NCBI RefSeq assembly: GCF_001861355.1
Contig: NZ_MASN01000051.1
Coordinates: forward strand, 1 to 32,000
Reading direction: 5' to 3'
DNA from: Natrialba sp. SSL1
GTDB lineage: Archaea > Halobacteriota > Halobacteria > Halobacteriales > Natrialbaceae
DNA length: 32,000 bases
In this document: piece by piece, positions 1-32,000 of the stretch
Numbering within the stretch: position 1 is the first letter of the stretch
How the letters are laid out: each line of letters opens with the position of its first letter
Notes under the pieces: generated by a model
Seen by the model: the letters and a program-made list of their open reading frames with translations, nothing else
Databases searched by the model: none
Told to the model about the DNA's origin: nothing
Position numbers and translations under genes: made by a program

Positions 1-173
1 GCGCAGAGGTCCAGCTGCCATTCGGAGGCGTCAAGAAGTCTGGCAACGGCTACCCGTCCGCACGTGAGGCTATCGAAGCAGTGACGGAGCGCACCGCCTG
101 GACGATGAACAACTCGAAGGAAATCGAGATGGCACAGGGCCTTTCAGCCGACATCGTCACTCGAGACGACTAG
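1..173 (+). CDS. Aldehyde dehydrogenase, C-terminal fragment (5' end outside window)
   Basis: The frame is open from the window edge and ends at TAG 171-173, giving about 57 residues. The reading PFGGVKKSGNGYPSAREA is the conserved C-terminal segment of NAD(P)-dependent aldehyde dehydrogenases, where the PFGG(V/M)K(K/x)SG stretch contributes to the dimer interface and the substrate tunnel. The catalytic Cys/Glu region lies outside the window, so the substrate cannot be read directly. The tail resembles haloarchaeal 2-oxoglutarate-semialdehyde (2,5-dioxopentanoate) dehydrogenases of pentose oxidation. The IclR-family regulator directly downstream fits a sugar or aromatic catabolic setting, but this specificity is inference. 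The family call is secure; the substrate is not. Confidence 0.85.
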   Translation, partial: AEVQLPFGGVKKSGNGYPSAREAIEAVTERTAWTMNNSKEIEMAQGLSADIVTRDD

Positions 174-199
174 CCGTTAGATCGAGACGCGCAGCCGTA

Positions 200-205
200 T
201 TTTTT
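200..205 (+). terminator. T-tract terminator after the aldehyde dehydrogenase
   Basis: A run of six T residues lies about 27 bp after the stop codon, in otherwise GC-rich DNA. Archaeal RNA polymerase terminates at oligo-T without needing a hairpin, so this is a plausible 3' end for the dehydrogenase transcript. Confidence 0.45.
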
Positions 206-403
206 GGACAACCTGTCGCTAGTCTCACGGAGTGGTGTTTCTGGGTCGCACTCTCGATGAAAGTACCTTCTGTGAGTGTCTAGAATCACAAGCAGTTGCC
301 GGGAATGACTGTGTGAATACTTGTCATGGTGTTGGGTGCCGTCGAACGCTATGTAGTTCGGCTATTCGAAACTCTTATGGATGGTTGGGTGTTGTCGAAT
401 ATC

Positions 404-1171
404 ATGGGACTTGGCGAAGGAAAACTGAGCACGACGGCCACCTCACTGGCGATTCTCGACCACATAATGGATGAAAACGGGGCGACGTTGCGAGGGTTAG
501 TCGATGAAACTGGTCTCGCAAAGAGTACTGTTCACAAACACCTCTCTACGCTACGCGAAAACGGCTATCTAGTCAAATTCGGTGAAACCTACAAGCTCAG
601 TCTCCACACGCTCTCTCAGGGCCGACAAGCGATCAAAATGCGGCCCCACTTTTCGACCGTCGAACAGCGCGTTCGAGAACTCGCAAATCAGACGAATACG
701 GAGGTTGACTTCACCGTCGAGGAGAACGGGCGGTTGATTATTGTCTTTGAATCGGTCGGCAGTTCGAACGGGGTTAACTTCCGGTCGGGTGCGGAGTTCC
801 ACATGCACAATGCAGCAGCCGGGAAGGCGATCCTGGCCGAGTACCCCGACGAACGCGTCGACGAGATATTAGATACGTGGGGGATGCCGAAGAAAACGCC
901 AAATACGACTCACTCTCGGGAGGAATTAGAATCTGAGTTAGCGGAGATTAAGAAAAACGGGTATGCAATAAGTGATGGAGAGCCAGTCGAGGGATACCGC
1001 TCCGTGAGTTCGCCTATCATGAACGAAGATGGCACTGTCCTCGGTGCGATAAGTGCCGGCGGCCCGACCTATAGAGTCGAGTATTCGCGGCTTAGCGGGG
1101 AGTTAGCCGAGAAAGTCGCTGCAACTGCCCAATCGCTTTCTGACGACATTGCGAAGACCACTATCGAATGA
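404..1171 (+). CDS. IclR-family transcriptional regulator
   Basis: The product is about 255 aa, normal for the family. Residues 8-70 form a winged helix-turn-helix; the stretch LRGLVDETGLAKSTVHKHLS is a typical IclR recognition segment. Residues about 80-250 form the IclR effector-binding (GAF-like) domain, with the conserved AAAGKAILA segment and a C-terminal EDGTVLGAISAGGP block. These proteins bind small carboxylates or sugar acids and repress or activate neighbouring catabolic genes. The frame is open from 326, but I chose the ATG at 404 because homology to the family begins about there and the upstream residues look non-coding; ATG 377 is an alternative. It follows the aldehyde dehydrogenase in the same orientation, separated by a T-tract, so it may control that gene from its own promoter. 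The ligand is unknown. Confidence 0.88.
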   Translation: MGLGEGKLSTTATSLAILDHIMDENGATLRGLVDETGLAKSTVHKHLSTLRENGYLVKFGETYKLSLHTLSQGRQAIKMRPHFSTVEQRVRELANQTNTEVDFTVEENGRLIIVFESVGSSNGVNFRSGAEFHMHNAAAGKAILAEYPDERVDEILDTWGMPKKTPNTTHSREELESELAEIKKNGYAISDGEPVEGYRSVSSPIMNEDGTVLGAISAGGPTYRVEYSRLSGELAEKVAATAQSLSDDIAKTTIE

Positions 1172-2554
1172 GTTTCGCTATCGTAAACTATTACTATGAA
1201 AAACGATGATAGACCGTCTGTGCCGTGCTACTACTGAAAGAAACCGGCGGCTCCGGTTGCAGTAAGGTCGAATCTTCTGCGAATGAAATATTTTGGCGGC
1301 AGTCATTTACAACTGTACCTCTGTAATAGATTGGGGCCGAGTGCTTCTGTTACACTGTTGATGACCGGTGTTTCTCACCGAGCGCAGGCAGTGTAGGGGA
1401 ACCGTCTTTGGCTGTACAGACAGAAATCAGCCGGTACGACGGTCATTAGAAGTACTAACTGCTCAAGATGGGTGGCCGGTTGGCATTTGTGTACTCTGCC
1501 GTTCGCTGACGGTCGATCTGTCGTTGGCTCGAGCGACTCGACGCCACGTGTCGCTGCGCAACTACTATTCCTATCATACTTCTGCATGCAAGTGGGTGAT
1601 GTCAGGATATGTATAATCATATCTAAACTATTCGTGACTCACCTGCGACACTCGGTTCTACGCTCGGCGCGCGCCAGCACTCTCTCGCCGAATCCGACAA
1701 TGACGGGTACTCAATTCCGAGTCGCTGCCAGTTAGTCAACGCTTCAGGACTGAGTTATCTCACACTCCGGCTCATGGTTGTTGAAACCGGTATTTTTGAT
1801 TGATCTGTTTCGCGATATCGTCACAAGAGCGGCGGGTATGGGTTCCAGTAGTCTGACTCGATCGAGCCACGAAATGTGTTCTATATGGGCTGTGAGGTGC
1901 GTGACTTCGCACCACATTCGTCGGCTGAATTGCTTCATCAGCACGATGCGTCGTCTCTCCCTCTTGGGTGCGATCCCCGAGTATCGCAATCGCTTTTCTT
2001 TCGATTCAACGAGTGCGATCTCGACTGTGAGAAGTATATTATATTTGAGTATCCTATGAAATTGGGATGAACTCTCAAAATTGTGGGTGGAGCGTCGTAC
2101 ACAGTCGTCGACTATCACGGCCTTCGTCCATATTGGTCTCGAGTTCGACACCCCTTCGACTTCTTCGCTGGACGTGATTGCTGTCTAAGTCTGCCAGCAG
2201 CGCTCCCCAGTCCTCTGAACTACTTTCGACGTACGTGACACCGTACTAGCGGCAATCGCTCTCGACTGCGATCACCGCTCTGTGCCACCCGTGAGTGGTC
2301 AGTTGTACCGTCTATTCGTGGACTGCAGACGGGGTCGAGGATGCTACTGCAGGCTCGCGTTGATTTCAGCAACAGTGACACCAATTGCGTGGTTTCTGGA
2401 TCGGACGTGTTCTCTCTCACTCCGGGTCAGTTTCGAACGCAGAGTGAATCCCTGTCCTCGCGGTTGCTTTCCAGTCCATTCACAGCTCCCGTCCAGGCCC
2501 CTGTACGGTTCGATATCAGTGCGCACAAGTGGGTTCGATCCTCCCTTTCGAGCA
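1172..2554. other. Gene-poor region of about 1.4 kb
   Basis: Several short frames exist on both strands (for example 1744-2151 reverse), but none reads like a haloarchaeal protein: they are rich in Cys, Ser, Arg and His, poor in Asp/Glu, and contain no motif I recognise. Base composition appears lower in GC than the flanking genes. A short reverse-strand reading near 2165-2225 (SEDWGALLADLDSN) looks more protein-like but has no open context, so it may be a relic. I see no RNA gene, transposase motif or clear terminal repeat. Confidence 0.5.
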
Positions 2555-3403
2555 ATGCCGTCGGTGTTCGGGCCTGCACTGGAGGAGTTAGCGGTCACAG
2601 ACCAGCCAGTGCTCGGCCCACGGTCGTTTCGTGACTACGTCACGACGCACGAGCTCGACGCCACCCGGACGGCGCGATACATTTCGGTCGATTCACTCGC
2701 CGATCTCGAGCCGGGGTTACGCGAGGCGGGCGTCATGGTGCTTCGGACGGGCTCCGCACCGAACGGGACGGGCACGGCCTTCCTGCTCGTCGACGGCCCG
2801 AACGGGGTAACTGATTTCTTCCTTCAGGATGCGGACCTCTTTGATGATCTGGAACCTGGACCGGTGCCGAGTACCGTCGAGCAGGCACAGCTGTTGAACT
2901 TCAGCGTGCTGCCGTCGCTCTCTGAAACCTCGTTCGTCAACCTCGGGCTCGCATCCGGTGCGCTCTCGCACGCACTCGATCTCGACACGACGGGGGCACT
3001 CGCACCGCCCGCCACCGGCCGGTCGACGTTCACGTTCGATTTCCGTCCGCACAGTGATATTGCGTCCACCGTCACACACCGAACCGGGCAGGTCGAGACT
3101 GACACGCTCTTCGTCGAGCGCCGGAACGGCGAGCCGACGCTGTTCGTGGTCGAAGCGAAAACCGGGCCACGAGCGACGCTGGCCAAGCATAAGCTGGTCT
3201 ATCCAATCCTTGCCGTCGCGGATAGTGTTCCGTCCGACATCGAGATTGTACCCGTCTATCTGCGTTGTCGGCAGACGGACGATACCATCACGTTCGACGT
3301 TGCCGAGTGTTCGCTCCCTGATCCTCGAATGCGGGTTCCTGGTGTGGACGAACTCGAGGTGGTTCGGTCGAGCGTGATTACACTCGACGTGCCAGACGTC
3401 TAG
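2555..3403 (+). CDS. PD-(D/E)XK nuclease-like protein (DUF6997-like)
   Basis: The product is 282 aa. The start is ATG 2555, where MPSVFGPALEELAV begins; the frame stays open upstream to 2282, but that part is Cys/Arg/Ser-rich and unlike a haloarchaeal protein. The C-terminal half contains ETDTLFVER, then LFVVEAKTG, which matches the D...(E)xK pattern of the PD-(D/E)XK restriction-endonuclease-like fold, followed by a conserved KHKLVYP helix. The N-terminal half (residues 1-130) has no motif I know. I recall similar haloarchaeal proteins under DUF6997, but could not check. A DNA-processing or restriction-like role is possible; no methyltransferase or specificity subunit is adjacent, so function is open. 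A fossil of the last about 13 codons of a related gene lies at 7363-7400. Confidence 0.65.
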   Translation: MPSVFGPALEELAVTDQPVLGPRSFRDYVTTHELDATRTARYISVDSLADLEPGLREAGVMVLRTGSAPNGTGTAFLLVDGPNGVTDFFLQDADLFDDLEPGPVPSTVEQAQLLNFSVLPSLSETSFVNLGLASGALSHALDLDTTGALAPPATGRSTFTFDFRPHSDIASTVTHRTGQVETDTLFVERRNGEPTLFVVEAKTGPRATLAKHKLVYPILAVADSVPSDIEIVPVYLRCRQTDDTITFDVAECSLPDPRMRVPGVDELEVVRSSVITLDVPDV

Positions 3404-3603
3404 TCTGTCTTCCAATCTGCTTTTACCATCTGCTTTTGCCATCTGGGTTTGTGACTGGAACTCGTGTGCAGTGTCGGAATTCAGTTATCAGCTATGCGAG
3501 AGTACACTCTTATCGTCGATTTTGCTAAGTTGGGTCCCGAGGCAGTCTGCGGTCGTGTGTTGCTCTTCGCTTTTCTTTCGATTCGAAACGACGAGAGTAA
3601 TCA

Positions 3604-3611
3604 GCTTTAAC
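3604..3611 (+). promoter_or_regulatory. TATA element for the HTH regulator at 3636
   Basis: The sequence gctttaac lies about 27-30 bp before ATG 3636, the spacing expected for a leaderless haloarchaeal transcript. It supports the internal ATG over the longer open frame that begins at 3471. Confidence 0.5.
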
Positions 3612-3635
3612 GCAGACCAGCGAAGAGGGGATATC

Positions 3636-4271
3636 ATGAATATTGTGGCGGAATACACGATACGGACCCCGATACTGCCGACGGTCCTGGAGGCGGTCCC
3701 GGAAATGGAAATCAGAAATACGGCGCTGTATCCCGACTCTGGTGACCGAGGGAAGATTCTCATCTGGGCGTGGGGAGACGATTTCGATGCGTTCGACGAC
3801 GCGCTCGGCGACCACGATCTGGTTCGTGAGTACGACTGTCTCGCTCAAACCGGCGACCGGCGTCTCTACGCCATCGTTCACATCGCAGATCTGAAAGACG
3901 GCCTTCCCTATCCACTCCTGTTCGAGAATAATGGGGTCGTGCTGGACGCGACGGCAACGCGAGACGGGTTCGACATGCGAGTACGATTTCCTTCACGAGA
4001 GAGCCTGAGACGATATCGAGCGGGTTGCAAAGAGCGAGGGATCCCGTTTCGGTTGCAGACGCTCTCCGAAGCGGACGGGGCAATGAGTGACGGCGCATCG
4101 GGTGTAACCGACACCCAGCGTGAGGCGCTCGTGTGTGCACTCGAGCTCGGGTACTTCGATATTCCGCGACAGGTGACGATGGACGAGGTCGCAGACGAGT
4201 TAGCGATTTCGACGCAGGCAGTCTCGACACGTCTCAGACGCGGCCAACAGAATCTCGTTCGAAGTCTGTGA
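3636..4271 (+). CDS. Bat-type helix-turn-helix transcriptional regulator (HTH_10)
   Basis: The product is 211 aa. The C-terminal 55 residues carry the bacterio-opsin-activator-type HTH: TDTQREALVCALELGYFDIPR, then VTMDEVADELAISTQAVSTR, a layout very common in haloarchaea. The N-terminal 150 residues form the usual poorly conserved sensory or ligand domain, with no cofactor motif. The open frame extends upstream to 3471, but those residues are compositionally odd, and the TATA-like element at 3604 sits at the right distance for ATG 3636. It is separated from the downstream amidase by T-rich sequence and a second TATA box, so it is probably monocistronic. Its targets are unknown. A relative lies at 29002-29649. 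Confidence 0.85.
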   Translation: MNIVAEYTIRTPILPTVLEAVPEMEIRNTALYPDSGDRGKILIWAWGDDFDAFDDALGDHDLVREYDCLAQTGDRRLYAIVHIADLKDGLPYPLLFENNGVVLDATATRDGFDMRVRFPSRESLRRYRAGCKERGIPFRLQTLSEADGAMSDGASGVTDTQREALVCALELGYFDIPRQVTMDEVADELAISTQAVSTRLRRGQQNLVRSL

Positions 4272-4298
4272 CTCTTTGCACTTTTTGAACTCTTTGCA
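4272..4298 (+). terminator. T-rich repeats after the HTH gene
   Basis: Immediately after the stop codon there are three near-tandem pieces of about nine bases (actctttgc, actttttga, actctttgc). T-rich tracts of this type act as archaeal terminators. Confidence 0.4.
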
Positions 4299-4313
4299 GC
4301 GAGTAGTCGACTC

Positions 4314-4322
4314 TTTATAATA
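4314..4322 (+). promoter_or_regulatory. TATA box upstream of the amidase
   Basis: The sequence tttataata is a strong match to the haloarchaeal TATA box and would place a transcription start near 4340-4345. That leaves either a leader of about 185 nt before ATG 4528 or, less likely, translation from GTG 4360 or ATG 4366. Confidence 0.5.
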
Positions 4323-4527
4323 CATTGACCTGGTAAACGGGTATCGCTTCAATAGCGGTGTGTCTATGAGTGACTGTCCCACCCATGACACGACTGCGAC
4401 GCTATTCGGACAGCACGGTCGCGAATCGTCGAGACCAGGCCACGACTCGCTTCAGAGCCGGCGCTACGAGCCATGTTCAGGTACATCGTGGACGCGACTC
4501 CCAAGCAACTCTCCAGAGCCATACCCA

Positions 4528-5979
4528 ATGACGACCCCATCCACTCTCTCCGCACGACGTCTCGCGATGGATATCGAACGCGGCGATCTCACGCCAACGG
4601 ACGCCGTCGATGCGGTGTACGAACGAATCGAGCGGACAACCGAGTCGATCAACGCGTTCGTCCACGTTCGTGAGGCAGAGGCCCGTGCGGAAGCGAAAGC
4701 GGCGACGCAAGCGGTTCAATCCGGCGAGCCGCTCGGCCGTCTTCACGGCGTCCCGATTGCGCTGAAAGACCTGGACTCCACGATCGAGGGGATGCCCTGT
4801 ACGTACGGTTCGGCCGTCTTTGCAGAGTCCGTTGCCGACGAGACGTCGGTGATCGTCCAGCGGTTGCTGGACGAGGGCGCGATCGTCGTCGGGTCGACGA
4901 ACAGTCCCGAGTTCGGCCACGCTGCCGACACCTCGAATCCGCTGCACGGCACGACCACCAACCCCTTCGATCCCAGCAAGACTGCCGGCGGCTCCTCCGG
5001 TGGGAGCGCCGCTGCCGTCGCGGCTGGTATCGTTTCAATCGCTCTCGGTTCCGACGCCGCAGGTTCGATACGAATTCCTGCGAGCGCCTGTGGTGTGTAC
5101 GGTCTCAAACCGACGGCGGGAATCGTTCCCGAGGCGTCGAGGCCGGACGCGCTCGAAGGGAGTGCACCGTTCATGGCCCTCGGCGGACTCACGCGAACGG
5201 TCGCGGATACAGCACTGCTGCTCGAGATCATCACCGGTGTCCATTCGCGCGATCCAGTCAGTATGCCACCCGATGGGAGTGCGTACCTCTCGGCCACTCG
5301 CCAGCCGATCGAGTCGCTCTCTGTCGCGTACAGTCCCGATTTCGGTCTCTTCGAGGTCGAACCGGCGGTCGAAAAGCGGGTGGACGAGGTGGCCGAGACG
5401 CTTCGTGCGGGCGGGGCAACAGTCGAGCGTGTCGACCCCGAGTTCCCCGTTTCGTTCGAGGACATGCGGGACGCCGAAACGCTGCTCTTCGAATCCACAC
5501 TGGCGTCGACCGCCGAGACCCTCAAACAGAATGAGGGAATCGATCTCCTCGGCGAGCACCGCGAGTCGGTCACCCCGACGTTGGTCGACCTCCTCGAGAA
5601 CGGCTCCGACCACAGCGCCGTCGCGTTCAAACAGGCCGATGTGGTTCGCACACAGGTGTACGACGCGATCCAGGACGTGCTGGACGAGTACGATCTCCTT
5701 CTCACGCCGACACTCGCGTGTCCGCCGTTCGAAGCGGGACAGGTCGGTCCGTCGTCGATAGACGGGACCTCCATCGATCCGTATCTGGACTGGGTCCTCA
5801 CGTGGCCGTTGAACCTCAGCGGTCACCCTGCCGCCTCGGTGCCAGCCGGTCTTTCCGAGAACGGACTGCCGATCGGTGCCCAGCTGATCGCTTCCCGGTT
5901 CGACGAGGAGACGATTCTGTCGGCCAGCGCGGCGATAGAGCGCCGCCAGCCGTGGCAGGACACCTATCCTTCCTGGTGA
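4528..5979 (+). CDS. Amidase (amidase signature family)
   Basis: The product is 483 aa, the normal length. The amidase-signature catalytic triad is visible: Lys80 in GVPIALKDL, the cis-Ser near residue 156 in AGGSSGGSAA, and the nucleophile Ser180 in GSDAAGSIRIP. The family hydrolyses C-N amide bonds and includes GatA, indoleacetamide hydrolase and general amidases. There is no adjacent gatC or gatB, so this is more likely a metabolic amidase than the tRNA amidotransferase subunit. I chose ATG 4528 (MTTPSTLSARRLAMDIERGD) because homology starts there. The frame runs back to GTG 4360, but those 56 residues have no family resemblance. It ends 21 bp before direct repeat copy 1. Substrate unknown. 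Confidence 0.9.
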   Translation: MTTPSTLSARRLAMDIERGDLTPTDAVDAVYERIERTTESINAFVHVREAEARAEAKAATQAVQSGEPLGRLHGVPIALKDLDSTIEGMPCTYGSAVFAESVADETSVIVQRLLDEGAIVVGSTNSPEFGHAADTSNPLHGTTTNPFDPSKTAGGSSGGSAAAVAAGIVSIALGSDAAGSIRIPASACGVYGLKPTAGIVPEASRPDALEGSAPFMALGGLTRTVADTALLLEIITGVHSRDPVSMPPDGSAYLSATRQPIESLSVAYSPDFGLFEVEPAVEKRVDEVAETLRAGGATVERVDPEFPVSFEDMRDAETLLFESTLASTAETLKQNEGIDLLGEHRESVTPTLVDLLENGSDHSAVAFKQADVVRTQVYDAIQDVLDEYDLLLTPTLACPPFEAGQVGPSSIDGTSIDPYLDWVLTWPLNLSGHPAASVPAGLSENGLPIGAQLIASRFDEETILSASAAIERRQPWQDTYPSW

Positions 5980-6000
5980 TCGACTGCAGGTGCGTTTTTC

Positions 6001-6240
6001 GTACGAGAGTCCCAGCTGTGACGGCGGGGTGTGTTGGGGTGGGGGTACTCGAGTCCGTTCCTGCAATGGGTCGTGTTTCACTGGGTGGTGGGTTTGTTCG
6101 CGGCTCCGTGTGGTAGGGTGTCCGTGGCTGAATGACTGGGGAGCTGTGCGGGTGGGGATTGTAGTGTAGTGTTGTGTTCTCCCGGTAGTAGCGCAGTGTG
6201 ACGCGATAGGGTCAGATTTTGTACGGACCCAAAGGGACAG
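6001..6240 (+). repeat. Direct repeat R1 (partner of 8661-8858)
   Basis: This GT-rich segment aligns base for base with 8661-8858 at a constant offset of 2660 bp through the first about 110 bases. R1 then carries about 40 bases that R2 lacks (roughly 6115-6158), and the alignment resumes through gtgtagtgttctcccggtag to a terminal acag. Similarity stops at 6240, just after a degraded palindrome (ggaccc-aa-agggac). No protein is evident in any frame. It starts 21 bp after the amidase stop. It may be a non-autonomous mobile element or a boundary duplication. Confidence 0.75.
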
Positions 6241-6299
6241 CGCACCCTCTTACTCTTGCTCGAGAGGGTGTCTTAGAGGGATTCTATCAGGGCGTACAG

Positions 6300-6773
6300 T
6301 TACGGGGGATTCTCGAGTCCGTTTATGACGTCCAACGAGTCGTTCTCGTAGGCGTGTCTCCAGGCCTTGAGTACTGCCCTGGAGACTGTTTCGACGTCTC
6401 GCACTTCGATACAGGTGTCTTCTACGTCGTCATCATCGTTCGATGCGCGCGGTGGTGGATGATGGTGGCCGTCATCGTCGGGCTCGGTGTAGCTGTGGAG
6501 GTGGACGTCCCATCGGAAGTCGTGGGACGGATCCGAGTAGTGGATGTTGTAGTCGTCTTCAGTCGACCATCGCACGCCGAATCGACCAGTTGTGTGGTCA
6601 CCGATCCCGTCGTCGAGGGTGATCGTGAGTTCACTGGGATCGATATAGTCGTCGAGTTCAGCTGTCGCCAGCGGTTCCTGCGTCTCGGCGATGTCGCGAA
6701 CGTCGAGCAGGGATTTCCGATCGATCACTCCTCTGAGGCTGTGCGACTCATCATCATCGTCGAACGATGCCAT
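6300..6773 (-). CDS. Small acidic protein, second gene of an HTH operon
   Basis: The product is 157 aa, very acidic and His-rich (DDDDE at residues 5-9; a DDDGHHHPPP stretch near residue 98). It has no membrane segment or signal peptide. The central part (residues 50-95) alternates charged and aromatic residues, as in a small beta-rich fold: TGRFGVRWSTEDDYNIHYSD, then RWDVHLHSY. I do not recognise a catalytic motif. The gene starts 8 bp after the winged-helix gene and almost certainly shares its transcript. Pairs of a DUF7342-like winged-helix protein and a small protein of this type recur in haloarchaea, and a toxin-antitoxin-like or regulatory role is possible but unproven. Hypothetical protein. 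Confidence 0.7.
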   Translation of the reverse strand: MASFDDDDESHSLRGVIDRKSLLDVRDIAETQEPLATAELDDYIDPSELTITLDDGIGDHTTGRFGVRWSTEDDYNIHYSDPSHDFRWDVHLHSYTEPDDDGHHHPPPRASNDDDDVEDTCIEVRDVETVSRAVLKAWRHAYENDSLDVINGLENPP

Positions 6774-6781
6774 CTATGTCG

Positions 6782-7282
6782 TCACGGTTTTCGGACGTTG
6801 TCTTCTGCCTGATCCAGCGCAAGGGCGACTTTTGCGAAGCTCAGATTCCGACGAGTGGTTTTCCATTGCTGGATCGTCTCCTCATCAGCGTCGGTCTCGG
6901 CCCAGGCGATGTCCGTTGGATCGTCGAGACCGGTCTCCCGTCGGTACGCCTCAATCTCGGCCTGCATTTCTTGTACCCTCGTGAGTAGCGTGTCCGAATC
7001 TGTGTTCTCGAGGATATCAGTGGCCTGCTCGAACGTAAGCGAGGCCCACGATCGAGCGTACAGCGTTGCTTTCGTCGTTGGGTCAGTCGCTGTTTCAACG
7101 AACCCATCTTCGGCAAGGTCCTCGAGGTGGGTTCGAGCTGTGTTTTCAGCAACGAGCGCACGCTCTGCGATCTCCCCCGCAGTCTGTCCGTCGTACGCCC
7201 GACCCACGACGGATTTTATTCGCTGAAAGGTGGTTGTTTCCTCCTTCCAGTCAGCTTCTGCTTCCTCGTTGACGTTCCTCAT
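6782..7282 (-). CDS. Winged-helix DNA-binding protein (DUF7342-like)
   Basis: The product is 166 aa. Residues about 15-75 form a winged helix-turn-helix: AGEIAERALVAENTARTHLE, then DLAEDGFVE, then a beta-wing with TKATLYARS. The second half is helical, with a WAETDADEETIQQWKTTRRN segment, and may serve dimerisation or partner binding. This layout matches haloarchaeal DUF7342-type proteins as I remember them; I could not verify it. A strong TATA-like element lies upstream at 7308-7318 on the same strand, so the transcript is probably leaderless. It is the first gene of a two-gene operon with 6300-6773. Autoregulation of that operon would be typical for such pairs but is inferred. Confidence 0.75.
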   Translation of the reverse strand: MRNVNEEAEADWKEETTTFQRIKSVVGRAYDGQTAGEIAERALVAENTARTHLEDLAEDGFVETATDPTTKATLYARSWASLTFEQATDILENTDSDTLLTRVQEMQAEIEAYRRETGLDDPTDIAWAETDADEETIQQWKTTRRNLSFAKVALALDQAEDNVRKP

Positions 7283-7307
7283 CGGTCGTCCACTCCTACA
7301 CTGCGGA

Positions 7308-7318
7308 GATATATTAAT
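7308..7318 (-). promoter_or_regulatory. TATA box for the reverse-strand HTH operon
   Basis: On the reverse strand this reads attaatatatc, centred about 30 bp before ATG 7282. It is one of the clearest TATA elements in the window, in an otherwise GC-rich setting. Confidence 0.65.
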
Positions 7319-7362
7319 CCGCGGACCAGCATATTGAGCTGGTGAGGAGCGGGGTGGTCTGG

Positions 7363-7400
7363 GAACTCGAAGTCGTTCGGTCGAGCGTGGTCACACTCGA
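7363..7400 (+). pseudogene. Fossil of the 3' end of a nuclease-like gene
   Basis: These 38 bases match 3350-3387, the last coding part of the PD-(D/E)XK-like gene, at 34 of 38 positions, and still read ELEVVRSSVVTLE in frame against ELEVVRSSVITLD. The upstream part of the gene is absent and the frame is not closed. The rest of the 7283-7736 gap contains the HTH promoter, this fossil and the palindrome at 7642; I see no other gene. Confidence 0.55.
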
Positions 7401-7641
7401 GAGGATGGCTCTTTCTCGGTCGTAATCCCCAATCGGTTTCGTGGCCGACGGTCGTGACGTAGCTGACGATGCTTAGCCCATTGCGTGGTCACTCGGGTTT
7501 TCGAAACTGGTACCTGAGTATACCGAACCAGTACCGCCCACCCTCGCCCGCGAACCTCCCTGTCCAACGTATTCGCCGGCGACAGCCGGGAAACGCCACG
7601 ATCTCGTTCAGGTCGTAATCCAACGTACCCGCTACACCCTC

Positions 7642-7655
7642 ACTGACTAGTCAGT
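7642..7655. promoter_or_regulatory. Perfect 14-bp palindrome, probable operator
   Basis: The sequence actgactagtcagt is identical to its reverse complement. It lies about 80-95 bp upstream of the dehydrogenase start at 7737. Palindromes built on TGACTNNTCA-like half-sites are typical of TetR-family operators; no TetR gene lies nearby. Confidence 0.45.
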
Positions 7656-7736
7656 CAGCCACGAAAGTAGTTCGGGTAGCACACGGGTTCCACCGGGTTC
7701 CCAAGCAGCATCTTTCCATGGCCCGATGTACTACGT

Positions 7737-8504
7737 ATGCCAGGTCAACTACTGGATGGGAGCGTAGCAGTGGTAACGGGCGGTGCAAGCGGGAACGGAC
7801 GCGCAATCGTCGAAACGTATGCAGAAGAGGGCGCAGACATCGTTGTTGCGGACATTCAGGAGACGCCGCGTGAGGGTGGCGAACCCACACACGAACTCGT
7901 CGCGGACGAATACGGTGTCGACGCGAAGTACGTCGAGTGCGACGTCACAGACACCGACTCGCTCGTTGGGGCAGTCGACGCAGCAGACGAGTTTGGTGGG
8001 GTCGACATCATGGTGAACAACGCCGGCATCCTGGACCAGAACGACTTCGTCGACGTGACGGAAGCGGAGTACGATCGGATGATGGACATCAACGTCAAAG
8101 GCGTCTTTTTCGGCGCGCAGGCCGCAGCGAAGAAGATGCTCGAGTCGGGCGATGGAGGCGCAATCATCAACATGTCGAGTGTCGCCGGCCTGATCGGCCA
8201 GGCGACGTTCTCCGCCTACCACACCTCCAAGGGAGCGGTCCGCCTGCTTACGTATTCACTCGCGGATGAACTCGGACCGGACGGCATTCGTGTAAACTCG
8301 ATTCACCCGGGTGTCATCGAGACGGAGATGACGAAAGACGATGTTCCAATCGCGACCCAGGAAAGTGCCGAAAACACGCCGCTGAATCGGCTTGGACAGC
8401 CCGAAGACGTCGCCGGGGCCGCGTTGTATCTCGCCTCCGACGAACTTGCTGGCTACGTGAACGGCGAGTCACTCGTTGTCGACGGCGGTCAGGCGAACAC
8501 CTAA
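7737..8504 (+). CDS. Short-chain dehydrogenase/reductase (SDR)
   Basis: The product is 255 aa, a classical SDR length. Visible motifs are the dinucleotide-binding TGGASGNG (residues 14-21), Asp39 at the end of beta-2 (VVAD, which favours NAD over NADP), NNAG (residues 94-97), the catalytic Ser148 and YHTSK with Tyr161 and Lys165, and a C-terminal GYVNGESLVVDGG. SDRs of this kind are annotated as glucose 1-dehydrogenase or 3-oxoacyl-ACP reductase; the sequence does not decide the substrate. It stands alone on the forward strand between a palindromic putative operator and direct repeat copy 2, so it lies inside the segment framed by the repeats. Cytoplasmic oxidoreductase. Confidence 0.9.
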   Translation: MPGQLLDGSVAVVTGGASGNGRAIVETYAEEGADIVVADIQETPREGGEPTHELVADEYGVDAKYVECDVTDTDSLVGAVDAADEFGGVDIMVNNAGILDQNDFVDVTEAEYDRMMDINVKGVFFGAQAAAKKMLESGDGGAIINMSSVAGLIGQATFSAYHTSKGAVRLLTYSLADELGPDGIRVNSIHPGVIETEMTKDDVPIATQESAENTPLNRLGQPEDVAGAALYLASDELAGYVNGESLVVDGGQANT

Positions 8505-8660
8505 ATTCACTTTGTCGGCCCCTTTCAGACTCCGGGCTGCCTTCTGCGGGGGTCCGTCTCGTTTTGCACCTGCGCTGGCGAGTGTCCGCTGTGTCACGCG
8601 GTCGGCAGCGGCGACTCCGGGGCGTCGACGCTCATTGGTTTTCGAGCCCGTTGCTGGCGG

Positions 8661-8858
8661 GTACTCGAGTCCTACGCTATGACGATAGGGTGGTGTAGGT
8701 GTGGGGGTACTCGAGTATGTTTCTGCAGTGGGTTGTGTCTCACTGGGTGGTGGGTTTGTTCGCGGCTCTGTGTGGTGGGGTTGTAGTGTAGTGTTCTCCC
8801 GGTAGTAGTGTAGTGTGACGCGATGGAACCGGATTTTGCACTGTCCCCAAGGGGACAG
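8661..8858 (+). repeat. Direct repeat R2, ending in a palindrome
   Basis: This is the second copy of the 6001-6240 repeat, in the same orientation, starting at gtac and containing gggggtactcgagt, tcactgggtggtgggtttgt and ctcccggtagtag blocks shared with R1. It lacks about 40 bases present in R1. It ends in a hairpin, ctgtcccc-aa-ggggacag (8841-8858), intact here and degraded in R1. The remainder of the 8505-8989 gap contains no gene. The AT-rich island begins about 130 bp to the right. Confidence 0.75.
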
Positions 8859-8989
8859 AGCCAAAAAATTACAGCGCCCCATCCCCACCTTCGCAGATCT
8901 CCAGTTGAAGCACACGAAACGGGGGTGGAAACTGTCAAAAGTCGTCGGGAAAGTATCATAAGTGAAAAGTCTATAGATTGAAATAGTCA

Positions 8990-9979
8990 ATGGAAGATGA
9001 ATACGATTCTGTAGCTGATCGCTTGAAGGCTAGCCAAGCTAGGGTGCATATCGATCTCACTGAAACAGCACGTGAACGGATTGCATACATAACTGCTAAT
9101 CCGCTCAACCTCACTATTGCTGACCCCCAAAATGTAGCCGCTATACCAGAAAGATTGATAGATCGCGCAGTGAGTGAAACTTATGAGGATGTGGGATTCT
9201 CTGCGATCCGAGATCATGTGCGAATAAAACCCCTCTCGTCATTACAGATCCACAGAGAAATTTTAGATTCTTGTGAATACGCTACTGTATTTGCTTATAT
9301 GGAGAACATTTTAGATTTTATTTATAGAAGCACACCACTACTTTGGTCCAATTATACTATTCCATCAAAGTCAGGCCGGAAAGAGTTCGAAAATGATCGT
9401 AAAGCAATTCAACACTTTGCGATAAAAACTGTAGATCGGATTAACAAAGTGCTGGAAACAGAGGGGATTCTTTGGGAGTTTGAGTTTGATTCTGAAGGAT
9501 TCAATTTTAGACCTATTGGGTCTGAAATGATGGTGGCCGCAGATAATCAATTCCAGTCTGTTGCAAGCGGTAAACGATGGGCAACTGTCGCCTCTCCTTA
9601 CAATGATGCATATGAACTTTATCGAAATCGAATTTATAGTAAAGAGATCCCAGAGAAACTTTACAATTCTATAGAGGAATTGGCAAGGGTAATTTGTGTT
9701 GACATGGAGGATTGGGAAGAGAATCGAGAATTAAATCTATCGAATTATTTAGATATAATGAGAGAAAAGGATATTTTTGAACCGAACCCAATTATGCGTG
9801 CTGAAATCAAGGATTTAGCGCAATCAATGGAAAAAGCCTTCCAGAAGGTAGGTGATGAAAGGCACAACAGACATCACGAGATTGACAAAGAATATTGTAC
9901 TCTAATTCTTCATCAAACATCTGCATATCTCACATACCTTATTCGTCAGTATGAGAGCCAGTACTCTGGAGAAGAATGA
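8990..9979 (+). CDS. HEPN-domain, abortive-infection-like protein
   Basis: The product is 329 aa, from a strongly AT-rich gene unlike its neighbours. The C-terminal third (about residues 205-320) is all-helical and resembles the Abi_C/HEPN arrangement: an amphipathic helix with IEELARVICVDM, a linker with LNLSNYLDIMREKDIF, another helix, then DERHNRHHEI. In that last segment Arg291 and His296 form an R-x4-H motif, the catalytic signature of HEPN ribonucleases. The N-terminal 200 residues have no motif I recognise and may sense a trigger. Known HEPN/Abi proteins cut RNA to stop phage growth; transferring that role here is inference. The start ATG 8990 follows an A/T-rich promoter region, and a T6 tract follows the stop. 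No adjacent nucleotidyltransferase (MNT) antitoxin is present. Confidence 0.65.
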   Translation: MEDEYDSVADRLKASQARVHIDLTETARERIAYITANPLNLTIADPQNVAAIPERLIDRAVSETYEDVGFSAIRDHVRIKPLSSLQIHREILDSCEYATVFAYMENILDFIYRSTPLLWSNYTIPSKSGRKEFENDRKAIQHFAIKTVDRINKVLETEGILWEFEFDSEGFNFRPIGSEMMVAADNQFQSVASGKRWATVASPYNDAYELYRNRIYSKEIPEKLYNSIEELARVICVDMEDWEENRELNLSNYLDIMREKDIFEPNPIMRAEIKDLAQSMEKAFQKVGDERHNRHHEIDKEYCTLILHQTSAYLTYLIRQYESQYSGEE

Positions 9980-9989
9980 ACTAATTCTC

Positions 9990-9995
9990 TTTTTT
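9990..9995 (+). terminator. T-tract terminator after the HEPN gene
   Basis: A run of six T residues lies 10 bp past the stop codon, preceded by a pyrimidine-rich stretch, as expected for archaeal termination. Confidence 0.45.
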
Positions 9996-10000
9996 GGATT

Positions 10001-10073
10001 TCTCCCCTGGGTTGTACGTTGACAGAATTTGCTTCCCGAATTTTCACACGAGATAACGAACCATGTGTACACA
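10001..10073 (+). repeat. Degenerate repeat copy A (partner 10903-10975)
   Basis: This segment downstream of the HEPN gene aligns without gaps with 10903-10975 downstream of the membrane-protein gene, at roughly 60-65% identity by eye. Shared words include cacacga and tcc-gaat. It lies in the 270-bp gap before the membrane-protein gene, where I see no other gene. Confidence 0.4.
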
Positions 10074-10249
10074 TTAACGACGATCGCCGCGACGAACTTG
10101 AATTGTAGGTGTTAAATTGTAGTTTGGTGTCATTGATTTGTACTATACCTTTTACTCTCGATCACTATTCTTGTTCTCTTGCTGGTGATGGATTCACAAT
10201 GAATTAAAATATAGAATTACATTTTATAGCTTGAGGGAGAAGGCGTACT

Positions 10250-10876
10250 GTGAACATTCGGCAGAGATTCCCACCTACAATATTAATTGGTTCATGTCTG
10301 ATGGGAATAATCATATTATACTTCTTTTCATTTGGACTTTCATATATTATAATTTTTGGATTACTATTGGAAATTGTTGGAGTTTTCATCTTAGCTATCC
10401 CAGATTGGCCAAGAATTTATGCGACTTTTCCAACTGGCCGCCTTGAAAGTGGGAAAAACACACTTAATGAACGGCATGGTTCTGGAATTACAAAGGGTGG
10501 CGTGGGTGAACTGCAAGAAGGTGAATCGGGGTTTAAAGAAATGATTGATTCATTGTATGAAGCAGAGGGCAATGAGTGGCAACGCGGTGAACAGGCTAAC
10601 CCAATCTCTTGGGAAGGAATTAAGCGGCTTAATATTAATACTGAGCATCCAGGAATTGATTCAAGTTGGTCGAGCCGTCATCAGGAACAGTATGCATTAC
10701 TAGAACTTCAAGATGAGGACCGTGAAACTTTGATATCAATGTGGTTTGGAACTGCTAATGCTATCTTCGAGAAAGAAATCCGATCTGGGGAAAGTCGGAT
10801 TCGTAGAGGAGGACTTCTACTGATTGGGACTGGGTTTATATTGATACTTATCGGGGAACTCCATAACGTGCTCTAA
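10250..10876 (+). CDS. Membrane protein of unknown function in the AT-rich island
   Basis: The product is 208 aa. Two hydrophobic segments lie near the N-terminus (about residues 9-29 and 31-50) and one at the C-terminus (about 186-202), with a 130-residue soluble region between. That region has a Gly/Glu-rich loop (70-95) and a helical part with EMIDSLYEAEGNEWQRGEQA. The C-terminal tail is short (GELHNVL). Both the start and the topology are uncertain: the frame begins with GTG 10250, preceded by a purine-rich gagggagaagg, and ATG 10301 would remove most of the first hydrophobic segment. Codon use is AT-rich, matching the HEPN gene 270 bp upstream, so the two were probably acquired together. 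I do not recognise a family. Membrane partners are common in abortive-infection systems, which is only context. Confidence 0.65.
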   Translation: MNIRQRFPPTILIGSCLMGIIILYFFSFGLSYIIIFGLLLEIVGVFILAIPDWPRIYATFPTGRLESGKNTLNERHGSGITKGGVGELQEGESGFKEMIDSLYEAEGNEWQRGEQANPISWEGIKRLNINTEHPGIDSSWSSRHQEQYALLELQDEDRETLISMWFGTANAIFEKEIRSGESRIRRGGLLLIGTGFILILIGELHNVL

Positions 10877-10902
10877 GTATAGTATTCCTTCTCCTCCCAA
10901 CC

Positions 10903-10975
10903 ACTCCTTGGGGTTCCACGTCAACAAAATTAGTTTCCTGAATATGCACACGAACACCGATCTGTTGTGTGCATA
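10903..10975 (+). repeat. Degenerate repeat copy B with strong hairpin
   Basis: This segment is related to 10001-10073. It contains a perfect 10-bp inverted repeat, atatgcacac (10942-10951) and gtgtgcatat (10967-10976), extendable by three more pairs past a one-base bulge to leave an 8-nt loop. The rest of the 10877-11198 gap is AT-rich and contains no gene that I can see. The hairpin could terminate the membrane-protein transcript or be a recombination end. Confidence 0.5.
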
Positions 10976-11198
10976 TTTCGAACAGTGCTGTATACTCATT
11001 GAGAGTGACGATTTTAGCCAACGTTCCTTCTGCTATAGGATTGTTTTATAATTGGAACCTTTGACATGAACCCTCAGTGTTCACGAGCGACTATTTAGCC
11101 TCTGAGAACAGGCACAGCAGATTCAGTTAATCACATCATCATAACAGCAACCAGAACAACAATCCATCAAAAATTGGACCACACGAATTGGCCCCGAA

Positions 11199-11468
11199 TT
11201 AATCTCCATTCGTTGGCCCTTCTAACTCATCGGCGTCGAGTTCACCCTCCAAGTACCTTTTTCCTTGCTCAGTGATCTGGTAATACCCTTCTTCAGGACA
11301 CGCTACGAGCCCATATCTCTGAAGTTCTCTCAACCGGTCGCTCACTGTAACGCGATGTTTGTCGATGTTCTTCGCAATTGCAGTTGGACCAAGCAGTAAC
11401 CCGGTGTCGAGAATCTCTAACACTCTGTCGTCAGTCGGATTCTGCATCCAACCTCCGGGCTTTCTCAT
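11199..11468 (-). CDS. PhiH1-repressor-like winged-helix regulator
   Basis: The product is about 89 aa from ATG 11468 (MRKPGGWMQNPTDDRVLEIL), the usual beginning of this haloarchaeal family. A winged HTH covers most of the protein: GPTAIAKNIDKHRVTVSDR, then LRELQRYGLVACPEEGYYQI, then TEQGKRYLEGELDADEL. The family is named after the repressor of halophage PhiH and is common in proviruses and integrated elements. The frame continues upstream to ATG 11540; those 24 residues are Trp/Phe/Cys-rich and look non-family, but a TATA element and palindrome sit just upstream of 11540, so either a leader of about 70 nt or the longer 113-aa protein is possible. It is transcribed away from the TnpB-like module and toward the AT-rich island, whose genes it may control. 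Confidence 0.8.
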   Translation of the reverse strand: MRKPGGWMQNPTDDRVLEILDTGLLLGPTAIAKNIDKHRVTVSDRLRELQRYGLVACPEEGYYQITEQGKRYLEGELDADELEGPTNGD

Positions 11469-11544
11469 TAGTTCGAACTCGCAGAACCAGTGCTTACATC
11501 CATCGAAATACCAGAATTTGGTTGCTATATCGAAACCCATCTAT

Positions 11545-11556
11545 TACGATATCGTA
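11545..11556. promoter_or_regulatory. 12-bp palindrome, likely autoregulatory operator
   Basis: The sequence tacgatatcgta is a perfect palindrome between the TATA element (11558-11568) and ATG 11540 of the PhiH1-repressor-like gene. A dimeric repressor bound here would cover the transcription start. Confidence 0.45.
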
Positions 11557-11557
11557 G

Positions 11558-11568
11558 CTATATTTATT
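11558..11568 (-). promoter_or_regulatory. TATA box of the PhiH1-repressor-like gene
   Basis: On the reverse strand this reads aataaatatag. It would set a transcription start near 11540, coincident with the upstream ATG of the open frame. Confidence 0.55.
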
Positions 11569-11679
11569 ACAGTGGAGTCTAGAATGATTGGCTAACGGGA
11601 GATTCCGTACGTCCAACTATTCGTTGGAAAGTGCGGCAAAACGCGAGTCGGTGGTAGTGACACCGGCCCGCAGCGGCTC

Positions 11680-11738
11680 CCGTAATCACGGTACGGAAGC
11701 CATGTTCGACAAGCATCCACGGGACCTTGAAGGTCCCG
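11680..11738 (+). other. Two hairpins upstream of the TnpB-like gene (possible IS605-type end or guide-RNA-like structure)
   Basis: A small hairpin, ccgta...tacgg (11680-11696), is followed by a strong one, cgggacctt-g-aaggtcccg (11720-11738, 9-bp arms). The forward frame just before it (about 11630-11690, ESVVVTPARSGSRNHG) resembles, from memory, C-terminal tails of haloarchaeal TnpB proteins, where right-end hairpins and omega-RNA-type transcripts are encoded. It may be the remnant right end of an older element. Confidence 0.35.
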
Positions 11739-11801
11739 ACCGACGAGACGCATCACTCGAGTACCCACCCCACTCCACCCCCTCGTCCGCGGGTGATCGT
11801 C

Positions 11802-12518
11802 ATGCCTAGGGTCGCCCCCGAGGTAACTGCCGCCGACCGCACCGCGACCGCGATCGGCGTCGACCTCGGCGAGTACAACCTCTACACCGCCTGCCCGGCC
11901 ACGATGCCGGACTGGAAGGGAGCCTACGCAATCTGTGGCGACGACCTCTGCACCCGCCTGGACGAGCTCCGCGCACAGGTCGCCCACCTGCTCGGCAGCG
12001 AGTACGACCGCGAGACGATCACCGCGTACGTCGAGCAACGCCGTGCCGCGCTTCTCGACCGCCTCGACGACGCCGCGCGAACCATCTGCGACTACGCGAG
12101 CGCGTACGACCGGCCCGTGCTGGTCACCGAGAACAGCCACTTCGAGCCCGACCTCTGGGCGTGGCTGACCGATCCCAACGCCCACCGCGGGACGGCGTGG
12201 CTCCTCCCGGCGGCGCAGCTCCGACTCCGAGCCGTCGCCGCCGCGTACGCTATCGAGGTGACGACCGTGCCGGTGTCCTACTCCTCCCAGGAGTGTCACG
12301 CCTGCGGCGTCATCGGCGAGCGCGCCCAGAGTCCCTCGTTCCGCTGCACCAACCCCGACTGTGCCGTCGGCGTCGTCTCCGCGGATCACAACGCCGCGAA
12401 GGTCCTCGCACAGCGGTACTATCCCGGCCAGCGCTGTGCCTACCGGCCGCCGAACTCGGCCACGACAGCTACGGACGACCGTCCAGCGCCTCTCGCCGAC
12501 GGTGGGTCTCCACAGTAG
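11802..12518 (+). CDS. Compact TnpB-related protein (RuvC-like plus zinc ribbon)
   Basis: The product is 238 aa from ATG 11802; the frame is open to 11727. It begins almost directly at the RuvC-I strand, IGVDLGEYNLYTA (catalytic Asp). RuvC-II is LVTENSHFEPDLWAWL (Glu), and RuvC-III is SADHNAAKVLAQR (Asp). A zinc ribbon lies between II and III: CHACG, then CTNPDC. All three acidic residues and four cysteines are present, so the nuclease core looks intact. Ordinary IS200/IS605 TnpB is about 370-430 aa with an N-terminal RNA/DNA-binding half, absent here. The similar annotation name I know is 'IS200/IS605 family accessory protein TnpB-related protein'. No TnpA gene is nearby. The gene is GC-rich, unlike the AT-rich island, and is followed in the same direction by a coiled-coil gene. 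It is either a domesticated RuvC protein or a truncated transposon gene. Confidence 0.8.
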   Translation: MPRVAPEVTAADRTATAIGVDLGEYNLYTACPATMPDWKGAYAICGDDLCTRLDELRAQVAHLLGSEYDRETITAYVEQRRAALLDRLDDAARTICDYASAYDRPVLVTENSHFEPDLWAWLTDPNAHRGTAWLLPAAQLRLRAVAAAYAIEVTTVPVSYSSQECHACGVIGERAQSPSFRCTNPDCAVGVVSADHNAAKVLAQRYYPGQRCAYRPPNSATTATDDRPAPLADGGSPQ

Positions 12519-12700
12519 AACGCCTGACCCACCGTCACCGAGTGCCGACGACCGAACTGGGCAAGCACCACCGACTCACGCCGCAATCGCTACGCGCCGA
12601 TCGACTCGGCTCCGGTTGCCCGCACGATCGTCCACGGCACGCCCGCTGTCTCGCCTCCCAACTGCTCACTGATGCCGACACCGACACACCCACGATCACT

Positions 12701-13615
12701 ATGAGCACCCACTCCGAGCACGTTACCTCCACTGACATCGCCACCGATACCGACACCTGCACCGCCACCGACACTACCACCCCGGACGAACCGACCACCC
12801 ACTCACTGGCCACCGAACTCGAGTCCCTCCGAAATCGACTCAAGACACTCGAGTCCACCCTCGAACAGAAAACCGCCCGGATCGAGCACCTCGAGCGGGA
12901 ACTCGACCGTTCCCGGACGGAAAGCGAACGCCTCGAGAACCGTATAACCGAACTCGAGGAGACGCGAGCCCTCATCGCACCGATCGAGGCACGACTGGAT
13001 GCCCACGAAAAGAAACTCACGGCGAACAAAGACCGCGTCAGCGAACTCCAGGCGCGCGAACTCGAGAAGGGTGCCCATCTGCTCGAATCCCACGTCGATC
13101 CCAGTACAATCGACGTCACCGATGGTCGCCTCGAGCGGATCACCAAGGACGACGGCGCGCAGTACGTCCGCCTGCCCGAGAGCGATGACCCACTCGAGCG
13201 CGGTGGCGACGTCGCCGTCGCCCACGGCGATCTGCTCCCGGTGCAGCAACTCGCGAGGATGGACGACGAGATGCGTCGTGCGACGACGTCTGCCCTCCCG
13301 GTCCGGCTCGCAGCGAAACTCTGGAAGGCTCGCACCGATCCGGGGGTCGGCGACAACCCGTGGAAACAGGGGTGCAAGAACGTCCGCGAGTACGTCACGG
13401 CGAGCGACATGAAACACTGGATCCGCAGGCAAGAGACGGGGATCAGCGACACGTACGCGAAAAAACTCGTCTCGCGAACGATCGACGCACTCCTCGATCT
13501 CTCGCGGAACCGGCTGGCGATCAGGCGCACCAGCCAGCGAAAGAACGGACTCGAGTACACCGAACGTCGCGTCCTGCTGCCGGCGGATGCGGCGATTCCA
13601 GGTGAGCGGCTGTGA
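12701..13615 (+). CDS. Coiled-coil protein downstream of the TnpB-like gene
   Basis: The product is 304 aa. Residues 1-35 are Thr/Asp-rich and probably disordered. Residues about 36-125 form a long coiled coil with heptads (LESLRNRLKTLESTLEQK, then IEHLERELDRSRTESERLEN). A conserved-looking C-terminal domain (about 130-300) follows, with MDDEMRRATTSALPVRLAAK, WIRRQETGISDTYAKKLVSR and a closing beta strand. This domain is basic for a haloarchaeal protein and could bind DNA as a winged helix. The start ATG 12701 is chosen over the longer open frame (from 12161), which overlaps the TnpB-like gene and reads Arg/Pro-rich. The last codons run into a 33-bp tandem repeat. I do not recognise a named family. 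Its position suggests a partner of the TnpB-like protein. Confidence 0.75.
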   Translation: MSTHSEHVTSTDIATDTDTCTATDTTTPDEPTTHSLATELESLRNRLKTLESTLEQKTARIEHLERELDRSRTESERLENRITELEETRALIAPIEARLDAHEKKLTANKDRVSELQARELEKGAHLLESHVDPSTIDVTDGRLERITKDDGAQYVRLPESDDPLERGGDVAVAHGDLLPVQQLARMDDEMRRATTSALPVRLAAKLWKARTDPGVGDNPWKQGCKNVREYVTASDMKHWIRRQETGISDTYAKKLVSRTIDALLDLSRNRLAIRRTSQRKNGLEYTERRVLLPADAAIPGERL

Positions 13616-13740
13616 TGATCGAGACGCTGCGATACCGCGTAGCTGTGATGACCGGGACACCGCGATGTCACGTGGCTGCAACGACCGAGAGGGCCCAATA
13701 ACACGTGACTGTGACGACCGGAACGGCCCGGTGACACGTG
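13609..13740 (+). repeat. Four tandem 33-bp repeats overlapping the coiled-coil gene's stop
   Basis: The units are 13609-13641, 13642-13674, 13675-13707 and 13708-13740. They share g/actgtgatgaccgg-like starts and a cacgtg end (units 2-4). Divergence increases outward, and a fifth weak unit may follow. The stop codon TGA (13613-13615) lies in unit 1. The period is a whole number of codons (11), but the frames are interrupted by stops. Confidence 0.75.
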
Positions 13741-14146
13741 GCGTCGACGGCTGAAACTGTCGACGGCCGTCACACACTGTCCTGAGAGGGATTCGACTCT
13801 CCAGACGACACAGGAATCCAGCACAATGGGGGTGTAAGCGCGTCCGGCTACTCGTGAGTCTGTCGCTCGATCGGTCGTCGACGGTCCGCACCGAGCGACG
13901 GCCTAGGTGCGGTCACTGAAGACGTCAGGTGTCTCCGGGAGCTACCAGAAAGAGGGACAGACAGCAGTGAGTGTCCGCTTGGTGTCCTTCACTGCGCCTC
14001 GTGTTCCTCACGCAGCGCTGCGTCAGTGCCTCGCTGGATGCCAGTAATACGTCAGGGCCACAGTTTCGACCATCCCGTCCTTGCACCGATGGCAAGTGTT
14101 CGAACCGGCTCCAGTACGTACTGGCTGCGTCCGGTGGCCCCGATCC
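13741..14146. other. Intergenic region without recognisable gene
   Basis: This 400-bp stretch separates the tandem repeat from the convergent multicopper oxidase gene. Short frames are present on both strands, but none has haloarchaeal composition or a motif. I see no tRNA, hairpin terminator or long T-tract. Confidence 0.5.
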
Positions 14147-16051
14147 CTAGTCGGACTCGGACGCAACCCGTGTCTCAGTTTCACCCTGTGCTTCGGACGC
14201 TGGGTCTTCTTCTGACTCCGATGCCGGCCGAACCGCGAACGGGCGCATCATATCGTAATCTTCGTGCTCGACCATGTGGCAGTGCCACATGTACGTCCCC
14301 GTCTGGTCGTTGAACACCCCTTCGTACTCCCCGAAGTGGACGAGGATGTGGACCACCTCTGCCGGATGGACCGTGATCACGTCGTTCCATCCCTGCTCGT
14401 AGGCCTTCGGGGACTCGAGTGCATCGAGATCGATCTCGTCCTCGGTCGACTGGTACTCCCCGAGTGGTTGCCGGCCGAGCAACTGGAAGTGGACGAGGTG
14501 GAGGTGCATCGGGTGGGACATATCCGTGAGATTGGCGAAACTCCAGAGTTCGGTGTCACCGACGGTCGGTTCCTCGGTCACCGGATCGTCGACCGCGAGC
14601 CCGTCCGGTTCGTCCTCCGTACCGAGGAGATGGACCATCCGCCCGTGCTCGTCTTGGTCCGCCGTGAGCGTGAGATACCGTTTCGTGTCGACGTCCTCGA
14701 GTGTAATATCGGGGACGCGAGTCAGTTCGTTCGGTAGGTTCTCTGTCGCCTCTTCTGCCCCAGCCTCGCTCGCCTCGCCCCCAGCGTCCGCACCGTCCGC
14801 AACGTCGACGAGCAGAATCTCGTGGAGCGGGACGATATCGTCGTCGGCCGAACTCTGATCGCCGCGATACAGCGCGGGCGCATCGTTGTGAAGGAGCAGC
14901 GTCTCGCCCGCGTACTCGGAGAAGTCGACGACGACGTCGGCGCGCTGTCCGGAACCAATCTCGAGTCGGTCGTCGACGGGAACCGGTTCTGCGAGCAGTC
15001 CACCGTCGTTTCCGATCTGGGCGAACGCCGGCCCCTCGTCGCCGGTCTCGCCCGTCGATTCGTCGTACTCGAGTAGCGTGAGATTGTAGTACCGACTGTT
15101 CGATCCGTTCAGGAGCCGGAACCGGTAGGACGTGGGCCCGACGGAGAGGCGCGGCCAGGCTTTGCCGTTGACGACGGACGTGTCGCCGTAGAACTCCGGG
15201 ACGATGCTCGGCTCCGGGTGGGAATCGCCGCGCCCGCTCTGTTCGTCCGCGATAGCCGTCGGATAGAACAGGGAGCCGTCGTCGCTGAAACTTCGATCCT
15301 GGAGGACGAGCGGAACCTCGTACTCGCCGCGAGGTAACTCGAGTGCGTCTTCCTCGTCGCTTCGGAGGAGGTAGAAGCCGGCGAGGCCGGCGTAGACGTT
15401 GAGTCGGGTGATGCCGAGTGCGTGGTCGTGGTACCAGAGCGTTGCGGCTGGCTGGTCGTTGACGTAGTGGTAGTCCTTCTGCTCGAATTCGGGGCCGGTC
15501 GCCGCGAAGTCGCGCGTGTACCACGCCTGCGATTTGCCGTCGCTTTCTGACTCGATGTTCCCGCCGTGGAGGTGGGTTACGGTGCGGACGCCGGGCGTTT
15601 CGTACGGGATGATATCGCTGTGGATCGTCGTGTCGACGGGCAACAGGTGCTCGTCGGGTAGCTTGTTCTGCCAGCGGACGGAGATCGGTTCGCCCTGTCG
15701 GGCCTCGATCGTCGGCCCGGGGAACTGGCCGTCGTACCCCCAGACCGTCGTTGGAGGGAGGTCGCGGTGAAGCTGGTGCTCGATTTCGCTCATCTCGATC
15801 TCGTAGTAGGGCTGGCCGTCTTTCTCGCCGGTTGGGTCAACGACGCCCGGCCGCGGGACCTCGTCTACCCAGCGCTCGAGCGCAGGCGAGGAGTGTGTCG
15901 TCACCGTGGCTGCTGGCGATGCCTCTCGTTCCGGCGTCGGTGTTTCGTCCGACATACACCCTGCGAGCGCCGAGACGCCCGCGACGCTGGTAGCGAGGAC
16001 GACCTCCCGACGAGAGAGCCCGCCGAGTGGCAGTTCTGCCTGGTCACTCAT
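14147..16051 (-). CDS. Multicopper oxidase, Tat-exported lipoprotein
   Basis: The product is 634 aa. Residues 11-32 form a Tat signal with SRREV, followed by a hydrophobic core and a lipobox LAGC (Cys32), so the mature protein is probably lipid-anchored outside the cell. All copper ligands are visible: HLH (160-162), WYHDH (208 and 210), HPMHLH (513, 516 and 518), and the T1/T3 block WHCHMVEH (590-596) with axial Met601. The layout matches CotA/bilirubin-oxidase-type laccases with three cupredoxin domains; the haloarchaeal laccase LccA of Haloferax is a relative. It oxidises phenols, bilirubin-like compounds or metals with reduction of O2 to water. An acidic, low-complexity insertion lies at residues 418-440. 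The physiological substrate is unknown. It is monocistronic on the reverse strand. Confidence 0.93.
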   Translation of the reverse strand: MSDQAELPLGGLSRREVVLATSVAGVSALAGCMSDETPTPEREASPAATVTTHSSPALERWVDEVPRPGVVDPTGEKDGQPYYEIEMSEIEHQLHRDLPPTTVWGYDGQFPGPTIEARQGEPISVRWQNKLPDEHLLPVDTTIHSDIIPYETPGVRTVTHLHGGNIESESDGKSQAWYTRDFAATGPEFEQKDYHYVNDQPAATLWYHDHALGITRLNVYAGLAGFYLLRSDEEDALELPRGEYEVPLVLQDRSFSDDGSLFYPTAIADEQSGRGDSHPEPSIVPEFYGDTSVVNGKAWPRLSVGPTSYRFRLLNGSNSRYYNLTLLEYDESTGETGDEGPAFAQIGNDGGLLAEPVPVDDRLEIGSGQRADVVVDFSEYAGETLLLHNDAPALYRGDQSSADDDIVPLHEILLVDVADGADAGGEASEAGAEEATENLPNELTRVPDITLEDVDTKRYLTLTADQDEHGRMVHLLGTEDEPDGLAVDDPVTEEPTVGDTELWSFANLTDMSHPMHLHLVHFQLLGRQPLGEYQSTEDEIDLDALESPKAYEQGWNDVITVHPAEVVHILVHFGEYEGVFNDQTGTYMWHCHMVEHEDYDMMRPFAVRPASESEEDPASEAQGETETRVASESD

Positions 16052-16301
16052 AGACAGTTGCTACTATGGAGACGTGGGAGATGCACCACCGGCCGATTCC
16101 TACGGAGTCGGAATCAGAGCAAGCAATTCCACCGTTACAGTCCTATGAGTGCCATAGACGCCGAATACTCCCGTTCATGTTCGCTCGCCGACCTGGGTCG
16201 GAGTCCCTGGCGGCCTGCCGGGATACTCCATACTCCACTTCTTTCCAAGACTGCTTTGGAAAACCAATAGACAGATGTGTCCCCGTCAGCGTACGCTTTG
16301 T

Positions 16302-16553
16302 ATGGCAGCTCAACAGGTTCCTGAGCGAGACCAGAGCCCCGACGAAACTGCACTGCTGGGGAACCCACCGATAAAGAACGCGCTCGTCGTCACTAGCCTC
16401 CTCTTCGGTTCACTACTCGTCGGCGGCTGGGCCGCACTCGAGTTCACGAACGAACTGGGCACTGCAGTCACCTGGCTCTGGATCGGCATCGGACTGTCTG
16501 TCCTTTACCTCCTCAACGATATCGCGAACACTGTGAAGGATCTCGTCAACTGA
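16302..16553 (+). CDS. Small membrane protein with two transmembrane helices
   Basis: The product is 83 aa from ATG 16302; a longer frame from 16275 exists, but its extra residues are atypical. After a hydrophilic N-terminus (AAQQVPERDQSPDETALLGN), one helix spans about residues 26-46 (NALVVTSLLFGSLLVGGWAA) and a second about 53-72 (AVTWLWIGIGLSVLYLL). The short tail is NDIANTVKDLVN. No catalytic or binding motif is visible and I do not recognise the family. It is divergent from the multicopper oxidase gene, with starts 250 bp apart, so the two could share a regulatory region. Confidence 0.7.
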   Translation: MAAQQVPERDQSPDETALLGNPPIKNALVVTSLLFGSLLVGGWAALEFTNELGTAVTWLWIGIGLSVLYLLNDIANTVKDLVN

Positions 16554-16568
16554 CGTGCTCGTGTCTCG

Positions 16569-16685
16569 CTAGGTAGCCTCCGTTTCGTCGCGCTCCGGTA
16601 CTCGTTCACCCTCGTGCTTCGATTTACCTGCGACCTGCTCGGCGTACTTCGCTTGCGATTTTGCTACCCCCTCAAATCTCGCCAT
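16569..16685 (-). CDS. Possible 38-aa small protein
   Basis: The reading from ATG 16685 to TAG (16571-16569) is MARFEGVAKSQAKYAEQVAG followed by KSKHEGERVPERDETEAT. It has haloarchaeal composition (Glu/Arg/Lys-rich, helical start, disordered acidic tail) and is preceded in frame by a stop at about eight codons, so the ATG is the natural start. It lies convergent to the small membrane protein gene, with 15 bp between stops. There is no clear TATA element or Shine-Dalgarno site. It is a hypothesis only. The rest of the 16554-17037 gap holds a hairpin (gggac...gtccc near 16800-16817), the TetR-like box and the ABC promoter. Confidence 0.35.
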   Translation of the reverse strand: MARFEGVAKSQAKYAEQVAGKSKHEGERVPERDETEAT

Positions 16686-16905
16686 CCGGGGTTCGAAGTT
16701 CGACTTTCACAACGGGGCTGCTCCACCTCCCGCACGTGGGCAACTCGAAACAGTAAGAGAGAGAGGGCGGGTGGGGAGAGGTGAACAACCGGAACGCCTC
16801 GGGACCGTGGGAGTCCCGGCTAGCGTCCGATCTCAGACCCCACTACGACGCTGATCGGGCAAATCGCTGTCGCGGTGAGGTCGGCTGGGGCATCCAGCAC
16901 GATGT

Positions 16906-16919
16906 ACTAACCGTTCAGT
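16906..16919. promoter_or_regulatory. TetR-like imperfect palindrome before the ABC exporter
   Basis: The sequence actaaccgttcagt matches its reverse complement at 10 of 14 positions and resembles TetR/AcrR operators (ACTGACC-GGTCAGT type). It abuts the TATA element at 16921, so a bound repressor would block the promoter. No TetR gene is in the window. Confidence 0.4.
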
Positions 16920-16920
16920 C

Positions 16921-16928
16921 AATATAGT
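16921..16928 (+). promoter_or_regulatory. TATA element of the ABC exporter operon
   Basis: The sequence aatatagt would place transcription start near 16950 and give a leader of about 88 nt that contains a Shine-Dalgarno-like ggaggg at 17025-17030, eight bases before ATG 17038. That site supports the internal start over the longer open frame. Confidence 0.45.
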
Positions 16929-17037
16929 TTTGTTGCAACCAGCCGAACCTGTCGACTGTGTCTACCCAACCGAGTCAGCACCGGGCAGTATCGACCGCAG
17001 AACGCGACTCCTCGCGTCGCCATCGGAGGGCACACCA

Positions 17038-18099
17038 ATGAGCGCGATTACCGTCGAGCAACTGACGAAGGAGTTCGGCGACGTAACCGCCGTCGACGAG
17101 TTGTCCTTTACGGTCGAATCGGGCGAGCTCTTCGGCCTGCTCGGCCCCAACGGGGCGGGAAAGTCGACCCTGATCAAGATGCTCGTCACGCTCTTGCGGC
17201 CGACCGCGGGGACGGCGACGGTCAACGGCCACGATATCCACGACGAGCGAAGCGCCGTCCGCGACAGCCTGGGAATCGTGTTCCAGGAACCCGCCCTCGA
17301 CGAGGAGTTGACCGGAGCGGAGAACCTCGCACTTCACGGCCGGTTGTACGGCCAGCGAACGGACGAACGCAACCGGCGCATCGACGAGGTACTCGAGTTG
17401 ATCGACCTGGAAGACGAACGTGACGAACTCGTCGAGCACTACTCCGGCGGCATGAAGCGTCGCCTCGAGATCGGCCGCGGACTGATGCACGAGCCGTCGG
17501 TACTCTTTCTGGACGAGCCGACGGTCGGGCTCGACGCCCGCGCACGCCGAGACACGTGGGAGTACATTCAGAAGATGAACGCCCAGTCGGGCATCTCCAT
17601 CGTGCTGACGACCCACTACATCGAGGAGGCCGAACAGCTCTGTGATCGGGTCGCCATCGTCGACGACGGCGACATTGTCGCACTCGATTCGCCAGCCGAG
17701 CTCAAATCGTCGCTCGGCGGCGATGTCGTGACGCTCGACCTCGAGTCCGACGACTCGATACCTCGATTGTGCGACCACCTCGAGACGGCGTCGTGGGTCA
17801 CCGACTATACGACGGCAGCGGGGACTGCTCACGTGACGTTGACCAGGGGCGAGTCACGGATCGCCGAGCTGGTTCATCTCGCGGACGACGCCGATGTTCG
17901 CATTACGTCGATCGATCTGCACCGCCCGAACCTCGAGAGCGTGTTCCTCTCGGTGACGGGGCGGACGTTCGACGAGCGCGAGGGTGATGGCGCGGTCGCG
18001 GGCACGGGAACGGGCAAGTACGAGGGCGAACAGCACACAGCGAGTACCGACTCACCTTGTCACAACGATGCCGCTCCATCGGTCGAGAGGCAGCAATGA
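17038..18099 (+). CDS. ABC exporter ATP-binding protein, DrrA type
   Basis: The product is 353 aa. The nucleotide-binding domain has Walker A GPNGAGKST (residues 36-44), Q-loop VFQEPALDEELTG (81-93), signature YSGGMKRR (135-142), Walker B VLFLDEPTVGLD (155-166) and the H-loop His193. The C-terminal 120 residues are the extra domain typical of DrrA-like daunorubicin-resistance ATPases, including LESVFLSVTGR, followed by a Ser/Thr/Gly-rich tail. It powers export by the ABC-2 permease encoded next. Its stop overlaps the permease start (ATGA at 18096-18099), so translation is coupled. ATG 17038 is preceded by ggaggg at 17025. Substrate unknown; drugs or lipids are usual for the family. Confidence 0.93.
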   Translation: MSAITVEQLTKEFGDVTAVDELSFTVESGELFGLLGPNGAGKSTLIKMLVTLLRPTAGTATVNGHDIHDERSAVRDSLGIVFQEPALDEELTGAENLALHGRLYGQRTDERNRRIDEVLELIDLEDERDELVEHYSGGMKRRLEIGRGLMHEPSVLFLDEPTVGLDARARRDTWEYIQKMNAQSGISIVLTTHYIEEAEQLCDRVAIVDDGDIVALDSPAELKSSLGGDVVTLDLESDDSIPRLCDHLETASWVTDYTTAAGTAHVTLTRGESRIAELVHLADDADVRITSIDLHRPNLESVFLSVTGRTFDEREGDGAVAGTGTGKYEGEQHTASTDSPCHNDAAPSVERQQ

Positions 18100-18866
18100 A
18101 ACGAATCGACCCGCTCGGCATCTACGGTCTCTGGTTGCGCGACGTGACGCGGTTCGTCAGAACGCCATCGCGGATCATCGGTGCACTCTCGATGCCGCTT
18201 CTGTTTCTCGTCTTCCTCGGCTTTGGCTTCGAAGGCGCTGCGATTCCGGGGCTCCCCGAGGACGTGGACTATCTCGAGTTCCTCGTCCCCGGAATCGTCG
18301 GCTTCACGATGCTGTTCGGCGCGTCGTTCGCCGGCCTTTCGATCCTGTCGGATCGGGACGTCGGCTTCCTGAAGGAGATTCTGGTCGCACCGGTGAGTCG
18401 AACCTCGATCGTGCTCGGACGAATTGCCGGTGGATCGACGACGGCCTTCCTGCAGGGAATCCTGATTCTCCTGTTCTCGATCCCGCTCGGGTTCCGGTTC
18501 ACGAGTCTTCTGTCGCTTCCGCTCGCGTTCGTGTTCCTCGTGTTGATCGCCGTCACGTTCGTCGGGTTTGGAATTGCCCTCGCGTCCCAGTTCCGCGACA
18601 GCGAGGGGTTCATGCTGATCGTCCAGTTCATCATCTTCCCGCTCTTCTTCCTCTCCGGTGCGCTGTTCCCGATTCAGGGGCTCCCCGGCCCCGTTCAGTA
18701 CCTCGCGTACGTCAACCCGCTCACGTACGGCGTCGACGGATTGCGAGCGGTGCTGATCGGAACGTCGTCGTATCCGGTCGCCGTCAACGCCGGTGTTCTC
18801 ACGCTCTCGTCGGTTGGCATGGTCGCACTCGGTGCGGCCCTCTTCGAGCGGGTCGAGTCGGTGTGA
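18096..18866 (+). CDS. ABC-2 type permease, DrrB type
   Basis: The product is 256 aa with about six hydrophobic segments: residues about 28-46 (IIGALSMPLLFLVFLGFGF), 67-85, 110-130, 140-162, 175-195 and 233-250. The ABC-2 permease signature region appears as GFLKEILVAPVSRTSIVLGR in the first cytoplasmic loop, and NPLTYGVDGLRAVLIG before the last helix. It starts inside the stop of the ATPase gene and forms with it a two-gene DrrAB-type exporter. The protein sits in the cytoplasmic membrane and probably works as a dimer with two ATPase subunits. Regulation is probably through the operator upstream of the ATPase gene. Confidence 0.92.
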   Translation: MKRIDPLGIYGLWLRDVTRFVRTPSRIIGALSMPLLFLVFLGFGFEGAAIPGLPEDVDYLEFLVPGIVGFTMLFGASFAGLSILSDRDVGFLKEILVAPVSRTSIVLGRIAGGSTTAFLQGILILLFSIPLGFRFTSLLSLPLAFVFLVLIAVTFVGFGIALASQFRDSEGFMLIVQFIIFPLFFLSGALFPIQGLPGPVQYLAYVNPLTYGVDGLRAVLIGTSSYPVAVNAGVLTLSSVGMVALGAALFERVESV

Positions 18867-18961
18867 TGACCGTGTCGTGACTCTCTGTTCTACACGTTTG
18901 CCCCATTTTACGACTGATCCGTGTCCGTCCTCACGTTTGCGTTCGCGTTCGTGTTCGCGTT

Positions 18962-19022
18962 GCGAGCAGCGCCAGGCGGGCTCACCGCCGCGGCCACGAC
19001 GGCTCACGCTGGCGCTGCTCGC
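18962..19022. terminator. Long inverted repeat around the CBS gene's stop
   Basis: A perfect 14-bp inverted repeat (gcgagcagcgccag at 18962-18975; its complement at 19009-19022), extendable by three pairs past a bulge, encloses the reverse-strand stop codon at 18982. Just to its left is a hexamer-like tract of cgttcg/tgttcg (18931-18960). The structure sits between convergent transcripts and may help end both. Confidence 0.45.
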
Positions 19023-19422
19023 GAACAGTCTGGAGTTTCTCCGAGAGATAGCCGTAGTGGTCGATCAGGTCCTGCGTCGTGATGATTCCCTGTATCTCCA
19101 GCCCATCGACCACGACGAGCTTCTTGATCCGCTCGTCTTGCATTCGCTTGACCGCCAGTCTGGTCGACCGATTCGGTTCGATCGTCACGAGCGGATGGCT
19201 CGCGACGCGTTTGGTCGGAATGTCTGCCAACGGGCGACCCGACTGGTAGGCCGCTGAAACGATATCGGACTCCGTAATAATGCCGTACGGCGTCGACTCC
19301 GCCGTAATCACGACACTCCCAATATCCCGTCCGAGCATCTGGCGCGCAACGGACTCGAGTGTCGTCGTCTGCTCGACGGCGACGACATCGTCCGTCATGA
19401 TTTCTGCCACGCGTGCGCACAT
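18982..19422 (-). CDS. CBS-domain pair protein
   Basis: The product is 146 aa and consists almost entirely of two CBS motifs: residues about 6-60 (IMTDDVVAVEQTTTLESVAR, then GSVVITAESTPYGIITESDI) and about 70-128 (VTIEPNRSTRLAVKRMQDER, then KLVVVDGLEIQGIITTQDLI). CBS pairs bind adenosyl nucleotides such as AMP, ATP or SAM and act as energy sensors or regulators of a partner. There is no attached enzyme or channel domain, and the neighbours do not reveal a partner. The last 11 residues are Arg-rich and encoded within a long inverted repeat, so they may be a recent extension. ATG 19398 (MTDD) is an alternative start. Confidence 0.9.
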   Translation of the reverse strand: MCARVAEIMTDDVVAVEQTTTLESVARQMLGRDIGSVVITAESTPYGIITESDIVSAAYQSGRPLADIPTKRVASHPLVTIEPNRSTRLAVKRMQDERIKKLVVVDGLEIQGIITTQDLIDHYGYLSEKLQTVREQRQREPSWPRR

Positions 19423-19527
19423 CTGATTGTTCCCCCCGTTGGGCTGAGTGGCTGCTAACTGTTGTTGCCGTACCGGGTGTGAATCCGATAACCGAATCGA
19501 TACTGTGTTGGACGCACAAACAATGCT

Positions 19528-20646
19528 ATGGACTCACCGACAGCACTGCGAGCGGATATTCCGGCACTCGAGTCGACGACGTATCTGAACTACGGCGCGC
19601 ATGGCCCGAGTCCACGAACCGTCGTCGACGCAGCCGAAGCGTGTACTCGGGAACACGAGTTCGACGCAGTTCCGCCGGCAGATCCGTACGAGATGGCGTT
19701 CGATATCTACGACCGAACGCGGGAGACGGTGGCGTCGTTTCTCGGTGCCAACACGGACGAAATCGCACTCACGGAAAGTACGACCGCTGGCATCGCTGCT
19801 GTCGCCGGTGCGATCGACTGGCAACCCGGTGACGTCGTCGTTCACACGGATCTCGAACATCCGGCCGGCATTCTCCCCTGGCAGCGACTGGAGCGGGACG
19901 GAGTCGAGGTCCGCGTCGTCGAAACGACGGACGGCCGGATCGACCGCGACGAGTACACCGCGGCCGTTAGTGACGCCCGCCTCGTCTGTTTCAGCGCGCT
20001 CACCTGGACGCACGGGACACAGCTACCTGTGGCCGATCTGGTCGACATTGCCCACGATGCCGGCGCACTGACGCTCGTCGACGCCGTCCAGGTGCCAGGC
20101 CAGCAGCCACTTGACGTCACGGAATGGGGAAGCGATATCGTTGCCGCAGCGGGACACAAGTGGCTCCTTGGGCTCTGGGGTGCTGGCTTCCTCTACGTCG
20201 ATGCGGACGTCGCCGAGACACTCGAGCCCCGGTCGGTCGGCTACCGCAGCGTCGAGACGCCAACTGCCGACGCACTCGAGTTCGCACCCGGTGCTCGCCG
20301 GTTCGAAATCGGGACGACGAACCCGGCACAGTACGTCGCGCTGGAGCGGGCGATCGAACTGAACACAGCAGTCGGAACCGCCACCATCGAGGACCGAATC
20401 CACTCGCTCGCTGGTCGGTTGGCCGCCGGTATCCCAGATCACCGCCGTTTGAGCCCGGCCGAACCGGAGTCCGGACTGGTAACGATCGATGTCGACGAGC
20501 CGGAACAGGCAGTCGACCGCCTCGCCGACGAGGGCTTCGTCGTCCGCGATCTGCCGTACCCCGACGCAATCCGGGTCTCCGTCCACGCCGTCAATACGCG
20601 CGAGGAAATCGACGCGCTGCTCGAGGTACTCGAGTCGGAGTGGTAA
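19528..20646 (+). CDS. Class V aminotransferase (cysteine desulfurase-like fold)
   Basis: The product is 372 aa with a PLP fold-type I core. Visible features are the N-terminal TYLNYGAHGPSP, the PLP-stacking region TESTTAGIAAVAG, Asp185 and Gln188 in LVDAVQVPGQ (which bind the pyridine ring), and the Schiff-base Lys211 in AAAGHKWLLGLWG. The C-terminal small domain includes RVSVHAVNTREEIDALLEVL. The isopenicillin-N-epimerase/CsdA-like branch of class V matches best. A conserved active-site Cys loop of true SufS/NifS is not evident, so a desulfurase role is uncertain. It is monocistronic, and neighbouring genes suggest no pathway. Confidence 0.88.
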   Translation: MDSPTALRADIPALESTTYLNYGAHGPSPRTVVDAAEACTREHEFDAVPPADPYEMAFDIYDRTRETVASFLGANTDEIALTESTTAGIAAVAGAIDWQPGDVVVHTDLEHPAGILPWQRLERDGVEVRVVETTDGRIDRDEYTAAVSDARLVCFSALTWTHGTQLPVADLVDIAHDAGALTLVDAVQVPGQQPLDVTEWGSDIVAAAGHKWLLGLWGAGFLYVDADVAETLEPRSVGYRSVETPTADALEFAPGARRFEIGTTNPAQYVALERAIELNTAVGTATIEDRIHSLAGRLAAGIPDHRRLSPAEPESGLVTIDVDEPEQAVDRLADEGFVVRDLPYPDAIRVSVHAVNTREEIDALLEVLESEW

Positions 20647-20823
20647 GAGTAGCTGGACGGCCTCGGTAGGTGTCGCCCTTCCTTCGAAGGGGTCGAGCGA
20701 ACTGCTGTCGGCGTTCGTCGCTTCGACGATAGCGGCTGACTCACGGAACGTACAGGAAATGGGCTCCGTAACTGCACAGATCACGGCCGGCCTGCCCGCC
20801 AGGTCAGGCGATCAGTGTCGCGG

Positions 20824-22197
20824 TCACTTCTCGAGTGTCCCTCCCAACACCTTTGCTGCCGTGAGGACCGGGTCCCAGACCGGACTGAACGGCGGGGCGT
20901 ACGCAAGATCGAGGTTCTGGAGTTCGGTAACCGTTAGCGAGGCGTGGAGCGCGGTTGCAACCGTATCGATCCGTTTCGTTCCTTCGCGGCCGACGATGCT
21001 GGCACCGAGGACTCGTTCGCTCTCGCGGTCTGCGACCAGTGTGACGCGCAGATCCCTCGCGCCGGGATAATAGTGCGGCCGCGTCGGCGCTTCGATCGTC
21101 ACCGACTCGGGATCGAAGCCGGCCTCGCGTGCCCGTTCCGGATCGAGGATTCCCGTTCTTGCAGCACCCAGATCGAACGCCTTGACGATCGCTGTCCCGG
21201 CTGTTCCGCCGGTTCTGGTCGGCTCGCCCGCCACAGTTGCGCCAATCGCACGACCCGCTCGGTTCGCCGTGAGGGCGAGCGGAACGTGATCCGGTTCGCC
21301 CGTTACGACGTTCGTCGCTTCGGCACAGTCTCCTGCGGCGTAGATCGACTCATCGCTCGTCCGGCCGAACTCGTCGGTTGCGATGGCACCCGTCGGTCCG
21401 AGTTCGAGTCCCGCGTCTTCGGCGAGGTCGACGTTCGGTGTGACGCCGACGCCAACGATTACGAGATCCGCCGGAACGGGTTCGTCGTCGCCTTCAATTT
21501 TGACCGCATCGACCGTATCACCTGCATCGACAGTCTCTGCACCGGTGAAGCCTTCGACGGCCGTCTCGAGCCTGAGGTCGACGCCCTGTTCGCGAAGGTG
21601 GTCCTCGACGGTGCGGGCAGTCTCTGCACCGAACGGCTGGAGCGTCCGCGGGAGCATTTCGAAGATTGTAACATCAATCCCGTGTTCGGTGAGCGCTTCG
21701 GCCATCTCGATGCCGACGTAGCCGCCGCCGACGATTGCGGCGGTCTCGGGTGCTGTGGTCTCGACGTAGTCCGAAATCTCTCCGGCCTCGTCCATGTCTC
21801 GCAGCGTGAACACGCCCTCGCGGTCGATGCCGTCGAACGGCGGGACGATCGCTCGTGCACCGGTTCCGAGCAACAGCTCGCCGTAGGGCTGTTCGAACGT
21901 TTCCTCCTCCGTTGAGACGGTAACCGTTTGCTCGTCACGATTGATCGAGACGACTTCGTGGCCCGTCCGAAGATCGATATCTCGTTCCTCGCGAGCCGTT
22001 TCCGGGGTCATCGCGACGAGGTCGTCGAGGTCGTCGACCGTCCCCTTCACGTAGTAGGGCATCCCGCAGGCTGCATAGGACACCCACGATCCCTTTTCGA
22101 AGACGATGACGTCTCGAGACGGGTCGTCCCGCTTTGCCTTGCTTGCGGCGCTCATTCCGGCTGCGTCTCCGCCGACGATGACGAACGGTGCTGTCAT
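20824..22197 (-). CDS. FAD-dependent pyridine nucleotide-disulfide oxidoreductase, CoA-disulfide reductase-like
   Basis: The product is 457 aa. It has an FAD-binding GGDAAGMSAA (residues 9-18), a single redox Cys44 in the diagnostic SYAACGMPYY of CoA-disulfide reductases and NADH oxidases/peroxidases, an NAD(P) site IVGGGYVGIEMAEA (155-168), a second FAD motif YAAGDCAEA (286-294), and a C-terminal dimerisation domain ending in DLAYAPPFSPVWDPVL. The family reduces CoA disulfide or polysulfide, or H2O2/O2, with NAD(P)H. Haloarchaea use gamma-glutamylcysteine rather than CoA as main thiol, so the true substrate is open. A good TATA element sits at 22221-22228 on the same strand. Thioredoxin and several stress proteins nearby are compatible with a redox-stress role. 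Confidence 0.92.
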   Translation of the reverse strand: MTAPFVIVGGDAAGMSAASKAKRDDPSRDVIVFEKGSWVSYAACGMPYYVKGTVDDLDDLVAMTPETAREERDIDLRTGHEVVSINRDEQTVTVSTEEETFEQPYGELLLGTGARAIVPPFDGIDREGVFTLRDMDEAGEISDYVETTAPETAAIVGGGYVGIEMAEALTEHGIDVTIFEMLPRTLQPFGAETARTVEDHLREQGVDLRLETAVEGFTGAETVDAGDTVDAVKIEGDDEPVPADLVIVGVGVTPNVDLAEDAGLELGPTGAIATDEFGRTSDESIYAAGDCAEATNVVTGEPDHVPLALTANRAGRAIGATVAGEPTRTGGTAGTAIVKAFDLGAARTGILDPERAREAGFDPESVTIEAPTRPHYYPGARDLRVTLVADRESERVLGASIVGREGTKRIDTVATALHASLTVTELQNLDLAYAPPFSPVWDPVLTAAKVLGGTLEK

Positions 22198-22220
22198 ACC
22201 AGTCTCTACACACAGCTGCG

Positions 22221-22228
22221 TATAAAGA
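22221..22228 (-). promoter_or_regulatory. TATA box of the flavoprotein gene
   Basis: On the reverse strand this reads tctttata, centred about 27 bp before ATG 22197, consistent with a leaderless transcript. Confidence 0.6.
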
Positions 22229-22398
22229 ATTTCGTGGGTTTCCCAATACTGGGAACGCTATGTGTGGTATCGTTTCCGAAATCCGTTTGACTCCCCTCTG
22301 AACCACTCGTGCGTTTGGATTCGGGTCGCTGCGCCAATCGTCACTCTCTTCAACAAAGTTAACCAAATAGCGTCTCAGGATTGGGGTACTGAGATCCC

Positions 22399-23670
22399 GT
22401 GACCGATTCTCGCCACCACCTGCTTGCGATTCTCTCGGCGAATGGTGTCCCACTCATCGGTTTCGGCCTGTTCGACTGGTCGACGACAGTGTTCCTCGGC
22501 GTTCTCGTCCTCGACATCTGGGCGACGGTGGTCTGGACGCTGTGGAAGATGCCGTTCGCCGAAAAGCGGCCGCCGGCACTTCACCAGCGAGCGGGCCGAA
22601 TCCTCGGAACACTGGCCCAGAAACGCGGTGGCGTTTCTGTTCTGCACTCCGTCCCTCCGGTCTATCCTCGCAATATTCCGTTTATCTTCGTTGGCTTCCT
22701 CAACAGCGTGATGCTCGTTGCCCTCTCGTTCGTTCTTTTGGTCCTTCCGTATCCGGCCCTCACTCCAGAGCAACTGGGCTGGATTCTCCTCGGCGGACTC
22801 GTCGTGTTTCTCGTTCGTGGAGTCGATACGTGGCGCGAGTACTTCCGGGGTCGCGGATACGAACGCCACTCTTCGCGAACAGTGGCGCTCGAGCAGACAC
22901 AGCAACTCCTCGCAGTGGGTACCCTCGTCGGTGGGATCGTCACCACTGCTGTCGTCATGGGAACCACTGAACCACCCTTCGTCGGCGATTATACGCTCGT
23001 TGCAGTCGTCTTCCTCGGAAAGTTCGGTGCTGACCTTCGTGCGTGGCATATTGGGTCTGATCCAGACCGCCGCGGGTGGTTCACACGCATCTACGGCAGC
23101 CCCAACACGGAACATCCGTTCGTGTCTGTGACCGTGCCAGCCGAAGACCCGACAGTCCGCGTTCGTCCTGCACTCCCCGCGGCGCTTGCTGACGCGCTAT
23201 TTCACGGTGTCCTCTACCTGTTTAGCTCAGTGGGACTGCTCCTGGTGCTCCTCGCTCTCACCGGCCTGTTTGGCGCACCAGTCCTTACTGTGGGTGGGCT
23301 AGCAATTCTCGGCGTTTTCATGGCAATTCGTGCTGTCGTCCGCTATCTCCACGTCGGGACACTCGAGTACCAGTGCTACGACGACACGATCGTCGTCTAC
23401 GACACCGTTCTCGACGAACCGCAGGCGCGACTCGAGCGCTGGTCGATTGCGGACGTGTCTGCGTCGCCAACTGTTGTCGATCGACTCGGTGGGACTGAGA
23501 CGATTACACTCGAGTCCCGTGTCGAACAGGAGTCCTCGCGTATTTCGGCACCCATTGGTTCTGCCGAGATTCCGGCTCCGGATCCGGACGCTAACCGTCC
23601 AGTCACCGTTGCGCTCGTCTCAGACGCGGCACCAGTACTCGATGCGATGGGCCTCGACGATCGACTGTAG
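22399..23670 (+). CDS. Polytopic membrane protein (DUF6498-like)
   Basis: The product is 423 aa from GTG 22399. The N-terminal 320 residues contain about seven hydrophobic helices, including LSANGVPLIGFGLFDWSTTV with VFLGVLVLDIWATVVWTLWK, IPFIFVGFLNSVMLVALSFV, and a pair at 270-318. This pattern, with an early (W/F)(D/S)xxxx-LYWxE-like second helix, fits haloarchaeal DUF6498 proteins. The C-terminal 110 residues are soluble and may form a PH-like beta domain: YQCYDDTIVVYDTVLDEPQA, followed by RLERWSIADVSASPTV. Function is unknown. It is monocistronic, divergent from the flavoprotein gene (200 bp between starts). Confidence 0.75.
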   Translation: MTDSRHHLLAILSANGVPLIGFGLFDWSTTVFLGVLVLDIWATVVWTLWKMPFAEKRPPALHQRAGRILGTLAQKRGGVSVLHSVPPVYPRNIPFIFVGFLNSVMLVALSFVLLVLPYPALTPEQLGWILLGGLVVFLVRGVDTWREYFRGRGYERHSSRTVALEQTQQLLAVGTLVGGIVTTAVVMGTTEPPFVGDYTLVAVVFLGKFGADLRAWHIGSDPDRRGWFTRIYGSPNTEHPFVSVTVPAEDPTVRVRPALPAALADALFHGVLYLFSSVGLLLVLLALTGLFGAPVLTVGGLAILGVFMAIRAVVRYLHVGTLEYQCYDDTIVVYDTVLDEPQARLERWSIADVSASPTVVDRLGGTETITLESRVEQESSRISAPIGSAEIPAPDPDANRPVTVALVSDAAPVLDAMGLDDRL

Positions 23671-23848
23671 TTGGTGTTTCGTCCGCTGTGTACGGGTCGT
23701 CGTTGGTGGTGTCGTTCGTCAGTTTCAGTTTTGTCTCAGGTCTGCCGTTCGTTGGTTGTAGTCGGCAGTAGCGCTCGTCGGTTGCATCCTCGATTTCCAC
23801 TTCGCCGTCCACCGCCACCAACTCACCGCACCCACATGCAGTCCCAAC

Positions 23849-24301
23849 CTACCCGTGTTGTGCGATCAGGGACTCGAGTGTCGCCTGATCTTGTGCGCCG
23901 ACGAGTCGCTCGACCGGTTCGCCGTCGGCGTAGAGGACGAGTGTTGGGACGCCGCGAGCACCCAGTTGCTGGGCGAGATGCTGGTGCTGGTCGACGTCGA
24001 CGGCTGCAACTGCTGCGGCTGATTCGGCAGCCAGTGCCCCGATTGTCGGTTCCATCATCTGGCAGGGACCACACCACTCGGCGTAGCAGTCGACCAGGAC
24101 GATGTCGTGATTGGTGATGACTTCGTCGAGATGGTCTGCTCCGTCGATTTCGATCGGTTCAGATGGGGACGGAGTGGTGCCAGCGGTCGAATCTGTGTCG
24201 TCTCCCGCACCCACCGCTTCACCGTTCTCGAGTCGGTGCTGTAGCTCTCGTCTCTTTTGCTCGCGGATCTGCTCTCGCTCGTCGTCCAGTGACTCACTCA
24301 T
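23849..24301 (-). CDS. Thioredoxin with charged N-terminal extension
   Basis: The product is 150 aa. The thioredoxin fold occupies residues about 50-150, with the redox motif WCGPC at 76-80 (DCYAEWCGPCQMMEPTIGAL), the cis-Pro in RGVPTLVLY, and the C-terminal DQATLESLI helix. The first 45 residues are a charged helix plus an acidic linker (DDEREQIREQKRRELQHRLE), an extension common in haloarchaeal thioredoxins. It reduces protein disulfides in the cytoplasm. A TATA element lies at 24326-24336, so it has its own promoter although it follows a universal stress protein gene in the same direction with 99 bp between. Confidence 0.93.
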   Translation of the reverse strand: MSESLDDEREQIREQKRRELQHRLENGEAVGAGDDTDSTAGTTPSPSEPIEIDGADHLDEVITNHDIVLVDCYAEWCGPCQMMEPTIGALAAESAAAVAAVDVDQHQHLAQQLGARGVPTLVLYADGEPVERLVGAQDQATLESLIAQHG

Positions 24302-24325
24302 ACGTCGGTGCTACGACAGCCTCGA

Positions 24326-24336
24326 CTATAATTATT
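24326..24336 (-). promoter_or_regulatory. TATA box of the thioredoxin gene
   Basis: On the reverse strand this reads aataattatag, about 25-35 bp before ATG 24301. It is the most AT-rich spot between the two genes. Confidence 0.6.
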
Positions 24337-24400
24337 GTGTGGTGTGGACAATACTGCTTGGGCTGTGGCAGCCATGGGTCCAGTCACGACTGTCGGCGGC

Positions 24401-25282
24401 TCACTGAGCCACTCTCCGAACGAGCCGTCGAATACGCGAGGGGACGGGATCGTACCGCTTCGCCAGAAACACCGTTCCGCTTGCGTTCCGGCCGACGGCC
24501 TCCGAAATCGTCCCGAGCAGCGTTCGACGAACGAACCCGCCGCGTGACACACCCAGTATTGTGACATCGTGTGCCGTTGTCCGATCCGTAATCGCCCCGG
24601 CAACGTGGTCGTCGACGGCGACCTCGCGCCGAATCTCAGTCTCGCTGTCGAACTCGTCCGATGCGTTCAGCAGGAGCGCGTTTGCCTCCCCCTCTCGCTG
24701 TGCTGGGTCGGTTTCGGACCGAACGTGGAGCAGGTGGACGACCGCATCGTGCTGGGTCGCGAGCGCACTCGCCGTCTCGAGTGCAAGTCCCTCGTGTGGT
24801 CCGCCAGCGATGGGAACCAGAATCGAGTCGATATCTGGCTGGGGTGTCTGAATCCGCTTGACGAGCACGTCACACGTGGCTTTTCGAAGCACGACGTCGA
24901 TGTAACTTCCCAGAACGACGTTCTGTCGTGGCGGCCGACCGCGCCAGCCAAGCAGCGTCAGTTCCACGTTTTCCTTCTCGATTGCGCCGAGAATTCCACT
25001 CGTGACGCTCCGTGCGAACCGTACCCGCTTGTCGGTCGGGACACCGTGTTCGGTTGCAGTCGCTGCTGCGTCTGCGAGCAACTGCTCGTCACTGTCGTCC
25101 AGGAGCCGGTAGCCAGCATCCAGGGGCAACTGGTCCGGAACGGCAACGACGTGAATAACGAGCAATCGCAACGATCGCTCGATAGCGATGTCTATCGCGG
25201 TCTCCAGCAACCGATCGGCCGTTTCCTCGTTTGCCACCGGTAGGAGTAGCGTCTTGTCGGGGGCTGAGGGACGGGATTCCAT
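24401..25282 (-). CDS. Universal stress protein with two UspA domains
   Basis: The product is about 293 aa from ATG 25282 (MESRPSAPDKTLLLPV); ATG 25312 is an alternative that adds ten residues. Domain 1 (about 10-145) carries the ATP-binding loop G-x2-G-x9-GS as GWRGRPPRQNVVLGS. Domain 2 (about 150-290) has a more divergent GVSRGGFVRRTLLGT. Tandem UspA proteins are typical partners of transporters in haloarchaea, but none is adjacent. It may sense nucleotide or stress state in the cytoplasm. It is one of four UspA genes within 3.7 kb. Confidence 0.87.
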   Translation of the reverse strand: MESRPSAPDKTLLLPVANEETADRLLETAIDIAIERSLRLLVIHVVAVPDQLPLDAGYRLLDDSDEQLLADAAATATEHGVPTDKRVRFARSVTSGILGAIEKENVELTLLGWRGRPPRQNVVLGSYIDVVLRKATCDVLVKRIQTPQPDIDSILVPIAGGPHEGLALETASALATQHDAVVHLLHVRSETDPAQREGEANALLLNASDEFDSETEIRREVAVDDHVAGAITDRTTAHDVTILGVSRGGFVRRTLLGTISEAVGRNASGTVFLAKRYDPVPSRIRRLVRRVAQ

Positions 25283-25433
25283 ACCACCTTCTTTGGGTCC
25301 TGTCGCTATCATATCCTGCCGTGTCCTTGCCGGCGTCGGTCGGTTCGGTGGTTCACTCTACACGACACCCGTTGCACGACACCCCCCGCTACGAGCGGTA
25401 CATTCATCACGACTGACACAGACTACGTAGTTG

Positions 25434-25883
25434 ATGGACTCGAGTACGAACGCACAGTCAGGGACGGTCCGTCCCGCTCTCGTGCTCGGCGGGTGTGCGC
25501 TCGTTGCTGCGGTCGTCTACGTTGGACTCGTTCCGCAAGCGGTGCTCGCGGGTGATGAGTCGCGTGCACTGTTGTTCCTCGTTCTGGGGTGGGTGCCGTA
25601 CACCATCGTGTTCTACGCGCTGGGTCGGTTCGTCTCATCGCCGGAGCAACTCCCGAACATGCGTGCGGCAGATTTCGGCCTGGCAGTGTTCCTCGTCTCG
25701 CTCCTGTTGAGCCTCGGCCTCGATGCCTGGGGGTTCTCACCGGAGCAGGTGCCAGCGGCGCACGTGGTGCAGGCGGTCGGCATCTTCGTCGGCCTCGCGC
25801 TCTTTGGCTGGGGACTTGGCCGGCGGTCACACGCGGTCGTCGCGTCCGGCCGTGATACGGCATCTAGCGACCAGAACCGGTAG
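25434..25883 (+). CDS. Membrane protein with four transmembrane helices
   Basis: The product is 149 aa from ATG 25434. Four hydrophobic segments are visible: about residues 15-33 (LVLGGCALVAAVVYVGLVP), 43-62 (ALLFLVLGWVPYTIVFYALG), 80-98 (GLAVFLVSLLLSLGLDAWG) and 109-128 (VQAVGIFVGLALFGWGLG). The tail is hydrophilic. There is no motif for transport or catalysis. It sits between divergent UspA genes and is followed by a second small membrane protein gene in the same direction, 143 bp on, so the two might be expressed together. I do not recognise a family. Confidence 0.75.
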   Translation: MDSSTNAQSGTVRPALVLGGCALVAAVVYVGLVPQAVLAGDESRALLFLVLGWVPYTIVFYALGRFVSSPEQLPNMRAADFGLAVFLVSLLLSLGLDAWGFSPEQVPAAHVVQAVGIFVGLALFGWGLGRRSHAVVASGRDTASSDQNR

Positions 25884-26026
25884 CTTCAACAACGGGAGAG
25901 CCACGCTCGCAGGCGTGAGTTCGATTCGAACCGTCGATGAAGAGCGCGTTCAGCCACCCTCCGGATTGCCGCCGGTGTTCTTTTCTCACTGTTTCCATTG
26001 TCACAACTGTGGATCTTCGGGAGGCA

Positions 26027-26461
26027 ATGCCTGGGGAACCCCGTCCTCGCAGACACGTTTTGATTGCAGCAGTCGCCCTCCCGCTTTTCGCATCGGTCCT
26101 GTTCCTACTCGAGTACGACCAGGGTCTTGGCGGTCTCCTGGTTTTTGTATCGGTACTTCTCGCCTGCTACGCCGGGTGGTCTCGAGCGGGTGCAGTTTCG
26201 GGGGGAGTGGTCGTTTTTGGTAGCATCCTGTGGCTGTTCGTGTTTCCACCGGCTATTGGCTACCTGCGCGGGTCGATGGTCACTCGATACACTCCGCCGA
26301 GAGCGTTAGGATACAAACTCGACCCGCGCGGCGAACTCGTCGAGGAGCTCACCAACGGACCGGTGGCGGCTCTCATTGGTGCCGTTCTCTTCGGTGGATT
26401 GGCCTCCCTTATGGGTGTGGCCGTTCGAGACGCGATCCAGCAGTGGCGGGCAGATACCTAG
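26027..26461 (+). CDS. Small membrane protein, about four transmembrane helices
   Basis: The product is 144 aa from ATG 26027, which is preceded by a Shine-Dalgarno-like gggagg (26019-26024). The frame is open back to 25937, but those residues are Cys/Ser/Arg-rich. Hydrophobic segments lie at about residues 10-28 (VLIAAVALPLFASVLFLLEY), 33-50, 57-76 (AVSGGVVVFGSILWLFVFPP) and 112-130 (AALIGAVLFGGLASLMGVAV). Between the last two is a hydrophilic loop with RYTPPRALGYKLDPRGELVE. It converges with the UspA gene at 26502-26951. No family recognised. Confidence 0.7.
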   Translation: MPGEPRPRRHVLIAAVALPLFASVLFLLEYDQGLGGLLVFVSVLLACYAGWSRAGAVSGGVVVFGSILWLFVFPPAIGYLRGSMVTRYTPPRALGYKLDPRGELVEELTNGPVAALIGAVLFGGLASLMGVAVRDAIQQWRADT

Positions 26462-26501
26462 TCGGCCGTCCCGTTCGTCCGCCAATCACTGACCGCCTCG
26501 T

Positions 26502-26951
26502 TCACCCTTCGTGTCCAACCCGCTCATCACCAACGACGAGTACGTCCGTCGAGCTGTGGCGCGTCACCCCGTCCGTGACGCTTCCGAGCATCATTCGCCC
26601 GATTCCACCACGTCCACGCGTTCCCATGACGATGAGATCCGCGTCGATCTCGCCTGCGTACTCCAGAATCTCGTGTACCGGCGTCCCCGTTCGAACCGCC
26701 GTCGTCACTTCGATTCCACGTTCGGTCGCCGTCGACTCGAGTTCGGTGACGAACGACTCCGCTCGCTCGGTTAGCGTTTCGGCCGCGTTCGACCCCTCGC
26801 CGGGGAAGCGAACCGAGCCAAGCGGTCCGAGTTCGACGACACAGACGATTGCGACGGGACACTCGAGTGTCGCCGCGAGATCGAAGGCCGTCTCGGCGGC
26901 GTCGGTCGCGAACTCGCTGCCGTCGGTCGGGACGAGGATGTGGTCGTACAT
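26502..26951 (-). CDS. Universal stress protein (UspA)
   Basis: The product is 149 aa from ATG 26951 (MYDHILVPTDGSEFATDAAE), the standard UspA beginning. The frame is open to 27101, but the extra residues include a Thr homopolymer-like run and are not family-like. A reverse-strand TATA-like gtgtttatg near 26977-26985 supports ATG 26951. The ATP-binding loop is canonical: GTRGRGGIGRMMLGS (G-x2-G-x9-GS). It probably binds ATP and dimerises. It is transcribed divergently from the UspA gene at 27125, with 173 bp between starts. Confidence 0.93.
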   Translation of the reverse strand: MYDHILVPTDGSEFATDAAETAFDLAATLECPVAIVCVVELGPLGSVRFPGEGSNAAETLTERAESFVTELESTATERGIEVTTAVRTGTPVHEILEYAGEIDADLIVMGTRGRGGIGRMMLGSVTDGVTRHSSTDVLVVGDERVGHEG

Positions 26952-27124
26952 AGGCTCACTTCTCGGCAGAACAGCATAAACACGGGTGCTGCCGAACACG
27001 AGGTCGCTCGACTGTGTGAAGGTGGTGGAAGTCGTAGTGGTAGTTGTAGCCGCCCGGCATACACTATAGCGAGACGGGAATCCCCACAACGACTTTTTCA
27101 CTGGTTCCCGTCACTGTACTCACG

Positions 27125-27580
27125 ATGTACGACCGCCTGCTGCTTCCGACTGACATGAGTCCCGGCGTCGACCGTGCGATCGCACACGCAATCGATGCGG
27201 CCCAGCGATACGACGCCGAACTGCACATCCTCTACGTCGTCGACGCTGACGCGTACAGTTCCTATCCTGGCGATGAGTACGTCCACGAGTTCGAAGGACT
27301 CGAGTCGGCACTCGAACAGGCCGGCGAGAACGCAGTGACGGAAGTTGCCGATGCGGCGGCAACTGCCGACGTCGAGACGGTGACGGAGATCCGACACGGC
27401 GTCCCTCACGAGGAAATCCTTACCTACATCGATGCGGCGGACATCGACCTCACGGTCGTTGGGTCGAAGAACCGTTCCGGCGAGTACCGGCAACTGCTGG
27501 GCAGTGTCGCAGAACGCGTGGCGACACACGCCGAGCGACCGGTGACAATCGTCAAAACGCCGGTCGAGGACGCATCCTGA
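27125..27580 (+). CDS. Universal stress protein (UspA)
   Basis: The product is 151 aa, starting MYDRLLLPTDMSPGVDRAIA. The nucleotide loop reads GSKNRSGEYRQLLGS, so the second glycine of G-x2-G is replaced by Asn, which may weaken ATP binding. An acidic stretch (DEYVHEFEGLESALEQ) precedes the long helix. A T-rich promoter-like gactttttca lies about 27-34 bp upstream, consistent with a leaderless transcript. A third single-domain UspA gene follows 61 bp downstream with its own TATA-like element, so the two may be partly co-transcribed. Confidence 0.92.
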   Translation: MYDRLLLPTDMSPGVDRAIAHAIDAAQRYDAELHILYVVDADAYSSYPGDEYVHEFEGLESALEQAGENAVTEVADAAATADVETVTEIRHGVPHEEILTYIDAADIDLTVVGSKNRSGEYRQLLGSVAERVATHAERPVTIVKTPVEDAS

Positions 27581-27641
27581 TGCCCCCTCGCCAGGCCAAC
27601 AGCGTACGTACATTTTTGCCGTTCGTCGGTGAGATGGCACT

Positions 27642-28058
27642 ATGACTGTTCTCGTCCCAATCGACGACTCGGAACCGGCGATGAAAGCCGTCGAACACGC
27701 CGCCGAGACCTACGCTGGTGACACCGTAACGCTCCTGCACGTCATCAACCCCAGAGCCGGCATGTACGGCGATGAGGCGCTGTACGCATACGAGGCGATA
27801 CTCGAATCGCGACAACAGGCTGCTGCGGACCTGTTCGACCGCGCCAGTGAACTGGCGGCAGCACACGACTGTTCCGTCCAGACGGAGTCGATCATCGGCT
27901 TCCCGGCGCGTGAAATCGTCTCCGTCGCAACCGAGGAGGACGTCGACCACATCATCATCGGCAGCCACGGTCGAACCGGCGCGTCACGGGTTCTCCTCGG
28001 AAGCGTTGCCGAGCAGGTCGTTCGGCGGGCTCCCTGTCCGGTAACCGTCGTGCGCTGA
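27642..28058 (+). CDS. Universal stress protein (UspA)
   Basis: The product is 138 aa, starting MTVLVPIDDSEPAMKAVEHA. The ATP-binding loop GSHGRTGASRVLLGS is canonical, followed by the usual VTVV terminal strand, which mediates dimerisation. catttttgcc at about -27 resembles a haloarchaeal promoter element. It lies downstream of another UspA gene in the same direction and upstream of the methyltransferase gene, which has its own TATA box. Confidence 0.93.
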   Translation: MTVLVPIDDSEPAMKAVEHAAETYAGDTVTLLHVINPRAGMYGDEALYAYEAILESRQQAAADLFDRASELAAAHDCSVQTESIIGFPAREIVSVATEEDVDHIIIGSHGRTGASRVLLGSVAEQVVRRAPCPVTVVR

Positions 28059-28122
28059 GAGCAACCAGCCGGCGTTTCGACCGACGTAATACCCTGCAGA
28101 TCCGGCTCGGCGACAGCGGTCC

Positions 28123-28130
28123 TTATAAAT
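28123..28130 (+). promoter_or_regulatory. TATA box upstream of the methyltransferase gene
   Basis: The sequence ttataaat is a near-consensus TATA element. It predicts a transcription start near 28150 and a leader of about 30 nt before ATG 28183. Confidence 0.6.
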
Positions 28131-28182
28131 ACGCGATACATTTCGCCAGCAGCTACTCGCACGCTCTCGTCGATACTCGAGT

Positions 28183-28923
28183 ATGGACACTGATTCACGG
28201 GACGTTCGGGCACACGGGAACGAGACCGCCGACGGCTCGCGTACCAAGCAGTACACGGCGCACCTCGAACGGAGTCGACGGGTGTGGGATCGCTGGAGCG
28301 ACTGGTATGGCATGAGTGAGCGCGATTTCGAGCCGATTCGGGAGCGGGCGATCGACCGACTCGATCTCCAGGCCGGTGATCGGGTTCTCGATATTGGTTG
28401 CGGGCCCGGCGTGAACTTCGAACACATTCGGTCACAGATCGGCTCTGACGGGGACCTCGTCGCCGTCGACTATAGTCCCGAGATGGCCGATAACGCACGA
28501 GACCGTATCGACCGCCACGGCTGGGAGAACGTCGCTGTTCAGCGGGCAGACGCGACGACTGTCGACTTCGACGAACCGTTCGACGCCGCCGTCGCGACAC
28601 TTTCACTGGGTGTGATGCCGGACGCCCACAGGACGGTCGAGAATATCCACCGACTGCTCGTTCCGGGCGGCCAACTCGCCGTCGTCGACGTCAGACCGAC
28701 GCCGAGTGGTCCCCTCCGACTGTTGAATCCGCTCATCTGGCGGTTCTTCCGCTGGTACGCGAACTGGAACCCAGCGAACGATGTTCCCGGATCGCTCACT
28801 CATACCTTCGAAGAGTGCGAACTCACCGAGACTGCGGTCGGTGGAACTGCTTACACGATGATCTGTCGACGGGCTGGTTCTGGCGTCGAGGCTAGTCACG
28901 ACGGCTCCGAAACTACTGATTAG
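28183..28923 (+). CDS. Class I SAM-dependent methyltransferase
   Basis: The product is 246 aa. SAM-binding motif I is VLDIGCGPG (68-76), motif II is LVAVDYSPEM, and motif III/IV follows as DAAVATLSLGVMPDAHRTVE. The arrangement matches UbiE/COQ5-like and related small-molecule methyltransferases: after the core, a helical cap region (PLIWRFFRWYANWNP) may contact a hydrophobic substrate. The N-terminal 45 residues are hydrophilic with SRRVWDRWSDWYG, typical of the UbiE type. The substrate could be a quinone, lipid or other small molecule; the neighbours do not tell. A hairpin terminator follows the stop. Confidence 0.88.
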   Translation: MDTDSRDVRAHGNETADGSRTKQYTAHLERSRRVWDRWSDWYGMSERDFEPIRERAIDRLDLQAGDRVLDIGCGPGVNFEHIRSQIGSDGDLVAVDYSPEMADNARDRIDRHGWENVAVQRADATTVDFDEPFDAAVATLSLGVMPDAHRTVENIHRLLVPGGQLAVVDVRPTPSGPLRLLNPLIWRFFRWYANWNPANDVPGSLTHTFEECELTETAVGGTAYTMICRRAGSGVEASHDGSETTD

Positions 28924-28930
28924 TAACAAC

Positions 28931-28945
28931 ACCCCACACTGGGGT
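28931..28945. terminator. Hairpin between convergent genes
   Basis: acccca-cac-tggggt is a 6-bp stem with a 3-nt loop, seven bases after the methyltransferase stop and before the convergent HTH gene. It could act on both strands. Confidence 0.4.
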
Positions 28946-28960
28946 CAAGTCGAAGCACGC

Positions 28961-29020
28961 GTCACCGGGTGTTATCGGACGTCACCGGCTGTTATCGGGC
29001 ACTATCGTGCACTATCAAGC
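28961..29020 (+). repeat. Short tandem repeats: 2 x 20 bp plus 2 x 10 bp
   Basis: Units 28961-28980 and 28981-29000 differ at two positions (gtcaccggGtgttatcggAc and its twin). They are followed by actatcgtgc and actatcaagc. The second set encodes, in reverse, the last residues of the HTH regulator and its stop, so the gene end has been remodelled by slippage. Confidence 0.6.
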
Positions 29021-29649
29021 ACGTACTCCACCGCGTTCGCCTCCCCCCGACGCAACAACTCCGAGGCCGTCGACACCGCACAGTCGAGTTCGTCGGCAAC
29101 CGCCTCGATACCGTTTCGCCGCGGGATCTCGTAGAACCCGAGCTCCCGCGCCATCTGCAGCGCCGTCACCTGCCGATCGGAGACGGCCCCACCAGCCATC
29201 GTCACACGATTGCTCGCCCACAGGACATCGACCGTGACACCGTCTGAAAGCTCCTCGAGTACACCCGCGAGATCCGCCGGGTGACCAACGACGGTCAACC
29301 GAATCGTCCGGTCCGACCGAATTTCGATCGGTGGGACAACGACGACGGTCTCCTGCGAGAGCGCCCCGAGCAACGACAGCCCCTCTGTCCCGAGCTCTCG
29401 ACGAAGGTAGAGAAAGAAGCCGTCGCTCGTCTGTGTGATATCGTACTCGAGTACGGTGTCAAGCGTCTCGAGAATCGATTCGTAGGCGTCGGGATCGCCG
29501 TCGACGAACGAGGTGATCGTCTCGACGCCGTCGGCTGTCTGTCCACCGAGGATTATCTCGCGCTCGATGTCGGGTGCGGAGTAGAACTGTTCGAGAAATG
29601 GTGCAGCCGTCTCCTCGTCGTGGCCCAGCGAGACGCGCACGGATTTCAT
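29002..29649 (-). CDS. Bat-type helix-turn-helix transcriptional regulator (HTH_10)
   Basis: The product is 215 aa. The C-terminal domain (about 155-210) has VTALQMARELGFYEIPRRNG, then IEAVADELDCAVSTASELLR, the bacterio-opsin-activator-type HTH. The N-terminal 150 residues form the variable input domain, with VDGDPDAYESILETLDTVLE and a QETVVVVPPIEIRSDRTIRL strand region. A reverse-strand TATA-like gtttattg near 29673-29680 sits about 27 bp before ATG 29649. The C-terminus is encoded within short tandem repeats. It resembles the regulator at 3636-4271 in layout. Target genes unknown. Confidence 0.87.
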   Translation of the reverse strand: MKSVRVSLGHDEETAAPFLEQFYSAPDIEREIILGGQTADGVETITSFVDGDPDAYESILETLDTVLEYDITQTSDGFFLYLRRELGTEGLSLLGALSQETVVVVPPIEIRSDRTIRLTVVGHPADLAGVLEELSDGVTVDVLWASNRVTMAGGAVSDRQVTALQMARELGFYEIPRRNGIEAVADELDCAVSTASELLRRGEANAVEYVLDSAR

Positions 29650-29702
29650 TGCGTGGCTCCACGCTGGCTACCGCAATAAACACCCGATACTATTCGTGAC
29701 AG

Positions 29703-30152
29703 TCACGGCTCGGTGACGACTTCCTTGCGGCCCGAAATTCGGTCCGGATCGAGATAGTAGCTCTCGAAGGTCACGTCCTCTCGCGGCTGCTCGAAGATAT
29801 CTACGTCGGGAAGGTCGATCGACCACATCCCCTGTACGACTGCGGATTCGTAGGGCTCGCCGCTGAGCTCGGCTAGCTGCCCCGTTACAACGACGCTTCG
29901 CCACCCCGCTGCTGTCTCGTCGTGAACGACGAACGAGACGCGCCGGTCGACCAGGTCGTGTTTTCTGCTCTCGGGCGTGAACGAGAGCTGAAAGTAGAGG
30001 ACGGACTCTTCCTCGCTGTAGCCGTACGAGACCGGAATCGAAACCGGCGGCTCGTCTCCGTCGGTTGCAAACGACAGGACACCCGTCCCGCCACGGCCGA
30101 GGAACTCGTCTCGCTCGTCGTCGGTCAGTTGGAGCCACCGAATCCCTTGCAT
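29703..30152 (-). CDS. Pyridoxamine 5'-phosphate oxidase-fold protein
   Basis: The product is 149 aa from ATG 30152 (MQGIRWLQLTDDERDEFLGR), chosen because a TATA-like gtattttctt lies about 27 bp upstream; ATG 30176 would add eight residues. The split-barrel flavin-binding fold is indicated by TGVLSFATDGDEPPVSIPVS, then VLYFQLSFTPESRKHDLVDR, then RRVSFVVHD and SVVVTGQLAELS. Such small haloarchaeal proteins bind FMN, F420 or heme and reduce small molecules. The true PdxH substrate residues are not evident. It lies between deoxyhypusine synthase and a regulator gene, all on the reverse strand but with separate promoters. Confidence 0.87.
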   Translation of the reverse strand: MQGIRWLQLTDDERDEFLGRGGTGVLSFATDGDEPPVSIPVSYGYSEEESVLYFQLSFTPESRKHDLVDRRVSFVVHDETAAGWRSVVVTGQLAELSGEPYESAVVQGMWSIDLPDVDIFEQPREDVTFESYYLDPDRISGRKEVVTEP

Positions 30153-30232
30153 AGCGTTGCCTACGCGCTCGAGCAAGAAAATACTCGCAGCCGGTTCGTG
30201 GTGTGGCCCCGCTCGCTGCTCGCTGCTCGCTG

Positions 30233-31204
30233 TTAGTTGAACGCCGCTGCGACCAGCAGCGGGAAGACGAGCGTCGCTTCGGCTTCGATGAGCGTGTAGT
30301 TCGTCTCCTCCTCGTCCTTGATCTTGCCCCAGGAGACCGCTTCGTTCGGCGGTGCGCCGGAGAGCGAGCCGTCGCCTTCCATCCCGGTCGAAATGTAGAT
30401 TGCGTGGTCGGCACCGCCACGGAAAAGGTTCGTCATGATCGCGTGATGTTTCGGCACGCCGCCGCCGACTGCGATGAGACCCGTTTCGTCGGCCAGCATC
30501 CCGTCCTCGATCAGGGAGTCGTAATCGTCGAGAATTTCGATGCCGACGTCCGAGTCGTAGCCCTGTCGGTAGTAGTAGAGGAAGTTTCCAACTTCGGCGT
30601 CCGTAAGCGCGGGACAGTAGACGGGAACGTCGTTGTCGGCGGCCTGTTTTAGTACCGAATCCTCGTCGTCGAGCGTCTCGCCGAGTTCACGGGCGAACGC
30701 CGTCGGCGTCCGAATCTTCTCGTCCGCGAAGAAGTCGTCGAAGAAGTCATAGAGGTACTCTTCGAGCCAGACGTACCGATCCGAGGGAACGTAGATGTTC
30801 CCGAGGCGGTTGATTCCGCGCTCGCGCAGTTCCGCTTCGTCTGCGTCCCACTCGCCCATCTTGAACGGCTTTTCCGTCTTGATCACGTCCTCGGTGAGTG
30901 AGCCGGACGTGGTGATGATCACGTCGACGTACCCCTTCCGAACGAGCGCGGCGACGACCTCTCGAAGACCGGAGGAGATGATATTCGAGGTGAACGTGAG
31001 ATAGACCGTCGCGTCGTTCTCCTGCATCTTCTCTGCGATTTCGATTCCTTCAGCGAGCTGTGTCGCCTGAAACCCGGTTGTTGCGTACGTCTCCAGTAGC
31101 TCGTCGAAGTCGAACTCGCCACGGAAATCGTACCCGCGCACGTCCGCACTCGTCAACTCATCCTCGCTTCCGGGAACCACGTGATCGCGTGAATTGTCGG
31201 TCAT
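30233..31204 (-). CDS. dys: Deoxyhypusine synthase
   Basis: The product is 323 aa. It transfers the aminobutyl group of spermidine (or a related amine) to a lysine of translation factor aIF5A using NAD, the first step of hypusine formation. Visible features are TFTSNIISSGLREVVAALV near the N-terminus, TTSGSLTEDVIK (NAD site), the GGGVPKHH segment, and the catalytic Lys294 in EAVSWGKIK. Length matches the archaeal enzyme. It is essential in archaea tested so far. It is transcribed from its own weak TATA-like element (attcaaacc near 31228-31236). Cytoplasmic tetramer in the known family. Confidence 0.95.
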   Translation of the reverse strand: MTDNSRDHVVPGSEDELTSADVRGYDFRGEFDFDELLETYATTGFQATQLAEGIEIAEKMQENDATVYLTFTSNIISSGLREVVAALVRKGYVDVIITTSGSLTEDVIKTEKPFKMGEWDADEAELRERGINRLGNIYVPSDRYVWLEEYLYDFFDDFFADEKIRTPTAFARELGETLDDEDSVLKQAADNDVPVYCPALTDAEVGNFLYYYRQGYDSDVGIEILDDYDSLIEDGMLADETGLIAVGGGVPKHHAIMTNLFRGGADHAIYISTGMEGDGSLSGAPPNEAVSWGKIKDEEETNYTLIEAEATLVFPLLVAAAFN

Positions 31205-31319
31205 ATCCCCACAGATGGGCTTGGTCGGTTTGAATCACGCGGCTTTCGCTCGCGGTCTTCGCCCATCCCGTAGCACCCCCACGGCAAACGACTATACGCC
31301 CCGCTCGTGTGCCCATTGT

Positions 31320-31634
31320 ATGGTCGAACAGCACTTCCCTGCACTCGAGGGTGAACGCGTCCAGTACAGCGGCGACACCTGGGAGCTGACGGGAGAGATC
31401 GACATCAAACAAAACGGCGACCTCATTCACGCCACAGCGCGCACCCCCGACCGCGTTCGCGGGAGTACCAGTCTGCTTGGATTCTCACTCGAGAGCCCAC
31501 CGGCATCACTCAACCCTGGCAACCCTGGCGAACTTACAGGAGAACTCGAGCAGACCGATGCTGGATACGAACTCGTCGTTCACCGCCCACACGGGACGAC
31601 GCGGTACAAACTCAACAATCTTCGATCGACGTGA
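31320..31634 (+). CDS. Small hypothetical protein
   Basis: The product is 104 aa from ATG 31320 (MVEQHFPALEGERVQYSGDT), chosen because a TATA-like gactatacg at about 31289-31297 is spaced for a leaderless start; the open frame upstream (from 31194) is unlike haloarchaeal protein. The sequence suggests a small beta-rich fold: WELTGEIDIKQNGDLIHATA, then LTGELEQTDAGYELVVHRPH. There is no membrane segment, Cys pair or catalytic motif. It is divergent from deoxyhypusine synthase, with 115 bp between starts. No family recognised. Confidence 0.75.
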   Translation: MVEQHFPALEGERVQYSGDTWELTGEIDIKQNGDLIHATARTPDRVRGSTSLLGFSLESPPASLNPGNPGELTGELEQTDAGYELVVHRPHGTTRYKLNNLRST

Positions 31635-31911
31635 GGCGGACACCTGGGCCGTGTAACTGTGTGAGCGTCGCTCCGTGACAAGTGCTGTGTGGTGGATCCT
31701 GAGTGGAATCTGGGTGGTACTCGAGTCGAGTCCCCCGTCGGTGAACGCTGTTTCACCGTATATGTCGGACCAGTCACACCCAGTACTCTCTTCGTTCTCT
31801 CAGTTGGCCGTCTATCTTGATCCGTCACAGAGTCTCAATCTCGCCGCCTGTGACCGCGTCACTCGGAGGGACCGAATCCGTGTGCTTAAGTAGTGGACGG
31901 CATAACGATCT

Positions 31912-31994
31912 GATCCCAACAAAGAACTGATGCACCACTCCGCGCAAGCGTGAGTGGGAAGGGTCAATGCAGGCCGGCCGTCTACCGGCGTGCA
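31912..31994 (+). ncRNA. Possible structured RNA at the window edge
   Basis: Three nested or adjacent pairings are visible. gatccc (31912-31917) can pair with gggtc (31961-31965). Inside it, ccactc-cgc-GCAA-gcg-t-gagtgg (31935-31957) has a GNRA-type tetraloop. A second hairpin, tgca-g-gccgg...ccggc-g-tgca (31968-31994), follows. A TATA-like cttaagta lies at 31884-31891. The class is not recognised and the 3' end may be outside the window. The 31635-31911 stretch before it holds no convincing gene. Confidence 0.3.
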
Positions 31995-32000
31995 GATGAG

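Follow-up and report, generated by a model that had tools for sequence, protein, structure and literature searches.

The window, by which is meant the whole of the stretch of DNA analysed here, is one entire 32-kb haloarchaeal contig from Natrialba sp. SSL1. Within it lies an AT-rich island, with GC content of 0.37-0.43 within positions 9,001-11,000 versus about 0.57-0.65 in surrounding DNA. The island is real, and extends from about 8,930 to 10,900. It holds two forward-strand genes. The first, P1 (8,990-9,979), encodes a 329-amino-acid AbiJ-like protein, with a predicted N-terminal, AbiJ-NTD4-like domain spanning residues of about 1-165 and a predicted C-terminal HEPN bundle spanning about 194-328. 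The second, P2 (10,250-10,876), encodes a 208-amino-acid predicted membrane protein (its helices were judged by eye), one not assigned to a family. Further along, on the reverse strand (11,199-11,540), is the gene for a PhiH1-type winged-helix regulator of 113 amino acids. Beyond that, on the forward strand again (11,727-12,518), is a short TnpB-like open reading frame, with a TNB zinc-ribbon domain (PF07282, 3.6e-9) and the N-terminal half absent. An earlier note on this DNA had given the same coordinates for P1, P2, and the regulator along with a gap of 270 bp between the first two, all of which are confirmed, and had described the regulator as PhiH1-repressor-like, an identity upheld by its match to phrog_2440, ‘transcriptional regulator’, at 8.5e-32.

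The same note viewed the regulator as part of the island. The low GC content stands, that is, but the extent does not, as comparison with three congeneric genomes lacking both P1 and P2 puts the island's right edge close to 10,903. Beyond that point, regulator included, the DNA of these congeners is 86-88% identical to that of the window, to 14,776 or, more loosely, to about 14,000-16,500, and other genes are found where P1 and P2 would otherwise stand. The DNA of the regulator is 93-94% identical in two of these congeners, with a diverged copy in the third. As this DNA thus persists in three congeners that have neither P1 nor P2, the regulator is assigned to the flank; it is a fixed neighbor of this genomic context rather than cargo. 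The TnpB-like open reading frame, at 95% DNA identity in the three congeners, also is found in this conserved flank.

P1 by itself gave no informative match in Pfam, PADLOC, or PHROGs. Abi_C (PF14355) was matched neither by P1 nor by its 20 relatives, and AbiJ_NTD4 (PF18863) was not matched by P1 itself. AbiJ_NTD4 does match residues 20-164 of a close relative (L007), at 9.7e-5 and 23.3 bits, which is below the Pfam gathering score of 34 bits, and DUF7014 was found on the C-terminal half of another relative at 0.0096. Weak matches to the NCBIfam family STM4504/CBY_0614 (NF046078) were seen with 7 of the 20 relatives (best, 1.2e-5), none reaching the curated cut-off of 150 bits; this family has no match at E 1e-3 in the Natrialba sp. 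SSL1 genome. All 20 near-full-length relatives align along their whole length, and a profile of the P1 family, when compared using hhalign with one of four STM4504/CBY_0614 proteins, aligned end to end over 280 columns with a probability of 98.2 (E 5.1e-14). Plasmids of Zymomonas, E. coli, and Azospirillum, along with a single archaeal genome, were the sources of proteins for this latter profile; a member was sought as well in the immigration control region of E. coli K-12 and not found, with plasmid members taken instead. One STM4504/CBY_0614 protein is annotated as ‘Abortive infection C-terminus’.

As judged by sequence, then, the P1 family is a distant sister of bacterial STM4504/CBY_0614 proteins, i.e., AbiJ-NTD4 plus HEPN, and is collinear with them over its full length. 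The two share a length of about 310-330 amino acids, the order of both domains, a HEPN C-terminus, the condition of being stand-alone genes, and residence on mobile replicons. They differ in that identity is only 14% and in the spacing of a conserved arginine and histidine, which is R-x3-H or R-x2-H with the P1 family versus R-x5-H with its bacterial sisters. The P1 family is a new, divergent branch of the known AbiJ-NTD4/HEPN type.

The AlphaFold2 model of P1 (11 sequences; pLDDT of 79.8) ends in a C-terminal helical bundle. Plain Foldseek of this model on the PDB gave no match at E 0.001, with re-alignment using VIA-align giving HEPN. Particularly, when residues 194-328 were so aligned to solved structures, the top 11 rows all were HEPN domains or HEPN-containing proteins (sacsin, archaeal HEPN proteins, DrrA, AbiA, HEPN-MNT, and Csm6), with Z of 12.9-8.0, the best covering 125 residues at 2.8 Å, though a Z of less than about 13 can, where helical bundles are concerned, reflect a common arrangement. 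The HEPN assignment is made because all of the leading rows are HEPN and because of the sequence link to STM4504/CBY_0614. The C-terminal third of P1, that is, has a predicted HEPN fold. The earlier note had likened this portion to Abi_C/HEPN, of which HEPN is supported by both predicted structure and homology, and Abi_C is not matched. Of the checks which that note had proposed, the structure search thus returned a HEPN bundle, while PADLOC and Abi_C returned no match. Comparison of the P1 sequence with sequences from the PDB yielded nothing, and a weak match of the P1-family profile to a helix of gasdermin-B was taken as chance. With a single abortive-infection-family protein the profile aligned weakly (probability of 1.6) over a G-x-V-Q-x-x-G-x-x-R stretch, which is what P1 has in common with the HEPN proteins of Abi_C (PF14355) and AbiJ; the catalytic loop of P1 is shorter than theirs.

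R291 and H296 both are present in P1, and had been proposed as a catalytic pair, R291-x4-H296. It is the adjacent histidine, however, which is conserved. Position 296 is occupied by at least ten different residues across the family, whereas H295 is invariant (20/20), as too are Y225, N226, and E229. R291 is kept in 18 of the 20 near-full-length members, with lysine in the other two. The conserved pair therefore is R291-x3-H295, within the motif G-x-D-R-K-x-R-H and with a spacing of R291-x3-H295-x3-D299, becoming R-x2-H in one subclade. Active families of the HEPN superfamily possess R-x4-6-H, found at the end of helix 3 (PMC3710099), a definition which the spacing in P1 misses, and the bacterial sisters of P1 possess R-x5-H (RNKNAGH). 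As read from these alignments, the active-site loop is shortened in the haloarchaeal clade. One view of this is that the P1 HEPN domain is catalytically dead or instead serves in RNA binding, with the shortened R-x3-H loop no longer cleaving. Consistent with such loss are a spacing below that of active HEPN families (PMC3710099) as well as the retention of R-x5-H by the bacterial sisters, but the invariance of H295 and near invariance of R291, across members which are about 25-50% identical, is as would be expected of an active site, and loss of catalysis is considered to be unlikely. Activity, going by the conservation of R291 and H295, is likely, if also uncertain, as the spacing of three residues (or two in the one subclade) is outside of R-x4-6-H.

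P1 relatives occur in about 5% of haloarchaeal genomes (20 of 391 in one sample and 17 of 392 in another), and none was present in the remaining genomes of the genus. Full-length relatives have been found so far only in haloarchaea, with none in phages and viral contigs, and among plasmids only Haloarcula pNG500 carries one. The neighborhoods of 21 P1 relatives display no recurring partner gene, and P1 therefore probably acts alone. For P2, no match was found in Pfam, PADLOC, or PHROG, and relatives are present in 12 of 391 genomes. In that same sample of 391 genomes, possessing P1 in 20 cases and P2 in 12, the two are found together only in Natrialba sp. SSL1.

Comparison with congeners at the boundaries of the island also revealed two edge sequences, termed here LEFT and RIGHT. 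LEFT, of 85 bp (8,841-8,926, forward strand; an HMM match of 80.9 bits), has copies family-wide and consists of a hairpin, TGTCCCC-AA-GGGGACA (8,842-8,857), then GC-CAAAAAATTACA and CTCCAGTTGAAGCACACGAAACGGGGGT. Its stem covaries, with three pairs changed on both sides and 94.4% of cells paired, for a covariation score which was reached by none of 500 shuffles. RIGHT (10,902-10,977, forward strand; an HMM match of 66.7 bits with a fold z of -4.4) has the form GGGGTTCCACGTCAACAAAATTAGTTTCCTGAATATGCACACGA-loop-GTGTGCATAT, and its palindromic hairpin, at 10,942-10,977, ends the element as ATATGCACAC...GTGTGCATAT. Among 11 sequences, the RIGHT stem displays a compensatory change at one pair. A likeness of GTTGAAGC to CRISPR repeats was set aside as too short.

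LEFT or RIGHT matches are found in 39 of 80 related genomes, representing 25 genera. These 80 genomes contain 69 LEFT and 71 RIGHT, forming 42 pairs in 24 genomes, and all 42 pairs are on the same strand, LEFT first, and 48-4,610 bp apart, other arrangements being absent at distances of up to 15 kb. HMM scans of fetched loci provide 51 such slots, though as these loci were selected for their matches it is the 42 pairs which represent the unbiased count. Two contexts recur, whose slots, as having a common host context, are not independent: 24 of the 51 slots have DUF7845 upstream and DUF7692 downstream, and 13 slots, the window's type, have the PhiH1-type regulator downstream, often along with a TnpB-like gene. 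Three slots are nearly empty, at 45-197 bp. P1 relatives elsewhere lie outside of LEFT and RIGHT brackets, and the slot therefore is not the usual home of the P1 family. No description of the bracket was found in the literature searched, which is not proof of its being unreported.

A second, decayed copy of RIGHT is found inside of the slot (10,002-10,065, forward strand), directly 3' of P1 and ahead of P2, with an HMM match of 35.8 bits and a local alignment above 99% of the null; its hairpin has been lost and it possesses no stable fold. Another locus (L184) has two RIGHT matches as well, and the best relative of P2 in another genome (L024) has a RIGHT element 45 nt downstream of its match. 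These arrangements fit with gene-plus-RIGHT units having been added successively to the slot, and their addition as separate units would explain why P1 is not found traveling with P2. P2 is best explained as a second, independent cassette within the same slot as P1. P1, P2, and the repressor might alternatively be viewed as one regulated system, as the earlier note had suggested, given that P1 and P2 share both strand and a similar base composition. This is highly improbable, however: no other sampled genome has both P1 and P2, RIGHT separates the one from the other with the relative of P2 bearing its own, and the regulator persists in the absence of either gene, such that neither the repressor as a component of the locus nor P1 plus P2 as a pair is supported.

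The identity of LEFT is suggested by what lies upstream of other copies. Pleolipovirus SNJ2 initiates rolling-circle replication with Rep-Arvir, and DUF7845 has recently been shown to be this protein's catalytic domain. A hairpin located 176-197 nt past rep forms part of the SNJ2 origin, and disruption of either its stem or its loop abolishes SNJ2 replication (PMC13107129). Where a rep gene lies upstream, the distance from the Rep-Arvir stop to the start of LEFT is 179-182 nt at 20 of the 23 loci measured. At 173-182 nt past the rep stop, three betapleolipoviruses possess TGTGGCTAAGGCCACA and then an A-rich stretch, which is the same plan as the LEFT TGTCCCCAAGGGGACA then CAAAAAATTACA. LEFT thus resembles the Rep-Arvir origins of SNJ2 and betapleolipoviruses in its TGT...AAGG..ACA hairpin, in the A-rich stretch which follows, and in its distance from rep. 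It differs from these origins in having a TGTCCCC stem, in place of TGTGGC, and in that the window's copy is without a rep. Indeed, DUF7845 has no match in the window nor in the remaining loci of the regulator type, though two Rep-Arvir loci (L121 and L122) are found elsewhere in the Natrialba sp. SSL1 genome. As rep distance, viral hairpin plan, and stem covariation all agree, LEFT very probably is an origin of the Rep-Arvir rolling-circle type. LEFT also precedes cargo and RIGHT, neither of which is described in the main text of PMC13107129 (no ‘hotspot’, ‘cargo’, or ‘defense’). The LEFT and RIGHT patterns have no exact match in viral contigs, nor is LEFT found in phage records, and the bracket itself therefore is absent from those sequenced viruses.

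What is found between LEFT and RIGHT is exchangeable, mutually non-homologous, and often anti-viral. Homologs in another slot exist for 16 of 112 cargo genes versus 206 of 322 flank genes, and cargo GC content is mostly 0.36-0.50 versus 0.45-0.68 in flanks. Among 93 cargo proteins scanned, for which defense content refers to named matches and not to a test of enrichment versus flanks, are an RT_UG21 reverse transcriptase (1.8e-175), PD-T7-4 (4.7e-73), type II methylases, mad2, and PDC-M19A, with domain matches to Mrr restriction endonuclease (Mrr_cat), ParB, SocA/Panacea, an AbiEii-like AAA, and DUF4145. Many cargo proteins are without a known family. The idea of the island as a candidate defense locus is supported in that it is variable DNA, within a slot which at other sites holds known defense genes.

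How cargo comes to be exchanged can be viewed in different ways. Within an element family, LEFT may serve as replication origin and RIGHT as regulatory palindrome, neither of them moving cargo, which would instead change through ordinary recombination, whether homologous or illegitimate, at a spot tolerant of it. This possibility, which is given roughly even chances of being correct, would account for the 24 of 51 slots flanked on either side by shared host genes, as expected of a fixed hotspot, as well as for no integrase having been recognized among the slot genes read. Less readily accommodated are the bracketing of cargo by the same LEFT/RIGHT pair in another gene context unrelated to the first (13 slots) and the additional RIGHT which follows an inner cassette at two loci. 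A more tentative proposal, by analogy, is that LEFT-cargo-RIGHT represents rolling-circle cassette capture. Rep-Arvir, whether in cis or in trans, would nick at LEFT and stop at RIGHT, the latter serving as terminator or acceptor, with single defense genes in this manner being acquired, stacked, and carried from one plasmid or provirus to another. Either Rep or recombination, that is, might move slot cargo.

Known systems offer partial likenesses. IS91/ISCR elements and integrons move resistance genes. With integron cassette arrays the slot shares a fixed site followed by gene-plus-hairpin units, sometimes in tandem (the window and L184), but no integron integrase is recognized among the slot genes read, the hairpin sequence is fixed, and many loci hold a single cassette. 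With the defense hotspots of P2/P4-like elements it shares being a small, variable mobile-element slot filled with anti-viral genes, but differs in having as its bounds conserved DNA elements which recur in unrelated contexts, and in being archaeal (PMC9122126). LEFT and RIGHT as IS200/IS605-type ends were rejected, as their hairpins are unlike one another in sequence and the bracket does not enclose the TnpB-like gene.

For P1, the favored and indeed probable reading is that of a single-gene, AbiJ-type defense protein, one that is exchangeable cargo in a LEFT-RIGHT slot, with P2 separate and the repressor fixed. AbiJ-NTD4 has CBY_0614 as its type protein, and these N-terminal domains have been proposed to be phage sensors which restrain a HEPN toxin (PMC3710099). 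The AbiJ-NTD4-like domain of P1 would, by this logic, sense infection and otherwise restrain the C-terminal HEPN ribonuclease. Infection would then release that ribonuclease, RNA would be cleaved, and the cell would stop before viruses spread. RNase activity, N-terminal sensing, and an antiviral effect all are, that is, what we infer for P1.

A toxin, though, need not serve its host. P1 could be an addiction or competition toxin which stabilizes or protects its carrier element, as residence in an element-borne slot beside an origin-like hairpin might imply, and as toxin-antitoxin roles have been suggested for toxin genes of the SNJ2 replication module (PMC13107129). No antitoxin partner recurs beside P1 relatives, however, and other slots hold stand-alone antiviral genes (RT_UG21 and PD-T7-4, for example), leaving service to the element rather than to the host a somewhat doubtful alternative to P1 as a defense protein.

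To our knowledge, few stand-alone abortive-infection proteins have been described in archaea. With the P1 family, the AbiJ-NTD4/HEPN type now reaches into haloarchaea, its active-site spacing altered there; should cassette capture hold, P1 itself would represent an AbiJ-type cassette whose HEPN active site has been shortened. The bracket nevertheless is judged to be more important than P1, given about 50 slots, many with proteins of no known family. As an 85-bp, origin-like hairpin plus a palindrome, it is a signature by which defense cargo may be found without knowledge of the genes themselves, and it ties a newly described archaeal replication initiator to defense-gene traffic.

A small protein (56-73 aa; MRHPQDDLLIVYALxxLAxE...), which either adjoins LEFT, i.e., the slot's origin-like hairpin, or is found within the slot itself, is encoded at L120:830-997 as well as in nine further places, its gene being the sole clearly recurrent cargo-like gene. 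The slot cargo of another locus, L118:2637-6182, includes a ParB-like gene, a methylase-like (SPPY) gene, and two uncharacterised genes, and appears to be a modification-based defence locus that has not been described before.

Relatives of P1, the AbiJ-like protein, occur elsewhere too. In Natronomonas aquatica one such relative is broken in two (L046:5798-8300) by an insert bearing a 397-aa reverse ORF; an intact copy is found on a different contig (L048) of the same genome. On Haloarcula marismortui pNG500 (L067, 95902-101407) the protein next to the P1 relative is likewise annotated separately as HEPN domain-containing, and an AbrB/PIN toxin-antitoxin pair is close by.

The window's short TnpB-like ORF (11727-12518, + strand) lacks the N-terminal half but retains apparent RuvC residues along with a zinc ribbon. 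Among the loci of the window's context, which besides the window include L088-L090, L115, L119, L120, L125, and L179, several have this truncated ORF conserved next to the PhiH1-type regulator; it possibly represents a repurposed TnpB derivative.

Two intergenic stretches of the window, 6001-6243 and 8661-8861, are 82-84% alike, and copies are found repeatedly across the genus. That likeness, together with those copies, suggests that slots were duplicated earlier on the same replicon.
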